From Hansschlegelia quercus (GTDB lineage: Bacteria > Pseudomonadota > Alphaproteobacteria > Rhizobiales > Methylopilaceae), in contig NZ_SIUB01000002.1 in the NCBI RefSeq assembly GCF_004310425.1, positions 62,001-126,000 of the forward strand: a stretch of DNA of 64,000 nucleotides. The letters are read 5' to 3'. A program made the translations under genes and the position numbers. The notes below the pieces were generated by a model. That model was given only the letters and a program-made list of their open reading frames with translations, had not been told where the DNA came from and searched no databases. Of this stretch, positions 1 to 64,000 are shown one piece after another (the first letter of the stretch is position 1; each line of letters starts with the position of its first letter).

Positions 1-13
1 CGGAGGTGCTGTA

Positions 14-331
14 ATGGCCGCCAAGATTAAGAAAGGCGACAAGGTCGTCGTTCTGACCGGTCGCGATAAGGGCAAGACTGGCGAAGTGCTGGAAGTGCGT
101 CCGAAGGACGATCGCGCCGTGGTTCGCGGCGTGAACCTGATCTCGCGCCACCAGAAGCAGACCCAGAGCCAGGAAGGCGGCATCATCCGCAAGGAGGCCG
201 CGATCCATCTCTCCAACCTGTCGCTCGCCGATCCGAAGGACGGCAAGGCGACGCGCGTTGGCTTCAAGACACTGGACGACGGCCGCAAGGTTCGCGTCGC
301 GACCCGATCGGGGGAGCAGATCGATGCCTGA
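14..331 (+). CDS. rplX: 50S ribosomal protein L24
   Basis: L24 is an assembly-initiating protein of the large ribosomal subunit that binds 23S rRNA. The 105-residue product has the KOW-type N-terminus ([20 protein letters not shown]) expected of the family and a normal length. A GGAGG ribosome binding site lies at 2-6, 7 nt before the ATG. The gene overlaps the next one (rplE) by 8 nt, so translation is probably coupled. It is the first complete gene of the window; the rest of the S10/spc operon must lie to the left. Identity is very secure. Confidence 0.97.
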
Positions 332-881
332 GGCGACCTACACGCCGCGCATGAAGCAGCACTACGATGAGGTCGTGCGCCCTCAGCTGATTGAAGAGTT
401 CGGTTACAAGAACCCCTACGCCGTGCCCACGATCGAGAAGATCGTCATCAACATGGGCATCGGCGAGGCTGTGGCCGACTCCAAGAAGGCCGCGACCGCT
501 GCGGCCGAGCTCGCCAAGATCGCCGGCCAGAAGCCGGTGATCACGAAGGCCCGCACGTCGATCGCGACCTTCAAGCTGCGCGAGGGCCAGTCGGTCGGCG
601 CCAAGGTGACGCTGCGTCGCCAGCGGATGTACGACTTCGTCGACCGCCTGGTCACGATCGCGCTTCCCCGCGTCCGCGACTTCCGCGGTCTGAATCCCAA
701 GAGCTTCGATGGCCGCGGCAACTTCGCCATGGGCATCAAGGAGCACATCGTGTTCCCGGAGATCGAGTATGACAAGATCGATCAGGTCTGGGGCATGGAC
801 GTCATCGTCTGCACGACGGCGAAGACTGACGACGAGGCGCGCGCGCTGCTGCGGGCCTTCAACTTCCCCTTCAGGCAGTGA
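324..881 (+). CDS. rplE: 50S ribosomal protein L5
   Basis: L5 binds 5S rRNA in the central protuberance of the 50S subunit. The 185-residue product starts [10 protein letters not shown] and carries the family pattern [15 protein letters not shown] near residue 34 and [10 protein letters not shown] in the second half. I chose the ATG at 324. A longer in-frame extension to 258 would run through rplX and is not family-like. The start overlaps the rplX stop, and rpsN follows after 12 nt. Confidence 0.97.
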
Positions 882-893
882 CGGGAGGATCGC

Positions 894-1199
894 ATGGCTA
901 AGAAGAGCGCGGTCGAAAAGAACAACCGCCGCCGTATGCTGGTCGCCCGGGACGCCGCGAAGCGCGCCGAGCTGAAGGCTATCGCGAAGAACCCGAACCT
1001 CGACCTCGAGGATCGGTTCGCCGCCCGCCTGAAGCTCGCCGAGCTTCCGCGGAACGGCTCGAAGGTCCGCATTCGCAACCGTTGCGAGATGACGGGACGT
1101 CCCCGGGCGTATTACCGCAAGCTGGGCATCTCGCGTATCGCGATCCGGGATCTCGGCTCCGCTGGCCAGATTCCCGGCCTCACGAAGTCCAGCTGGTAA
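894..1199 (+). CDS. rpsN: 30S ribosomal protein S14
   Basis: S14 is a 3' domain protein of the small subunit. The product has 101 residues, which is the long, zinc-independent type: only one cysteine ([11 protein letters not shown]) is present in the region where zinc-type S14 has a CxxC pair. [14 protein letters not shown] and the C-terminal PGLTKSSW are typical. A GGGAGG motif lies just upstream of the ATG. It sits between rplE and rpsH in the usual spc order. Confidence 0.97.
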
Positions 1200-1211
1200 G
1201 GGGAGGGCGAT

Positions 1212-1610
1212 ATGGCTGTGAACGATCCCCTCGGCGATATGCTGACGCGCATCCGCAACGCGCATATGCGGAACAAGACCTCCGTTTCGACGCCCGGCTC
1301 GCGCCTGCGTCAGAACGTGCTCGACGTGCTGCAGTCGGAAGGCTACATCCGCGGCTACACGTCGACCGACATGGACAATGGTCGGTCGGAGTTCGAGATC
1401 GAACTGAAGTACTATGACGGCGCTCCCGTCATCCGCGAGATTCAGCGGGTGTCGAAGCCCGGCCGTCGGGTGTACGCCTCGGTCAAGAACCTTCCGCGCG
1501 TGGCCAACGGCCTCGGCATCTCGATCCTGTCGACGCCGAAGGGCGTCATGGCGGATCACGACGCCCGCGACAACAACGTGGGCGGGGAGATCCTTTGCCG
1601 CGTCTTCTGA
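1212..1610 (+). CDS. rpsH: 30S ribosomal protein S8
   Basis: S8 binds the central domain of 16S rRNA and in enterobacteria also represses the spc operon by binding near rplE. The product is 132 residues and begins with [18 protein letters not shown]. It ends with the conserved [11 protein letters not shown] and GGEILCRVF segments. Start ATG 1212 has a GGGAGG motif upstream. Whether S8 autoregulates here cannot be seen from the sequence. Confidence 0.97.
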
Positions 1611-1652
1611 CGCTGGCGAAGGGTTTCCCGGTTCGGAATTAGGAGAGCGATC

Positions 1653-2186
1653 ATGTCGCGCATCGGCAAGAAGCCGATCGACGTGCCGTCGGGCGTGACC
1701 GCGGCGGTCGAAGGTCAGAACATCAAGGTCAAGGGTCCGAAGGGCGAACTCGCCTTCCGGGCGCATCATGACGTCGTCGTCGAGTTCAACGACGGCAAGG
1801 TCACCGTCCAGCCGCGCAGCGAGACGAAGCAGGCGCGCTCCATGTGGGGCATGTCCCGCACGATGGTGCAGAACCTCGTGACCGGCGTCACCAAGGGCTT
1901 CGAGAAGAAGCTCGAGATCACCGGCGTCGGCTACCGCGCGTCCGTCCAGGGCAAGAACCTGGTACTGGCGCTCGGCTACAGCCATGACGTGATCTACCCG
2001 ATCCCGGATGGGATCCAGATCGCGGCGGCCAAGCCGACGGAGATCACCATTTCCGGCATCGACAGTCAGCGCGTCGGCCAGGTGGCCGCCGAAATCCGCG
2101 ACTATCGTCGTCCCGAGCCGTATAAGGGCAAGGGCGTGCGGTACGCCGGCGAGTTCATCTTCCGCAAGGAAGGCAAGAAGAAGTAA
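1653..2186 (+). CDS. rplF: 50S ribosomal protein L6
   Basis: L6 is a two-domain protein near the factor-binding centre of the large subunit. The 177-residue product starts [15 protein letters not shown] and ends with the signature [13 protein letters not shown] followed by a lysine-rich tail. Length is normal. A 42-nt spacer separates it from rpsH, with an AGGAGAG ribosome binding site before the ATG. Confidence 0.97.
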
Positions 2187-2197
2187 GGCCCGGAAAC

Positions 2198-2560
2198 ATG
2201 GCGAAGAACCTCCAGACCGGCGCCCGCCGCAAGGCTCGTGTCCGCCGGGCGCTCCTCTCGGCGGCCAATGGCCGTCCGCGTTTGTCCGTGCATCGCTCGT
2301 CGAAGCAGATCTACGCGCAGATCATCGACGACGCGAAGGGCGTGACCCTCGCGGCCGCCTCGACGCTCGACAAGGATTTCCGCTCCACGGCGAAGACCGG
2401 CGCGGACATCGCTGCGGCCCAGGCCGTCGGCAAGCTGGTGGCCGAACGAGCCACCGCCGCCGGCGTCAAGGACGTGGTGTTCGACCGCGGCGCATACATC
2501 TATCACGGCAGGGTGAAAGCCCTCGCCGAGGCCGCCCGTGAGGGCGGGCTCAACTTCTGA
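2198..2560 (+). CDS. rplR: 50S ribosomal protein L18
   Basis: L18 binds 5S rRNA together with L5. The 120-residue product has [18 protein letters not shown] in the N-terminal half and [20 protein letters not shown] at the C-terminus, both typical of bacterial L18. It begins 11 nt after rplF and is followed by rpsE, the standard spc order. Confidence 0.97.
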
Positions 2561-2591
2561 AGCCCGCTCGAGGCGAGAGGATACCTAGAAC

Positions 2592-3155
2592 ATGGCTCGT
2601 GAGCCCAGAGAGAACCGCGGTCGCGACCGCGAGGACAGCGAGTTCGTCGACAAGCTGGTCCACATCAACCGCGTCGCCAAGGTCGTCAAGGGCGGCCGGC
2701 GCTTCGGCTTCGCCGCGCTCGTCGTGGTCGGAGACCAGAAGGGCCGCGTCGGCTTCGGCCACGGCAAGGCGCGCGAGGTGCCGGAAGCGATCCGCAAGGC
2801 GACCGAGAGCGCGAAGCGCGGTCTGATCCGCGTGCCGCTCCGCGAAGGCCGGACGCTGCATCACGACGTCGACGGTCGTCACGGTGCGGGCCGCGTCGTC
2901 GTCCGCGCGGCGCCGGCGGGTACCGGCATCATCGCCGGCGGCCCGATGCGCGCCGTGTTCGAAACGCTCGGCATCCACGACGTGGTCGCCAAGTCGCTCG
3001 GCTCGTCGAACCCCTACAACATGGTGCGCGCCACCTTCGACGCCCTGAAGGGCGAAGACAGCCCGCGCTCCGTCGCCGCCCGCCGCGGCCTCAAGGTCTC
3101 GACCTTGCAGGCTCGCCGCAAGGACGTCGACGCCGATGCCGTCGCCGAAGGCTGA
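2592..3155 (+). CDS. rpsE: 30S ribosomal protein S5
   Basis: S5 contributes to decoding accuracy and helicase activity at the mRNA entry channel. The 187-residue product contains the N-terminal double-stranded RNA-binding fold ([20 protein letters not shown]) and the C-terminal domain with GVHDVV-like and [11 protein letters not shown] segments. The C-terminal tail is slightly longer than in E. coli, as is common in alphaproteobacteria. Confidence 0.97.
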
Positions 3156-3178
3156 ACGGCAGCAATAGGAGCTTGATC

Positions 3179-3403
3179 ATGGCAGACGCCGCCAAGAAGA
3201 AGACGAAGTCCGGCAGCGTGACGGTGGTCCAGACCGGCTCGTCCACTCGCCGTCCGGCCGACCAGCACGCAACCCTCGTCGGTCTCGGCCTCGGCCGGAT
3301 CGGCAAGCGCCGCGAACTCACCGACACGCCGGCCGTGCGCGGGATGATCGCGAAGGTCGCGCATCTCGTGCGCGTCGAAGACGCCAACGCGGGAGGCAAG
3401 TGA
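3179..3403 (+). CDS. rpmD: 50S ribosomal protein L30
   Basis: L30 is a small protein of the large subunit. I chose ATG 3179, giving 74 residues beginning MADAAKKK. An AGGAG motif at 3167-3171 sits 7 nt upstream, and an in-frame TTG at 3173 is less likely. The extended lysine-rich N-terminus before the core ([12 protein letters not shown]) is a feature seen in some alphaproteobacteria. The stop overlaps the rplO start by one base (TGATG), suggesting coupled translation. Confidence 0.95.
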
Positions 3404-3891
3404 TGGTGAAGCTGAACGATCTCCGGGACAATCCCGGCGCCACCAAGGAGAAGATCCGCGTCGGACGCGGCATCGGCTCAGGCAAGGGCAAGACCGGCGG
3501 CCGCGGCGTGAAGGGCCAGAAGTCCCGCACCGGTGTGCGCGTGAAAGCGTTCGAGGGCGGCCAGATGCCGCTCTATCGCCGCCTGCCGAAGCGCGGCTTC
3601 CACAATCTGTTCGCCAAGGAGCTGAACGAGGTCAACCTCGCTCGTCTCCAGCAGGCGGTGGACGCCGGTCGGCTCGACGCCTCGAAGCCCGTCACCCAGG
3701 ACGCGCTGTCCGAAGCCGGCGTGCTGACCCGCAAGAAAAAAGACGGCGTGAAGATCCTCGGCCGCGGCGAGCTGACCACCAAGCTCGATCTCGAGGTGTA
3801 CGCCGTTTCGAAGTCGGTCTCCGACGCGATCGAGAAGATCGGCGGCAAGGTGACGCTGCTGGCCCCCAAGGCCGATGCGGACGCGGCCTGA
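3403..3891 (+). CDS. rplO: 50S ribosomal protein L15
   Basis: L15 is a late-assembly protein of the 50S subunit. The 162-residue product starts [15 protein letters not shown] and has the glycine-rich N-terminal arm ([17 protein letters not shown]) and a normal C-terminal globular domain. ATG 3403 overlaps the rpmD stop and GGGAGG lies just upstream. It is the last ribosomal gene before secY, with a hairpin in between. Confidence 0.97.
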
Positions 3892-3912
3892 ACCAACTAT
3901 CTGAGTACAGCC

Positions 3913-3944
3913 CGACGCCCCCTCGGGGGCGTCGTGGCGTTTTT
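3913..3944 (+). terminator. hairpin with T-run between rplO and secY
   Basis: A perfect 10-bp inverted repeat (arms 3913-3922 and 3925-3934, GC-rich) is followed after 5 nt by TTTTT at 3940-3944. It looks like a weak intrinsic terminator or attenuator that would lower secY expression relative to the ribosomal genes. No alternative base pairing was examined. Confidence 0.55.
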
Positions 3945-3985
3945 GGGAGACGTGCGTCTCCCCACTCATTTGACGGACGGGATCG

Positions 3986-5323
3986 ATGGCATCCGCCGCT
4001 GAGCAGCTTGCTGCGAACCTGAATTTCTCCGCCTTCTCGAAGGCGAGCGAGCTCAAGCAGCGAATCTGGTTCACGCTCGGGGCGCTGCTCGTCTACCGCC
4101 TCGGCACCTACATCCCGATGCCCGGCATCAACCCCTCAGCGCTGGCCGAGGTGTTCCGGCATCAGTCGACCGGCATCATCGGCCTGTTCAACATGTTCTC
4201 GGGCGGCGCGGTCGGCCGCATGGCGATCTTTGCGCTCGCCATCATGCCCTACATCTCCGCCTCGATCATCGTGCAGCTGATGACGACCGTCTCGCCGCAC
4301 CTCGAGGCGCTGAAGAAAGAGGGCGAGCAGGGCCGCAAGATCATCAACCAGTACACGCGCTACGGCACGGTGTTGCTCGCAACCATCCAGGCCTACGGCA
4401 TCGCAGCCGGTCTCGAGGGTCAGGCGAATGTGGTGGTCGATCCGGGCTGGTTCTTCAAGATCTCCACGGTCATCACGCTGACCGGCGGCACGATGTTTCT
4501 GATGTGGCTCGGCGAGCAGATCACCGCGCGCGGCATCGGCAACGGCATCTCGCTGATCATCTTCGCCGGCATCGTGGCGGAGCTGCCGATGGCAATCGCC
4601 GGCACTCTGGAGCTCTCGCGCCAGGGCGCGCTCTCCACCGGGGTGATCCTCGCGATCATCGTCATGGCCATCGGCGTGATCGCCTTCATCGTGTTCATGG
4701 AGCGCGCCCAGCGTCGGCTGCTGATCCAGTACCCGAAGCGGCAGGTCAGCCAAAACCGGATGACCGGCGGGGAGAGTTCGCATCTTCCGTTGAAGCTCAA
4801 CACCGCGAGCGTCATCCCGCCGATCTTCGCGTCCTCGCTGCTTCTGTTGCCGACGACGATCGCGAACTTCTCGGCCGGCGGATCCGGCCCGGCCTGGCTC
4901 GGCGCGGTCACGACCTACCTCGCGCACGGCCGCCCGCTCTACATGGTGCTGTACGTCGCGCTGATCGTGTTCTTCTCGTTCTTCTACACCGCAATCGTCT
5001 TCAATCCGCAGGAGACCGCGGACAACCTGAAGAAGTATGGCGGTTTCATCCCCGGCATCCGCCCCGGCGAGCGCACCGCGGAATACATCGACTATGTGCT
5101 GACTCGCATCACGGTCGTCGGCGCCGCCTACATCGCGTTGGTCTGCGTCATTCCTGAGATTCTGATCTCCTATGCGGCCGTGCCGTTCTATTTCGGCGGC
5201 ACCTCGCTGCTGATCGTAGTCTCGGTGACGATGGACACTGTCGCGCAGGTGCAGGGCCATCTCTATGCCGCGCAGTACGAAGGCCTCATCAAGAAGGCCA
5301 GGCTGAGAGGAAAGCGGAAATGA
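3986..5323 (+). CDS. secY: preprotein translocase subunit SecY
   Basis: SecY is the channel of the SecYEG protein export complex in the cytoplasmic membrane. The product is 445 residues with about ten hydrophobic segments. Family hallmarks include IPMPGINP near residue 43, the IMPYISASIIVQLM plug-proximal segment, and NRMTGGESSHLPLKLN in the large cytoplasmic loop. The C-terminus is basic (KKARLRGKRK). It overlaps adk by 4 nt (ATGA), so the two are translationally coupled, as in other alphaproteobacterial spc operons. Confidence 0.97.
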   Translation: MASAAEQLAANLNFSAFSKASELKQRIWFTLGALLVYRLGTYIPMPGINPSALAEVFRHQSTGIIGLFNMFSGGAVGRMAIFALAIMPYISASIIVQLMTTVSPHLEALKKEGEQGRKIINQYTRYGTVLLATIQAYGIAAGLEGQANVVVDPGWFFKISTVITLTGGTMFLMWLGEQITARGIGNGISLIIFAGIVAELPMAIAGTLELSRQGALSTGVILAIIVMAIGVIAFIVFMERAQRRLLIQYPKRQVSQNRMTGGESSHLPLKLNTASVIPPIFASSLLLLPTTIANFSAGGSGPAWLGAVTTYLAHGRPLYMVLYVALIVFFSFFYTAIVFNPQETADNLKKYGGFIPGIRPGERTAEYIDYVLTRITVVGAAYIALVCVIPEILISYAAVPFYFGGTSLLIVVSVTMDTVAQVQGHLYAAQYEGLIKKARLRGKRK

Positions 5324-5916
5324 GGCTTATCCTGCTCGGCCCCCCTGGGGCCGGTAAGGGAACGCAGTCCGAGCGCCTGGTCGCCAAGCATGGCCTTGTC
5401 CAGCTGTCGACCGGCGATATGCTGCGCGCGGCGGTCGCCGCCGGCACTCCCGTCGGCGTGGAAGCTAAGGATCTCATGGCGCGGGGCGAGCTCTGCCCCG
5501 ACCGGCTGGTGGTCCAGATCGTCGGCGACCGCATCCAGGAATCCGACGCCGTTCGCGGCTTCATCCTCGACGGCTTCCCGCGCACGGTGAAGCAGGCGGA
5601 AGCCCTGGACGTGATGCTCGACGGCAAAAGCCTCGGCCTCGACGCCGTGATCGAACTCGCGGTCGACGAGAACGCGCTGCTCGAGCGGGTCGAAGGTCGC
5701 GCGCGCGATCTCGCCGCTGCCGGCAAGCCGGTCCGCAGCGACGACGCGCCGGATGTGGTTCGCAAGCGGATCGCTGATTACAACGCCGTCACGGCTCAGC
5801 TTCGCCCGTTCTACAAACAGCGCGGCCTCTACGCCTCCGTGGACGGCATGGCGCCGATTGATACGGTCGCGGCCGAGATCGACGGCGTGCTGTCCGACGT
5901 CAAGGCGTCCGCCTGA
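5320..5916 (+). CDS. adk: adenylate kinase (short form)
   Basis: Adenylate kinase interconverts ATP, AMP and ADP in the cytoplasm. The P-loop GPPGAGKGTQ is at residues 7-16, followed by LSTGDMLRAAV and DGFPRT of the AMP-binding region. At 198 residues it is the short form: the LID region (GRARDLAAAGKPVRSDDAPDVV) is brief and has no zinc-binding cysteines. This is typical of Hyphomicrobiales Adk encoded between secY and rpsM. The start overlaps the secY stop. Confidence 0.96.
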   Translation: MRLILLGPPGAGKGTQSERLVAKHGLVQLSTGDMLRAAVAAGTPVGVEAKDLMARGELCPDRLVVQIVGDRIQESDAVRGFILDGFPRTVKQAEALDVMLDGKSLGLDAVIELAVDENALLERVEGRARDLAAAGKPVRSDDAPDVVRKRIADYNAVTAQLRPFYKQRGLYASVDGMAPIDTVAAEIDGVLSDVKASA

Positions 5917-6138
5917 CGGTTAGGACGGCAGGATCGGTTGAAATGCTAAGAAGGGGTTGACGAGCGCTCCGTAAGGCGCTACGCGCACGCCTTCATCGAA
6001 AGTGCTCGGAGATCGGCGCGCCCAACGCGCGCCTGGAACCTTCGCTTCGTTTCACTGGCGCGCATGGGCCGGCCTCCACCGGACGCGCGCCTTATTGCCG
6101 ATCCCGCAAGGGACCGGCCGCACATGGAGGGCGCCCAA
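5917..6138 (+). promoter_or_regulatory. 222-nt leader/spacer upstream of rpsM
   Basis: This unusually long spacer inside the operon carries no convincing gene. A TTGACG box at 5957-5962 could be a -35 element but no good -10 follows. A GC-rich inverted repeat (GGCGCG near 6015, CGCGCC near 6028) could fold in RNA. A GGAGG ribosome binding site at 6126-6130 serves the GTG start of rpsM. It may hold an internal promoter or an autoregulatory leader; this is inference. Confidence 0.35.
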
Positions 6139-6507
6139 GTGGCCCGTATTGCAGGCGTAAACATCCCGACTAACAAGCGCGTCATCATCGCGCTTCAGTA
6201 CATCCACGGCATCGGAGCCCAGAAGGCGGGCGAGATCTGCGAGAAGGTCTCGATCCCGGCCGAGCGCCGCGTCAACCAGCTGACGGACGCCGAGGTCATC
6301 CAGATCCGCGAGACGATCGACCGCGACTACATGGTCGAAGGCGATCTGCGCCGCGAAGTCGCGATGAACATCAAGCGCCTGATGGATCTCGGTTCCTATC
6401 GCGGTCTGCGTCACCGCCGCGGTCTGCCGGTCCACGGCCAGCGCACCCACACCAACGCCCGCACCCGCAAGGGCAAGGCGAAGCCGATCGCCGGCAAGAA
6501 GAAGTAA
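6139..6507 (+). CDS. rpsM: 30S ribosomal protein S13
   Basis: S13 contacts the P-site tRNA and forms inter-subunit bridges. I chose the GTG at 6139: it gives 122 residues starting (M)[13 protein letters not shown], the universal S13 N-terminus. GGAGG lies 8 nt upstream. Upstream in-frame ATG codons would add a non-family extension. The C-terminus has the usual [19 protein letters not shown] segment. It begins the alpha-operon part of the cluster. Confidence 0.96.
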
Positions 6508-6516
6508 TTTTTAATC

Positions 6517-6539
6517 GGCGGCGCGTTGATCGCGCCGCC
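6517..6539 (+). terminator. hairpin between rpsM and rpsK
   Basis: A perfect 9-bp GC-rich inverted repeat (6517-6525 with 6531-6539, loop TTGAT) is followed by CATCTTTT. It resembles a weak terminator or a processing/attenuation hairpin within the operon. Confidence 0.4.
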
Positions 6540-6593
6540 CATCTTTTCCCGAGCGCCTGGAATTACGGGCGCGCCTGAAGGATCGAGAGCCAC

Positions 6594-6983
6594 ATGGCCA
6601 AGGAAGCCCAGCGCATTCGCCGCCGCGAACGTAAGAACATCGCGTCCGGCGTCGCGCACGTGAACGCCACGTTCAACAACACCATGATCACCATCACCGA
6701 CGCGCAGGGCAACACCGTGTCCTGGTCGTCGGCCGGCGCCCAGGGCTTCAAGGGCTCGCGCAAATCGACCCCGTATGCGGCCCAGGTCGCGGCCGAGGAC
6801 GCCGCCAAGAAGGCCGCCGAGCACGGCATGCGCACCCTCGAAGTCGAAGTCCGCGGCCCGGGTTCGGGTCGTGAGTCGGCGCTTCGCGCGCTGCAGGCCG
6901 CCGGCTTCATGGTGACCTCGATCCGCGACGTGACGCCGATCCCGCACAACGGCTGCCGGCCGCGCAAGCGCCGGCGCGTCTGA
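6594..6983 (+). CDS. rpsK: 30S ribosomal protein S11
   Basis: S11 lies on the platform of the small subunit near the mRNA exit. The 129-residue product has [18 protein letters not shown] near the N-terminus and the C-terminal [20 protein letters not shown], both diagnostic. It follows rpsM and precedes rpoA, as in the alpha operon generally. The rpsD gene is absent from this operon, as is usual for alphaproteobacteria. Confidence 0.97.
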
Positions 6984-7000
6984 GCCGACGTCTCGTGCGT

Positions 7001-7024
7001 CGCGCCCCAATGGTTTGGGGCGCG
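7001..7024 (+). terminator. 10-bp hairpin between rpsK and rpoA
   Basis: A perfect 10-bp inverted repeat (CGCGCCCCAA at 7001-7010 with TTGGGGCGCG at 7015-7024, loop TGGT) is followed only by TCTCCGTTTC. The T-run is too weak for a confident terminator. It may tune the ratio of ribosomal proteins to RNA polymerase. Confidence 0.4.
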
Positions 7025-7109
7025 TCTCCGTTTCAGGCCGCAGCTGTTTCAGCGCGGCCTCCGTCGGGGCCTCAGGGGCTCCACGGGTGACTGACGAAGG
7101 ATGCAGTCC

Positions 7110-8126
7110 GTGATCCAGAAGAACTGGCAAGATCTCATCAAGCCGAACAAGCTCGAAGTCGCGGGCGGCGGCGACGGCAAGCGGACCGCGACCATGGTCG
7201 CGGAGCCGCTCGAGCGCGGCTTCGGCCTCACCCTCGGCAACGCGCTGCGCCGGATCCTCCTGTCGTCGCTGCAGGGCGCGGCGGTGACCTCGATCCACAT
7301 CGACGGCGTGCTGCACGAGTTCTCGTCGATCCCCGGCGTCCGCGAGGACGTGACCGACATCGTCCTCAACATCAAGGACGTCGCCATCAAGATGCAGGGC
7401 GAGGGCCCGAAGCGGATGGTTCTGCGCAAGCAGGGTCCCGGCCAGGTGGTCGCGGGCGACATCCAGGTGGTCGGCGACGTCGAGGTGCTGAACCCGAACC
7501 TGCCGATCTGCACGCTGGACGACGGCGCGGAGATCCGCATCGAGTTCACCGTCGACACCGGCAAGGGCTACATCGCCGCCGACCGCAACCGTCCAGAGGA
7601 CGCGCCGATCGGCCTGATTCCGGTCGACAGCCTCTATTCGCCGGTCAAGAAGGTCTCCTACCGCGTCGAGAACACGCGTGAAGGCCAGATCCTCGACTAC
7701 GACAAGCTGACGCTCACCGTCGAGACCAACGGCTCGATCAGCCCCGAGGACGCGGTGGCCTACGCCGCGCGCATCCTCCAGGACCAGCTCGAAGTATTCG
7801 TGAACTTCGAGGAGCCCAAGAAGGAAAGCGTCCAGTCCTCGATCCCGGAGCTCGCCTTCAACCCGGCGCTGCTCAAGAAGGTCGACGAGCTGGAGCTGTC
7901 GGTCCGCTCGGCGAACTGCCTGAAGAACGACAACATCGTCTATATCGGCGACCTCATTCAGAAGACGGAGGCGGAAATGCTCCGCACGCCGAACTTCGGC
8001 CGGAAGTCGCTGAACGAGATCAAGGAAGTGCTCGCCCAGATGGGCCTGCACCTCGGGATGGAAGTCGGCGGCTGGCCGCCGGACAACATCGACGAACTCG
8101 CCAAGCGCTTCGAAGAGCATTACTGA
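7110..8126 (+). CDS. rpoA: DNA-directed RNA polymerase subunit alpha
   Basis: The alpha subunit nucleates RNA polymerase assembly and contacts activators and UP elements. The N-terminal domain contains [19 protein letters not shown]. The C-terminal domain carries [14 protein letters not shown] near residue 295. I chose GTG 7110 (338 residues, starting (M)[13 protein letters not shown]) because GAAGGA lies 8 nt upstream and the family begins this way. An ATG at 7101 would add three residues and overlaps that ribosome binding site. Confidence 0.96.
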
Positions 8127-8182
8127 GGATCGCCGGACCTGCTGACCGCTTAAAAGCGGCGCGGGCCTGAAGGAGAACTGAA

Positions 8183-8599
8183 ATGTCCATGCACGCGAAG
8201 CGCGGCCGTCGCTTCAACCGGCTCCAGAGCCACCGTAAGGCGATGTTCGCGAACCTCGCGCAGTCGCTGATCGAGCACGAGCAGATCGTCACCACGCTGC
8301 CGAAGGCTAAGGACCTGCGTCCGGTCGTCGAGAAGCTCGTGACGCTCGCCAAGCGCGGCGACCTTCACTCGCGCCGCCTAGCGCTGGCGGAGCTTCGCCA
8401 CCTCCCGACGGTGCGCAAGCTGTTCGACACGCTGGCGCCGCGCTACGAGGGTCGTCCCGGCGGCTATCTCCGCATCATCAAGGCGGGCTTCCGCCACGGC
8501 GACAATGCGCCGGTCGCGGTGATCGAGTTCGTCGAGCGCGACGTGAACGCCAAGGGCAAGGTCGATCGCGACCGCCTCGAGGCTGAAGCCGCGGCCTGA
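8183..8599 (+). CDS. rplQ: 50S ribosomal protein L17
   Basis: L17 lies near the peptide exit tunnel of the large subunit. The 138-residue product has [17 protein letters not shown] at the N-terminus and [23 protein letters not shown] in the second half, both diagnostic. AAGGAG precedes the ATG. It is the last gene of the ribosomal operon and is followed by a strong intrinsic terminator. Confidence 0.97.
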
Positions 8600-8628
8600 G
8601 CCTGCGTCTCCACGATTGACTTGAAGAG

Positions 8629-8653
8629 AGCGGCCGGCGACGGCCGCTTTTTT
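8629..8653 (+). terminator. intrinsic terminator of the ribosomal operon
   Basis: A GC-rich stem (AGCGGCCG at 8629-8636 with CGGCCGCT at 8641-8648, tetraloop GCGA) runs directly into TTTTTT at 8648-8653. This is a textbook rho-independent terminator immediately after rplQ. Confidence 0.9.
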
Positions 8654-8694
8654 CGTTTGGACTGTGAAGAACTTGGCTCTGATGGCTCCACTTC

Positions 8695-8810
8695 GGGTCG
8701 CGGGCTTGAGCCGGGACCCAGAACCATGACGGATAGGCCGAGAAGCGAAGACGTCTCCAGGTTCGCTTTAGGGCTCAACGCGTCTCGTCCCGGCTTAAGT
8801 CCGGACACGA
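8695..8810. repeat. two palindromic hairpins after the ribosomal operon
   Basis: Two GC-rich inverted repeats lie in the spacer: GGGTC...GGGACCC at 8695-8719 and TCGT...CCGG...CCGG...ACGA at 8785-8810. They resemble the REP-type palindromes seen elsewhere in this window but are not the same sequence. No gene is supported here. Confidence 0.4.
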
Positions 8811-8840
8811 GGGCAGTGCTACGGGGGCGTGCGCAGCGGC

Positions 8841-9029
8841 TCAACGCCGTTGGGAGATCGCTACCAGCACGATGCCCACTACCGCTAGCGCCGCCCCGTA
8901 GTAGGCCCACTGGGTCTGTCTGATCATGAAGCTCTCGGCGGGCCACGCGATAAGCCCGAGCCCCTGGCCGATCCAGAGAGCTCCCACGGCGACGGCGACG
9001 AGGCCGAGAACGAAGAGCAGCGTTTTCAA
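8841..9029 (-). CDS. small two-helix membrane protein, unknown function
   Basis: The product is a 62-residue hydrophobic protein with two predicted membrane helices (about residues 3-24 and 38-56), joined by a loop containing WIGQGLGLIAWP and MIRQTQWAYYG. I believe similar short proteins occur in other Hyphomicrobiales, but no function is known to me. I favour the TTG at 9029 (MKTLLFVLG...) because AAAGGA lies 7 nt upstream. A GTG at 9053 would add eight residues. It is transcribed away from the divergent protease gene at 9139. Confidence 0.65.
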   Translation of the reverse strand: MKTLLFVLGLVAVAVGALWIGQGLGLIAWPAESFMIRQTQWAYYGAALAVVGIVLVAISQRR

Positions 9030-9138
9030 AGGAACGTCCTTTCGTGGAGGCACGCGGCGTCACGGCCGTTTCGTTCGGGCGCGGACCGCATTATGTCAGA
9101 CGCCGCATCACGGACGTCCTTGAGCGGAGCGCCATCTC

Positions 9139-10542
9139 ATGAAGTTCACCGCAGCCGCGGCTCTTGGCCTGATCGCCATACTCCTCGCGCCTGCGCAGGC
9201 GGAGGAGCGCCGGCTCCCGGAGAGCCGGGAAGAGGTCAAGCTGTCCTTCGCTCCGGTCGTGCACAACGTTACTCCGGCCGTCGTCAACATCTACGCCAGC
9301 CGCACCGAGCAGCGCGCGCGCAACCCGCTGTTCGACGATCCGTTCTTCCGCCGCTTTTTCGGGGGCGACAGCGGCCGCATGCCGCGAGAGCGCGTGCAGC
9401 GCTCGCTCGGCTCCGGCGTCATCGTGGGTGACGACGGGCTGATCGTCACCAACAACCACGTCGTCGAGAACATGACGGAGGTGCGCGTCGCGCTTTCCGA
9501 CAAGCGGGAGTTCGAGGCGAAAATCCTGCTGAAGGATTCACGCGCCGACATGGCGGTGCTGAAGATCGGCGACGGCTCCGAGAAGTTTCCGAGCCTGAAC
9601 TTCGCGGATTCCGACGCCGTGCAGGTCGGCGACCTTGTGCTCGCGATCGGCAACCCCTTCGGCGTGGGGCAGACCGTGACCTCCGGCATCGTCTCGGCGC
9701 TCGCCCGCACCCAGATCGGCGTGGACGATTTCCAGTCCTTCATCCAGACCGACGCGGCCATCAATCCCGGCAATTCGGGCGGCGCGCTGGTCGATCTGGA
9801 TGGCAAGCTGGTCGGCATCAACACCGCGATCTTCTCGCAGTCCGGCGGCTCGGTCGGCATCGGCTTCGCGATCCCCGCCAACATGGTCCGCGTGGTGCTG
9901 TCCTCGGCACGATCCGGGGCGAAGTCGGTGGTGCGGCCCTGGTTCGGGGCCTCGCTGCAGAACGTCACGCCTGAGATCGCGGACAGCCTCGGCCTCAAAC
10001 GCCCGAGCGGCGCCCTGGTCTCGACGGTCGCGGCCGACTCGCCGGCCGCGAAGGCTGGGATCGAGCAGGGCGATCTCGTCACCGCCGTCGACGGCCAGCC
10101 CGTCGACAGCGTCGAGGGCTTCACCTACCGTTTCGCGACGCGTCCGATCGGCGGCAAGGCGGAGGTCGCGGTCTCCCGCGGCGGCGCCACGAAGACCCTG
10201 TCTGTCGCGCTCTCGACCGCGCCGGAAATCCCGGCTCGCGAGCAGCGTACCTTGCGCGGGGAATCACCCTTCACCGGCGCGACCGTCGCCAATCTGTCGC
10301 CCGCGCTCACCGACGAGATGTCGCTCGACCAGAGCCTGCGCGGGGTCGTGGTGATGGAGACGGGCGAGGGCACGATCGCCGAGCAGCTCGGCTTCCAGAA
10401 GGGCGACATCATCCGCGCCGTGAACGACAAGAAGGTCGCCGCCGTGAAGGATCTCGTGATCATCGCCGGCGGACAGCCCGGCGTGTGGAAGGTTACGATC
10501 GAGCGCGACGGCCACAGCATCACGTCCGTGTTCGGCGGCTGA
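9139..10542 (+). CDS. htrA: periplasmic serine protease, HtrA/DegQ family
   Basis: This is a periplasmic quality-control endopeptidase of the Do/HtrA type. A signal peptide covers about residues 1-21 (cleavage after APAQA). The catalytic triad is visible as His107 (TNNHVV), Asp137 (SRADMAVLK) and Ser213 (NPGNSGGAL). Two PDZ domains follow (about 270-360 and 380-465). Length, 467 residues, is normal for the family. One base separates its stop from the rarA start. It could equally be called DegP or DegQ; the sequence does not settle which. Confidence 0.93.
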   Translation: MKFTAAAALGLIAILLAPAQAEERRLPESREEVKLSFAPVVHNVTPAVVNIYASRTEQRARNPLFDDPFFRRFFGGDSGRMPRERVQRSLGSGVIVGDDGLIVTNNHVVENMTEVRVALSDKREFEAKILLKDSRADMAVLKIGDGSEKFPSLNFADSDAVQVGDLVLAIGNPFGVGQTVTSGIVSALARTQIGVDDFQSFIQTDAAINPGNSGGALVDLDGKLVGINTAIFSQSGGSVGIGFAIPANMVRVVLSSARSGAKSVVRPWFGASLQNVTPEIADSLGLKRPSGALVSTVAADSPAAKAGIEQGDLVTAVDGQPVDSVEGFTYRFATRPIGGKAEVAVSRGGATKTLSVALSTAPEIPAREQRTLRGESPFTGATVANLSPALTDEMSLDQSLRGVVVMETGEGTIAEQLGFQKGDIIRAVNDKKVAAVKDLVIIAGGQPGVWKVTIERDGHSITSVFGG

Positions 10543-10543
10543 G

Positions 10544-11848
10544 ATGGCGAACCTCTTCGAGGCGGCGGGAATGGAGCGGGAGGCCCCTAGGCCGCTCGCG
10601 GACCGTCTGCGCCCGCAGAGCCTCGACGAGGTGATCGGCCAGGAGCATCTGCTCGGGCCGGACGGCGCGCTCGGCCGGCTGATCGAGGCGGGGACTCTCG
10701 GCAGCCTGATCTTCTGGGGGCCTCCGGGCACGGGCAAGACCACCGTCGGCCGCCTGCTCGCCCAGGCGACGAACCTCGCCTTCGAGCCGATCTCAGCGAT
10801 ATTTACAGGCGTCGCCGATCTTAAGAAGGTCTTCGACGCCGCCCGCGGCCGCCGGTCGATGGGGCAGGGCACACTGCTGTTCGTCGACGAGATCCACCGC
10901 TTCAACAAGGCGCAGCAGGACAGCTTCCTGCCCGTCATGGAGGACGGGACGGTGACGCTCGTCGGCGCGACCACCGAGAACCCGTCCTTCGCGCTCAACG
11001 CGGCCCTGCTGTCGCGCGCGCGGGTGCTCGTGTTCCGCTCGCTAGACGCCGAGGCCATCGAGAAGCTGCTCGCGCGCGCCGAAGCGATCGAGGGTCGCCC
11101 GCTGCCGCTCGACGAAGAGGCGCGAGCGTCGCTGATCCGTATGGCGGATGGCGACGGGCGGGCGTCGCTGACCCTCGCCGAGGAGATCTGGCGAGCGGCC
11201 CGAGCAGGCGAAATCTTCGACGCGGAACGCGTGCAGGACGTCGTGCAGCGCCGCGCGCCGATCTACGACAAGTCCTCGGACGGCCACTACAACCTCATTT
11301 CTGCGCTCCATAAATCGGTCCGCGGATCGGACGCTGACGCGTCCCTTTACTGGCTCGCGCGCATGCTCGACGCCGGCGAGGATCCGCTTTACCTCGCCCG
11401 CCGGCTGATCCGCATGGCGTCGGAGGACATCGGTCTCGCCGACCCGCAGGCGCTGGTGATCGCGATCGCCGCCCGTGACGCCTACGAGCAGCTCGGCACG
11501 CCCGAGGGGGAGCTCGCGCTCGCCGAATGCGTCGTGCATCTCGCGACTGCGCCGAAGTCGAACGCGGTCTACGTCGCATACAAGCGTGCGCGGGCGGCGG
11601 CGAAGGAGCACGGCTCGCTCGTGCCCCCGAAGCACATCCTGAACGCGCCGACCAAGCTCATGAAATCCGAGGGCTATGGCGACGGCTACGCCTATGACCA
11701 CGACGCCCCGGAGGCGTTCTCGGGCCAGGACTACTTCCCCGAAGCCATGGGCCGCCGCGCCTTCTACGAACCGCCCGACCGCGGCTTTGAGCGCGAGCTC
11801 AGGAAGCGGCTGGAGTACTGGGCGAAGCTCAGGGCCGAGCGCGGGTGA
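10544..11848 (+). CDS. rarA: replication-associated recombination protein A (AAA+ ATPase)
   Basis: RarA (MgsA) acts at stalled replication forks and interacts with single-stranded DNA binding protein in characterised relatives. The Walker A motif GPPGTGKTT is at residues 59-67 and Walker B LLFVDEIHRF near 110-119. The C-terminal MgsA-type region (YDKSSDGHYNLISALHKSVRGSD, then YLARRLIRMASEDIG) distinguishes it from RuvB or DnaX. The 434-residue length is usual. It forms a tight pair with the upstream protease gene. Confidence 0.95.
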   Translation: MANLFEAAGMEREAPRPLADRLRPQSLDEVIGQEHLLGPDGALGRLIEAGTLGSLIFWGPPGTGKTTVGRLLAQATNLAFEPISAIFTGVADLKKVFDAARGRRSMGQGTLLFVDEIHRFNKAQQDSFLPVMEDGTVTLVGATTENPSFALNAALLSRARVLVFRSLDAEAIEKLLARAEAIEGRPLPLDEEARASLIRMADGDGRASLTLAEEIWRAARAGEIFDAERVQDVVQRRAPIYDKSSDGHYNLISALHKSVRGSDADASLYWLARMLDAGEDPLYLARRLIRMASEDIGLADPQALVIAIAARDAYEQLGTPEGELALAECVVHLATAPKSNAVYVAYKRARAAAKEHGSLVPPKHILNAPTKLMKSEGYGDGYAYDHDAPEAFSGQDYFPEAMGRRAFYEPPDRGFERELRKRLEYWAKLRAERG

Positions 11849-11908
11849 GGCCTGGACGCCCGGCGGCGCCATGCTGACGGAAGCAACGCATTCGCTTGGA
11901 GTCCCCGA

Positions 11909-12283
11909 ATGATCCCTGCGCTGCTTGTCGCGCTCGGCGGAGCCCTCGGCTCGGTCACCCGCTATTTCGTCAACGTCGCCACGGCGCGCGCCTTCGGGCT
12001 CGGTTTTCCCTGGGGAACGCTGACGGTGAACGTCGTCGGCGGCTTTGTCATGGGTCTGCTTGCGGCGCTGCTTGCGCTCAAGGGCGGATCGAATGAGCTC
12101 AGGGTGTTCCTGCTGACGGGGGTCCTCGGCGGCTTCACGACCTTCTCCGCCTTCTCGCTCGATGCGGTAACGCTCTGGGAGCGCGGGGAGGCGGGGCTCG
12201 CCGGGGCCTACGTCGCGGCGTCCATCGGCGTCTCGATCGCAGCGCTGATCGGCGGCCTCGCTCTTGGGCGCGCGCTGGGGTAA
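11909..12283 (+). CDS. crcB: fluoride exporter CrcB/FluC
   Basis: FluC proteins are small dual-topology channels that expel fluoride from the cytoplasm. The 124-residue product has four hydrophobic segments and the family motif GGFTTFSAFSLD near residue 75, preceded by LLTGVLGG and WGTLTVNVVGGF. I looked for a fluoride (crcB) riboswitch in the 60 nt upstream and saw none. The gene lies between rarA and a pseudouridine synthase gene, probably in one transcript. Confidence 0.94.
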   Translation: MIPALLVALGGALGSVTRYFVNVATARAFGLGFPWGTLTVNVVGGFVMGLLAALLALKGGSNELRVFLLTGVLGGFTTFSAFSLDAVTLWERGEAGLAGAYVAASIGVSIAALIGGLALGRALG

Positions 12284-12374
12284 AAGGCGTGCTCTTCTTG
12301 CGAACGCCAGTCGTGGACGCCCGGACCTAACCGGGCGACGCGGTCCTATCGGCGCATTCCGAAAGCACGTTTCG

Positions 12375-13619
12375 ATGGCCGAACGCACCTCCCGCGGACC
12401 CAGGAAAGGCGGACCCCGTCCGCAGCTCCTGACGAAGACCGGCAGGCCCACCAAGGCCGCAGCAAGGGCGGCCGCAGGAGAGGCGTTCCGCAATCCCGTG
12501 AAGAAACCCGCCGCAAAAAGCGGCGGCGCGCCGCGTTCGGCGGTCGAAAAAAGCCTCGCGATCGCCGCAAAACCGCTGCCCGCGCTGCCGGGCAAGGCCG
12601 CCGGCGTGCAGTCGATTCCCGTGCGTGAAGCAGAAGAAGGCCTACGGCTCGACCGCTGGTTCAAGGAGCGGTTTCCGGCGCTCGCCTTCGGCCACCTGCA
12701 GAAGCTTTGCCGCACGGGCCAAATCCGCGTCGACGGCGCCCGCGCGAAGACCGCGACGCGGCTCTCCGCAGGCATGGTCGTCCGCGTGCCGCCGCTGAAG
12801 GACGAGAGCGAGGGCGCGGAGGATGAGACCCTACCCAAGCCCGCGGTCAAGCGCGCGTCCGCAGACGATCGCGACGCGCGCGAGCTGAAGGAGATGACGA
12901 TCCACGAGGACCGCAACATCCTGGTCCTCAACAAGCCCTATGGCCTCGCCGTCCAAGGCGGCTCAGGGATTACGCGCCATGTCGACGGCATGCTGAACGC
13001 GCTGACCGGCCGCGATGGGCAGCGGCCGCGCCTCGTCCACCGCATCGACAAGGACACCGCGGGCGTGCTCGTCGTCGCGAAGACGCGGCTCGCCGCCTCC
13101 GATCTCGCCCGCGCGTTCCGCTCCCGTCTGACCCGCAAGATCTACTGGGCGCTCGTTCCCGGCGTTCCGCGCACCAAGCAGGGACGCATCTCGACCTATC
13201 TCGCCAAAGGCGAGGGCGACGGGCCGGAGGGAGAGCGCATGCAGGTGGTCGCCCACGGCGACAGCGGCGCCGCGCACGCCTTGACCTATTACGCGGTGGT
13301 CGACCACGCCGGGCCGAAGCTCTCCTGGCTGTCGCTGAAACCGGTCACCGGCCGCACGCATCAGCTCCGCGCCCATTGCGCCCATATCGGCCACCCGATC
13401 GTGGGCGACCCGAAATACTTCAACGTCGAGAACTGGCAGCTTCCGGGCGGCTTGCAGAACCGGCTGCATCTGCTCGCCCGCCGCCTTGTGCTGCCGCTCG
13501 CGAACGGCGACATCCTCGACGTCTCTGCGCCCCTGCCGCCGCACATGCAGCAATCGTGGAGCGTGCTGGGCTTCGACGCCTCCGACTATGACCCCATCGT
13601 CGACGCTCCGGAAGACTGA
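12375..13619 (+). CDS. RluA-family rRNA pseudouridine synthase (RluC/RluD-like)
   Basis: The enzyme converts specific uridines in 23S rRNA to pseudouridine. I use ATG 12375 (414 residues). The first 80 residues are a basic, low-complexity Lys/Arg/Ala/Pro extension. An S4 RNA-binding domain follows (about 88-140), then the catalytic domain with HRIDKDTAG, in which Asp225 is the likely nucleophile. GRTHQLRAHCAHIGHPIVGD is also diagnostic. The start codon has only a weak ribosome binding site. Whether it modifies the RluC or RluD sites cannot be decided here. Confidence 0.88.
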   Translation: MAERTSRGPRKGGPRPQLLTKTGRPTKAAARAAAGEAFRNPVKKPAAKSGGAPRSAVEKSLAIAAKPLPALPGKAAGVQSIPVREAEEGLRLDRWFKERFPALAFGHLQKLCRTGQIRVDGARAKTATRLSAGMVVRVPPLKDESEGAEDETLPKPAVKRASADDRDARELKEMTIHEDRNILVLNKPYGLAVQGGSGITRHVDGMLNALTGRDGQRPRLVHRIDKDTAGVLVVAKTRLAASDLARAFRSRLTRKIYWALVPGVPRTKQGRISTYLAKGEGDGPEGERMQVVAHGDSGAAHALTYYAVVDHAGPKLSWLSLKPVTGRTHQLRAHCAHIGHPIVGDPKYFNVENWQLPGGLQNRLHLLARRLVLPLANGDILDVSAPLPPHMQQSWSVLGFDASDYDPIVDAPED

Positions 13620-13647
13620 GGCGGTCACGCCTCCATAGGTTTCGCGC

Positions 13648-14319
13648 ATGAAGCTCGTGATCTTCGATGTCGACGGCACGCTCGTCGACAGCCAGCACGC
13701 CATCGTCGCGGCGATGGCGGAAGCCTATGTGGCGCATGGACTGACCGCGCCCGAACGCGAGGCCGTTCGGGCGATCGTCGGGCTCTCTGTCGCGGAAGCG
13801 GTGGCCGAGCTGTCGGCCGAGGCCGCAGACCATCCGCAGGCTGCGATCGGCGAGGCGTTCAAGCTCAATTTCATGCGCAACCGTGCGCAAAATCCTGATT
13901 CAATGCCGCTTTATCCAGGCGCGCTAGAGATCATCGAGGCGCTTTCCGCTCGAGGTTTGCTGCTGGGGCTCGCCACCGGCAATTCGCGGCGCGGGGTCGC
14001 TCATTTCGTCGAGCGCCATGGGCTCGAGGACCGCTTCGTCACCCGCCAGACGGCGGAAGACGCGCCCTCGAAGCCTCATCCTGCGATGGTCCTTCAGGCC
14101 GCGGCGGAGGCTGGCGTTGACCCCCAGGAGGCCGCGATGGTCGGCGACACCACCTTCGACATGGCGATGGCGCGCGCGGCCGGCGCGCGGGCGATTGGGG
14201 TCTCGTGGGGGTACCACACGCCCGACCGCCTGCTCGCCGCCGGGGCCGAGATCGTCATCGCCAGTTTCGACGCCCTGCCGGCGGCGCTCGGGATTACGGC
14301 GCCGGAGCCGGCCCGATGA
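13648..14319 (+). CDS. HAD-family phosphatase (phosphoglycolate-phosphatase-like)
   Basis: This is a cytoplasmic haloacid dehalogenase superfamily hydrolase. Motif [10 protein letters not shown] gives nucleophile Asp7 and acid/base Asp9. Motif II is in [10 protein letters not shown], motif III Lys in SKPHPAMV, and motif IV in [12 protein letters not shown]. The cap between motifs I and II is helical (subclass I), as in Gph and related phosphatases. Substrate is not determined. Its stop overlaps the next start (ATGA), linking it to the ATP12 gene. At 223 residues it is normal. Confidence 0.88.
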
Positions 14320-15032
14320 GCGCGCCGAACGAGTTGCCGAAGCGCTTCTACAAGGCCGCCGAAGCGCTGGAGAAGGACGGTCTTTTCGCGATTGCCCTCG
14401 ACGGAAAGACTGCACGAACGCCGGCCCGCGCTTTGCTCGCGATGAAGGCGCGCCCGCTCGCCGAGGCGGTCGCCGCGGAATGGCAGGCTCAGGAGGAACG
14501 GATCGATCCCTCGACCATGCCGCTCACCCGGCTCGCGAATGTCGCGATCGACGGCGTCGCCAAGGAGGCGGCGGCCGTCGCCGCCGAGATCGTGCGCTAC
14601 GCCGGCAGCGACCTCGTGTGCTATCGCGCGGACACGCCCGACCGCCTGGTCGCGCGCCAGGCCACGCATTGGGATCCCGTGCTCGCCTTCGCCCGCGACA
14701 CGCTCGGCGCGCGCTTCGTGCTGGCGGAAGGCGTGATGTTCGTCGAGCAGCCCGCCGAAGCGCTGGAGGCGGTCAGCCTCGCCGTGCCGCGCGACGACGC
14801 CTTTACGCTGGCGGCCCTGAGCACGCTCACCACGCTCACCGGTTCCGCCCTCGTCGCGCTCGCGCTCCACAGGGGGCATCTCTCCGCCGACAGCGCATGG
14901 GCGGCGGCGACAGTCGACGAGGATTGGAGCGCGGAGATCTGGGGGCACGATGCGGAAGCCGCCGCCCGCCAAGCCTTCCGCCGCTGCGAATTCGAGGCCT
15001 CCGTCCGCATGCTCGCGCTCGCGCGCGCCTGA
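14316..15032 (+). CDS. ATP12-family F1-ATPase assembly chaperone
   Basis: ATP12 proteins bind the F1 alpha subunit during ATP synthase assembly in mitochondria and are also conserved in alphaproteobacteria. The 238-residue product begins near [21 protein letters not shown] and contains [27 protein letters not shown], the best conserved stretch. C-terminal [18 protein letters not shown] fits too. ATG 14316 overlaps the preceding phosphatase stop, so the two are translationally coupled. Identification is by family resemblance. Confidence 0.9.
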
Positions 15033-15124
15033 CGGCGAGGCTGCAGCCCCGCCCTTTGTCCACATTGCGGCGCCGCAGCGTGCGCGATACGGCTCACAAA
15101 ACGGGTGACGGGAGCCGAGCTTAC

Positions 15125-16651
15125 ATGAAGGACATTCTGGCGGAGCTCGAAGAGCGCCGGGCGACGGCGCGGCTGGGCGGTGGCGAGAAGCGCATCGCGG
15201 CGCAGCACGCGCGCGGAAAACTCACCGCGCGCGAACGGCTCGAGATCCTGCTCGATCCCGACTCCTTCGAAGAATACGACATGTTCGTCGAGCACCGCTC
15301 GAACGACTTCGGCATGGAGAAGCAGAAGATCCCCGGCGACGGAGTCGTCACCGGCTGGGGCACCGTCAACGGGCGCAAGGTCTTCGTGTTCGCGAAGGAC
15401 TTCACCGTGTTCGGCGGGTCGCTCTCCGAGGCGCACGCGCAGAAGATCATCAAGATTCAGGACATGGCGATCCGCAACCGCGCGCCGGTCATCGGGCTGT
15501 TCGACGCCGGCGGCGCGCGCATCCAGGAGGGCGTCGCGGCGCTGGGCGGCTATGGCGAAGTGTTCCAGCGCAACGTGCTGGCCTCCGGCGTCATCCCGCA
15601 GATCTCTGTGATCATGGGTCCCTGCGCCGGCGGCGACGTCTACTCGCCGGCGATGACCGACTTCATCTTCATGGTCCGCGACCGCTCCTACATGTTCGTC
15701 ACGGGTCCCGACGTCGTGAAGACCGTCACCAACGAGACGGTGACGGCGGAGGAGCTCGGCGGCGCGAAAGTCCACACGACGAAGTCCTCGATCGCCGACG
15801 GCGCCTACGACAACGACGTCGACGCGTTGGTCGACATGCGCAGGCTGATGGACTTCCTGCCCGGCAACAATATCGAGGGCGTGCCGGAATGGCCCTCCTT
15901 CGACGACCCGGACCGCTACGACGCCTCGCTCGACACCATCATCCCGGACAATCCGAACAAGCCCTACGACATCAAGGAGCTGATCCTGAAGACGGTCGAC
16001 GAGGCCGATTTCTTCGAAATCCAGGAATCGTTCGCGAAGAACATCGTGGTCGGCTTCGGGCGCATGGAAGGGCGGACCGTCGGCTTCGTCGCGAACCAGC
16101 CGATGGTGCTCGCGGGCGTGCTCGACAGCGACGCCAGCCGCAAGGCCGCCCGCTTCGTGCGATTTTGCGATTGTTTCGAGATACCGATCGTCACCTTCGT
16201 CGACGTTCCCGGCTTCCTGCCTGGGACCGCGCAGGAATATGGCGGCCTCATCAAGCACGGCGCGAAGCTGCTGTTCGCCTATGCCGAGGCGACCGTGCCG
16301 AAGGTCACCGTCATCACCCGCAAGGCGTTCGGCGGCGCCTATGACGTCATGGCGTCGAAGCATCTCCGCGGCGACGTGAACTATGCCTGGCCGACGGCGC
16401 AAATCGCGGTGATGGGCGCCAAGGGCGCGGTCGAGATCATCTTCCGCGGCTCCGACGCCGAAGGCATCGCGGCCAAGACGAAGGAGTATGAAGAGCACTT
16501 CCTCACGCCTTTCATCGCGGCCGAGCGCGGCTATATCGACGAGGTCATCCTGCCTCGCTCGACCCGCCGCCGCGTCGCCCGCGCGCTCGCGATGCTGCGC
16601 GGCAAGCGCCTCGAGAATCCCTGGAAGAAGCACGACAACATCCCGCTCTGA
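15125..16651 (+). CDS. pccB: propionyl-CoA carboxylase beta subunit
   Basis: The beta subunit is the carboxyltransferase that moves CO2 from biotin to propionyl-CoA, making methylmalonyl-CoA. The 508-residue product starts [12 protein letters not shown] and has the acyl-CoA carboxyltransferase hallmarks: [39 protein letters not shown] and [16 protein letters not shown] at the C-terminus. GGAG lies 10 nt before the ATG. A perfect 12-bp palindrome (15066-15077) lies in the upstream spacer and could be an operator. The alpha (biotin) subunit gene is not in this window. Confidence 0.94.
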
Positions 16652-16672
16652 GGCGGGCCGCGACGCGCAAAC

Positions 16673-16701
16673 AAAAGGCCTCCGGAGAGGGCGGCCTTTT
16701 T
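16673..16701. terminator. bidirectional terminator between pccB and hemB
   Basis: AAAAGGCC (16673-16680) pairs with GGCCTTTT (16693-16700), giving A-rich and T-rich flanks on both sides of the stem. It lies between convergent genes pccB (+) and hemB (-) and can serve both. Confidence 0.75.
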
Positions 16702-16720
16702 CGTTCCAGAGCGGGAAGGG

Positions 16721-17896
<1,176 letters not shown>

Positions 17897-17913
17897 TCAG
17901 AGAGCGTGAGGCG

Positions 17914-18357
17914 ATGGCGGGCGAGAACGAAACTGCGGGTCTGCCCGGCATATCGCTCGCCGATTCCCGCATGACGGATCCCGCGGGCAAACCGTGGAAC
18001 TGGCGGCTGTTCGTCTTCCTGCGCGGCCTTGCGGTGCTGCAGTTCGTGAAGGGCCTCGCCTACTGGGCGGCGTTGCTGCTCTCGGGCGGCTCGCCCGACC
18101 CGATGGCTGGCGTCTCGACGGCCCGGCTCGTCACCTGCGCCTTCTTCGCCGTGGCGGACCCTGTCGCGGCGGTCGGACTGTGGCTCGGCGCGGCCTGGGG
18201 CGTGGCAATCTGGCTGCTCGCCGCGATCGGCCAGATCGCGGCCGTGGCGCTCGACGGATCGTCGTCCACCGCCACCGTGGCCCTCACGATCGCGGCCTTC
18301 GCGGCCATGGGCGTCTACATCGTCTTGTCGGTGAAGGCCCGGCTCGAGCTCGACTGA
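17914..18357 (+). CDS. DUF6163-like integral membrane protein
   Basis: The 147-residue product has four hydrophobic helices (starting around WRLFVFLRGLAVLQFVKG, then three more up to VYIVLSVKARLELD). In Hyphomicrobiales a protein of this type is commonly encoded directly upstream of ldtR, as here, which suggests a cell-envelope role. No function is established. The start is uncertain: GTG 17893 would add seven residues. A long AT-rich spacer separates it from ldtR. Confidence 0.7.
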   Translation: MAGENETAGLPGISLADSRMTDPAGKPWNWRLFVFLRGLAVLQFVKGLAYWAALLLSGGSPDPMAGVSTARLVTCAFFAVADPVAAVGLWLGAAWGVAIWLLAAIGQIAAVALDGSSSTATVALTIAAFAAMGVYIVLSVKARLELD

Positions 18358-18607
18358 TGGATCTGGTGAACAATTCGTCGCCACAGGATTCAGGAATAGA
18401 TAATAAAAACGAAAATCGATTTACAGTTGTTCCGGTAAGACCTTGTTGATGAGCCGAAGCAAGGATTGATTAAGTCTACAAAATAAAGACAAATTTCATC
18501 ACGTCATTTAAGCGCATTTTCACGGGACAGGCGCATATTCGAGATCAAAGGGGCGCGGGACAGGGACGACGCCCCAAGATGATTGAGAATACAGGAAGGC
18601 GTCCGTC
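18358..18607 (+). promoter_or_regulatory. AT-rich intergenic region upstream of ldtR
   Basis: This 250-nt spacer is clearly richer in A+T than its surroundings, especially about 18390-18530 (runs such as AATAATAAAAACG and CTACAAAATAAAGACAAAT). It holds no gene. It probably contains the ldtR promoter and operator sites. An AGGAAGG ribosome binding site lies about 7 nt before the ldtR ATG. I could not assign a specific -35/-10 pair or operator. Confidence 0.5.
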
Positions 18608-19120
18608 ATGAAGAACGTTGCTCGTCAGGCCGACACTGCCGCCGCCGATCCTCGCCAGGGCGAAGTCAGGCCGCTTTATCTTGAAGCTCTCACGCTGGTG
18701 GAGCGGCTTCACCGTCGCCTGCTCGACGTGATCAAGGACGAGTTCGACCGCCGCGGCCGGTCGGACATCAACAGCGTCCAGGCGCTTCTTCTGTACAACG
18801 TCGGCGACGCCGAGCTGACCGCCGGCGAGCTCCGGACCCGCGGCTACTATCTCGGCTCCAACGTCTCCTACAACCTCAAGAAGCTGGTGGAGATGGGTTA
18901 CCTCCATCACCAGCGCTCGCGGATGGACCGCCGCTCGGTGCGCATCAGCCTCACCGACAAGGGCCGCGAGATCCACGACATCGTCGAGAGCCTCTACGCC
19001 AAGCACATCCGCACGATCGAGCAGGTCGGCGGCGTCTCGGCAGACGACTTCAAGACGCTCAACGTCGCACTGGTCCGCCTCGAGCGCTTCTGGACCGACC
19101 AGATCCGCTTCCGCCTCTGA
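18608..19120 (+). CDS. ldtR: MarR-family regulator LdtR
   Basis: LdtR of Liberibacter and Sinorhizobium controls an L,D-transpeptidase gene and osmotic-stress tolerance. The 170-residue product matches that family: an N-terminal dimerisation helix, then a winged-helix DNA-binding domain with LTAGELRTRGYYLGSNVSYNLKKLVEMGYL as recognition region and the wing RSRMDRRSVRISLTDKG (about residues 100-118). A good ribosome binding site precedes the ATG. It stands alone, with its own upstream region and a downstream terminator. The ldt target gene is not in the window. Confidence 0.88.
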   Translation: MKNVARQADTAAADPRQGEVRPLYLEALTLVERLHRRLLDVIKDEFDRRGRSDINSVQALLLYNVGDAELTAGELRTRGYYLGSNVSYNLKKLVEMGYLHHQRSRMDRRSVRISLTDKGREIHDIVESLYAKHIRTIEQVGGVSADDFKTLNVALVRLERFWTDQIRFRL

Positions 19121-19143
19121 TCGTCGTCTTCAGGACGATGCGA

Positions 19144-19176
19144 AAAAGCCCGCCGGGGCGACCGCGGCGGGCTTTT
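19144..19176 (+). terminator. intrinsic terminator after ldtR
   Basis: AAAAGCCCGCC (19144-19154) pairs perfectly with GGCGGGCTTTT (19166-19176). The 11-bp stem ends in a T-run and lies 23 nt after the ldtR stop. The A-rich 5' arm could also stop transcription from the other side. Confidence 0.85.
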
Positions 19177-19257
19177 CCTCTTGCGGGTAAGCGCTGCTCC
19201 GTTGTCCAACCGTCGCCAGCCCGCTTGCGGGGTGCCGATCAGGACGAGGAGATACCG

Positions 19258-19890
19258 ATGGACGCAGATCTCAGAATCTTGGGCAGGATGTCCTCGATCA
19301 ATGTCCGCAAAGTCCTCTGGACCTGCGACGAGATCGGCCTCGCCTATGATCGCGAGGATTGGGGGAGGGGTTTCGCCTCGACTGCGGACCCGGAGTTCCT
19401 GGCGAAAAACCCGCACGGGCTGATCCCCGTCATCGAGGATGAGGCGGGCGTTCTCTGGGAATCCAACACGATCTGCCGCTATCTGGCCGCCAAGCACGGC
19501 CGGACCGATCTGCTTCCCGCGTCTCCCAGGGAGCGCGCCGGCGTCGAGCAGTGGATGGACTGGCAGGCGACTGAGCTGAACGCGTCCTGGCGATACGTGT
19601 TCTTCGCTCTTGTCCGGCGCGACCCGGCCTTCCAGGACAAACAGAAAATCCGTGAGGGCGCCGACGGCTGGAACGCGCAGATGGGCGTTCTGGAAAAGCG
19701 GCTCGCCGAGACGGGTGCGTTCGTCACCGGCGCGACCTTCACTCTCGCGGACGTCGTGCTGGGCCTTGTCGTCAACCGCTGGCTCGCGACGCCGATCACC
19801 CGGCCGGACTACCCGGCGATCTCCGCATATCTCGAGCGGCTCCGCGAGCGTCCGCGGTTCCTGAAGTACACCGGCGACGGTCTACCCTGA
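19258..19890 (+). CDS. glutathione S-transferase family protein
   Basis: The 210-residue product has the two-domain GST fold: a thioredoxin-like N-terminal half with MSSINVRKVLWTCDEIGL, the cis-proline segment PHGLIPVIED and WESNTICRYLAAKHG, then a helical C-terminal half with TGATFTLADVVLG. Such proteins conjugate or reduce electrophiles with glutathione, but the substrate is unknown. GAGGAG lies before ATG 19258. It converges on tyrS with only 21 nt between the stops. Confidence 0.88.
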   Translation: MDADLRILGRMSSINVRKVLWTCDEIGLAYDREDWGRGFASTADPEFLAKNPHGLIPVIEDEAGVLWESNTICRYLAAKHGRTDLLPASPRERAGVEQWMDWQATELNASWRYVFFALVRRDPAFQDKQKIREGADGWNAQMGVLEKRLAETGAFVTGATFTLADVVLGLVVNRWLATPITRPDYPAISAYLERLRERPRFLKYTGDGLP

Positions 19891-19911
19891 GGTCGCGCGT
19901 CCGGCGCCCTT

Positions 19912-21171
19912 TCACCCACGCGGGCGCAGCAGGACGTGCTTCTTGCGGCCGAGCGAGAGCTTGATGACGCCCTCCGGCGTCAGGTCGGCCTCGGTCAGAA
20001 CCGCGCGTTCGTCGGTGACCGGCTTGTCGTTGAGCCTCAGGCCCCCGCCCTTCACCTGGCGGCGGGCTTCGCCGTTCGAGGCGACGAGGCCCGCGATCTC
20101 GGAAAAGGCGCTCAGCACGCCGAGCCCCGCCACGAGCGCCGAAGCGTCGATCGCGACGGTCGGCAGCGACTGACTGAGCGCGCCTTCCTCGAATGTGGTG
20201 CGGGCGGTCGCCTCAGCCTCTTCCGCCGCGGCGCGGCCGTGGACGATGGCGGTTGCTTCGGTCGCCAGGACCTTTTTCGCCTCGTTGATCTCGGCGCCGC
20301 CGAGCGCGCCCAGACGTTCAATCTCGGCGACGGGAAGGTCCGTAAACAGCTTCAGGAAGCGGACGACGTCGTCGTCCTCGGTGTTCCGCCAGTACTGCCA
20401 AAACACGTATGGGGAGGCCATGTCCGCGTTGAGCCACACCGCGCCTCCGGCGGTCTTGCCCATCTTGGCGCCGGAGGAGGTGGTGATCAGCGGGCAGGTG
20501 AGGGCGAACAGCCCCGCGCCGTCGACGCGGCGGCCGAGCTCGATGCCGTTGACGATGTTCCCCCACTGGTCCGAACCGCCCATCTGAAGCCGGCAACCGT
20601 AGCGGCGGCTCAGCTCCAGGAAGTCGTAGGCCTGCAGGATCATGTAGTTGAATTCGAGGAAAGAGAACGGCTGCTCCTGCTCAAGCCGCGACTTCACGCT
20701 GTCGAAGGACAGCATGCGATTGACCGAAAAGTGCCGGCCGATCTCGCGCAGGAACGGAACGTATTCGAGCCTGTCGAGCCACTCCGCGTTGTCGACCATG
20801 ATCGCGTCCGTTTCGGCCTCGCCGAAGGTCATGAACTGCGTGAAGACTGATTTGATCGTCTCCTTGTTCGCAGCGATCTGCGCGTCGTCGAGCAGCGGAC
20901 GCTGCTCGTTGCGGAAGGAGGGGTCTCCGACCTTGGTCGTGCCGCCGCCCATCAGCACGATCGGCTTGTGCCCGGTCTGCTGGAGCCTGCGCAGCATCAT
21001 GATGTTCGCCATGTGCCCGACATGCAGGCTCGGCGCGGTCAGGTCGTAGCCGATATAGGCCGTGATCGGCCCGTCGAGGGCGAGCGCATCCAGCGCCGCG
21101 GCGTCGGACGCCTGATGGATCTGGCCGCGCTCTTCGAGGAGACGCAGGAAATCGGATTTGTAGGCGGTCAT
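19912..21171 (-). CDS. tyrS: tyrosyl-tRNA synthetase
   Basis: TyrS charges tRNA-Tyr in the cytoplasm. The class I signature appears as HVGHM (residues 50-54), and the KMSKS loop as KMGKT (236-240). A C-terminal S4 RNA-binding domain (about 355-419) contains [11 protein letters not shown] chose ATG 21171 ([16 protein letters not shown], 419 residues). Upstream in-frame codons would extend into the divergent anmK promoter. It forms the divergent pair with anmK often seen in Hyphomicrobiales. Confidence 0.96.
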
Positions 21172-21257
21172 CGGATGCTTGCGTCTTTGATCGGGGCGTC
21201 CGGATTCCATGTTTTCGGTGCAAAGTCACTTCGAAGTTGGATTCGGAGAGCTTTCCC

Positions 21258-22343
21258 ATGCGCGCGATCGGGCTGATGAGCGGCACGTCGTTCGATGGCG
21301 TCGACGTCGCGCTAGTCGAGACTGACGGCGAGCGGATCGAGCGGTTCGGACCGAGCTTCTATCGCGCCTACCGGCCGGAGGAGCGCGCGGTGCTGGCGAG
21401 GGCGCTCTCCGACGCCGTCGCGGTCGGCGAGCGGCGCGAGCGGCCGGGCGCGCTGGTCGAGGCGGAAGACATCGTCACCCGCGCGCACGCTGAAGCCGTC
21501 GAAGCCTTTGTGAGCGCGCATGGCGGAGATGCGGAGATCGTCGGCTTCCACGGCCAGACCGTGCTTCACCGTCCGGATCAAAGGCTTACCGTGCAGATCG
21601 GCGACGGCGCCGCGCTGGCGCGCCGGCTCGGCCTGCCGGTCGTCTACGATTTCCGTGCGGCGGATGTCGCCGCAGGCGGGCAGGGCGCGCCGCTGGCGCC
21701 GACCATTCATCCCGTGCTGACGCGCGATCTCGATCTGAAGCGGCCGCTCGCGGTGCTCAATCTCGGTGGCGTCGGCAATGTCACCTTTATCGGCGAAGAC
21801 GGAGCCTTGGTTGCGTTTGATACCGGGCCGGCAAACGCCCTGATGGACGACCGCCTGTTCCGCGAGACAGGCGAGGCCTTCGACCGCGACGGCGCGATCG
21901 CGGCGTCCGGCCGCGTCGACGAGGCCGTCGTCGCGACACTGATGGCTCATCCGTATTTCGAAAAGGCGCCGCCAAAGTCGCTCGACCGCAACGATTTCGA
22001 CGCCTCGCCAACGGAAGGCCTGCCGCTTGCCGACGCGCTGGCGACGCTTGCGGCGTTCACGGCGGCCTCCGTCGCAGCGGCTGGAGCTCGACTGCCGAAG
22101 CCGCCCGCGACATGGATCGTTGCCGGCGGCGGCGCGCGCAATCCGACCTTGATGGGAATGCTGCGCGAGAGGCTGGGCGCTGACATCAGGACCGCGGACG
22201 ATGTCGGCCTGTCCGCCGACGCGCTGGAGGCGCAGGCCTTTGCGGTGCTGGCCGTGCGCAGCTTCAGGGGGTTGCCGTTGACCTATCCCGGCACGACTGG
22301 CGCGCCCCGGCCGATGACCGGCGGGGTATTGGCGCTACCCTGA
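21258..22343 (+). CDS. anmK: anhydro-N-acetylmuramic acid kinase
   Basis: AnmK phosphorylates 1,6-anhydro-MurNAc recovered from cell-wall turnover, with opening of the anhydro ring. The N-terminal motif GLMSGTSFDGVDVAL is diagnostic. VIVG-like FHGQTVLHRP, NLGGVGNVTFI and FDTGPANALMDD follow in order. GGAGAG lies 7 nt before ATG 21258, giving 361 residues, a normal length. It is divergent from tyrS and ends 4 nt from the convergent small gene at 22348. Confidence 0.95.
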   Translation: MRAIGLMSGTSFDGVDVALVETDGERIERFGPSFYRAYRPEERAVLARALSDAVAVGERRERPGALVEAEDIVTRAHAEAVEAFVSAHGGDAEIVGFHGQTVLHRPDQRLTVQIGDGAALARRLGLPVVYDFRAADVAAGGQGAPLAPTIHPVLTRDLDLKRPLAVLNLGGVGNVTFIGEDGALVAFDTGPANALMDDRLFRETGEAFDRDGAIAASGRVDEAVVATLMAHPYFEKAPPKSLDRNDFDASPTEGLPLADALATLAAFTAASVAAAGARLPKPPATWIVAGGGARNPTLMGMLRERLGADIRTADDVGLSADALEAQAFAVLAVRSFRGLPLTYPGTTGAPRPMTGGVLALP

Positions 22344-22347
22344 GCCC

Positions 22348-22809
22348 TTACGACTTCGGGCGAGGCGGCGAGGAAAGCCAATAAACCGGCTCGAAATCGA
22401 GTCCCGGCTCACGGTCCCAAGCAGCGAACCAGGTTCCGGCAGATTTGTAGGCTTCCGCGGCGATGAACTCAGCATCGTTCAAAAAACCGCAGACGACCAG
22501 CGCCGTATCCGCGGGAGCGCTTTCGATTGGCTGCCATCCATCTGTAACGGCGACCAATGCCGCCGTCTCGGCCTCTTTCTCGCGCGCGTAGATCGCAAGA
22601 TCGGCGATGTACGCCAGCGTCTCGAGAGAGGACGGATTGTCCCCGTCGGCTATCGCCGCGACGAAAGGCGCAACCACCTTCCAGTCGCTTCGCAGGATGC
22701 TGACGCGCTTCGCCATCATCTCTGCGACACGCCGCATCACGGCGATCTGCTCGCTCGTCGGCTGAGGTCTGGGAGGCCCGGCCTTTTTCCAGAAACGCGC
22801 GATGCCCAT
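22348..22809 (-). CDS. hypothetical protein with DUF551-like C-terminal segment
   Basis: The 153-residue product is unrecognised as a whole. Its N-terminal two-thirds are helical and charged (EQIAVMRRVAEMMAKR). The C-terminal part reads GWQPIESAPADTALVVCGF ... FEPVYWLSSPPRP, which resembles the DUF551 pattern (WQPIETAPKDG ... PTHWMPLP) common in phage and bacterial small proteins. AGGGA lies upstream of ATG 22809. It may be co-transcribed behind the hydrolase gene at 22853. No function can be assigned. Confidence 0.65.
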   Translation of the reverse strand: MGIARFWKKAGPPRPQPTSEQIAVMRRVAEMMAKRVSILRSDWKVVAPFVAAIADGDNPSSLETLAYIADLAIYAREKEAETAALVAVTDGWQPIESAPADTALVVCGFLNDAEFIAAEAYKSAGTWFAAWDREPGLDFEPVYWLSSPPRPKS

Positions 22810-22852
22810 TGCAGTCCCTAACGGCAGGTGGGCTCGTTGACCTCGGGGTTCA

Positions 22853-23554
22853 TTAAGCCGCGTCCTCGCCGTCCGGCGCGGGCAACTGCGCCGCCGGAGC
22901 CGTCTTTTCCGCGACCGGCCCGAGCCGCTTGTCGAGATAGGTGTTCACCTCGACCAGAAGCTCGTCGACGCGGTTTTCGAAGAAGTGGTTCGCGCCGGGG
23001 ATCACCGCCTGATCGATGACGATGCCGCGCTGCGTCTTCAGCTTCTCGATAAGAATCTGGACGTCCTTCATCGGCGCGACTCGGTCCTGGTCGCCATGGA
23101 CGAACAGGCCGGAGGACGGGCAGGGCGCGAGGAACGAGAAGTCGAAGCGGTTCGCGGGCGGGGCGATCGAAATGAAGCCCTCGACCTCGGGACGGCGCAT
23201 CAGAAGCTGCATGCCGATCCACGCGCCGAAGGAGACGCCGGCGATCCAGCAGGCGCGCGCGTCCGGGTTCAGGCTCTGCGCCCAGTCGAGCGCGGAGGCG
23301 GCGTCCGAGAGCTCGCCCGAGCCGTGGTCGAACGCGCCCTGGCTACGGCCGACGCCGCGGAAGTTGAAGCGAAGGACGGAGAACCCCCGGTTCAGGAAGG
23401 CGTAGTAGAGATTGTAGACGATCTGGTTGTTCATCGTGCCCCCGAATTGCGGGTGGGGGTGCAGGATGAGCGCGATCGGCGCGCGCCGCGTCTTCGCCGG
23501 ATGGTAACGGCCCTCGAGCCTGCCGGCGGGGCCGCTGAAGATAACCTCGGGCAT
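22853..23554 (-). CDS. alpha/beta hydrolase
   Basis: This 233-residue protein has an alpha/beta-hydrolase fold: the early strand-loop HPHPQFGGTMNN, the nucleophile elbow GVSFGAW (Ser108), an acid in HGDQDRVAP and the likely catalytic His in GANHFF. Proteins of this type are commonly encoded beside the cysteine desulfurase of the suf region in Hyphomicrobiales; substrate unknown. AAGGAT precedes ATG 23554. It diverges from the desulfurase gene over a 161-nt shared upstream region. Confidence 0.85.
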   Translation of the reverse strand: MPEVIFSGPAGRLEGRYHPAKTRRAPIALILHPHPQFGGTMNNQIVYNLYYAFLNRGFSVLRFNFRGVGRSQGAFDHGSGELSDAASALDWAQSLNPDARACWIAGVSFGAWIGMQLLMRRPEVEGFISIAPPANRFDFSFLAPCPSSGLFVHGDQDRVAPMKDVQILIEKLKTQRGIVIDQAVIPGANHFFENRVDELLVEVNTYLDKRLGPVAEKTAPAAQLPAPDGEDAA

Positions 23555-23715
23555 TCCAGATCCTTGAGTGCTCGCCGCGATGCGCGGCGGTCGCGCGCGG
23601 ACTTTGGCCCTTTGAAGGCCGGCCGCCTTGCGCCGTCAATCGGACGTCTCTAGCACGGAAGGGCCGTGGCAAGGCAAGGTTCACGGCGCGGCGCTTGAGG
23701 GAGCGCAGAGCAGCC

Positions 23716-24897
23716 ATGGCCGCAACCCGTCTCTATCTCGATCACAACGCCACCACAGTCGTGCGGCCGTCCGTCGTCGCGCGCATGGCCGACGTGCTGG
23801 CGCTGACCGGCAACCCGTCGTCGATCCACGCGGAGGGGCGGGCGAAACGGCGCGTCATTGAAGACGCCCGCCGCGAGGTCGCAAATCTCGTCGGCGCCGA
23901 CACAGCCTGCGTCACCTTCACGAGCGGCGGCACCGAGGCTTCCAATCTCGCGCTCACCCCGACGATCCGCGACCCGCGCGACCCGCGGCCCGTGACGCGC
24001 CTGTTCGTGTCGGCGGTCGAGCATCCCGCGGTCGCCGCCGGCGCGCGCTTTCCTCGCGAGGCCGTGGAGACCATCCCGGTGGATCACAACGGCGTTATCG
24101 ACCTCTCGGCGCTCGATCGCGCTTTGTCGTCCCATGCGACGGCGAAGCCGGAGGAGCGCTCGATTTTGGCGCTGATGGCCGCGAACAATGAGACCGGAGT
24201 GATCCAGCCGGTGGCAGAGGCCGCCCGGATCGTGAAGGCGCATGGCGGGCTGGTTCATGTCGACGCCGTGCAGGCGGTGGGCAAGATCCCCGTCGGAATC
24301 GGGGCGCTCGGCTGCGACTTCCTCGCGCTCGCGGCTCACAAGTTCGGCGGCCCGGCGGGCGTCGGCGCGCTGGTGCGCGCGCATGAGGGCCTGCATGTCG
24401 CGGAAGCGGTGGTGCGGGGCGGCGGGCAGGAGAAGGGATGGCGCGGCGGCACGGAGAATGCGGCCGGCGTCGCAGGCCTTGGCGTCGCGGCGACGGAAGC
24501 GCTCGCTGGGCTCGACGCTTTCGCAAAGCTGGCCGAAATCCGCGACGAGTTCGAGGCTGGACTGGCCCGTCTCGGCCCCGTCACCATCTTCGGGGCCGGC
24601 GCGCCCCGGCTCCCCAACACGTCGTGCTTCGCCGCGCCCGGAATCGCATCGTCCACCGCGATGATCGCTCTCGATCTCGCCGGGATCGCCGTTTCCGCGG
24701 GATCGGCCTGTTCTTCGGGCAAAACCAAGGCGTCGCCGGTGCTTGACGCAATGGGCGTCGATCACGATCTGTCGACAGGGATGCTGCGGATCAGCTTCGG
24801 CTGGACATCGACCAGCGAGGACGCTTCGCGCTTCCTCGATGCATGGGCGGAGATCGCGCGGCGCGCGAACCAGACTCGTCCGGCGTCGGTCGCGTAA
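23716..24897 (+). CDS. cysteine desulfurase (NifS/IscS type)
   Basis: The enzyme removes sulfur from cysteine with PLP and delivers it for Fe-S cluster assembly. The 393-residue product starts MAATRLYLDHNATT, binds PLP through Lys209 (AAHKFGGPAG), and has the sulfur-accepting loop SAGSACSSGK with Cys332, a class I (NifS/IscS-like) loop. It is the first gene of the suf block and is distinct from the SufS-type enzyme at 28858. GAGGGAG lies 11 nt before ATG 23716. It could be named iscS or nifS; I leave the symbol open. Confidence 0.92.
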   Translation: MAATRLYLDHNATTVVRPSVVARMADVLALTGNPSSIHAEGRAKRRVIEDARREVANLVGADTACVTFTSGGTEASNLALTPTIRDPRDPRPVTRLFVSAVEHPAVAAGARFPREAVETIPVDHNGVIDLSALDRALSSHATAKPEERSILALMAANNETGVIQPVAEAARIVKAHGGLVHVDAVQAVGKIPVGIGALGCDFLALAAHKFGGPAGVGALVRAHEGLHVAEAVVRGGGQEKGWRGGTENAAGVAGLGVAATEALAGLDAFAKLAEIRDEFEAGLARLGPVTIFGAGAPRLPNTSCFAAPGIASSTAMIALDLAGIAVSAGSACSSGKTKASPVLDAMGVDHDLSTGMLRISFGWTSTSEDASRFLDAWAEIARRANQTRPASVA

Positions 24898-24993
24898 AAC
24901 GCGGCGACAAGGCGTTTCTATGAGACGCCCGCCCTGCTAGAAGCCTTCTAACGAAAGTCGCGAGACCGCCCGCGGCCGAGGAGCAAAAAGAGA

Positions 24994-26463
<1,470 letters not shown>

Positions 26464-26473
26464 TCGATAGCGC

Positions 26474-26578
26474 GTCATCCCGGCCGACCATCAGGTCGAT
26501 CCGGGATCGTACGCAGGATATGGCGTCCTTTTCGGAGGACGATCCCGGCTCGCAGGCTTCGCCAGCGTCCGGGATGAC
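26474..26578. repeat. REP/BIME-like palindromic element, copy 1
   Basis: The element is bounded by GTCATCCCGG (26474-26483) and its complement CCGGGATGAC (26569-26578). Inside are two further half-sites (CCGGGATCG and CGATCCCGG), so the RNA can form two hairpins or one long stem. A related copy lies at 28689-28787. It fills the sufB-sufC gap and may act on mRNA stability or as a weak terminator. Confidence 0.8.
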
Positions 26579-26599
26579 GATAATGGGAAACGGGAAGAA

Positions 26600-27352
26600 A
26601 TGCTCTCCATCCAGAACCTGCACGCCTCCATCGAGGACAAGGAGATCCTTCGCGGGCTCACCCTCGACGTGAAAGCGGGCGAGGTCCATGCGATCATGGG
26701 TCCGAACGGCTCGGGCAAGTCGACGCTGAGCTATGTGCTCGCGGGCAAGGACGACTACGAAGTCACGGCGGGCTCGGCGTCGCTCGACGGGCAGGACCTG
26801 TTCGCGCTGGAGCCGGACGAGCGGGCGGCTGCGGGCCTGTTCCTCGCCTTCCAGTACCCGCTGGAGATCCCCGGCGTCGCCACGATGACCTTCCTGAAGA
26901 CCGCGCTGAACGCCCAGCGCCGCGCCCGCGGCGAGGCGGAGCTGCCGACGCCGGCCTTCATCAAGCTGGTGCGCGAAAAGGCCGACGGCCTCGGCATCTC
27001 GACGGACATGCTCAAGCGCGGTCTCAACGTCGGCTTTTCCGGCGGCGAGAAGAAGCGCAACGAAGTCCTGCAGATGGCGCTGCTCGAGCCGAAGCTCTGC
27101 GTGCTCGACGAGACCGACAGCGGCCTGGACATCGACGCGCTGAAGGTGGTCGCCGAGGGCGTCAACGCGCTCCGCGCGCAGGACCGCAGCTTCGTCGTCA
27201 TCACGCATTATCAGCGCCTGCTCGACCACATCCGTCCCGACGTCGTCCACGTGATGTCGAAGGGCCGCATCGTGCGCACCGGCGGGCCGGAGCTCGCCCA
27301 CGAGCTCGAAGCCCGCGGATACGCGGACTACATCTCCGACGAAGCCGCTTGA
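26600..27352 (+). CDS. sufC: Fe-S cluster assembly ATPase SufC
   Basis: SufC is the ABC-type ATPase of the SufBC2D scaffold complex. Walker A GPNGSGKST is at residues 34-42. The signature reads FSGGEKKRNEVLQ and Walker B is LCVLDETDSGLDIDAL, which is the SufC-specific form. The 250-residue length is usual. The sufD start lies 14 nt after its stop. Confidence 0.97.
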   Translation: MLSIQNLHASIEDKEILRGLTLDVKAGEVHAIMGPNGSGKSTLSYVLAGKDDYEVTAGSASLDGQDLFALEPDERAAAGLFLAFQYPLEIPGVATMTFLKTALNAQRRARGEAELPTPAFIKLVREKADGLGISTDMLKRGLNVGFSGGEKKRNEVLQMALLEPKLCVLDETDSGLDIDALKVVAEGVNALRAQDRSFVVITHYQRLLDHIRPDVVHVMSKGRIVRTGGPELAHELEARGYADYISDEAA

Positions 27353-27366
27353 GGACCGACCACGCG

Positions 27367-28680
27367 ATGAACGCGGAAGTCCGCCCCATACGCACCGCCG
27401 CCGAGACCGGCCTGATCGACGCTTTCGAGCGCGCCCGCTCCGCGCAAGCCGGCGGCGAGGCCGCGCGCGCGATCCGCGAGGAGGCGTTTTCGGGCGTCGT
27501 CGCGCGCGGTCTGCCGAACCGGCGCGTCGAGGAATGGAAGTACACCGACCTCCGTGCGCTGATGCGCGAGGCGCAGCCGATCGCGGAAGGCGCGACCGAA
27601 GCCGACGTCTCCGCCGCGAGGAGCCTGCTGCCGCTCCAAGAGGTCGACGCGCTCCGGCTGGTGTTCGTCAACGGCGCTTTCGCTGAGCTTCTTTCGGCGA
27701 TCGACGCTCCCCAGGGCGTGACGATCACGCCGTTCGCCCATGCGCTGCAATCCGATGCGCGGGCCGCGCTGACGCTCGCTGGCGCGCCCCAGGGCGACGC
27801 CGCGGTCGCGCTCAACACGGCCTTCGTGACGAGCGGCGTGACGATCACGGTCGCCGCCGGTACCAAGGTCGCCAGGCCGATCCACATCGCCAACGTCCAG
27901 ACCGGCCCGGGTCACGCGGCCTACGGCCGCGTGCTTGTGACGATCGGGGAGGGCGCGGAAGCGACCCTGATTGAAAGCTTCTCCGGCGATTCCGGCGGCC
28001 ATCAGGTCAACAGCACCGTCGGGCTGACGCTTGGCGACGATTCCAAGGCGACGCTGATCAAGCTGCAGGACGAAGGCTTCGGCACGCTGCATCTCGCGAC
28101 GCTCGCGGCGACGCTCGGCGCGCGCGCCGAGCTGAAGACTGTTGCGCTGACGGCAGGCGCGGCGGCCTCCCGCCAGCAGATCTATCTCGGCTTCAAGGGC
28201 GCGAAGGCCACCGCCGACCTGACGGGCGCGGGCTTCGCCGGAGCGCGTCGCCACCTCGACACGACGCTGGTCGTCGAGCACGACGCCGTCGGCTGCACGA
28301 GCCGCGAGACGTTCAAGACCGCGCTCGACGGCGAGGCGCGCTCGGTGTTCCAGGGCAAGATCGTCGTGAGGCCGGGCGCCCAGAAGACCGACGGCAAGAT
28401 GATGGCCAAGGCTCTGCTGCTCTCCGAAGGCGCCGAGGCCGACGCCAAGCCCGAGCTCGAGATCTTCGCCGACGACGTGGTCTGCGGCCATGGCGCGACA
28501 GTCGGCGCGCTTGACGACGAGCTGCTGTTCTACCTGATGTCGCGGGGCCTTCCGAAGGTCGAGGCCGAAGCCCTGCTCGTGCAGGCCTTCGTCGGCGAGG
28601 TGCTCGAGTCGATCGAGATCGAACCGCTTCGCGAGGCGCTCGTCGCGCGGTCGGAGCGCTGGCTGGTGGCGCGGGACTGA
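27367..28680 (+). CDS. sufD: Fe-S cluster assembly protein SufD
   Basis: SufD pairs with SufB in the scaffold complex and helps acquire iron. The 437-residue product contains the N-terminal segment LPNRRVEEWKYTDLRALM, the central beta-helix, and FQGKIVVRPGAQKTDGKMMAKALLLSEGAEADAKPELEIFADDVVCGHGATVG, quoted here only as the conserved C-terminal core around residues 325-380. ATG 27367 follows a GAGGA motif. A palindromic repeat separates it from sufS. Confidence 0.95.
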   Translation: MNAEVRPIRTAAETGLIDAFERARSAQAGGEAARAIREEAFSGVVARGLPNRRVEEWKYTDLRALMREAQPIAEGATEADVSAARSLLPLQEVDALRLVFVNGAFAELLSAIDAPQGVTITPFAHALQSDARAALTLAGAPQGDAAVALNTAFVTSGVTITVAAGTKVARPIHIANVQTGPGHAAYGRVLVTIGEGAEATLIESFSGDSGGHQVNSTVGLTLGDDSKATLIKLQDEGFGTLHLATLAATLGARAELKTVALTAGAAASRQQIYLGFKGAKATADLTGAGFAGARRHLDTTLVVEHDAVGCTSRETFKTALDGEARSVFQGKIVVRPGAQKTDGKMMAKALLLSEGAEADAKPELEIFADDVVCGHGATVGALDDELLFYLMSRGLPKVEAEALLVQAFVGEVLESIEIEPLREALVARSERWLVARD

Positions 28681-28688
28681 CGTGAAGC

Positions 28689-28787
28689 GTCATCCCGGTC
28701 GAGCGAAGCGAGAGCCGGGATCGCGTGCTGGATCGAGCGCTTCTTCCTGATGACGATCCCGGGTCGCCTACGGCCGTCCGGGATGAC
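28689..28787. repeat. REP/BIME-like palindromic element, copy 2
   Basis: It has the same terminal repeats as the copy at 26474-26578 (GTCATCCCGG at 28689-28698, CCGGGATGAC at 28778-28787) and the same inner half-sites, with a different centre. It lies between sufD and sufS. Two related elements in one operon suggest insertion or duplication of a dispersed family. Confidence 0.8.
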
Positions 28788-28857
28788 GAGGGCGGCCCTG
28801 GCATCGCACTTGCCCGCTCGGCCTTGCGTTCGCGCCCCGAGCCTTTAGATCAAAGAC

Positions 28858-30111
28858 ATGTCCCTCGCTGAATCCCTCGCGCCAGTGGTGCCGACCTATG
28901 ACGTCGAGCGCCTGCGCGCCGACTTCCCCGCGCTGTCGCTGCAGATCCACGGCAAACAGCTCGTTTATCTCGATAACGGCGCATCCGCGCAGAAACCGGT
29001 CCAGGTTCTGGACCGGATGCGCTTCGCCTACGAGAACGAATATTCCAACGTTCACCGCGGCTTGCACTATCTTGCGAACGCCGCGACCGAGGCTTTCGAA
29101 GGCGCGCGCGAGAGCGTCCGCGCGTTCCTGAACGCGGGCTCAACCGACGAGATCATCTTCACGAGTTCGGCGACCTCGGCGATCAATCTCGTCGCGAACG
29201 GCGTCGGCTTGTCCGGGATCGAGGAGGGCGACGAGATCGTCCTCACGATCATGGAGCACCACTCCAACGTCGTGCCCTGGCACTTCCTGCGCGAGCGCAA
29301 GGGCGCGGTGCTGAAGTGGGTGCAGGTGCGCGAGGACGGCTCGTTCGACATCGACGCCTTCGAAGCGGCTCTGACCGAGCGCACCAAGTTCGTCGCCGTC
29401 ACGCATATGTCGAACGTGCTCGGCACTGTCGTGCCGGTGAAGGAGGTCTGCCGCATCGCGCATGAGCGCGGCGTGCCGGTGCTGGTCGACGGCAGCCAGG
29501 GCGCGGTTCATCTCGCGCCCGATGTTCGCGACATCGACTGCGACTACTACGTCCTGACCGGGCACAAGGTCTACGGACCGACCGGGATCGGCGCGCTTTA
29601 CGGCAAGCGCGAGCGGCTGGAGAAGCTCGCTCCGTTCCACGGCGGCGGCGAGATGATCCGCGACGTGAGCGAAGACAACGTCACCTATGGCGAGCCGCCG
29701 CACCGTTTTGAGGCCGGCACGCCGCCGATCGTGCAGGCGATCGGGCTCGGGGCCGGGCTCGACTACATGCGCGCCGTCGGTCTCGACGCGATCGCCGCCC
29801 ACGAAGCCAGCTTGAGCGCCTACGCGCATGAGCGGCTTGGCGCAGTCAACGCGCTGGAGATCTATGGCCGGGCGCCGGGGAAGGGCGCCATTGTGGCGTT
29901 CAACCTCAAGGGCGCGCATGCTCATGATGTCGCGACCGTGCTGGACCGCTCCGCCGTCGCCGTGCGCGCCGGCACGCACTGCGCTCAACCGCTGCTGAAG
30001 CGGCTCGGCGTGACGTCGACCTGCCGGGCGTCCTTCGCCCTTTACAACACGGTCGACGAGATCGATCGTCTCGCCGAGGCGCTGACCAAGGCGCGAGACC
30101 TGTTCGCTTGA
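28858..30111 (+). CDS. sufS: cysteine desulfurase SufS
   Basis: SufS is the class II cysteine desulfurase of the SUF pathway. The 417-residue product has DFPALS and YLDNGASAQKP near the N-terminus, the PLP lysine Lys237 in TGHKVYGPTGIG, and the active Cys375 in RAGTHCAQPLL. These features separate it from the NifS-like enzyme at 23716. It follows sufD after 177 nt filled mostly by a palindromic repeat. No sufE gene is visible in the window. Confidence 0.96.
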   Translation: MSLAESLAPVVPTYDVERLRADFPALSLQIHGKQLVYLDNGASAQKPVQVLDRMRFAYENEYSNVHRGLHYLANAATEAFEGARESVRAFLNAGSTDEIIFTSSATSAINLVANGVGLSGIEEGDEIVLTIMEHHSNVVPWHFLRERKGAVLKWVQVREDGSFDIDAFEAALTERTKFVAVTHMSNVLGTVVPVKEVCRIAHERGVPVLVDGSQGAVHLAPDVRDIDCDYYVLTGHKVYGPTGIGALYGKRERLEKLAPFHGGGEMIRDVSEDNVTYGEPPHRFEAGTPPIVQAIGLGAGLDYMRAVGLDAIAAHEASLSAYAHERLGAVNALEIYGRAPGKGAIVAFNLKGAHAHDVATVLDRSAVAVRAGTHCAQPLLKRLGVTSTCRASFALYNTVDEIDRLAEALTKARDLFA

Positions 30112-30124
30112 GAAAGGCTCGACC

Positions 30125-30490
30125 ATGAGCGACGCAGCGACGGCCGCCCAGCCGGAGACCGCATCCGCGATCCCGCCGGAGGAGCTCGACCGGCTGACCG
30201 ACGACATCGTCGGCGCGCTGAAGACCGTCTACGACCCGGAAATCCCGGTCGACATCTACGAGCTCGGGCTCGTCTACAAGATCGACATCTCCGACGATCG
30301 CGACGTCACCATCGACATGACGCTGACCGCGCCGGGTTGTCCGGTCGCGGGCGAGATGCCGGGTTGGGTGGAGAACGCGGTCGGCGCCGCGCCGGGCGTG
30401 CAGCGCGTGATCGTGAACATGGTGTTCGATCCCCCATGGGATCAGAGCCGCATGTCCGACGAGGCCCGCGTCGCCCTCGATATGTGGTGA
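30125..30490 (+). CDS. sufT: SUF-associated DUF59/MIP18 protein SufT
   Basis: SufT (MIP18/DUF59 family) assists Fe-S cluster delivery or maturation. The 121-residue product has an acidic N-terminal tail, then the DUF59 core: KTVYDPEIPVDIYELGLVY and MTLTAPGCPVAGEMPGWVENAV, with the conserved Cys in APGCP. It lies 13 nt after sufS and overlaps the likely region of the next gene's start, so it belongs to the operon. Confidence 0.93.
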   Translation: MSDAATAAQPETASAIPPEELDRLTDDIVGALKTVYDPEIPVDIYELGLVYKIDISDDRDVTIDMTLTAPGCPVAGEMPGWVENAVGAAPGVQRVIVNMVFDPPWDQSRMSDEARVALDMW

Positions 30491-30501
30491 CAAGGGTCGT
30501 G

Positions 30502-30921
30502 GTGACGCCAGTTCTGACAGGCGTCATCGAGACCGCGGTGTATGCCGACGATCTCGACCGGGCCGCTTCGTTCTACGAGGGACTGTTTAGCCTATCCCGG
30601 CTGTTCGCCGATCCGTCGATGGTCGCCTACGACGTCGGCGGGCGCAGCGTCTTCCTCGTCTTCCTGCGCGGCGCCTCCGCCGACGGCAAGGAAGTCCCGA
30701 ACAGCGGCTTCATACCCGGCCATGATTCCTCCGGGCCTGCGCATTTTGCGTTCGGCGCTCCAGCCGACGCGATCGACGACTGGATCGAGCGGCTGACTGC
30801 GCAGGGGATCGTAATCGAAGGCCGTGTGGATTGGCCGCGCGGCGGCGTCAGCCTCTACTTCCGCGATCCCGACGGCAATCTCGTGGAGATCGCATCGCCG
30901 GGGCTCTGGGCGACCTACTGA
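30502..30921 (+). CDS. VOC-family (glyoxalase/bleomycin resistance) protein
   Basis: The 139-residue product has the two beta-alpha-beta-beta-beta units of the vicinal oxygen chelate fold: GVIETAVYADDLDRAASFYEGLF at the start and GVSLYFRDPDGNLVEIASPGLW at the end, with the metal-ligand-type Glu in LVEIASP. The function is unknown. Its start is uncertain; GTG codons at 30484, 30499 and 30502 are all possible, and AAGGG at 30492-30496 favours 30502. It is inserted between sufT and sufA, which is an unusual position. Confidence 0.8.
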   Translation: MTPVLTGVIETAVYADDLDRAASFYEGLFSLSRLFADPSMVAYDVGGRSVFLVFLRGASADGKEVPNSGFIPGHDSSGPAHFAFGAPADAIDDWIERLTAQGIVIEGRVDWPRGGVSLYFRDPDGNLVEIASPGLWATY

Positions 30922-30992
30922 GGACGCGCGCGCCGCTCGCAATTTTTGCGCCCGGGCATTATCTTGAGTTCGCGCTTTCCAGGAGCCGATCG

Positions 30993-31376
30993 ATGTCAGC
31001 CCGCCCCCGTCCCAAGGTCATGACGCTCACCGACCGCGCCGCCGCGCGCGTGCGCGCCGTCGTCGAGAAATCCGAAACGCCGCTCGCGGGCCTGCGGATC
31101 GGCGTGAAGACCGGCGGCTGCGCCGGCATGGAATACACCCTTGATTACGCGGCCGAAGCCGGCCCGCTCGACGAGGTGATCGAGGACAAGGGCGTCACCG
31201 TGCTGATCGACCCGAAGGCGGTGCTCTATCTGCTCGGCACGGAGATGGATTTCGTGACCGAGAAGCTCACGCAGCGCTTCACCTTCAGCAATCCCAACCA
31301 GACCTCCGCCTGCGGCTGCGGCGAGTCGGTGGCGATCACGCCCGCGCGGCCGGACACCTACGTTCCGGCGGCCTGA
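30993..31376 (+). CDS. sufA: A-type Fe-S carrier protein (SufA/IscA family)
   Basis: A-type carriers receive Fe-S clusters from the scaffold and pass them to target enzymes. The 127-residue product has the three conserved cysteines: Cys43 (GGCAGMEY) and Cys107/Cys109 (ACGCGESV). AGGAG lies 7 nt before ATG 30993. It is the last gene of the suf block. The protein could equally be called IscA or ErpA-like; its place in the suf operon favours SufA. Confidence 0.92.
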   Translation: MSARPRPKVMTLTDRAAARVRAVVEKSETPLAGLRIGVKTGGCAGMEYTLDYAAEAGPLDEVIEDKGVTVLIDPKAVLYLLGTEMDFVTEKLTQRFTFSNPNQTSACGCGESVAITPARPDTYVPAA

Positions 31377-31389
31377 GCGTCTAGACGCT

Positions 31390-31529
31390 CAGACAGTCGT
31401 GCGTGCTTCGAGACGCGATCCTTCAGGATCGCTCCTCAGCATGAGGAGCGCGGCGGCAAAAACGTCAAGCGAAACGGTCCTCATGCTGAGGAGGGCCGCA
31501 GGCCAAGTCTAAGCACGCGCGACCGTCTG
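31390..31529. repeat. palindromic repeat with two inverted CTCAGCATGAG cores
   Basis: The outer ends read CAGAC (31390) and GTCTG (31525). Inside, CTCCTCAGCATGAGGAG (31432-31448) and TCCTCATGCTGAGGA (31478-31492) are near-palindromes in opposite orientation, and GTGCGTGCTT mirrors AAGCACGC. I recall this core as a dispersed intergenic repeat of Hyphomicrobiales. It separates sufA from the START-domain gene and carries no gene. Confidence 0.7.
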
Positions 31530-31600
31530 AGGCAGTCGGATTCGCCTCAACCCGCCGCTTCGCTATATTTCACCGCCCGTTTCCGCTCGTCCGGAGCCCT

Positions 31601-32059
31601 ATGCCGAGCTTCCGCACCACCCGTCGCGTGCCGCATTCCGCCGATGAAATGTTCGCCCTCGTCGCGGACGTCGAGAAATATCCGCTTTTCCTGCCGCTCT
31701 GCGAGGCGTTGAGGGTGCGTCGGCGCGAGGAGCGCGACGCCCGCCCGATCCTCGTCGCGGACATGACGGTCGCCTACAAGATCTTCCGCGAAACCTTCTC
31801 GAGCCGCGTCACGCTCGACCGCGAGGCGAACAGGATCCTCGTCGAATATCTCGACGGCCCCTTCAGCCATCTCGAAAACCGCTGGACCTTCAAGCCGCTC
31901 GAAAACGGCTGCGAGGTGCAGTTCTTCATCGAGTGGGAGCTCAGGAGCCGCGCGCTCTCGCTGCTCGTCGGCTCCGTTTTCGACCGCGTTTTCAGGCGCT
32001 ATGCCGAGGCGTTCGAGAAGCGCGCTGACGACGTCTACGGCCGGCCGGCGCTGGCGTGA
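31601..32059 (+). CDS. COQ10/RatA-type START domain protein
   Basis: Proteins of this family bind ubiquinone or related lipids and support respiration; some are annotated as RatA ribosome-association toxins. The 152-residue product starts MPSFRTTRRVPHSADEMFALVADVEKYPLFLPLCEA and contains EYLDGPFSHLENRWTFKPL, both typical of the family. The stop overlaps the thiL GTG start by 4 nt. I favour the coenzyme Q role because of its alphaproteobacterial context, but this is inference. Confidence 0.87.
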   Translation: MPSFRTTRRVPHSADEMFALVADVEKYPLFLPLCEALRVRRREERDARPILVADMTVAYKIFRETFSSRVTLDREANRILVEYLDGPFSHLENRWTFKPLENGCEVQFFIEWELRSRALSLLVGSVFDRVFRRYAEAFEKRADDVYGRPALA

Positions 32060-33048
32060 GCCCGCGGAGGCCCGGCGAGGACGAGCTGATCGCGCGCTTC
32101 TTCAGGCCGCTCGCGACCGCTCCCGGCGCCGCGCGGCTGATGGACGACGCCGCGACCGTGCCGCAGATCGACGGGCGTGAACTCGTCGTGACGACCGACG
32201 CGATCGTCGCCGGCGTGCACTTCTTCCCCGACGACCCGCCGGATGCGATCGCCCGCAAGGCGCTGCGCGTAAACCTCTCCGATCTCGCCGCCAAGGGCGC
32301 CCGGCCGGCGGGCTATCTCGTGACGCTCGCGCTTCCGCGCGACTGGACGGTCGACTGGCTCGAAGGCTTCGTGGAGGGGCTCGGCCTCGACCAGGAGGAA
32401 TACGGGATAAGCCTGCTCGGCGGCGACACAGTGCGCACGCCGGGGCCGCTCTGGGTCTCAGTCACCGCGCTCGGCCATGCCCGCGAGGGCCACGTGCCGC
32501 GCCGCCATGGAGCGGCCCCCGGCCAGCGGCTCTACGTCACCGGCACGATCGGCGACGCCGCTCTGGGGCTCCGGCTGAGGCAGGACGAGCGTCTGACGAT
32601 CGACTGGGATCTCCGTCGCGACGAGCGCGAATGGCTGCTCGACCGCTACCTGCTTCCCGAACCCCGGCTCGCGCTGGCGGACGTCGTATCGGCCTACGCC
32701 ACGGCCGCCATGGACGTGTCCGACGGGCTGGCTGGCGACGCCCGCAAGCTGGCCGCCGCCTCGCGCGCCGGGGCGCTGATCGACGCCAGCCAGATCCCCC
32801 TGTCGCGCGCTGTGCGTCGCGCGGTGAACGCCGACCCGGACGCGCTGGTCTCCGCCCTGACCGGCGGCGACGATTACGAGCTTCTGGTCGCGATCGAGCC
32901 ATCGGACGCCGAAGCTTTCGAGGCGGAGGCGGCTGCGGCCGGCGTTGCGGTCGCGGACATCGGAGCGCTGGTCGACGGCGCCGAGGTCGTGATCGAGCAG
33001 GCCGGACGGCGTCTCTCCCTTGGCGCCGGCTCGTTTTCTCATTTCTGA
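32056..33048 (+). CDS. thiL: thiamine-monophosphate kinase
   Basis: ThiL phosphorylates thiamine monophosphate to the active diphosphate. The 330-residue product has the AIR-synthase-like fold: DDAATVPQIDGRELVVTTDAIVAGVHFF, then ARKALRVNLSDLAAKGARP and SLLGGDTVRTPG with the metal-binding aspartates. MDVSDGLAGDARKLAAASR and GGDDYELLVAI follow. It starts with GTG 32056 overlapping the previous stop (GTGA). The gene lies apart from other thiamine genes, as is common in this order. Confidence 0.94.
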   Translation: MSPRRPGEDELIARFFRPLATAPGAARLMDDAATVPQIDGRELVVTTDAIVAGVHFFPDDPPDAIARKALRVNLSDLAAKGARPAGYLVTLALPRDWTVDWLEGFVEGLGLDQEEYGISLLGGDTVRTPGPLWVSVTALGHAREGHVPRRHGAAPGQRLYVTGTIGDAALGLRLRQDERLTIDWDLRRDEREWLLDRYLLPEPRLALADVVSAYATAAMDVSDGLAGDARKLAAASRAGALIDASQIPLSRAVRRAVNADPDALVSALTGGDDYELLVAIEPSDAEAFEAEAAAAGVAVADIGALVDGAEVVIEQAGRRLSLGAGSFSHF

Positions 33049-33201
33049 GCGGCCGCCGCCTGTGGCGCGGCCGCCACGCCGGCTCGCCCGCATGCGCTGC
33101 GCTCATTGAACGCATGGCGCGGCCTAGAGCATGATGGCGTCCCGAATCCCCCTCGGAGAGCCTTTTGGCTCTTCGGACGTAGAACCGCGACAGGCCCCCC
33201 G

Positions 33202-33999
33202 ATGCGTATGTTCAAGACTGTTTTTGTCGCGGCGGCGATGTCGCTCGCGGCCGCTCCGGCCTTCGCCGCGACCTGCGGCAACACCGGGGACGGGTTCTCG
33301 GCCTGGGTTCAGGACTTCAAGCGCGAGGCGCAGTCGCGCGGGATTTCGGCCGGGACGGCGGAGGCCGCTCTCACCGGGGTCGCGTACGACCGCGGGCTCA
33401 TCGCCTACGACCGCACCCAGCGGCCGTTCAAGATGAGCCTCGACCAGTTCATCGCTAAGCGCGCGCCGGCGTCCCTGATCTCCCAGGCCAAATCACGCTG
33501 GGCGAAGAACCGCGCTTTGTTCGACCGGGTGGAGCAGCAATACGGCGTCGAGGCGCCGGTGATCCTGACGGTCTGGGGCATGGAGACCGCGTTCGGCGCC
33601 ATCCAGGGCCGCAAGAACGTGTTCAACGGACTGGCGACGCTCGCCTATGACTGCCGCCGCACCGAGATGTTCCAGGGCGAGCTGATCGCCGCAATGCAGC
33701 TCGTCGAGCGTGGCGACCTGCAGTTGAGCGAAATGCGTGGCGCAGAGCATGGCGAGATCGGCCAGGCGCAGTTCCTGCCGTCCTCCTATCTCAAATATGC
33801 GGTCGACGGCGACGGCGACGGCCGCCGCGACATGGTCCGCTCCTCGGCCGACACGATCGCCTCGATCGCCAACTATTTCCGCGCCCATGGCTGGCGCCAT
33901 GGCGGCGGCTTCGACCAGTACGGCCCGCTGTCGGAATGGAACAAGGCGACCGTGTACCAGCAGGCGATCGCCTACGCGGCCGAGAAGATCAGCCAGTAG
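33202..33999 (+). CDS. lytic murein transglycosylase (MltB-like, SLT_2)
   Basis: The enzyme cleaves peptidoglycan glycan strands with formation of anhydro-muramyl ends. The 265-residue product has a signal peptide (cleavage near Ala22-Ala23) and the catalytic Glu128 in WGMETAFGAIQG. GEIGQAQFLPSSYLKYAVDGDGDG is the MltB-type second half, with IASIANYFRAHGWRHGG later. It lacks a lipobox cysteine at the usual place, so it is probably periplasmic and soluble. The ATG at 33208 is an alternative start. The hairpin at 33157-33172 lies in its leader. Confidence 0.9.
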   Translation: MRMFKTVFVAAAMSLAAAPAFAATCGNTGDGFSAWVQDFKREAQSRGISAGTAEAALTGVAYDRGLIAYDRTQRPFKMSLDQFIAKRAPASLISQAKSRWAKNRALFDRVEQQYGVEAPVILTVWGMETAFGAIQGRKNVFNGLATLAYDCRRTEMFQGELIAAMQLVERGDLQLSEMRGAEHGEIGQAQFLPSSYLKYAVDGDGDGRRDMVRSSADTIASIANYFRAHGWRHGGGFDQYGPLSEWNKATVYQQAIAYAAEKISQ

Positions 34000-34051
34000 G
34001 GGCTGCGAGGTCCTCGCCGCTCGCGAGCGGCTTGCATCGAGCGCGAACCCC

Positions 34052-34140
34052 GCCATGCCCTGAAGGGGCATCCACGACTTGGACGTCGAGCTTCGTGACG
34101 GCCCGGCACGTCGTGGATGCCCGAAGACGGGCATGATGGC
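34052..34140. repeat. nested inverted repeat after the transglycosylase gene
   Basis: A perfect 13-bp inverted repeat (GGGCATCCACGAC 34066-34078 with GTCGTGGATGCCC 34110-34122) is flanked by a second pair (CATGCCC 34054-34060, GGGCATG 34129-34135). The whole can fold as one cruciform or two small hairpins. It carries no gene. Confidence 0.75.
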
Positions 34141-34726
34141 TGAGGATGTGAGCTGCGGCGGCGGCTCACGACCGCGTCCAAGGAATTTAATCCTTGACAT
34201 CTCGCTCTGTCCGTGATCCCTTGTGCGTGCTTCTCCCCGATGGGAAGGCGTGTCCGGACCGGCCGGCCATGCGGGGAGGAGGCGGCGCCTGCGGCGGGGA
34301 TGACCGGATGTCTCCGTCCCGGGGCGACTGCTGCGGCGCGGGCTTGAGGATTTGTTCCCTTAACGCCTGTGAAGAGACCGCCCCGCATTACGACGGGGGC
34401 CGCCTAGCATGGCGCGGGACCGCCTGGGCGGCGGAGGTCTTCGAGGCCGGCTCCAAAGGCCGGCGGAGAAGGCCTTCGCCTGAAGGCCGCACTCCTTCGG
34501 GAGGCGGCCGGACAAGCTCCGAGCGGTTTCGGATGTCGTCCGCAGGGTTCGCAAAAATGCCGTGCGTGGAGCGCCGGGCGACCGACAACTACTCTACCCC
34601 CCTGACGGTGGCCCGGCGCTCCCGCGCTTCCCCACTCGATGAGCGTCGCTGTTTGACCAGAGCTGGACGAGGAAGAACCGGACCGCCGGGCGATGACGCG
34701 CGTCCGGGCTTCTGCGCTTGATCCTG
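34141..34726. other. 586-nt hairpin-rich non-coding DNA, possible structured RNA
   Basis: Open frames here have no family resemblance and lack plausible starts, so I call it non-coding. It contains many GC-rich hairpins (for example around GCCGGC at 34448 and 34465, and GGAGG/CTCC pairs near 34490-34505). The most striking is a perfect 12-bp stem GGAGCGCCGGGC (34568-34579) with GCCCGGCGCTCC (34611-34622), continued inside by ACCG/CGGT, leaving a loop with CTACCCCCC. It could be a dispersed repeat or an RNA gene on either strand. Confidence 0.45.
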
Positions 34727-34872
34727 TGACGCCCCCTCACCCTTACCTTCTCCCGCGAGGGGAGAGGGGGCATCAACGTCGTGGGCTATGATCTCAAGAA
34801 GCGGCGCCGCTTCTTCCCTTCTCCCCTCGCGGGAGAAGGTGGCCGCGGCAGCGGCCGGATGAGGGGGCGTCA
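34727..34872. repeat. 146-nt palindromic element with 13-bp terminal inverted repeats
   Basis: Perfect terminal repeats TGACGCCCCCTCA (34727-34739) and TGAGGGGGCGTCA (34860-34872) enclose a second perfect 16-bp pair (ACCTTCTCCCGCGAGG 34745-34760 with CCTCGCGGGAGAAGGT 34825-34840). Each inner arm can also fold on itself. No coding capacity. It looks like a REP-pair or a small MITE-like unit. Confidence 0.85.
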
Positions 34873-35097
34873 AGCGTACAGCGCTTCGCCTCATTGGAAC
34901 GCCGCTACAGTCAAGTCATTGCGCCGTCGACTAAAGGACGGTTCGGGCCGCCGTCGCGTCAATTGCGCGCATCCATCGCTTCTGTCAGCTTCACGCCGTC
35001 GCCGCGCCTCCCGCGCGGAGGCCGCCTGAAGAGGGTCCCGGCTTTAGCTCGAGAGACCCCGCGGCGCTGGGAAACGCGTGGACGAGGGTGACGGACG
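34873..35097 (+). promoter_or_regulatory. upstream region of hppA
   Basis: This 225-nt spacer lies between the palindromic element and hppA and presumably contains the hppA promoter. I saw no clear -35/-10 pair. The ribosome binding site before ATG 35098 is GAGGGTGACGG. No gene is supported here. Confidence 0.4.
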
Positions 35098-37218
35098 ATG
35101 GCGCTGACGCTGATCGTATTGCTGGGACTGCTTTCAATCGTCTACGGGGTCTGGGCCACGCGCTCGCTGATGGAGGCGGACGCAGGCACGCCGCGCATGC
35201 AGGAGATCGCCGCCGCGATCGCCGAAGGCGCGCAGGCCTATCTGAAGCGCCAGTACACGACGATCGGAATCGTCGGCATCGTCATCTTCATCCTCGTCGC
35301 AGTCTTCCTGTCTCTGCCGGTCGCGATCGGCTTCCTGATCGGCGCGGTGCTCTCCGGCGCCGCAGGCTTCATCGGCATGAACGTCTCGGTCCGCGCCAAC
35401 GTCCGCACGGCGCAGGCGGCGTCCCACTCGCTAGGCGCTGGCCTCGAAGTCGCGTTCAAGTCCGGCGCGGTGACCGGCATGCTGGTCGCCGGCCTCGCGC
35501 TGCTCGGCGTCGCGATCTATTACGCGATCCTCACCGGCGTACTTGGCCACGAAGCGAATGAGCGCGTCGTCATCGACAGCCTCGTGGCGCTCGGGTTCGG
35601 CGCCTCGCTGATCTCGATCTTCGCGCGGCTCGGCGGCGGCATCTTCACCAAGGGCGCCGATGTCGGCGGCGACCTGGTCGGTAAAGTCGAGGCGGGCATC
35701 CCGGAGGACGACCCACGCAACCCCGCGACGATCGCGGATAATGTCGGCGACAATGTCGGTGACTGCGCGGGCATGGCCGCCGACCTGTTCGAGACCTACG
35801 CCGTCACCGTCGTCGCCACCATGGTGCTGGCCTCGATCTTCTTCGCCGGCAACGCGGCGCTTTCGAACCTCATCCTGTTCCCGCTCGCGATCTGCGCGGT
35901 CTGCATCGTGACGTCGATCGCGGGCACCTTCTTCGTGAAGCTCCCGAAGAACCAGTCGATCATGGGCGCGCTCTATCGCGGCTTCGGCGTCTCGGCCCTG
36001 CTTTCGCTGGTCGCGATCGCGCTTGTGACGGCGATCCTGGTCGGCTTCGGAACCGAGTACACGACCACGACGGGCGTCAGCTTCACGGGCTGGGACCTTT
36101 ACCTTTGCGCCGTCATCGGCCTCGCCATCACCGGCCTGATCGTCGTCATCACCGAGTACTACACCGGCACCGGCTACCGCCCGGTGCGCTCGATCGCGGC
36201 GGCCTCCGTCACTGGCCACGGCACCAACGTGATCCAGGGTCTCGCCATCTCGCTTGAGGCGACGGCTTTGCCCGCGCTCGTGATCATCGCCGGCATCATG
36301 GCGACCCATGCGCTGGCGGGCTTGTTCGGCATCGCGATCGCCGTCACCGCGATGCTGGCGCTCGCCGGCTTCGTGGTCGCGCTCGACGCTTTTGGGCCGG
36401 TGACCGACAACGCCGGCGGCATCGCCGAGATGGCGGGCCTGCCGTCCGAAGTCCGCGTCTCGACCGACGCGCTCGACGCCGTAGGCAACACCACCAAGGC
36501 GGTGACCAAGGGCTACGCGATCGGCTCGGCCGGTCTCGGCGCGCTGGTGCTGTTCGCGGCCTACACCTCGGACCTCAACCACTTCATCGCGAACCCTGCG
36601 ACCTACCCGTACTTCGCCGACGTGAAGCTCGATTTCTCGCTCGCCAATCCGTATGTCGTCGTCGGCCTGCTGTTCGGCGGAATGCTGCCCTTCCTGTTCG
36701 CGGCGATGGGCATGACCGCGGTCGGCCGCGCGGCTGCTGCGATCGTCGAGGAGGTTCGGCGGCAGTTCCGCGAGAAGCCGGGCATCATGGAAGGGCGCGA
36801 CCGGCCGGATTATGGCCGCGCGGTCGATCTGCTCACCAAAGCGGCGATAAAGGAGATGATCGTCCCGTCGCTTCTGCCGGTGCTGTCGCCTGTCGTCGCC
36901 TACTTCATCGTGCTTGCGGTCGCGGGCAAAAGCGAGGCGTTCTCGGCGGTCGGCGCGATGCTGCTCGGCGTGATCGTGACCGGCCTGTTCGTCGCGCTCT
37001 CTATGACCTCAGGCGGCGGCGCGTGGGACAACGCCAAGAAGTACATTGAGGACGGCCATCACGGCGGCAAAGGCTCGGACGCCCACAAGGCAGCCGTGAC
37101 CGGCGACACGGTCGGCGACCCCTACAAGGACACGGCGGGACCCGCGGTGAACCCGATGATCAAGATCACGAACATCGTCGCGCTCCTTCTCCTCGCCGTG
37201 CTCGCGCATGGCGGGTGA
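35098..37218 (+). CDS. hppA: membrane-bound proton-translocating pyrophosphatase, K+-independent type
   Basis: The enzyme couples hydrolysis of pyrophosphate to proton pumping across the inner membrane. The 706-residue product has about 16 hydrophobic segments and the catalytic cytosolic motif [21 protein letters not shown], followed by [19 protein letters not shown]. Near residue 467 the sequence is [14 protein letters not shown]. Lysine after GNTT marks the K+-independent class (K+-dependent enzymes have Ala). It is preceded by a long non-coding region and stands alone. Confidence 0.96.
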
Positions 37219-37252
37219 GGGAAGCGCGCGATCCGTCTCGCGATACCGCGGT

Positions 37253-37756
37253 TCAGCCGATCCGCGTCTGGAGGCTCTGTAGGCGCGCCTTGACCGCTGC
37301 GAGCGCGTGCTTGACGGCGAGGCCGAACGAAGCTTTCAGCGCCGGCGCTGGACTCTGCGGATGGGCGCCGAGGCGGCCGCCCGCTTCCTTCCAGGCTCTT
37401 TGGCCGCCGCGCAGCGCCAGCGCCTTGTGGCCGAGCGCGCGGGCGCGGCGGACGGCGTCGAGGCAGGCGCGGCGTGGACCGCCGTAGAAGATGAGGGTCG
37501 AGCCGGGCGCGAACAGCCTCGCATGCAGCGGGTTGGACGGGTCCATAAACTCCATGAACTCGCCCGGCGGGCAGCGCAGCGAGCCTTCGATCCAGCCGGC
37601 GTCGTCGATCCGCCGCCAGTCGCCAAGATGGATCAGCGTCGCCTGCCTCCGCCGCCAGAGGACAAGCGCATCCGAGGCCGCAATCGTCAGCTGAGGCTGG
37701 CGCAGCTTGCGCGGCCGGTTTGCGGTCGAGGGCAGGGCGGTTTCGACGAGCGCCAT
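37253..37756 (-). CDS. rhodanese-like domain protein lacking the catalytic cysteine
   Basis: The 167-residue product has a rhodanese fold: DALVLWRRRQATLIHLGD, WIEGSLRCPPGEF, TLIFYGGPRRACLDAVRRA and ALRGGQRAWKEAGG in the expected order. At the active-site loop the usual Cys-x-x-x-x-Arg is replaced by Tyr-Gly-Gly-Pro-Arg-Arg, so sulfurtransferase activity is unlikely. I chose ATG 37756, with GGAG 6 nt upstream. It follows panC on the same strand, 57 nt downstream. A basic C-terminal helix follows the domain. Role unknown. Confidence 0.72.
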   Translation of the reverse strand: MALVETALPSTANRPRKLRQPQLTIAASDALVLWRRRQATLIHLGDWRRIDDAGWIEGSLRCPPGEFMEFMDPSNPLHARLFAPGSTLIFYGGPRRACLDAVRRARALGHKALALRGGQRAWKEAGGRLGAHPQSPAPALKASFGLAVKHALAAVKARLQSLQTRIG

Positions 37757-37813
37757 TGGGAGCTCCCTGAATAATCGGGCTGGGCGGTCGCCCCGGATCA
37801 TCGCCGGCGGCCG

Positions 37814-38671
37814 CTACGCCTTCGTGACACGGACATTGTCGATCAACCTGACGCCGGCAAGACGGGCCGCGACGAGAAGGCGCAGGGGCTTGTCGGCGAA
37901 GCAGGCTCCGAGGGTCTCTTCGTCTCTAAGTTCGAGATAATCGAGCGCGAACCCAGCGCTCTTAATTGTAACTCTCGCAACGGCGAGCGCCGCTTCTGGT
38001 TCCTTTCCGGCGGCGATCGCCCGCGCGGCGTCCGAAAGAGCGGCGTAGAGCGCCGCCGCTCTCGCCCGATCAGCCTCGCTGAAATAGGCGTTGCGCGAGG
38101 AGCGAGCGAGGCGGGACGGCTCCCGCACGGTCGGCAGGCCGATGATCTCGACGGGGAGCGACAGGTCGCGGACCAACCGCCGGACGACCGCGAGCTGCTG
38201 GAAGTCCTTCTCGCCGAAGACGGCGACGTCCGGCCCGCACTGAATCAGCAGTTTGGAGACGACCGTCGCGACGCCCGCAAAGAAATGCGGTCGCGTGTCG
38301 CTCTCCAATCCCTCGGCAGGTCCGCCGACGGTGATAACCGTCGACGCGCCATCTGGATACATCTCGCCGCGCTCGGGCGCATAGACGAGCGAGACCCCCT
38401 TCCCGTTGAGCGTCGCGAGATCGGCCGTGAGATCGCGTGGGTACGACGCAAAGTCCTCGTGCGGCGCGAACTGGGTCGGGTTTACGAAGATCGAGACGAT
38501 GACGCGATCGGCGCGCGAAGCCGCTTTCTCCACGAGCGCGATGTGGCCCGGATGAAGCGCGCCCATCGTCGGCACGAGCGCGATCCGCTCGCCCGCCGCG
38601 CGCCAGGTGGCGGTGTGGTCGCGGAGCGCAGCGACCGTCGTCGCGACTGTGATCTCGGTCATGCCGTTCAT
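37814..38671 (-). CDS. panC: pantothenate synthetase
   Basis: PanC joins pantoate and beta-alanine with ATP to make pantothenate, the precursor of coenzyme A. The 285-residue product has LVPTMGALHPGHIALVEKA (HIGH-type motif), VSIFVNPTQFAPHEDF, ADVAVFGEKDFQQLAVVRRLV (KMSK-like region) and RSSRNAYFSEADR. ATG 38671 and 38662 are both possible starts. panB is not adjacent. Confidence 0.95.
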   Translation of the reverse strand: MNGMTEITVATTVAALRDHTATWRAAGERIALVPTMGALHPGHIALVEKAASRADRVIVSIFVNPTQFAPHEDFASYPRDLTADLATLNGKGVSLVYAPERGEMYPDGASTVITVGGPAEGLESDTRPHFFAGVATVVSKLLIQCGPDVAVFGEKDFQQLAVVRRLVRDLSLPVEIIGLPTVREPSRLARSSRNAYFSEADRARAAALYAALSDAARAIAAGKEPEAALAVARVTIKSAGFALDYLELRDEETLGACFADKPLRLLVAARLAGVRLIDNVRVTKA

Positions 38672-38785
38672 CCGTTCATGCAGCTTCGTGTTTTGCCGGC
38701 GCCTGCGTTATCAGCAGGCGTGGCGACGCGCCAAGAGACCTTCGGCCTTCGGCCGTTCGCCTGAGTTCATGAGAGAAGAGGCCGG

Positions 38786-39307
38786 ATGATCTGGATCGTT
38801 TTCGGAGCGATGGCGCTGGCGACGATCCTGGCGGTCGGACGCATCCTGTTCGACGCCGATCCCGTTCGGGTGCGGCGCCCGGCTCGGATTGCGAGCACGC
38901 TGTGCTGGGTCGTCGGGCTGGCGCTTACGCTCACCGGCAAGCCGATCATCGGCCTCAGCCTGATGGCGTTCGGCGCGATCGGGACCGGCGCGTTCGCGCG
39001 CCGGCCGAAGCCGTCACGGCTCGGAGAAGGAGATCGTCGCGGCGGGGCGGCCGGAGGGCGCGCGGACGGCCAAGCTCACGCGGACCCTCGGTTCGCTCGA
39101 GGGCGCGGCCCAGCCAGGCCTGGCGTAATGACCGAGGAGGAGGCGTATCAGATCCTTGGCCTGCATCCGGGGGCGAGCCTTGAGGAGGTCGGCCGTGCGC
39201 ACCGGGCGCTGATGAAGAAAGTCCATCCCGACCAGGGGGGGACGACTGAGCTCGCGGCGCGGGTCAACGCCGCTAAGGATGTTCTCGCTGCGCGTGGCCA
39301 TCTCTAA
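38786..39307 (+). CDS. membrane-anchored J-domain protein
   Basis: The 173-residue protein has two N-terminal membrane helices (about residues 2-22 and 38-66), a basic low-complexity linker (70-113) and a C-terminal J domain (EEAYQILGLHPGASLEEVGRAHRALMKKVHPDQGG) with the HPD motif at 147-149. It should recruit DnaK to the membrane surface. Related Hyphomicrobiales proteins, as I recall them, have a longer conserved segment between membrane and J domain; here it seems shortened and replaced by Gly/Arg-rich sequence. Confidence 0.8.
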   Translation: MIWIVFGAMALATILAVGRILFDADPVRVRRPARIASTLCWVVGLALTLTGKPIIGLSLMAFGAIGTGAFARRPKPSRLGEGDRRGGAAGGRADGQAHADPRFARGRGPARPGVMTEEEAYQILGLHPGASLEEVGRAHRALMKKVHPDQGGTTELAARVNAAKDVLAARGHL

Positions 39308-39325
39308 GACCCTCCCCCGCGCCGC

Positions 39326-40999
39326 TCAGTTCTTGATCGCGAAGCAGCTGACGGAGCTGCGCTTCAAGGCTTTGCAGGCTGCGTCTGCGGACTTCTCGTC
39401 CAGCCCCGCAAAACGCGCCCGGTAGTAGGTCGAGCCGCCCTTGGTGAAGGGCTCGGTGAACGGCTCCGCCGAGCGGAGCGCGCTGCCGCCCTTCGCCTTG
39501 GCGTTCGAGAGCAGCGCTTCCGCGCCCGATTCAGCCGCGGTGGCGCCGATCTGGATCAGCCAACCCTTGCGGGCGACTGGAGAGGCGATCGGAGCGACAG
39601 GAGCGGAGACGGCGACCCGCGTGGGCCGCGCAGCAGCTGCAGGAGGCGCCTCGGTCGGCTCCACGGTCGCGAGCTCGGCCTGCTGATCTTCAACGGTCTC
39701 GACCGTGGCCTCGCGGGTCACGCTGCCGGTGACGGTCGGCTGGCGACCCACCACCCAACGCATGGAGCCGGGCGTCGTGGAGGGCGACGCCGCGAGCGGC
39801 GCGCTGGCCTGCGTCGGGAGCGAGGCCGCTATCACCGGCCGTTCAGCCGTCGAGACGATGCGGGGCAGCGCCTTCGGAGTGGCGCCGGAGGACGCTTGGG
39901 GCGGCGCCATCACCGGGGCGGGGATCGGAAGCGGCGGAACGCCGAGCGAGGCGATGCGCTCTTCACGCTCCGGCAGCGGCGGCGCGGCGGGCGGCGTCGG
40001 CACGCTCGCCATCACCGCAGGCTTAGCCGCGCGGATGGGCGCATCGACCTGAGCGTCGGCGACCAACGGCGCGGTCCGGGAGCCCGGCTGCGCCTTCGGC
40101 AGGTTCATCGCGATCAGCTCGCGCATGTTGGCGTCGCGCGACGGGCCGGTCCGGCCGCCCATCACCACCGCGACAATGCTCCGACCTTGGCTCTTCACCG
40201 AGGTCAGCAGGTTGAAGCCGGAAGCGTTCGTGTATCCCGTCTTGATGCCGTCGACGCCCTCGACGCGGCCGAGCAGCTTGTTGTGGTTCGGCATCGAGCG
40301 GCCGGCGAACGTGAAAACCCGCGTGCCGAAATATCCGTAATAGCGGGGGAAGCGGTCCTGGATGGCGCGGCCGAGCGTGACGAGGTCGCGCGCCGTCGTG
40401 ACGTGGTTCGGGTTCGGCAGGCCCGATGCGTTGCGGAACACCGAGCGGGTCATGCCGATCGCTCGCGCCTTGCGCGTCATGCGCTCGCCGAAATTGGGAA
40501 CGGAGCCTTCGAGGTTCTCGGCGAAGGCGCAGGCGACGTCGTTCGCCGACTTGGTCACGAGCGCCTTGATGCCATCCTCGACGTCGATCGTGCCGCCGGG
40601 CCGCAGCCCGAGCTTGGAGGGCGCTTCCGCCGCGCAATGGGCGGACATCACGATGCGGCTGTCGAGCCGGATGCGGCCGCGCTCAAGATCCTCGAACACG
40701 AGGTAGAGCGTCATGACCTTGGTCACGGAGGCCGGGAAGCGGAGGTCGTCGGGATTGCGCTCGTAGAGCGTGAGACCGGTTTTCGCGTCGACGACAAGCG
40801 CGGAGTAGTTCGGGGCCCCGGCGAAGGCTGAGGTCGGCGCGGCGCGATTGATCCGCTGCGTCAGTGAGACGGGTTTGAAATGGCGCTTCTTGCGTGCGGC
40901 TTCAGCGCCATCGACGGTCGCGAACAAGGTGGTCGCCGCCAAGCCGGCAATTGCGATGCAGGACGTCATCCGTCCGGCGAAACTCATTACGCTCAACAT
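39326..40999 (-). CDS. D-alanyl-D-alanine carboxypeptidase with SPOR domain (PBP5/DacF type)
   Basis: The enzyme trims the terminal D-Ala from peptidoglycan stem peptides in the periplasm. I chose ATG 40999 (557 residues). After a signal peptide (about 1-35) the active-site motifs appear in order: SxxK at Ser91-Lys94 (PASVTK), SxN at Ser151-Asn153 (KSANDVA) and KTG at 253-255 (IKTGYTNASG). A long Pro/Ala-rich linker (about 295-475) leads to a C-terminal SPOR domain (KGWLIQIGATAAESGAEALL) that binds denuded glycan at the septum. ATG 40987 and GTG 41014 are alternative starts. Confidence 0.92.
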   Translation of the reverse strand: MLSVMSFAGRMTSCIAIAGLAATTLFATVDGAEAARKKRHFKPVSLTQRINRAAPTSAFAGAPNYSALVVDAKTGLTLYERNPDDLRFPASVTKVMTLYLVFEDLERGRIRLDSRIVMSAHCAAEAPSKLGLRPGGTIDVEDGIKALVTKSANDVACAFAENLEGSVPNFGERMTRKARAIGMTRSVFRNASGLPNPNHVTTARDLVTLGRAIQDRFPRYYGYFGTRVFTFAGRSMPNHNKLLGRVEGVDGIKTGYTNASGFNLLTSVKSQGRSIVAVVMGGRTGPSRDANMRELIAMNLPKAQPGSRTAPLVADAQVDAPIRAAKPAVMASVPTPPAAPPLPEREERIASLGVPPLPIPAPVMAPPQASSGATPKALPRIVSTAERPVIAASLPTQASAPLAASPSTTPGSMRWVVGRQPTVTGSVTREATVETVEDQQAELATVEPTEAPPAAAARPTRVAVSAPVAPIASPVARKGWLIQIGATAAESGAEALLSNAKAKGGSALRSAEPFTEPFTKGGSTYYRARFAGLDEKSADAACKALKRSSVSCFAIKN

Positions 41000-41117
41000 A
41001 GCCACTATCCGCACTGACCGTTCCGGCGACTGAACAGGCGCCCGCCGGAGTCACCCGGACGGCGCAGTCAACGAGAGTGACGAGACGCGGTTACGGACGC
41101 GTTAAGCGGATCATCTT

Positions 41118-41166
41118 TGTGCAGCGCATCATAGCGTCTTGACAGTTATGTTGCAGTGCATATATC
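41118..41166 (+). promoter_or_regulatory. promoter and repeated operator of the phasin gene
   Basis: A sigma-70-like promoter is visible: TTGACA at 41139-41144, 16-nt spacer, TATATC at 41161-41166. Two copies of TGCAGYGCA occur at 41120-41128 and 41152-41160. They are 32 nt apart, about three helical turns, and one lies inside the spacer. TGC-rich sites upstream of phasin genes are bound by the repressor PhaR in several alphaproteobacteria, so PhaR control is plausible. Confidence 0.6.
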
Positions 41167-41277
41167 AGCCTCCTCGGACGCGGCCTACGCGTCGGAAAGC
41201 GCCAGTCAGCCTACTGGGACGCTTTCGCCAACCGGCCAAAGCGCACCCGCGCAGCCATATTGCTGGAGGAGACAGCC

Positions 41278-41610
41278 ATGAGCGTGAACACCATCGACGA
41301 CGCCCAGAAGTTCGGCCGTGAAGGCGTAGACCTCGCCCTGAAGAGCTTTGGCTCGGTTTCGAAGGGCATGCAGGCGATCGCCGTCGAAGTCGCCGACTAT
41401 TCCAAGAAGTCGTTCGAGGACGGCGCGGCGCTTGTCGAGAAGATCATCGGCGTGAAGACGGTGGACAAGGCGATCGAGCTGCAGTCCGCCTATGCCAAGG
41501 CGGCCTACGAGACCTACCTCGCCCGCCTCACCAAGATCGGCGAGCTCTATGCCGACATGGCCAAGGAAAGCTACAAGCCGGTCGAAGCGGCCTTCGCCAA
41601 GGCGAAGTGA
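41278..41610 (+). CDS. phasin family protein
   Basis: Phasins coat polyhydroxyalkanoate granules and limit their size. The 110-residue product is almost wholly helical and amphipathic (DLALKSFGSVSKGMQAIAVEVADYSKKSFEDGAALVEKIIG is one such stretch, shown only in outline by residues 15-55). It matches the Phasin_2 type of Hyphomicrobiales. GGAGGAG lies 7-13 nt before ATG 41278. It has its own promoter and terminator, consistent with high, separately controlled expression. Confidence 0.85.
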   Translation: MSVNTIDDAQKFGREGVDLALKSFGSVSKGMQAIAVEVADYSKKSFEDGAALVEKIIGVKTVDKAIELQSAYAKAAYETYLARLTKIGELYADMAKESYKPVEAAFAKAK

Positions 41611-41652
41611 CGCCAACCAGCGTCGGGCGCCGAGTAGGCGCCTGAAGAAATG

Positions 41653-41683
41653 AAAAGCCCGGCCTTCGCGCCGGGCTTTTTTT
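41653..41683 (+). terminator. intrinsic terminator after the phasin gene
   Basis: AAAAGCCCGG (41653-41662) pairs perfectly with CCGGGCTTTT (41671-41680), followed by further T residues to 41683. It lies 43 nt after the phasin stop and is a strong rho-independent terminator. Confidence 0.9.
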
Positions 41684-41925
41684 CGTCGAGATCGATCATA
41701 AATGGGGACAGCGGGCGAGGTTAATGCCGGTCTGGCGCCTCCCGAAAAGCGCCGCTAGGATCGTCAAAATGATTTGGCGCCGCGCTGCGGAATCGGCTGG
41801 CAGCGGGCAGCCGAAGAGACGATCACGAAGCGATTGACGGCATGAGGGAGACGAGGACGACGACTGCGAAGCGCAATTTCCGGCGCCCTGTCGGGCGACG
41901 GAGCGCAGCCGCGCTCCGAGCCGGC

Positions 41926-42273
41926 ATGACCACCACGGGGCCGGCGGTCGCGGGTCCACGTCGGGTCGAAGATGGCGGGCCGGGAACTGCGGTCGTCACC
42001 AGGACACGGACCAAGGTCAAGCGGCCGAGCCTCTACCGTGTGCTCATCCTGAACGACGACTACACGCCGATGGAGTTCGTCGTTCACGTGCTCGAACAGT
42101 TTTTTGCAAAGGACCGTGAGGCCGCGACGCGCATCATGTTGCACGTCCACAATCACGGTGCGGGGGAATGCGGCGTCTACACCTACGAGGTGGCTGAAAC
42201 CAAAGTGACGCAAGTGATGGATTTTGCGCGCAAGCACCAACATCCTTTGCAGTGCGTCATGGAGAAGAAGTGA
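41926..42273 (+). CDS. clpS: ClpS adaptor protein
   Basis: ClpS binds N-end-rule substrates and delivers them to the ClpAP protease. The 115-residue product (ATG 41926) has [24 protein letters not shown] and the C-terminal [18 protein letters not shown], both highly conserved. An upstream ATG at 41842 would add 28 basic residues and has no ribosome binding site. The clpA start lies 10 nt after its stop. Confidence 0.93.
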
Positions 42274-42283
42274 GGTAATTCCA

Positions 42284-44722
42284 TTGCCGTCATTCTCGCG
42301 CAGTCTCGAGCAGTCCCTTCATCGCGCGCTCGCCTTCGCCAATGAGCGGAGGCACGAATACGCCACGCTCGAGCATCTGCTGCTCTCGCTGATCGACGAC
42401 CAGGACTCCGCCGCCGTGATGCGGGCCTGCAACGTCGATCTCGAGATCCTGCGGCGGAATCTCATCGAGTATGTCGACACCGAACTCGAGAACCTCGTCG
42501 GAGAGACCTCCGAGGATTCCAAGCCCACCGCCGGCTTCCAGCGCGTCATCCAGCGCGCCGTGATCCACGTCACCTCGTCCGGCCGTGAAGAGGTGACGGG
42601 CGCGAACGTGCTTGTCGCGATCTTCGCCGAGCGCGAAAGCCACGCTGCGTTCTTCCTGCAGGAGCAGGACATGACGCGCTACGACGCGGTCAATTATATC
42701 AGCCACGGCATCGCCAAGCGCCCGGGTCTGTCCGAGGCGCGCCCTGCGCGCGGCGGCGCGCCGGAGGAGGAGTCCGGCGCTGCGTCCGACGACAACGGCG
42801 CGCCGAAGAAGAAGGCGGACGCGCTCGACGCCTATTGCGTGAACCTGAACAAGAAGGCGCGCGAGGGGCGGGTCGATCCGCTGATCGGTCGCGATGCGGA
42901 GATCACGCGCACGATCCAGATTCTCTGCCGCCGCACCAAGAACAACCCGCTATTCGTGGGCGATCCCGGCGTCGGCAAGACTGCGATCGCGGAGGGCCTC
43001 GCGCTCCGCATCGTGCGCGACGAGGTTCCGGAGGTCCTGCAGGACTCGACCGTGTTCTCGCTCGACATGGGCTCGCTGCTCGCCGGCACGCGCTATCGCG
43101 GCGACTTCGAGGAGCGGCTGAAGCAGGTCGTGAAGGAGCTCGAGGCGACGCCCGGCGCGATCCTGTTCATCGACGAGATCCACACCGTGATCGGCGCCGG
43201 AGCGACGTCCGGCGGCGCGATGGACGCCTCGAACCTGCTTAAGCCGGCGCTCGCCTCCGGCCAGCTCCGCTGCATGGGATCGACGACCTACAAGGAATAT
43301 CGCCAGCACTTCGAGAAGGATCGGGCGCTGGTGCGGCGCTTCCAGAAGATCGACGTCTCCGAGCCTTCGGTCGAAGACGCGATCGAGATCCTCAAGGGCC
43401 TGAAGCCCTATTACGAGAGCTTCCATCAGGTCCGCTACACCAACGAGGCCATCAAGGCCGCGGTGGAGCTCGCGCATCGCTACATCAGCGACCGCAAGCT
43501 GCCGGACAAGGCGATCGACGTGATCGACGAGACCGGCGCGAGCCAGATGATCCTGCCGGAGAACAAGCGCCGGAAGACCATCGGCGTGAAGGAGATCGAG
43601 GCGACGATCGCGACCATGGCGCGCATCCCGCCGAAGTCGGTCTCGAAGGACGACGCCGAGGTGCTGCGGTCGCTGACCACGAACCTCAAGCGTGTCGTCT
43701 ACGGGCAGGAAGCCGCGATAGAGGCGCTGTCCTCGACGATCAAGCTCGCCCGCGCCGGCCTCCGCGACCCGGAGAAGCCCATCGGGTGCTATCTGTTTTC
43801 AGGCCCTACCGGCGTCGGCAAGACCGAGGTCGCGCGTCAGCTCTCTTCTCTGCTCGGCGTGAAGCTGATCCGCTTCGACATGTCGGAGTATATGGAGCGC
43901 CACACGGTCAGCCGGCTTATCGGCGCGCCTCCCGGCTATGTCGGCTTCGACCAGGGCGGGCTGCTGACGGACGGCATCGATCAGAACCCGCATTGCGTGC
44001 TGCTGCTCGACGAGATCGAGAAGGCGCATCCCGATTTGTTCAACATCCTCCTGCAGGTGATGGACCACGGGAAGCTCACCGACCACAACGGCAAGCAGGT
44101 CGATTTCCGAAATGTCATCCTGATCATGACGACCAACGCCGGCGCCGCCGACCTCGCGAAGGAGCCGATCGGCTTCAACCGCGCCAAGCGCTCGGGCGAG
44201 GATTCGGACGCGATCAACCGTCTGTTCGCGCCGGAGTTCCGCAACCGGCTCGACTCGATCATCGCATTCGGCAATCTGCCGATCGAGGTGGTGAGCCAGA
44301 TCGTCGAGAAGTTCGTGCTCCAGCTCGAGGCGCAGCTCGCCGATCGCAACATCACGATCGAGCTCTCCGCGGAGGCGCGGGACTGGCTGGCCGAGCGCGG
44401 CTACGATCCGCAGATGGGAGCAAGGCCACTAGCGCGCCTGATCCAGGAGACGATCAAGACGCCGCTCGCCGACGAGGTGCTGTTCGGCAAGCTCAAGGGC
44501 GGCGGCGCGGTGCGCGTGCTAGTCGAGACCAAGGAGGACGGCAAGACCGGCCTCGGCTTCGACTTCCCAGAGGGACCGGTGACGCCGAAGCCCGAGAAGA
44601 TCGAAGGCGCCGAGCCCAAGTCTTCGGAAGGCAGGGCCGAGCGCGCACCGAAGCGGCGCGCGGCTGACGCCGCCAAGAAGCCCGGACCGAAGACCCCGCC
44701 GCTCGTGCGCAGTGACGGGTAA
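42284..44722 (+). CDS. clpA: ATP-dependent Clp protease ATP-binding subunit ClpA
   Basis: ClpA unfolds substrates and feeds them to ClpP. I use the TTG at 42284: it gives [19 protein letters not shown], the canonical start, and GAGGT lies 7 nt upstream. The 812-residue product has the double Clp-N repeat (about 1-150) and two AAA+ modules with Walker A motifs GDPGVGKTA (about 226-234) and GPTGVGKTE (about 507-515). The expected ClpP-binding IGL loop reads IGF. A Lys/Pro-rich tail ends the protein. It is paired with clpS. Confidence 0.96.
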
Positions 44723-44762
44723 GCCGCGGGCCGTCGTCGGTCCCCTCTACTGGGGCTGAGCG

Positions 44763-45512
44763 ATGGTCGTCCAAACTCCGGAAGAGGCGTCGACCGATGT
44801 CGGCGCCTCTTATTGGTTCTGGAGCGGCGCGCGTGGCGCGCTGAGCGTTCCCGGCTTCGTGCTCTATGGAAGCTTCTTCGGCTTCGGGGCGATGACGCAT
44901 GATTTCGGCTGGCCGATCTGGGCCGCCGGCCTGTCGACCCTGCTGATCTGGGCCGCTCCCGGGCAGCTCGTGCTTGCGGGCGCGCTGGCGAGCGGTGCGG
45001 GAATCGGCGCTTCGGCGCTTGCGGTCTCGATCTCGGCGGTGAGGCTTCTGCCGATGGTGGTCGCGATTCTGCCGGTGCTCAAAACGCCGCAGACACGGTT
45101 CGGGACGCGGCTTCTAGCGGCGCATTACGTCGCCGTCACCGCCTGGTTCGAGGGCCAGCGCCGCACGCAGGTCATGCCGCGCGAAGGGCGCATGCCGTAC
45201 TTCCTCGGGTTGGCGAACGGGCTCGTGGCCGGGAGCGCCGTCGCGACCGTGTCAGGCCATGCCGCCGCCGGCGTCCTACCGCCTGCGCTTGCGATCGGGC
45301 TTCTGGGGCTTACCCCGGTCTACTTTCTTCTGTCGCTTGAGCGGGGCGCGCATGGAGTCGGCGAGAGAGTTGCGATCGTCGTCGGCTTGGTGATGGCCCC
45401 GTTCGTTTCTCAGATGTCTCCGAGCTTCGATCTGCTTTGGACCGGAATCATCGGAGGCACGCTGTCCTTTCTAATCGACCGGACGGTCGCCCGGCGCAGG
45501 CGATCGACGTGA
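44763..45512 (+). CDS. azlC: AzlC-family branched-chain amino acid exporter subunit
   Basis: AzlC is the large subunit of a two-component exporter of branched-chain amino acids. The 249-residue product is a membrane protein with many hydrophobic segments. GALSVPGFVLYGSFFGFGAM near the start and WAAPGQLVLAGALASGA and ISAVRLLPMVVAILPVLK are family-like. Its stop overlaps the GTG start of the small subunit (GTGA), forming the usual azlCD pair. The actual substrate is unproven. Confidence 0.87.
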   Translation: MVVQTPEEASTDVGASYWFWSGARGALSVPGFVLYGSFFGFGAMTHDFGWPIWAAGLSTLLIWAAPGQLVLAGALASGAGIGASALAVSISAVRLLPMVVAILPVLKTPQTRFGTRLLAAHYVAVTAWFEGQRRTQVMPREGRMPYFLGLANGLVAGSAVATVSGHAAAGVLPPALAIGLLGLTPVYFLLSLERGAHGVGERVAIVVGLVMAPFVSQMSPSFDLLWTGIIGGTLSFLIDRTVARRRRST

Positions 45513-45850
45513 GTCAGCACGACGGCTGGTTCATGCTTCTCGCCATTGTCGCCGCATTCGCTGCGAACGAAGTGTGGCGCATGCTTGGCGTGTTGCTGTC
45601 GGCGCGACTGGACGAGGACAGCGCGCTGTTCGCCTGGGTACGGATGGTCGCGACGGCGCTGGTCGCGGGCCTCGTGGCGAAGCTTGTGCTGAGCCCGACA
45701 GGCGGCTTCGCGCTTGCGCCGCTCTGGCTGAGGCTTGCTTCGGTCGCCGCTGGCGGGGCGGTTTACGGCGTCACGCGCCGCTCGCTTGCGCTCGGCGTCG
45801 GCGCCGCCGAGATCACGCTTATCGCCGGAATGGCGATCCTCGGAACCTAG
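45509..45850 (+). CDS. azlD: AzlD-family small membrane subunit
   Basis: AzlD is the small partner of AzlC. The 113-residue product has three to four hydrophobic helices; FAANEVWRMLGVLLSARLDEDSALFAWVRMVATALVAG is family-like. Start GTG 45509 overlaps the azlC stop by 4 nt. Its TAG stop overlaps, on the opposite strand, the TAG stop of the convergent HIT gene (shared CTAG at 45847-45850). Confidence 0.82.
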   Translation: MSQHDGWFMLLAIVAAFAANEVWRMLGVLLSARLDEDSALFAWVRMVATALVAGLVAKLVLSPTGGFALAPLWLRLASVAAGGAVYGVTRRSLALGVGAAEITLIAGMAILGT

Positions 45851-46275
45851 AGCTCCGCAAGCGCGGCGCGGATCTTCTCGGCGTGGGCGGCGAGCACTTC
45901 CGGCTTTTCCATCTGGCCGGTGTGCGGCTTCAGCGGAATGTCGGTCCAGCGCGGCAGGATGTGGACGTGGGTGTGGAAGATCACCTGTCCGCCGGCGCTC
46001 TCGCTGAACTGCTGGATGGTCACGCCCTCGGCACCGAGGCCGGCCTTCACGGCGCGGGCGACCTTCTGCACGGTCTTGAAGAGAGGTGCGAGGTCGGCCT
46101 CCGCGATATCGAGCAGATTACGCGAGGCCGCCTTCGGGATGACGAGGGCGTGGCCGTCGCCGCGCGGCATCACGTCCATAAAGGCGAGCGTCAATTCGTC
46201 CTCGTAGACCTTCTGCGCAGGGAGATCGCCACGCAGAATCTTGGCGAAGATGTTGTCGCTCTCATACTCGGCCAT
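45847..46275 (-). CDS. HIT-family protein (histidine triad nucleotide hydrolase)
   Basis: HIT proteins hydrolyse nucleoside phosphoramidates and related dinucleotides. The 142-residue product starts MAEYESDNIFAKILRGDLPA, has MPRGDGHALVIPK, and ends with the triad IFHTHVHILPRW (His101, His103, His105). I chose ATG 46275, where the family begins. It lies 52 nt downstream of the DUF482 gene on the same strand and shares its stop region with azlD. Confidence 0.92.
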   Translation of the reverse strand: MAEYESDNIFAKILRGDLPAQKVYEDELTLAFMDVMPRGDGHALVIPKAASRNLLDIAEADLAPLFKTVQKVARAVKAGLGAEGVTIQQFSESAGGQVIFHTHVHILPRWTDIPLKPHTGQMEKPEVLAAHAEKIRAALAEL

Positions 46276-46327
46276 GTCGGCTCCTTCACGCCCTGGAGCG
46301 ACAGGTCTGCGCAAGCGAGCGCCCGCG

Positions 46328-47506
46328 TCAAGAAATGTGTTCGCCGTCCTTGCGGAAGGGCGTCGCCGCGTCCAGCGCTTCGTCGCCCATGGCGACCATG
46401 CGCCGCTCGCGGGCGAGGTAGTCACCGACCGCATCGTGCAGGCCGGGATCCGCGAAGGCATGGGCGGAATAGGTCGTGACCGGACGATAGCCGCGCGCGA
46501 GCTTGTGCTCGCCTTGCGCGCCGGCCTCGACGCGGGACAGCCCACGCTCGATCGCGGCGTCGATCGCCTGGTGATAGCAGAGCTCGAAATGCAGGAAGGG
46601 CCGCTCCTCGACCGCGCCCCAATAGCGGCCGTAGAGCGCGTCGCCGCCGATGAAGTTCAGCGCTCCGGCGACGGGCTTACCTGCGACTTCAGCGACGACC
46701 AGCAGGATCTTTTCCGGCATGGCCTCGCCGACCATGCTGAAGAAGCGGCGGTTGAGATATGGCCGTCCCCATTTTCGGGCGCCGGTGTCCATGTAGAACT
46801 CGAAGAACGCGTCCCAATAGACCTCGGTCAGGTCGGCGCCCGTCAGCTGGCGGATGACGACGCCTTCCGCCGCCTCGCGACGCTCGCGCTTGAGCTGCTT
46901 GCGTTTGCGGGAGGCGAGGTCGCCGAGAAAGTCGTCGTAGGAGCCGTAGCCCTCGTTGGTCCAGTGGAACTGCCGGTCGACGCGGGAGAGGTATCCGCGC
47001 TCGACGAGCAGCGCTTGCTCCTCTTCGGTGCAGAAGGTGACGTGGACCGACGAGACCTCCATGCGGTCGCGAACCGCGAGCAGGGCGGTGGCGAGCGCGC
47101 CCTTCGCCGGCGCGCCGTAGCCGGGCGCGGCGAGCAGGCGAGGGCCGGTCGCGGGCGTGAAGGGCGCGGCCACCTGGAGCTTCGGATAATATTCTCCGCC
47201 GGCCCGCTGGTAGGCGTCCGCAAACGCGTGATCGAAGACGTATTCGCCTTGGCTGTGCCGCTTCACATAGGTGGGGGCGACGCCCGCGATCTCGCCCGCA
47301 GAGTCCTCCAGGATGACATGGGCCGGCGACCAGCCGGAGCGGCCGCCGATGGAGCCAGAGCGTTCCAGCGCGTCGAGGAAGCGCCAGTCGAGGAAGGGAT
47401 TGTACGGCGCGCCATCCGAGGAGGCGCAGGCGTCCCACGTGTCGCGGCCGATTCCCGCGACGCTTTCGACGAGGCGGGCTCGAAATGTCGCTTGCTGTTC
47501 CATCAA
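46328..47506 (-). CDS. GNAT-like acyltransferase, DUF482 family
   Basis: The 392-residue protein belongs to the DUF482 group, distantly related to FemAB/GNAT acyltransferases. Landmarks are NPFLDWRFLDALERSGS near residue 36, the paired aromatic stretch EYYPKLQVAAPFTPATGPRLL, FHWTNEGYGSYDDFLGDLASRKRKQLKRERR and GAQGEHKLARGYRP near the C-terminus. The substrate is unknown. It is predicted to be cytoplasmic. GCAA codon overlap of ATG 47506 and 47503 makes the exact start uncertain by one residue. Confidence 0.88.
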   Translation of the reverse strand: MMEQQATFRARLVESVAGIGRDTWDACASSDGAPYNPFLDWRFLDALERSGSIGGRSGWSPAHVILEDSAGEIAGVAPTYVKRHSQGEYVFDHAFADAYQRAGGEYYPKLQVAAPFTPATGPRLLAAPGYGAPAKGALATALLAVRDRMEVSSVHVTFCTEEEQALLVERGYLSRVDRQFHWTNEGYGSYDDFLGDLASRKRKQLKRERREAAEGVVIRQLTGADLTEVYWDAFFEFYMDTGARKWGRPYLNRRFFSMVGEAMPEKILLVVAEVAGKPVAGALNFIGGDALYGRYWGAVEERPFLHFELCYHQAIDAAIERGLSRVEAGAQGEHKLARGYRPVTTYSAHAFADPGLHDAVGDYLARERRMVAMGDEALDAATPFRKDGEHIS

Positions 47507-47717
47507 CTAGGCAATGCCGTTAGCGTGCTCGCGTTCCCCCGGAGCCTAAAGCGCGACCAGCTTTGCGCCAAAGCATGGAAGGTGCGGCTAAGGGTCGACG
47601 TCTCGGGGCTTTATCCCGCACGCCGGGTTTGATCTTATGCGCGCCGGCCTAATTTGCGCCCCAGAAGACGGCCCTAAGTTGGCCGCCGAAGAAGGCCCAC
47701 AACAAGGACAGCGACGC

Positions 47718-48254
47718 ATGAAGGTACAGTTTCTCGCAGCTGCGGCTGCAGTGGCGGTGATCGCGCTGGCGGGGGCCGCAGACGCGCACGGTCCGACGCG
47801 TCAAAAGACCACGAAGACCATCGAGATCAACGCGCCGGCCGACAAGGTTTGGGCCGTTATCGGGAACTTCCAGGATGCGAGCTGGATTCCGGTCGTCGAG
47901 AAGACGGAAGGAACCGGAGGCAACGACAAGGGGGCTACTCGGAAGCTGACCCTCAAGGGGGGGGCAGTTATCGAGGAGGAGCTCGACACCTACGACGCGG
48001 CCAGCAAGACGCTGCACTACCGGATCACGAGCGTCGACGTGAAGACGTTGCCGGTGAACAACTACTCCTCGAAGCTGACCGTGAAGGATGACGGCGGTAA
48101 GTCGACCGTCACCTGGATGGGCGCGTTCTACCGCGGCTATCCGAACAATGATCCGCCGCCGGAGCTGAGCGACGAAGCCGCCGTGAAAGCGGTCGACGGC
48201 CTCTACGAGACCACGCTCGCCTCCGTGAAGGAGAAGGTCGAGAAGGGCAGCTGA
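47718..48254 (+). CDS. secreted SRPBCC protein, MxaD-like
   Basis: The 178-residue product has a signal peptide (MKVQFLAAAAAVAVIALAGAADA) and a polyketide-cyclase/START-type fold with TIEINAPADKVWAVIGNFQDASWIP, then GATRKLTLKGGAVIEEELDTYD and GAFYRGYPNNDPPPELSDEAAV. This resembles MxaD, a periplasmic protein linked to methanol oxidation in Methylobacterium. AAGGACAG precedes ATG 47718. It is followed after 2 nt by a YVTN propeller gene, so the two form an operon. The methanol link is inference; no dehydrogenase gene is present here. Confidence 0.8.
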   Translation: MKVQFLAAAAAVAVIALAGAADAHGPTRQKTTKTIEINAPADKVWAVIGNFQDASWIPVVEKTEGTGGNDKGATRKLTLKGGAVIEEELDTYDAASKTLHYRITSVDVKTLPVNNYSSKLTVKDDGGKSTVTWMGAFYRGYPNNDPPPELSDEAAVKAVDGLYETTLASVKEKVEKGS

Positions 48255-48256
48255 GC

Positions 48257-49201
48257 ATGTTCGCGCGCGCCGTTCTCGTCGCGCTCAGTCTCGTCGTCGC
48301 GGGCCACGCCCGCGCCGACGAGGCGTTCATCGTCAACCAGACGGGCGACAGCGTTACGGTGCTCGATCTGAGCTCCGGCAAGGCGGTCGCGACCATTCCG
48401 GTCTCCGGCAAACCCGCGGGGATTGCGTTGTCGCGTGATGGCGCTACGGCGTTCGTGACGAGCCCGGAGGGGCGGAGCCTCGCGGTAATCGACACTGCTG
48501 ACAGGCAGGTCGCCAAACGCATTCCGCTCGAAGGCGGGCCGCTCGGCGTCGCCGTGCATCCGTCGGGCGCGCCGGTCTATGTCGCGGATTGGTACGGCTC
48601 TGACATTCTGGTCGTCGACCCCGCAGCCGGTCGCATCACCAAGCGCATCGCCGTCGGTAAATCGCCTTCCGGCCTCGCGCTCACTCCGGACGGCAAGCTG
48701 CTGATCTCCGCCGACCGGGAGGCGGACCAGATCTCGGTTATCGACGTCGCAAGCGAGACGCAGATCGCTACCATTCCCGTTGGAAAACATCCGTTCGGCG
48801 TGACGATCGATCAAGACGGCAGACGCGCCTACACCGCCAACGTCGAATCCGACGACGTCTCAGTCGTCGACCTCGGTATGCGCAAGACGATCGGAACCGT
48901 GAAGGTTGGAGATCGCCCGTATGCGGTCGCTCTCGCAGGCGGCAAGGCGTTCGTTTCCGACCAGTACGCAGCGCAGGTTTCGGTGTTCGACATCGCGAAC
49001 CTTCAGGCGGCCGCCGCCATCGCGGTCGGCGAATATCCCGAGGGCGTCCAGGCTTCACCGGACGGGAGGCGGGTCTATTCGGTCAACTGGTTTTCGAACA
49101 CTGTCAGTGAGATCGACGCCACGACGCTGAAGGTCTTGCGCGAGATGGAGGTCGGCGACGGCCCGCGGTCCTTCGGAACGTTCATCCGAAAGACGCCGTG
49201 A
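48257..49201 (+). CDS. secreted YVTN-type beta-propeller protein
   Basis: The 314-residue product has a signal peptide (MFARAVLVALSLVVAGHARA) and about seven short repeats of the YVTN type, for example VLDLSSGKAVATIPVSGKP, VIDTADRQVAKRIPLEGGP and VVDPAAGRITKRIAVGKSP. It is probably a periplasmic propeller. It lies 2 nt behind the MxaD-like gene. In mxa clusters such proteins accompany the methanol oxidation system, but binding partner and function here are unknown. Confidence 0.85.
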   Translation: MFARAVLVALSLVVAGHARADEAFIVNQTGDSVTVLDLSSGKAVATIPVSGKPAGIALSRDGATAFVTSPEGRSLAVIDTADRQVAKRIPLEGGPLGVAVHPSGAPVYVADWYGSDILVVDPAAGRITKRIAVGKSPSGLALTPDGKLLISADREADQISVIDVASETQIATIPVGKHPFGVTIDQDGRRAYTANVESDDVSVVDLGMRKTIGTVKVGDRPYAVALAGGKAFVSDQYAAQVSVFDIANLQAAAAIAVGEYPEGVQASPDGRRVYSVNWFSNTVSEIDATTLKVLREMEVGDGPRSFGTFIRKTP

Positions 49202-49209
49202 TAGGGCTG

Positions 49210-49572
49210 TCAGCCGACGAGATCTCGGACCTGTCTCGCCAGCGTCATGGGATCGAACGGCTTTGGTATGACGGCGCGTGCGCCAAGGGCTTGAAACCGC
49301 TCGACTTCGCGCGCCTGCGTTCGAGCCGTTACGAAAATCACTGGCGGCAGCGTATCGCCATGCTCTTTCTGCAAAGCGGCGAGCGTGGTTGGGCCATCCA
49401 TATCAGGCATCATCACGTCTAGCAGCACGACATCTGGCTGAAACTTGTCGGCGGCTATCAGCGCCTCAGCGCCACTGCCAGCCACTTCGACAACGAAATG
49501 GCTATCCAGCTCGAGGGACATTCGGGCCACTTCCCGAATATCAGGCTCGTCGTCGACGTAGAGAACCCGCAT
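49210..49572 (-). CDS. single-domain response regulator
   Basis: The 120-residue product is a stand-alone CheY-like receiver with no output domain. The acidic pocket is Asp7-Asp8, the phospho-acceptor is Asp52 (VLLDVMMPDMDG), and the switch residues Thr82 (FVTAR) and Lys104 (IPKPFDP) are in place, so it should be phosphorylatable. No histidine kinase is encoded nearby. It lies 18 nt downstream of a small gene of unknown function (49591), probably in one operon. Confidence 0.9.
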   Translation of the reverse strand: MRVLYVDDEPDIREVARMSLELDSHFVVEVAGSGAEALIAADKFQPDVVLLDVMMPDMDGPTTLAALQKEHGDTLPPVIFVTARTQAREVERFQALGARAVIPKPFDPMTLARQVRDLVG

Positions 49573-49590
49573 GAGGGTTGATACGGCGCG

Positions 49591-49854
49591 TCAGCCGAAC
49601 GCGCCCATCGCGCTCCAGAGAATCGCGCTCGACATCAGAGCCAGACCAATGACGTCGCCGTTCAGCAATTGCCGCTCGATCGCGTTGTGAGGAGCAGTAT
49701 TAAGCAAGCTGTCATCAACGATGTCGATGTCGGAAGCGCCGAGATTTTCGAAGGAGATCGCGTTCGTCTCGATGTCCGACGCCGCGAGCGAAGACATGAC
49801 GCCGTCGCTGTAGTTCGGGCGAAAGGCGTTGGCGTTTTCGATCACGTGAAGCAT
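49591..49854 (-). CDS. small protein of unknown function with C-terminal hydrophobic helix
   Basis: The 87-residue product is unrecognised. It begins MLHVIENANAFRPN, is rich in Ser, Asn, Asp and Ile (DIETNAISFENLGASDIDIVDDS), and ends in one hydrophobic stretch (VIGLALMSSAILWSAMGAFG, about 68-87). It has no obvious ribosome binding site. It lies directly upstream of the response regulator gene, 18 nt apart. The acidic N-terminal part plus hydrophobic tail resembles a small secreted or membrane-inserted peptide precursor. Function cannot be assigned. Confidence 0.55.
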   Translation of the reverse strand: MLHVIENANAFRPNYSDGVMSSLAASDIETNAISFENLGASDIDIVDDSLLNTAPHNAIERQLLNGDVIGLALMSSAILWSAMGAFG

Positions 49855-49904
49855 CGGAGAGGCTCGGCTCTTTTTCTCGCGGTGTTGCGATCAAAACGCC
49901 GAAA

Positions 49905-49930
49905 AGGCCTCCGAGTTCCGGAGGCCTCCA
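49905..49930 (-). terminator. intrinsic terminator of the 59-residue gene (minus strand)
   Basis: AGGCCTCCG (49905-49913) pairs perfectly with CGGAGGCCT (49919-49927), loop AGTTC. Read on the minus strand the stem is followed by TTTCGGCGTTTT. It lies 30 nt beyond the stop of the small gene at 49957. Confidence 0.75.
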
Positions 49931-49956
49931 ATTTGTTCACGATTTATTTGGACAGG

Positions 49957-50136
49957 TTAGCGCTTCTTGAACGCGCCGTCGTCGATCAGGTGCTCGAGAG
50001 CTCCGATCGCGATCTCTAGATCGGCGATCTTGCGCATCGCGCCGTCCGAAGGCAGCGTCTTGGCGCTGGCGGCGGCGGCAAACTGTTCGAGTTGCGCCGC
50101 TTTGAGGCGGTCGAGCAACGACTTGTAGTCTTCCAT
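49957..50136 (-). CDS. short helical protein of unknown function (59 residues)
   Basis: The ATG at 50136 opens a frame of 59 residues starting MEDYKSLLDRLKAAQLEQF and ending LIDDGAFKKR. GAGGA lies 11 nt upstream. It is predicted to be two amphipathic helices separated by a loop (KTLPSDGAMRK). A clear terminator follows 30 nt beyond the stop, which supports a real gene. It has no family I recognise. Base composition is like its neighbours. Confidence 0.6.
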   Translation of the reverse strand: MEDYKSLLDRLKAAQLEQFAAAASAKTLPSDGAMRKIADLEIAIGALEHLIDDGAFKKR

Positions 50137-50196
50137 AATAACGGATGTCCTCAGCGCCCGGCGAAAGGACGCCGTTCCAGCTTCGTCGTTTTAAAA

Positions 50197-50274
50197 TGGT
50201 CGGAGCGAGAGGATTTGAACCTCCGACCCCTAGTCCCCCAGACTAGTGCGCTAACCGGGCTGCGCCACGCTCCG
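50197..50274 (-). tRNA. tRNA-Pro (anticodon GGG)
   Basis: The minus strand folds as a complete cloverleaf. The acceptor stem is CGGAGCG with CGCTCCG, and the anticodon stem is CTAGT with ACTAG. The 7-nt loop CTGGGGG has GGG at positions 34-36. The T arm contains TTCAAAT. The CCA end is encoded (50197-50199). It reads CCC and CCU proline codons. No integrase or attachment-site duplication is visible around it. Confidence 0.95.
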
Positions 50275-50510
50275 AAACTCTCTTGCGAGAGCCGCATGGC
50301 CGTAGCGAAATTCGCGCCCTCACGCAAGCGCCGGACGCATAGCAAGGCCCGTTCATGGCGGATCTACTGAACGCCTGATGAACGCGCTGCGCTGCGTCCG
50401 TTCAGAAGCTCTGGGATAAGTTCGGCCTCAACTTTCGAGAATTCCCCCGCCTGAACGGCGTCGGACCGGATACCGCCCCTCTCCGGTCAGAAGCCCCTCG
50501 AACAGGATGA
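50275..50510 (+). other. non-coding stretch between tRNA-Pro and the orphan terminator
   Basis: About 236 nt without a supported gene. It should contain the tRNA-Pro promoter on the minus strand. A partial inverted repeat (GAACGC near 50372, GCGTCCGTTC near 50393) is visible. On the plus strand the next element is a strong terminator, so this may be the body of a short unannotated RNA. Confidence 0.35.
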
Positions 50511-50545
50511 CGCCCGGCCGCTGGGGAGCGACCGGGCGTTTTTTT
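50511..50545 (+). terminator. strong intrinsic terminator without an upstream gene
   Basis: CGCCCGG (50511-50517) pairs with CCGGGCG (50532-50538), with an inner CGCT/AGCG stem, and is followed by seven T residues (50539-50545). The nearest plus-strand gene ends at 49201, so this terminator serves either an unrecognised RNA or a premature-termination leader of the cys operon. Confidence 0.85.
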
Positions 50546-50583
50546 ATGTTCGGAGGTCCATTCCGCATTACGGCCATGTGATA

Positions 50584-50623
50584 GGATATAAAATCCATCG
50601 AAATAAGGAATTTAGCGTTGACA
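50584..50623 (+). promoter_or_regulatory. probable promoter/operator of the sulfate transport operon
   Basis: An AT-rich stretch contains the inverted repeat GGATATAAAATCC (50584-50596), which fits a LysR-type T-N11-A site, followed by AATAAGGAATTT and TTGACA at 50618-50623. Control by a CysB-like regulator is plausible because the operon imports sulfate. The -10 box is not clear. Confidence 0.45.
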
Positions 50624-50676
50624 GCGCCTCTGGAGCCATGGCCGATAGAGCGACACGTCAACGAGGTCCTCGAGCC

Positions 50677-51687
50677 ATGAACCGCCGCACAGCCATCGCT
50701 TTTCTCGCCGCGCTCTCCTTCGCGGCTCCGGTCTGCGCGGGACAGGCCGTCGCGCAGACGCGGCTCACAAACGTCTCCTACGATCCGACGCGCGAGCTCT
50801 ATAAGGACTTCAACGCCGCCTTCGAGAAGTCTTGGAAGGCCGAGACCGGCGAGGACGTTCGGGTCCAGGCGAGCCACGGCGGCTCGGGCAAACAGGCGCG
50901 CTCCGTGATCGACGGGCTCAACGCCGACGTCGTCACGCTTGCGCTCGCCGCCGACATCGACGCGATCGCCTCGGCGACCGGCAAGATCCCGGCGGATTGG
51001 CAGAAGCGCCTGCCGCACAATTCCTCGCCCTACACTTCAACCATCGTGTTCCTCGTTCGCAAGGGCAATCCGAAGGGCATCAAGGACTGGGGAGACCTCG
51101 TGAAGCCCGGCGTCCAGGTCATCACGCCGAACCCGAAGACCTCGGGCGGCGCGCGGTGGAATTACCTTGCGGCGTGGGCCTACGGCCGGCAGCAGGGCGG
51201 CGACGACAAGGCCAAGGAATACATCTCGGCGCTGTTCAAGAATGTGCCGGTGCTCGACAGCGGCGCGCGCGGCTCCACGACGACCTTTGCGCAGCGTGGC
51301 CTCGGCGACGTGCTGCTCGCTTGGGAGAACGAGGCGTTCCTGTCGTTCAAGGAGTTCGGCGAGGACAAGTTCGAGATCGTCTATCCCTCGATCTCGATCC
51401 TGGCGGAGCCGCCGGTGACGGTCGTCGACGGCAATGTCGACAAGAACGGCACGCGCAAGGCTGCGGAGGCTTACCTGAACCTGCTCTACTCGAAGGAGGG
51501 TCAGACCATCGCCGCGCGCAACTTCTATCGTCCGGTGAGCCCCGAGCTCGCGGACAAGGCGGATGTCGCTCGCTTCAAGGATCTGAAGCTCGTCACCATC
51601 GACGCCGATTTCGGCGGCTGGAAGAAGGCGCAGGCCGAGCACTTCGGCGACGGCGGCACGTTCGACCAGATCTACCAGCCGAAGTGA
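50677..51687 (+). CDS. sulfate ABC transporter substrate-binding protein
   Basis: This periplasmic protein captures sulfate or thiosulfate for the CysTWA importer. The 336-residue product has a signal peptide ([27 protein letters not shown]). It carries Sbp/CysP landmarks: [59 protein letters not shown] and [24 protein letters not shown] use ATG 50677. It could be Sbp or CysP; the sequence alone does not say whether thiosulfate is bound. A terminator follows before the permease genes. Confidence 0.93.
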
Positions 51688-51730
51688 GCCTTTCCGAAAA
51701 GGGCTGAGCCTTTCCACCAACTCTTCGGAG

Positions 51731-51766
51731 GCCCCGTCAGCGCTAAAAGGCGCAGGCGGGGCTTTT
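51731..51766 (+). terminator. terminator between the binding protein and cysT
   Basis: GCCCCG (51731-51736) pairs with CGGGGC (51757-51762), with an inner short stem, followed by TTTT. Partial termination here would make more binding protein than permease, a common arrangement in ABC operons. Confidence 0.65.
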
Positions 51767-51896
51767 CTGTTACGGGGTCCGCTCTCATGGGCCCCAAGCG
51801 GAGAATCTTCGCTTTGGCCGCCTCGACAAGCGCGCCCGACGCTGAAATTGTCCGGCCGCGCGGGGCGGCCGCGCCGAAGCGTCCGTGCGAGGTTTG

Positions 51897-52727
51897 ATGT
51901 CCCAGTTCCGCTTCCGGAGCCCCAGCGCCTTGCCGGGTTTCGGAATCGCCTATGGCTTCACATGGATCTGGCTCAGCGTCATCGTCCTGATCCCACTTGG
52001 GGCGGTGGTGCTCTGGGCGGCTTCGCTCGGCCCGGCGCAGATCTACGCCATCGCAAGCCGGCCGCAGACCTTTGCGGCGCTCCGGCTCTCCTTTGGTCTC
52101 TCGCTTGCGGCGGCGGCGCTCAACGCGGTCTTCGGGCTGATCGTCGCCTGGGTGCTGACACGCTACAGCTTTCCGGGCCGCCGGTTGCTTGACGCCGCCG
52201 TCGACCTGCCGTTCGCGCTGCCGACGGCAGTCGCCGGCATCGCGCTAGCCGCGATCTACGCCCCAAACGGCTGGGTTGGCTCGCTCGTGCCCTTCAGGAT
52301 CGCCTATACGCCGCTCGGCATCTTTGTGGCGCTGGTCTTCATCGGCCTGCCCTTCGTGGTCCGAACCCTTCAGCCGGTGCTCGCCGACGTCGACCGCGAG
52401 CTCGAGGAGGCCTCCGCAACGCTCGGCGCAAGACGCGCAACCACGGTGTTTCGCATCGTTCTCCCGACGCTCGTCCCGCCGCTGCTGACCGGCTTCGCGC
52501 TCGCCTTCGCGCGGGCGGTGGGGGAGTACGGCTCGGTGATCTTCATCGCCGGCAATATTCCGGGCGTCTCAGAGATCGCACCGCTGCTGATCATCACCCG
52601 GCTCGAGCAGTTCGATTATGCCGGCGCGACCGCCGTCGCCACGATCATGCTGGCGCTCTCGTTCGTGGTGCTGCTGATCGTGAATCTCACCGAGGCCTGG
52701 ACGCGCCGGAGGCTGGGCCGTGGCTGA
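51897..52727 (+). CDS. cysT: sulfate ABC transporter permease CysT
   Basis: CysT (CysU) is one of two membrane subunits of the sulfate importer. The 276-residue product has six membrane helices. The ABC permease EAA loop reads [30 protein letters not shown], and [25 protein letters not shown] is typical of CysT. ATG 51897 has GAGG just upstream. Its stop overlaps the cysW GTG start by 8 nt. Confidence 0.95.
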
Positions 52728-53577
52728 CGCCGCGCCCCCGTCTAGCCCAACCAGTGAAAGCCCCGCCGCGCGGCTCGCGCTGATCGCGGTCGCGGTGATC
52801 TTTCTCGGCTTCTTCCTCTTCCTGCCGCTGATCGCGGTGTTCACCGAAGCGCTCAGGAACGGCGTCGGCGCTTATCTCGCCGCGTTCGACGATCCGGACA
52901 CGATTTCCGCGATCAAGCTGACCGTGCTGGTCGCGGCGATCGCGGTGCCGCTCAACCTTGTGTTCGGGCTCGCCGCCTCCTGGGCGATCGCGAAGTTCGA
53001 ATTCAAGGGGAAGAGCCTGCTGCTCACCTTGATCGACCTGCCGTTCTCGGTCTCTCCGGTCGTCTCGGGCATGTGTTACGTGCTGCTGTTCGGCGGGCAG
53101 GGCTATTTCGGCAAATGGCTTCAGAGCCACGACCTGCAGATCATCTTCGCTCTGCCCGGCATCGTGCTCGCGACCGTCTTTGTGACTTTCCCTTTCGTCG
53201 CGCGCGAGCTCATCCCGCTGATGCAGGAGCAGGGGACGAGCGAGGAGGAAGCCGCGCTTTCGCTCGGCGCCCGCGGCTTCCGAACGTTCTGGTCGGTGAC
53301 GCTGCCGAACGTGCGCTGGGCGCTGCTCTACGGCGTTTTGCTCTGCAACGCGCGCGCGATGGGTGAGTTCGGCGCCGTGTCGGTCGTGTCTGGCCATCTG
53401 CGCGGCCTCACCAACACCGTGCCGTTGCAGGTCGAAATCCTCTACAATGACTACAATTTCGTGGCGGCCTTCGCGGTCGCCTCGGTGCTCGCGGGGCTCG
53501 GCCTCGTCACGCTCGCGATCAAGACCGGGCTCGAATGGCGCTACGGAGACGAGATCTCCGCGGCGCACCGCCGCTAA
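52720..53577 (+). CDS. cysW: sulfate ABC transporter permease CysW
   Basis: CysW is the second membrane subunit of the importer. The 285-residue product (GTG 52720) has six hydrophobic segments, the CysW-type [28 protein letters not shown] and the EAA loop [50 protein letters not shown] is also diagnostic. It overlaps cysT and is followed by cysA after 17 nt. Confidence 0.95.
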
Positions 53578-53594
53578 GCCGTAAAGAGAACACG

Positions 53595-54671
53595 ATGGAC
53601 CTCAAGATCCGCGACCTCCACAAGGATTACGGCCAGTTCCCGGCGCTGAACGGGGTCAGCCTCGACATCCGCTCGGGCGAACTGATCGCGCTGCTCGGGC
53701 CGTCCGGCTCCGGCAAGACGACGCTGCTGCGGGCGATCGCCGGCCTCGAAATCCCCGAGCGCGGCCAGATCCTGTTCGGCGACGAGGACGCGCTGTCGAA
53801 GTCCGTCCAGGAGCGCAATGTCGGCTTCGTCTTCCAGCATTATGCGCTGTTCCGGCACATGAAGGTGTTCGACAACATCGCCTTCGGCCTCAGGGTCCGC
53901 GGCCGCGCCCGGCGTCCGGCCGAGGCGGAGATCGCAAAGAAGGTGAGGGAGTTGCTCGACCTCGTGCAGCTTTCCGGCCTTGAGGCGCGCTATCCGGCCC
54001 AACTCTCCGGGGGCCAGCGGCAGCGCGTCGCGCTCGCCCGCGCGCTCGCGATCGAGCCGCAGGTGCTGCTGCTCGACGAACCGTTCGGCGCGCTCGACGC
54101 CCAGGTTCGCAAGGAGCTGCGCCGCTGGCTGCGCGCCATCCACGACGAGACTGGCCACACCACTGTGTTCGTGACCCACGACCAGGACGAGGCGCTGGAG
54201 CTCGCCGACCGGGTCGCAGTGCTGAACAAGGGGAACATCGAGCAGGTCGGCACTCCGGACGACGTCTACGACCGGCCGGAAACGCCGTTCGTCTACGCCT
54301 TCATCGGCGATTCGACCTCTCTGCCGGTGACGATTGAGCAGGGCAGGGCGCTGTTCGAGGGATCGCCGCTGCCGATCGGGGCCGTGGATTCGCCCGACGG
54401 CCCCTCGCGCATCCACATCCGTCCCCAGGACGTGACGCTCGCGAACCCCGACGACGCGGCGGTGCATGGCGAGATCATCGGCCTCCGCCGTTCCGGCGCC
54501 CATCGTCGAGCTGACGTCTGCGTCGGCAAGGCCCGCTCCCGGATCGAGGCGCTGCTGTCGCCGGAGACTGACGTGTCGGTCGGCGAGCGGGTTGGCCTCG
54601 CCTTCAAGGGCTTCGCCGCCTACCCGCAGGACCCGACTCCGCCGAAGCTGGGTCTCGCCCGCGCGGCGTGA
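53595..54671 (+). CDS. cysA: sulfate ABC transporter ATP-binding protein CysA
   Basis: CysA powers the sulfate importer. The 358-residue product has Walker [10 protein letters not shown] (residues 35-43), the ABC signature LSGGQRQR (about 137-144), Walker [17 protein letters not shown] and the switch His in [12 protein letters not shown]-terminal regulatory TOBE-like domain (about 240-350) follows, with [12 protein letters not shown] chose ATG 53595, where the family starts. It ends the cys operon, 80 nt before murJ. Confidence 0.96.
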
Positions 54672-54751
54672 GCGGATGCGCGGAAGAGGTTGGACCGATA
54701 GGGTCTCGCCGAACCTTCCAGGATTCGGAGCGATACGGCCGGTGATCTTCC

Positions 54752-56266
54752 ATGTGGCGTAAGGCTGCCTCCGTCGGCGGGCTGACCCTTGTCTCCCGCC
54801 TGTTCGGCTTTGTGCGCGACGTGATGATGGCGGCGGTGCTTGGTGCGGGGCCGCTCGCCGACGCGTTCATGATCGCCTTCCGCCTGCCCAACCACTTCCG
54901 GGCGATCTTCGCGGAAGGCGCGTTCAACGCCGCATTCGTGCCGCGCTACGCCCGTGCTCTGACGCGCGAGGGGGAGGGCGCCGCAAAGGCCTTCGCCGAG
55001 GACGTGCTGGCGCTGACGCTCGCCGCCCAGATCGTGCTGCTGGTCGCGGCGCTGATCTTCGCGCCCACCGTCGTGGCGCTGCTCGCGCCGGGCTTCCGGG
55101 ACGACCCCGGCCAGCTGCATCTGACCGCCGATCTCACCCGGATCACGTTTCCCTATCTGCTGCTGATCTCGTGGATGACGCTGATCGCGGGCGTGCTGAA
55201 CGCGCATGACCGCTTCGCGATGGCGGCCGCCGCCTCGATCCTGCTGAACGTCTGCATTATCGGCGCGCTGCTGATGACCGGCCTCTTCCCGACGGTGGCG
55301 CATGCGCTCGCGGTCGGCGTGCTCGTGTCCGGCTTCGCCCAACTTGGGCTGGTGGTCTGGGACATGCGCAGGGCAGGGCTCTCACTGGCGCTTCGCCCTC
55401 CCCGGATCACGGCGCATGTCCGCAATTTTTTACGGGGTTTTGGTCCGGCGGTGCTGGGCTCGGCCGGCGTCCAGATCGCGATGTTCGCCGACACGATCCT
55501 CGCCTCCTTCCTACCGACAGGTTCGGTTTCCTACCTCTATTACGCCGACCGGCTCTACCAACTGCCGCTCGCGGTCGTCGGCATCGCAGTCGGCACGGTG
55601 CTGCTGCCGGAACTGTCGCGCCGACTCGCCGCCGACGATCTTCCCGGCGCGCGCGACCGGCTGAACCGCGCGCTCGAGGGCTCGCTCGCGCTTACCCTTC
55701 CCTTCGTAGCCCTGTTCGTTTCGGCGCCCGTCCCAATCGTCGCGGCTTTGTTCGGGCGCGGCGCGTTTGATCAGTCGGCGGTGGAGGGCGCGGCCGCCGC
55801 GCTGCAGGCTTATTCGATCGGCCTGCCGGCGATTGTTGCGCTCAGATGCGTGACGCCGGCCTTCCACGCCTCCGGCGATACCGCGACGCCGGTCAAGGCC
55901 CTGGCCTTTGCGACGATCATGAACGTCGCGCTGAAGGTCGCGCTGGTCGGCTCGTTCTTCAGCGCCGGCCTCGCCTTCGCGACCGCAGTCGGCGCCTGGG
56001 CGAACCTGTTGATCCTGACCTGGCTGCTCGCGCGCCGCGACGGCTTCGCGCCGGATCGGCGCTTCCTTGTGACGGTTGCGAGCCTCGCGCTCGGCGTCGC
56101 TGCGTCGGTCGCCGCGATCCGCTGGTCGCTCGGGATCGCGGCGGGGATGAAGGGCCTGATCCCGCAGTTCCCGGACTTTGCGCCGGCGGTCGTCATCGGC
56201 CTTATCGGGGCCGCGGTCTACGCTGCGGTGGCTGGTCCCGGAATGGCGCTGGCCCGTCGTCGATAG
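54752..56266 (+). CDS. murJ: lipid II flippase MurJ
   Basis: MurJ flips the peptidoglycan precursor lipid II across the inner membrane. The 504-residue product has about 14 hydrophobic segments. Its start is typical: MWRKAASVGGLTLVSRLFGFVRDVMMAAVLGAGPLADAFMIAFRLPNHFRAIFAEGAFNAAFVPRY spans the first 65 residues, with the conserved RLFGFVRD and FRLPNHFR motifs. The 3' end overlaps the convergent polymerase gene by 49 nt. It lies between the cys operon and a polysaccharide locus. Confidence 0.95.
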   Translation: MWRKAASVGGLTLVSRLFGFVRDVMMAAVLGAGPLADAFMIAFRLPNHFRAIFAEGAFNAAFVPRYARALTREGEGAAKAFAEDVLALTLAAQIVLLVAALIFAPTVVALLAPGFRDDPGQLHLTADLTRITFPYLLLISWMTLIAGVLNAHDRFAMAAAASILLNVCIIGALLMTGLFPTVAHALAVGVLVSGFAQLGLVVWDMRRAGLSLALRPPRITAHVRNFLRGFGPAVLGSAGVQIAMFADTILASFLPTGSVSYLYYADRLYQLPLAVVGIAVGTVLLPELSRRLAADDLPGARDRLNRALEGSLALTLPFVALFVSAPVPIVAALFGRGAFDQSAVEGAAAALQAYSIGLPAIVALRCVTPAFHASGDTATPVKALAFATIMNVALKVALVGSFFSAGLAFATAVGAWANLLILTWLLARRDGFAPDRRFLVTVASLALGVAASVAAIRWSLGIAAGMKGLIPQFPDFAPAVVIGLIGAAVYAAVAGPGMALARRR

Positions 56267-57480
56267 GCGATGTTCGCCGCGATGAACCCCCAGGTCATGC
56301 CGAGCAGCGCCCATTGGTGACGCCAGTGGTCGACGTCGATCACGGCGGCCTCGATCATCAGCACCGTCCAGGTCGAAAACGTGCAGATGAAGATCGGTCG
56401 CCAAGGGCTGGCGATCAGGACCGTCCTGAACCCGGAGACCAACGTCAGAATGGTGAGGACCGGGACCACGATCCCGCCAAGCCAGCCGTAGGACATGAAA
56501 GCGTTCAGATAGGTGTTGTGGACGTCGGCGCCAAAGCGCTTGGAGAACTGGAAAATGCCGATTCCGAGCGGCTTTTCGAGCGCGAGCTGGAAGCCCGCGA
56601 GATGGTTCGAAAACCGGCCGCCATGTTCGGTGTCGTAGCTCTGCTCGAGCGAAGCGCGTTCGGCGAACAGCGACGAGACCGACGGCAAATGGACGATGAC
56701 GACCACCATCGCCGCTGCGGCCAGCGTCGCCATGAGGCAGGTGACGAGGATGCGGGCCCGCGAGCCGCGCGAAGGCGCGGAAAGCACGGTCAGCACGGTC
56801 ATCAGCGCGGCGGAAGCGATCAGATGGCCCCAAGAGCCGCGGGAGAAGCTGAGCAGGATACCCGCCATCACGATGCCGAGCGGCGCGAGCACGATCAGCG
56901 AGCGCTTGATCGACGCCCAGTAAAGCTGCTGCATCAGCACGAGCGCCGGGAAGATCAGGTGTGGCGCAAAGACATTGGGGTCCTTGAAGAAGCCTTTGGC
57001 GCGGTTGTACTTCAGCAGCGTGTCCGCAAAGGGCACGAGGTGGAAGTAGCCCAGAATCGCGAAGAGGCCACTAGCGACGCCGGCGACGACCCAGGCGTTC
57101 GCGATCAGCTTCGCGCGGATTTCCGTTCGCTCGGCAAGGAACAGCGCATAAAAGCAACCGGTAATGGCCAGAAAGACGCCGACTGTCGTCCACTTCTGGG
57201 TGTTCGCGCGGTCGAACACGATCGTCAGCGTGAGCAACGCGCCGATCTGGTAGAGGATGACGAGCAGCAAGAACGGCAGCAGCGCCCTCGGCAGCTTGAG
57301 CCCAGTCGCCGCGAACAGCACGACCGCCCCGATCATCAGCAGATCGTACGCGGCGGGCTCGAACATCACGAAGAAGCTTGACGCGATCGCGAGCCAGACG
57401 ATGCTCTCGCGCAGGCTTTCCCCGCTGATGGCGGTGGAGCGACCCGCGCGCTCGGCGGTATATCCGAGGGTCGCGCTCAA
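56218..57480 (-). CDS. O-antigen ligase/Wzy-type polymerase membrane protein
   Basis: The 420-residue product has about ten to twelve membrane helices. A large periplasmic-type loop contains EQSYDTEHGGRFSNHLAGFQLALEKPLGIG and GADVHNTYLNAFMSYGWLGG, typical of O-antigen ligase and Wzy polymerase proteins (Wzy_C family). It probably polymerises the repeat units made by the linked genes. It starts at TTG 57480, overlapping the previous stop by 4 nt (TTGA). It overlaps murJ tail to tail by 49 nt. Confidence 0.83.
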   Translation of the reverse strand: MSATLGYTAERAGRSTAISGESLRESIVWLAIASSFFVMFEPAAYDLLMIGAVVLFAATGLKLPRALLPFLLLVILYQIGALLTLTIVFDRANTQKWTTVGVFLAITGCFYALFLAERTEIRAKLIANAWVVAGVASGLFAILGYFHLVPFADTLLKYNRAKGFFKDPNVFAPHLIFPALVLMQQLYWASIKRSLIVLAPLGIVMAGILLSFSRGSWGHLIASAALMTVLTVLSAPSRGSRARILVTCLMATLAAAAMVVVIVHLPSVSSLFAERASLEQSYDTEHGGRFSNHLAGFQLALEKPLGIGIFQFSKRFGADVHNTYLNAFMSYGWLGGIVVPVLTILTLVSGFRTVLIASPWRPIFICTFSTWTVLMIEAAVIDVDHWRHQWALLGMTWGFIAANIAYRRRASAIPGPATAA

Positions 57481-58997
57481 AACGCGTTCTCGGCCTTGGC
57501 GAGCGCGAACGGCGTTCGGGCCAGAATGATGATGTCGAACAGGATCGACCAGTTCTCGATGTAATAGAGATCGTGGTCGACGCGGTTCTGGAGCTTCGCC
57601 GGGGTGTCGACTTCGCCGCGCCAGCCGTTGACCTGCGCCCAGCCGGTGACGCCGGGCTTAACGCGGTGGCGTGCGAAATAGCCGTCGACGACGTCGTTCC
57701 AAAGCCGCTCGGAGGTATGCGCGTTCACCGCATGTGGACGCGGTCCGACAAGCGATAGCTCTCCCCGCAGCACGTTGAAGAGCTGCGGCAGTTCGTCGAG
57801 CGAGCTCTTGCGGATAAAGCGGCCGACGCGGGTGACCCTGTTGTCGCCGCGGGTAACCGCGACCTTGGCTTCGGGGTCGCATCTGTCGGCGTACATCGAC
57901 CGGAACTTGAAGACATCGATGACCTCGTTGTTGAAGCCATAGCGCTTCTGCCGGAAGAACACCGCGCCCGGGCTGTCGAGCTTGATGGCGATCGCGGTCG
58001 CCAGCATGAAGGGCGAAGCCAACAGCAGCGCGAGCCCGCCGACCACGAGGTCGAAGGCGCGCTTCATCACAATGTCCCAGTTCTGAATCGGCCTTGCGGC
58101 CAGCGCCACCATGGGCACTTTGCCGACATAAGAATAGGCGCGGGGTCGGAAGCGCAGCTTTTCAGTGTGCGCCGAGAGGCGGATGTCGACCGGCAGCACC
58201 CAAAGCGTCTTCAGAATCTCAGCCACGCGCCCTTTGGCGCTGATGGGGATCGTCACGATCAGAAGATCGACCCGCGCGATACGGGCGAACTCCAAGAGCT
58301 CCGCAACGTTGCCGAGCTTCGGATAGCCTGCGACGCTCGCAGGCGAGCGCTCGTTGGAGCGGTCATCGAAAACGCCGCAGATGTGAACATCGTTGCCGGA
58401 CGCGGATTCCAGCGCGCGGATCAGCTCGCCCGCGTTCTCGCCGCCGCCCACGATGACGGCCTTTCGGCCGAGTCGCGCCTCTTGAGCCCACCGGCGAATG
58501 AATGAACCCAGCGCCACCCGTTCGATCAGCAGAACGGCGGCGCCAAGACCGAACCAGACGCCGAACCAGCGCCGGTCAGCCGCGTCGCCGACGTCGAAGA
58601 AGATCGCCAGCACCGCGAAGCCCGCAAACAGGATGGTCCAGGCGCCGAGGGTCCGGCCGAGCTGGCCTGCGCGCGAGGAGAAGGCGACCGTCTGGTAGGC
58701 GTCGGCGGCCTGCACGAAGAGAGGCGTCGCAAACGTCGCTAGCGCCAGCGCCCCCGCCTCGTTCCAATTCATGGAGGTGACCGGCCCGATCACGAGCATG
58801 AACGTGACGAGGCCCGTGAACGCCGCGATCAACGCGTCGCCCAGACGCATGCCGCCGAAGAGGAGCACCGGCGAGATCGAAGCTTCGCTGAAGCGCTCGG
58901 CGATCTCCAGCGCCTGCTGGTTGAGCGGCGTGGGGCGCTTTGGATAGGACGCCTGAGAAGCGACTTGGTCGATCTGTCTGGCGGTGATCTCGGTCAC
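57477..58997 (-). CDS. undecaprenyl-phosphate sugar phosphotransferase (WcaJ type)
   Basis: The enzyme transfers a sugar-1-phosphate, usually glucose, to undecaprenyl phosphate, starting a polysaccharide repeat unit. The 506-residue product has four or five N-terminal membrane helices and a Rossmann-like middle domain (KAVIVGGGENAGELIRALES). The C-terminal catalytic domain has KRAFDLVVGGLALLLASPFM, VFKFRSMYADR, IRKSSLDELPQLFNVLRGE, LVGPRPHAV and KPGVTGWAQVNGWRG. GTG 58997 has a weak ribosome binding site. The sugar is not determined. Confidence 0.92.
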   Translation of the reverse strand: MTEITARQIDQVASQASYPKRPTPLNQQALEIAERFSEASISPVLLFGGMRLGDALIAAFTGLVTFMLVIGPVTSMNWNEAGALALATFATPLFVQAADAYQTVAFSSRAGQLGRTLGAWTILFAGFAVLAIFFDVGDAADRRWFGVWFGLGAAVLLIERVALGSFIRRWAQEARLGRKAVIVGGGENAGELIRALESASGNDVHICGVFDDRSNERSPASVAGYPKLGNVAELLEFARIARVDLLIVTIPISAKGRVAEILKTLWVLPVDIRLSAHTEKLRFRPRAYSYVGKVPMVALAARPIQNWDIVMKRAFDLVVGGLALLLASPFMLATAIAIKLDSPGAVFFRQKRYGFNNEVIDVFKFRSMYADRCDPEAKVAVTRGDNRVTRVGRFIRKSSLDELPQLFNVLRGELSLVGPRPHAVNAHTSERLWNDVVDGYFARHRVKPGVTGWAQVNGWRGEVDTPAKLQNRVDHDLYYIENWSILFDIIILARTPFALAKAENAF

Positions 58998-59067
58998 GGC
59001 GGCTCGTTTCCAGGCTGTACGGTATGAGGTGTAGTCTCAAACTCCCAACAACCTTTTACGCACGGGG

Positions 59068-60219
59068 TCAGCCGCGGCCGCGCATTCGCGCGATTGTCAT
59101 GCGGTAGACGCTCTCGATCCGCGACGACATCTCGGACAGCGAGAACTCGCTGGAGATATGCCTGCGCCGGCTTTCGGCGGCGGCGAGGGCGGCGTTCCGG
59201 TCGGCCGCGGACGCGGCCATCGCAGCGGCGAGGGCCCGCGGATCGCCTGGAGGCGCCAGTTCGTCGGCGTAGGGTCCGAAGATCTCGGGAATGCCGCCGA
59301 CGCGCGTCGCCACGATCGGGAGCCGCGCGGCGATCGCCTCGAGCACGACGTAGGGCATGGATTCGGCGCGCGACGGCACGACCAGCGTGCGGCCGAGCCG
59401 GAACGCCTCGCGCGTCGGGGTGGACGGCTGAAAGGAGACGAGGCGACCGAGATTCTTCTCGATCACCATCGCGCGATAGCGCTCCTCATCGGGGCCGTCG
59501 CCGACGATCATCGCGGTCGCCGGCCGGTCGGACTGGGCGAGGATGGCGATCGCTTCGATGAAGACGTCGACGCCCTTCAGATCGCGCAGCATGCCCATGT
59601 AGAGGAAGTCACGAGCGTCCTCGGCGGGCTCGATCGGCTCGAATTCGTCGGGCCGCAGGCCATTGCGGATGACGATCGCTGGACAGCGCGGACGGCCAAC
59701 GACGTTCGCGTAGGTCTGCTGCTCATAGGCGCTGACGTGGACGAGGGACTCGGTGAGCCGCTCCAGCGCACGCTCGATCTGAAAAAAGAACCGGCCAGCG
59801 ATTGATTTGGGATCGTAATGGAGGCTGCCGCCGTGCGGCGCATAGAAACGCGCGACGGGCCGCGAACGCCCGAGCCACGTTCCGACCACGCGGCCGAATG
59901 CGCCGCCCTTGGCCCCATGGCAGTGCACGATGTCCGGCTTCAGCGGCTCCAGGATGTCGCGGACACGCGATATAGCGCGCATGTCCGACGGGCCGATCTG
60001 CCGTGCGATCGGCAGCCGCACCGAGCCTAGCGCGAGATGGGGCGCGAGGCTTTCGATTCGCGCCGCCTCGAACGGCCCCCCTGTGAGGCTGTCGCAGACA
60101 AGGCCGACCTGATGTCCGGCGGCCGACTGGGCGACAATGAGATCGGCGATATGGCGGAAGATGCCGCCGATGGGCGACCGCACCAGATGAACGATCCGCA
60201 GAACCTCGTCGTCGATCAT
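59068..60219 (-). CDS. glycosyltransferase, GT4 family
   Basis: This enzyme probably adds a sugar to the lipid-linked repeat unit. The 383-residue product has the GT-B fold of family 4: an N-terminal acceptor domain with HLVRSPIGGIFRHIADL and PDIVHCHGAKGGAFG, then a nucleotide-sugar domain with MGMLRDLKGVDVFIEAI and the E-x7-E motif in SRAESMPYVVLEAIAA. It lies on the minus strand between the Wza-like and WcaJ-like genes, so it belongs to the polysaccharide operon. Donor and acceptor are unknown. Confidence 0.9.
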   Translation of the reverse strand: MIDDEVLRIVHLVRSPIGGIFRHIADLIVAQSAAGHQVGLVCDSLTGGPFEAARIESLAPHLALGSVRLPIARQIGPSDMRAISRVRDILEPLKPDIVHCHGAKGGAFGRVVGTWLGRSRPVARFYAPHGGSLHYDPKSIAGRFFFQIERALERLTESLVHVSAYEQQTYANVVGRPRCPAIVIRNGLRPDEFEPIEPAEDARDFLYMGMLRDLKGVDVFIEAIAILAQSDRPATAMIVGDGPDEERYRAMVIEKNLGRLVSFQPSTPTREAFRLGRTLVVPSRAESMPYVVLEAIAARLPIVATRVGGIPEIFGPYADELAPPGDPRALAAAMAASAADRNAALAAAESRRRHISSEFSLSEMSSRIESVYRMTIARMRGRG

Positions 60220-60286
60220 CTAACTTGCTTCCCTCGACGCGTGGCGCGCGCGCCGAGACCTGTTGGAGCTGCTCGTCGGGAGGCGC

Positions 60287-60847
60287 TTAAAACCAGCGTT
60301 CCTGCACGGTGATCGTGTCGCCGGGCCGGATCGGATAAGTCAGAGGGACTTCCGCCTTGTAGACGCGGTCGCTCAGCCGACGCGTGATCTCCACGCGATC
60401 CCGCGTTGCGCGAGGCGTGAACCCGCTCGCGATGGCGACGGCGTTCTGCGCAGTCATGCCGGCGACGTAAGGATATTGGCCGGCGGTGGTGACTTCCCCA
60501 AGAATGAAGAAGGGCCGATACGACTCGATTTCGACCGATACGTTGGGATCGCGCAGGAAGCCGCTCTTCAGCTTCGCCTCAAGGCCCGCGCGGACCTGAT
60601 CAGAGGTCTTGCCGTCGACCTTGTAGCGGCCGACCAGCGGCATCGCGATGCTGCCGTCTGGCTCGACGGCGTAGCTGTTCGAAAGATTCTGCTGGCCGAA
60701 TACGTTGACCCGCAGCTTGTCGCCGCTCGCCAGCACGTACGGCTCGTCAAAAGCCGCCGCCAGCTGCGGCGGAACCGCCCGCGGCCCCGCGCACCCTGCG
60801 AGGGTCGCGACGACCGCGAGAACGGTGAATGATCGGAACGATCTCAT
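60287..60847 (-). CDS. polysaccharide export lipoprotein (Wza/ExoF-like)
   Basis: The protein forms or gates the outer part of the export channel. It is a lipoprotein: the lipobox LAGC gives Cys19. A poly-export domain follows (YVLASGDKLRVNVFGQQNLSNSYAVEPDGSIAMPLVGRY, about residues 37-75), then an SLBB-like domain (FFILGEVTTAGQYPYVAGMTAQNAVAIASGFT). At 186 residues it is short, like ExoF and other alphaproteobacterial export proteins that lack the Wza C-terminal helix. It diverges from the Wzc-like gene over a shared 164-nt region. Confidence 0.9.
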   Translation of the reverse strand: MRSFRSFTVLAVVATLAGCAGPRAVPPQLAAAFDEPYVLASGDKLRVNVFGQQNLSNSYAVEPDGSIAMPLVGRYKVDGKTSDQVRAGLEAKLKSGFLRDPNVSVEIESYRPFFILGEVTTAGQYPYVAGMTAQNAVAIASGFTPRATRDRVEITRRLSDRVYKAEVPLTYPIRPGDTITVQERWF

Positions 60848-61011
60848 GACGGCGTGCCCTGACGATCAAAGACGACGTTCACGTAATCGAAACACGGTTA
60901 ACAATGCGTTTTAGGCGCTTTTTGCTGATTGCAGTCGGTTAACCCTGCGGCAACCATGATCATGCTTTCTTCCCGACAAGTACGCTTGAATGCGAGAGTC
61001 GAGGGCACGTC

Positions 61012-63585
61012 ATGGCGCCGCGGAATCATCATCGCGAAGAGGACGATCGTCCCGCCCAGGGCGAGATCGACCTGCGCGTCCTCGGCCGTGGCATGTGGCG
61101 TCGGAAGCGGTGGATCCTGCTACCCACGCTGCTTGTCGCGATCGCCGCGGTCCTGTTCGTCCAGCTGACCGCGCCGTATTACCGGTCAAGCGCGCTTGTC
61201 CTCATCGAGAACCGCGAAGGCGGCGCGCCGCGCGCCGGCGGAGAGGCGGCCGCGCCGCTCCCTGACGAGCAGGCGGTGGCGAGCCAGGTTCAGCTCATCC
61301 AGTCGCGCGACCTCGTGCGCACGGTGGTGAAGAACCTCAATCTCAGCTCCGATCCCGAGTTCGCGGAAAGCCACGAATCCCTGTTCAGCAAGCTGCTGCG
61401 TCTGACCGGTCTTGCCGGCCCGCGGAAAGACCTGCCCTTCAACGAGCGGGTCGTGGACAAGGTCGCGGGCGGCCTGTCCGTCTATCCCGTGGTTGGAACC
61501 CGCGTCGTAGGCGTCGAATTCGCAGCGCGTGACGCGGATCTGGCGGCGAAGGTCGTCAACGGCTTCATCGACGCCTATCTCGCCATCCAGCGCGACGCCA
61601 AGCGCGAATCCAACCGGCAGGCGAGCCAATATCTCGGCGAGGAGATCGCCAATCTCCGCGATCGCGTCTCGGTGGCCGAAGGACGCGTCGAGGCTTTCCG
61701 CGCGGAAGCCGGCCTGCTCGTCGGCACCAACAACACCACGGTCGCGGCCCAGCAGCTCGGCGACACCACCATCCAGCTTTCGACCGCCCGCACGCAGCAG
61801 GCGGAAGCCCAGGCCAAGGCGGAGATGATCCGCTCCGTGATGCGTCAGGGGCGACCTGCCGAGGCCCTCGAGATCGCGAATTCTGAACTCGTACGTGCGC
61901 TTTCGCAGCAGCGCTCGCAGCTCGCGGCGCAGATCGCGAGCGAAGGTCGCACCCTGCTGCCCCAGCACCCGCGTATGCGAGAGCTCTCGGCGCAGATGGC
62001 GGGTCTCGATCAGCAGATCCGCATCGAGGCCGCGAACTTCGCCCGCGCCTTCGAGAACGACGCCCGCACCGCCGGGGCGCGGGTGGAGGCGCTGACCAAG
62101 CAACTCGAACTGCTGAAGAAGTCGGCTTCCGCCGCGAACGGCCAGGACGTCGAACTCCGCGCGCTCGAACGCGAAGCCCGCTCGCAGCGTGATTTGCTCG
62201 AACAGATGCTGACCCGCTATCGCGAGGCGACCGCGCGCGACAATCCCGAAGCGCTGCTCGCGGACGCTCGCGTCATCTCGCGCGGCGCGGCTGCGACTGA
62301 GCCTTACTTCCCGAAGAAGGGCCCGACGGTATTGCTCGCGACGCTCGGCGCCTTCGTGCTGTCGCTGTTCGCGGCAGCCGTGGCCGAAATCTTCGGCGGC
62401 GGCAGCATACGCCGCTACGACGATGGCGATGTCGCGCCCCCGGTGGCCGTCGCCGTCGCGCAACGTCACGAGCCTGTTCAACCCGCGCCTGCTGCGCCTC
62501 AGCAGCCGGACCGCGCGCCAGTCGGGCGTGAGCGCGAGATTGATCGCTCGGTCGCGCCCGCCGCAGCTTTTGCGACAGGCCTGGCGACAGCGGCCGTCCT
62601 GAAGCCCTCCGAGACGTCGACCGAGACCGCTCCGGCCGATCCTGAGCCGGTCGCCGAACCCTCGGTCGCGGAGACGACCTCCGAATCGGTCGTGGTGGCG
62701 CCGGACAGGCCGGCGCCGACCGAGCTGGCGGAGACGGCCGTGGAAGCGGACCGCGAGCCATCGGGCGAAGAGCCGGTCGTCTTGGCGAGCGATCCCTCAA
62801 GTCCTGTGAGTGAAGAGGAGACTGCGTCTGACGACTCTTCCGAGCCAGTCAAGGCGACGGAAGAGGAGGCCGTCGACGCTTCCGCTCCCCCCATGAGCGC
62901 CGCTGCGACCGGAATCATCGCAGCCGCCGCTGCGGAAGCCGCGACATCATCGGGCGCGCCTGACAATATCGAACATTCGGTCGATATGGAGTGCGTCGAC
63001 GCCACGCTCGTTTCCGCTCTCGCGCGCCAACTGGCGTCGATGCCGTCTGGCCCTGGCGCGCTGCGCATCGTGATGACCGGGGCGGCCGAGGGGCTCGAGA
63101 CCCGCGGCGTGGCGTCCGAGCTCGCATCGACGATCTCCTCTTTCGGGCGACGCGTGATCGCGGTCGACGTCGGCGGCGGCCTCGGACAGGGTGCGCTGAC
63201 GGGCCTCGCCGAACTGCTGACGGGCGAGGCGACGTTCGCGCAGGCGATCCACCGCGACCCGGGCTCACGCGTCCACCTGGTGCCACGCGGCGATCAAAGC
63301 TTCGCCTCGCTCGACGCCAGTGCGCAGGGGCGGCTTGGCGTGGTGCTCGAAGCGCTCGCTCTGACCTACGACTTCGTCATCCTGACCGCGCCGAGCGGCG
63401 CCGGCCGGGCGGATCTTTTCGCCAGCCACTGCGCGGCCGCGGTGCTGATCTCGAACGCCGGCGCATCCGACTTCGTAACCGTCGACGCGCATGAGCGGCT
63501 ACGCGGCGCGGGCGTCGAGGACGTGGTGGTTCTGCTGGTGAACGACGGCGGCGGTTCGCCGAACGACAAGTCCCTCGCCGCCTGA
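61012..63585 (+). CDS. Wzc/GumC-like chain-length protein with a degenerate tyrosine-kinase domain
   Basis: This inner-membrane protein probably controls chain length and export. The 857-residue product has TM1 (about 34-52), a Wzz domain with long coiled coils (about 100-420) and TM2 (about 435-460). A Pro/Glu/Ala-rich acidic linker (about 465-650) precedes a C-terminal BY-kinase-like (CpsD) domain. In that domain the P-loop region reads VMTGAAEGLETRGVA, without the Gly-Lys-Ser/Thr of Walker A. The later VIAVDVGGG and YDFVILTAPSG segments are recognisable but lack key aspartates. No C-terminal Tyr cluster is present. GAGGG lies upstream of ATG 61012. Confidence 0.88.
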   Translation: MAPRNHHREEDDRPAQGEIDLRVLGRGMWRRKRWILLPTLLVAIAAVLFVQLTAPYYRSSALVLIENREGGAPRAGGEAAAPLPDEQAVASQVQLIQSRDLVRTVVKNLNLSSDPEFAESHESLFSKLLRLTGLAGPRKDLPFNERVVDKVAGGLSVYPVVGTRVVGVEFAARDADLAAKVVNGFIDAYLAIQRDAKRESNRQASQYLGEEIANLRDRVSVAEGRVEAFRAEAGLLVGTNNTTVAAQQLGDTTIQLSTARTQQAEAQAKAEMIRSVMRQGRPAEALEIANSELVRALSQQRSQLAAQIASEGRTLLPQHPRMRELSAQMAGLDQQIRIEAANFARAFENDARTAGARVEALTKQLELLKKSASAANGQDVELRALEREARSQRDLLEQMLTRYREATARDNPEALLADARVISRGAAATEPYFPKKGPTVLLATLGAFVLSLFAAAVAEIFGGGSIRRYDDGDVAPPVAVAVAQRHEPVQPAPAAPQQPDRAPVGREREIDRSVAPAAAFATGLATAAVLKPSETSTETAPADPEPVAEPSVAETTSESVVVAPDRPAPTELAETAVEADREPSGEEPVVLASDPSSPVSEEETASDDSSEPVKATEEEAVDASAPPMSAAATGIIAAAAAEAATSSGAPDNIEHSVDMECVDATLVSALARQLASMPSGPGALRIVMTGAAEGLETRGVASELASTISSFGRRVIAVDVGGGLGQGALTGLAELLTGEATFAQAIHRDPGSRVHLVPRGDQSFASLDASAQGRLGVVLEALALTYDFVILTAPSGAGRADLFASHCAAAVLISNAGASDFVTVDAHERLRGAGVEDVVVLLVNDGGGSPNDKSLAA

Positions 63586-63595
63586 GCGGCGAGGG

Positions 63596-64000
63596 TCAGT
63601 CGGCTGAACCGTCGGAGGCCGGACGGGCGCTGCGGCTCTTCAGCGCCCTGAGCTTTTCGATGACGGCGTAGACGCGCTCGTCGTTCTTGGCCCAGCTCTT
63701 TGCGGCTCGCAGGGCCGCCGCAGCGGCGCCCGCCGCGCGGCCTTTCGCGGTAACGGGGAAGAACACGTCGCGCAGCGTCTCCTCGTTCGGGCAATAGGAC
63801 AGCTTGTATCCCGCGACGCCGACGCCGAGATCGAAGGTGTGGAACCCCCGGAGGATCAGGTCCTCGACGAGGAAGTTCAGCAGCATCTCACCCGGGCTGT
63901 ATTTTGAGTGCTCGCCCGAAGTGATCGAAATGATCATGTTGCTGTAGCGGCCGTTGGCGCCGAACCCGCCGGTCACCGCAATCGTTTCGCCGTCGAGGTC
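63596..64000 (-). CDS. GNAT-family acyltransferase, CelD/BcsL-like (partial, start outside window)
   Basis: Only the C-terminal 134 residues are visible; the gene continues beyond 64000. The segment GETIAVTGGFGANGRYSNMIISITSGEHSKYSPGEMLLNFLVEDLILRGFHTFDLGVGVAGYKLSYCP lies in the first 75 visible residues and has the YSPG and FDLG-x-G-x-x-x-YK patterns of CelD-type GNAT proteins. These are found in cellulose and other exopolysaccharide clusters and may acylate the glycan or a precursor. It converges on the Wzc-like gene, 10 nt apart. Confidence 0.8.
   Translation of the reverse strand, partial: DLDGETIAVTGGFGANGRYSNMIISITSGEHSKYSPGEMLLNFLVEDLILRGFHTFDLGVGVAGYKLSYCPNEETLRDVFFPVTAKGRAAGAAAAALRAAKSWAKNDERVYAVIEKLRALKSRSARPASDGSAD

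Follow-up and report, generated by a model that had tools for sequence, protein, structure and literature searches.

A candidate family of multicopy, structured non-coding RNA genes in Hansschlegelia and Methylopila

Introduction

The HEARO and omega RNAs of IscB–IsrB and TnpB are structured RNAs that are dispersed in genomes. OLE, ROOL and GOLLD RNAs are hundreds of nucleotides long, fold elaborately and have poorly understood functions, and kissing-loop contacts have been seen for ROOL (PMC12286853). Members of the MRSC class occur in several copies per genome and in varying gene contexts; the example given in PMC11109978 is a single long stem of which dozens of copies exist, some of them close to a transposase. 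Among Rhizobiales, the multicopy, trans-encoded sRNAs SmelA075 and SmelA099 contain repeated, similar hairpin modules (PMC3927594).

The locus analysed here lies upstream of hppA in the window, by which we mean the whole 64,000-nucleotide stretch of Hansschlegelia quercus DNA under study. Its element shares with OLE, ROOL and GOLLD a length in the hundreds of nucleotides, an elaborate fold and covarying kissing loops, but it is shorter, has no Rfam match and occurs as many dispersed copies per genome. Like MRSC elements it is multicopy and found in varying contexts; unlike the example cited for that class it is built of several domains, has a predicted promoter and is anchored by a copy in conserved synteny, and of the MRSC traits multiple copies per genome are present whereas frequent transposase, integrase or nuclease neighbours are absent. 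It is multicopy and has hairpin loops, as do SmelA075/SmelA099, but its C-rich loop is not conserved. HEARO gave no match in Rfam scans of the element loci, and 6S RNA (RF00013) resembles the element in being an independent non-coding RNA gene.

The Rfam check suggested by an earlier, sequence-only reading of this DNA came back empty: with Rfam 15 (4227 families, a match being defined by the family's gathering score), no family matched at the element in the window or in 40 scanned loci, and a permissive scan of 34000–35100 gave 29 matches, all under the gathering score. RF00013 had no match at the window locus, and 6S RNA was rejected, the canonical 6S gene lying elsewhere in the H. quercus genome (C17:61142–61301, 67.8 bits). 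A TnpB guide RNA was also rejected, since PF07282 was found in 0/13 genomes of the genus (Methylopila/Hansschlegelia, H. quercus included), with controls matching in 6/14; the RRXRR domain of IscB occurred in 0/13 genus genomes, where the control itself matched in 0/14 genomes. By eye, the RNA bears no resemblance to the Br-REP elements of PMC5082802. The family is apparently undescribed, no report of it having been found in searches of the open-access literature.

Results

A dispersed RNA unit upstream of hppA

The sequence-only reading had singled out 34141–34726 as a hairpin-rich block whose best hairpin had a perfect 12-bp stem. That stem (34568–34579 with 34611–34622) is exact, and ACCG/CGGT prolongs it inward as described, giving 20 nt per arm with 90% complementarity; the loop, put at roughly 20 nt, measures 21 nt and contains CTACCCCCC. 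The stem forms the terminal hairpin, at the 3' end, of an RNA unit of ~530 nt that is dispersed in the genome and here occupies 34180–34709 on the plus strand. A non-coding unit is present at the locus as proposed, but its borders need a small correction, since conservation extends from 34180 to ~34709. Its features in the window copy are as follows.

34180–34195, plus strand: AT-rich palindrome AAGGAATTTAATCCTT (consensus AGGAATAWATTCCT), overlapping the −35 element.
34194–34221, plus strand: predicted promoter, with TTGACA at 34194–34199 and a weak, TG-preceded −10-like element at 34214–34221.
~34228, plus strand: putative start point.
34229–34709, plus strand: structured RNA gene, window copy, based on homology between the H. 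quercus copies and a fold z of −5.9.
~34229–34239 with 34272–34283, plus strand: helix P1, enclosing hairpin D1, with compensatory pairs within the genus.
34248–34252/34268–34272 and CCGG 34254–34257/34263–34266, plus strand: hairpin D1, loop ACCGG at 34258–34262.
34284–34331 (approximate borders), plus strand: hairpin P3, loop ACCGGA at 34303–34308.
34381–34398, plus strand: mid hairpin D2, stem CCCCG/CGGGG, loop CATTACGA at 34386–34393.
34564–34627, plus strand: terminal hairpin P5, core 34568–34587/34603–34622, followed by a C/U-rich tail.
34640–34709, plus strand: block CGCTGTTTGACCAGAGC ... CCGCCGGGCGATGACGCGCGTCCG after P5, conserved in the H. quercus copies.

The segment 34229–34628 folds at −238 kcal/mol (z = −5.9), with 0/100 shuffles as good. 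The transcript would end either at ~34630, just past the terminal hairpin, or at ~34709, past the further conserved block, which is possibly the 3' end of the predicted transcript; blocks resembling it are visible by eye in several other species, and CGCTGTTTGAC within it resembles a boxA-type antitermination element.

The H. quercus genome (3.58 Mb, 17 contigs) was searched with 34340–34740 as the query. Further copies matched the whole query or a portion of it at 93, 85, 79 and 86% identity, alongside more diverged ones, and the unit's dispersal, which had been raised as an option, is borne out by its occurrence at ~10 places in this genome. Six copies are full (the window, C7:703k, C11:95k, C7:540k, C9:428k and C16:39k), one is divergent (C8:524k), one is truncated (it precedes the C9 copy by ~650 nt) and two are cut by contig ends (C4 and C16). 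They align as a single unit, from the palindrome at 34180 to ~34709, with homology extending from ~−80 to ~+450 around GGCCGGCC at 34261. Conservation in relatives, the lack of which had been named as evidence against an RNA, was found throughout the genus: a 541-nt unit used as a DNA-level query, a search that misses diverged relatives, matched in 12/12 other genus genomes and in 1/48 other genomes. An exact-pattern scan of named genomes returned 21 stretches, 19 of them in Methylopila/Hansschlegelia records, one in a Chelatococcus sambhunathii S14 record and one, probably by chance, in an Aquabacterium MAG.

The stated absence of a credible protein gene also holds. No frame is common to the copies, and protein-level conservation of an open frame, another outcome held to count against an RNA, was not seen across them. 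Indels between same-genome copies are mostly not multiples of three (3/3 for the two most alike copies, and from 5/9 to 8/8 in the other five copy pairs); each of four of the six full H. quercus copies has a stop-free frame, yet the frame differs. A protein gene was rejected because no shared frame survives these indels.

Palindrome and promoter

Upstream of the RNA lies sequence like AGGAATAWATTCCTTGACAT. The pattern GGAAWWWWWTCCTTGAC occurs at 20 sites in 8/13 genus genomes, its reversed control at 0, and all 20 sites stand upstream of an RNA copy on the same strand, with only the 3' domain of the RNA found, 0.3 kb on, at three of them. The five genus genomes without an exact site have copies that bear variants. 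TTGACA is kept in most copies, with TTGACT, TTGGCA or TTGATC in some. A generic scan for sigma-70 promoters and terminators found no site, so the −10 element is proposed from conservation only. The housekeeping promoter of rhizobia has the form CTTGAC-N17-CTATAT, and resembles the promoter version in G131. By eye, TTGACA is replaced before the RNA in G019, G276, G174, G021 and G622 by another type of promoter, in which ACTTATCCCC (AACTTATCCCC) stands ahead of a TANACT-like element.

Fold, covariation and loop–loop contact

Compensatory changes, which the sequence-only reading had suggested looking for, were found on both sides of the stem and of other helices, and together with the conserved promoter pattern they favour the RNA gene that it had listed among its options. 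The 5' domain and the stems are the most conserved parts of the RNA. When the 5' domains of 34 genus copies were aligned with MAFFT, unguided, 30 pairs resulted, 10 of them with compensatory changes. With distant sequences added, both-side changes appear in 26/30 pairs, in an alignment that was fitted to the model and so leans towards it; the covariation score of this domain is 0.49, against 0.21 when shuffled and at most 0.14 when slid. Hairpin D1 is near-invariant in the genus and shows both-side changes in 7/9 pairs across families, while P3 shows them in 11/11 pairs across families and has compensatory pairs in the unguided genus alignment as well. For D2, a stem of four or more pairs persists around a CAYUANGA-type loop in 28/32 genus copies, with the stem letters changing, and a D2-like hairpin can be seen by eye in other families too. 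In the terminal hairpin P5, 99.6% of cells are paired and 3/17 pairs have both-side changes; 15/500 shuffles reach three such pairs and none reaches the covariation score.

The loop of D1 is complementary to the loop of P3 in 28/33 sequences, where 10,000 shuffles gave 14.4 on average and never more than 22; the five misses are two truncated rows, L168 with its inserts, G174 and G021. The D1 loop varies among ACCGG, ACCGU, ACCGA and GCCGU and the P3 loop among CCGG, ACGG and UCGG, the changing position being G–C, U–A or A–U, with one U–A case in H. quercus itself (C8:524k). This is good evidence for a predicted loop–loop contact between D1 and P3, which could form within one molecule or between two. 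Some copies fell outside particular comparisons: L066, L067 and L069, without the core pattern, are absent from alignments A2 and A3 and from the tree of copies; L078 and L079, which run into contig ends, were used in neither alignment; L083, in which no 3' hairpin was found, is not in A2; and L075, which contains an N, was left out of the 32-row tree.

Synteny and copy evolution

ETF-QO was found in 12/13 genus genomes, and 11 of these 12 have an RNA copy 1.2–4.2 kb downstream on the same strand; the exception is G007, whose genome is 88% complete and was searched at the DNA level only. In several species the copy at this locus is followed by a DUF3617 gene and an FKBP gene. A tree of 32 copies, in which some genomes are represented by a subset of their copies (G012, for example, by five), groups copies by genome, with 14 changes where the shuffled mean is 23.6, 0/200 shuffles are as low and the least possible is 12; L068–L073 is its sole sequence-level ortholog pair. 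An old ETF-QO locus combined with copies that resemble their genome-mates implies either that the copies evolve in concert or that amplified copies have replaced older ones.

The copy L185 (position 1681, G012) is 5'-truncated and begins abruptly beside unrelated sequence, although it is 95–100% identical to full copies of its subtype. Contigs break inside RNA copies; an rRNA neighbourhood was rejected as the cause of the contig-end copies, as 40 loci scanned contained no rRNA, only tRNAs (at two loci) and one suhB.

Spread outside the genus

The model searches scored 10–14 candidates per genome, so that positives outside the genus are minimum counts. Models built from the genus only were positive in 15/297 and 22/297 genomes of the order, H. 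quercus and its genus included. They placed 5' and 3' domains side by side on the same strand in 4/4 places in G019, which belongs to another family, and found adjacent domains also in G276; in G131 and G207 they found 3' domains. The 5'-domain model R3 was positive in 18/295 genomes of the order (H. quercus, nine of its genus and eight others) and in 3/385 genomes of the class, H. quercus included. Once distant members had been added to the model, it detected two complete-looking copies in G622, from another order, and gave hits in G113 and G234. Because R3 includes several distant sequences, its hits on those genomes are by construction; the independent hits are those of R1/R2 in G019, G276, G174, G131 and G207 and of R3 in G622, G113 and G234. 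These model hits suggest a patchy spread outside the genus, reaching some relatives in other families and in a single further order. In three G276 loci (L168, L169 and L170), tandem hairpins of the type TTGCGCTACCGGCCTTCGGCCTACTTGAGCG, reminiscent of expansion segments, separate the 5' domain from the mid hairpin.

A phage origin was rejected, as a pattern search of IMG/VR gave 0 matches and no phage record matched the RNA. Plasmid spread was likewise set aside, the single match, 52 nt long (E 1e-3) in a Shinella megaplasmid, being probably due to chance.

Neighbouring genes

RNA copies other than the window copy adjoin unrelated genes, and outside the genus no general neighbour protein was found; in both G019 and G014, one copy has recA, named by eye, as a neighbour. 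A GIY-YIG nuclease frame was seen near 6/84 RNA loci, at least four of them at the ETF-QO locus, and near 0/16 control loci, which have a smaller total length than the RNA loci. The frames are L065:3683–4024, L072:3661–3981, L075:4156–4500, L182:2702–2986, L237:2136–2420 and, in another family, L168:34–420. Because 78/84 RNA loci lack such a frame, it leaves the odds between the readings below unchanged. IS1595-type transposase frames were seen near 2/84 RNA loci, one beside L162 and a 33% relative near L088. No transposase or integrase is among the 15 Pfam families that match at least two of 111 flank frames (from the best 25 of 135 families), where RuvC and GIY-YIG match two frames each. A first clustering of neighbours was set aside, its two large clusters consisting mostly of frames that overlap the element itself.

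Interpretation

We consider it probable that the unit represents a self-standing, multicopy non-coding RNA gene family, covered by no Rfam 15 family, that acts in trans and is amplified for dosage. Each full copy would bring a promoter with it (in this genus, the palindrome and TTGACA) and have a layout of compact 5' domain (P1/D1, P3), mid hairpin, variable middle and GC-rich terminal hairpin. The RNA would be transcribed, rigidly folded and held by the kissing contact, and could act in trans as an RNP, a scaffold-like or a regulatory RNA; additional copies would increase its dose, all responding to a single dedicated signal at the palindrome. What the sequences offer in favour of such a gene family are the copies, the conservation of the putative promoter, the covariation, the loop complementarity, the old syntenic locus and the similarity within genomes. 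With many copies and a promoter sequence of its own, the RNA may be abundant.

The main rival is a selfish, mobile or repeat RNA element, in which an enzyme would copy the RNA or DNA around the genome and the fold would serve its own spread. The number of places in one genome, the position of the window copy, found at no equivalent place in relatives, the truncated L185 and other fragments, the likeness of same-genome copies and the contigs that break inside them are all consistent with it, as are the GIY-YIG frames at 6/84 loci against 0/16 controls and the IS1595-type frames at 2/84; such traits define the MRSC class of PMC11109978. We nevertheless hold it unlikely, if deserving of weight: no inverted repeat at the unit ends is among the matches listed for 34000–34850, no enzyme recurs at most copies (in the best 25 of 135 Pfam families), and both the locus downstream of ETF-QO, in 11/12 species, and the promoter have been kept. 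A repeat that works at the level of DNA only, with no RNA role, would account for the REP-like palindromes that flank the RNA and for the block that travels with one subtype in G012, but is hard to reconcile with a promoter, a fixed domain order, compensatory changes that include G–U and loop–loop complementarity, and appears highly improbable.

The sequence-only reading had compared the exposed loop with anti-Shine–Dalgarno sRNAs, and a trans-acting sRNA that blocks ribosome-binding sites with its C-rich terminal loop CUACCCCCC would suit several observations: the loop is C-rich in all six full H. quercus copies, a YTTCC tail follows the hairpin in 29/33 copies, and the multicopy SmelA075/A099 of Rhizobiales have been proposed to block ribosome-binding sites (PMC3927594). 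As a family trait, though, such a loop does not stand, since CCCC occurs in just 8/33 terminal loops, six from H. quercus and two from its relative G005, and in none beyond these; the C-rich loop is a local trait of one species and one relative. The 5' domain and stems, rather than the loop, are what is best conserved, and the unit is 400–500 nt long; an sRNA of this kind is very improbable. A cis leader or riboswitch of hppA, also envisaged by that reading, draws on the position of the RNA upstream of hppA on the same strand. The gene is present in 13/13 genus genomes, with a transglycosylase directly upstream in eight including H. quercus, but the 1.5 kb upstream of hppA contained no RNA in the 12 other genus genomes, so that the arrangement exists at one of 13 hppA loci. 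Downstream of the RNA, hppA has a promoter-like block of its own (~34960–34993, ATTGCG ... CTGTCAGCTTC), which is common to orthologs without the RNA, and the other copies stand beside unrelated genes. Being lineage-specific and upstream of this block, the RNA is no hppA leader, a role that we regard as having next to no likelihood; the window copy looks young and is probably a secondary, lineage-specific insertion with no predicted control of hppA.

The trans-acting gene family could be extended to a bolder proposal, which we find doubtful as a whole: a previously unrecognised class of large, structured RNAs in bacteria, distributed across Alphaproteobacteria, with many copies that homogenise themselves as rRNA genes do. 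The two 5' loops, which in most genus copies are CCGG/CCGG and hence self-complementary, might drive the formation of RNA homo-oligomers or of an abundant RNP. A dedicated regulator might bind the AGGAAT–ATTCCT palindrome, which in the genus was found only at the promoters of the RNA. RNA classes that covary this much and yet are covered by no Rfam family are uncommon. The family would also be a bacterial gene family other than rRNA with signs of concerted evolution, in which host benefit and selfish spread are separable experimentally; its carriers, Methylopila and Hansschlegelia, are environmental methylotrophs in culture, which makes direct experiments feasible.

Flanking repeats and further observations

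The hairpins at 34066–34122 and 34745–34840 are separate REP-like palindromes on either side of the RNA unit, and such palindromes also adjoin other RNA copies. In G012, one RNA subtype is accompanied by a block of REP-like repeats, the two moving together as a unit of ~940 nt. The record JADBEO010000034.1 (L102), labelled Chelatococcus sambhunathii S14, contains an RNA of the Methylopila type, and its name looks wrong. An Rfam match to the suhB/mmgR sRNA lies at L092:4682–4759, ~1.2 kb from an RNA copy of G012.
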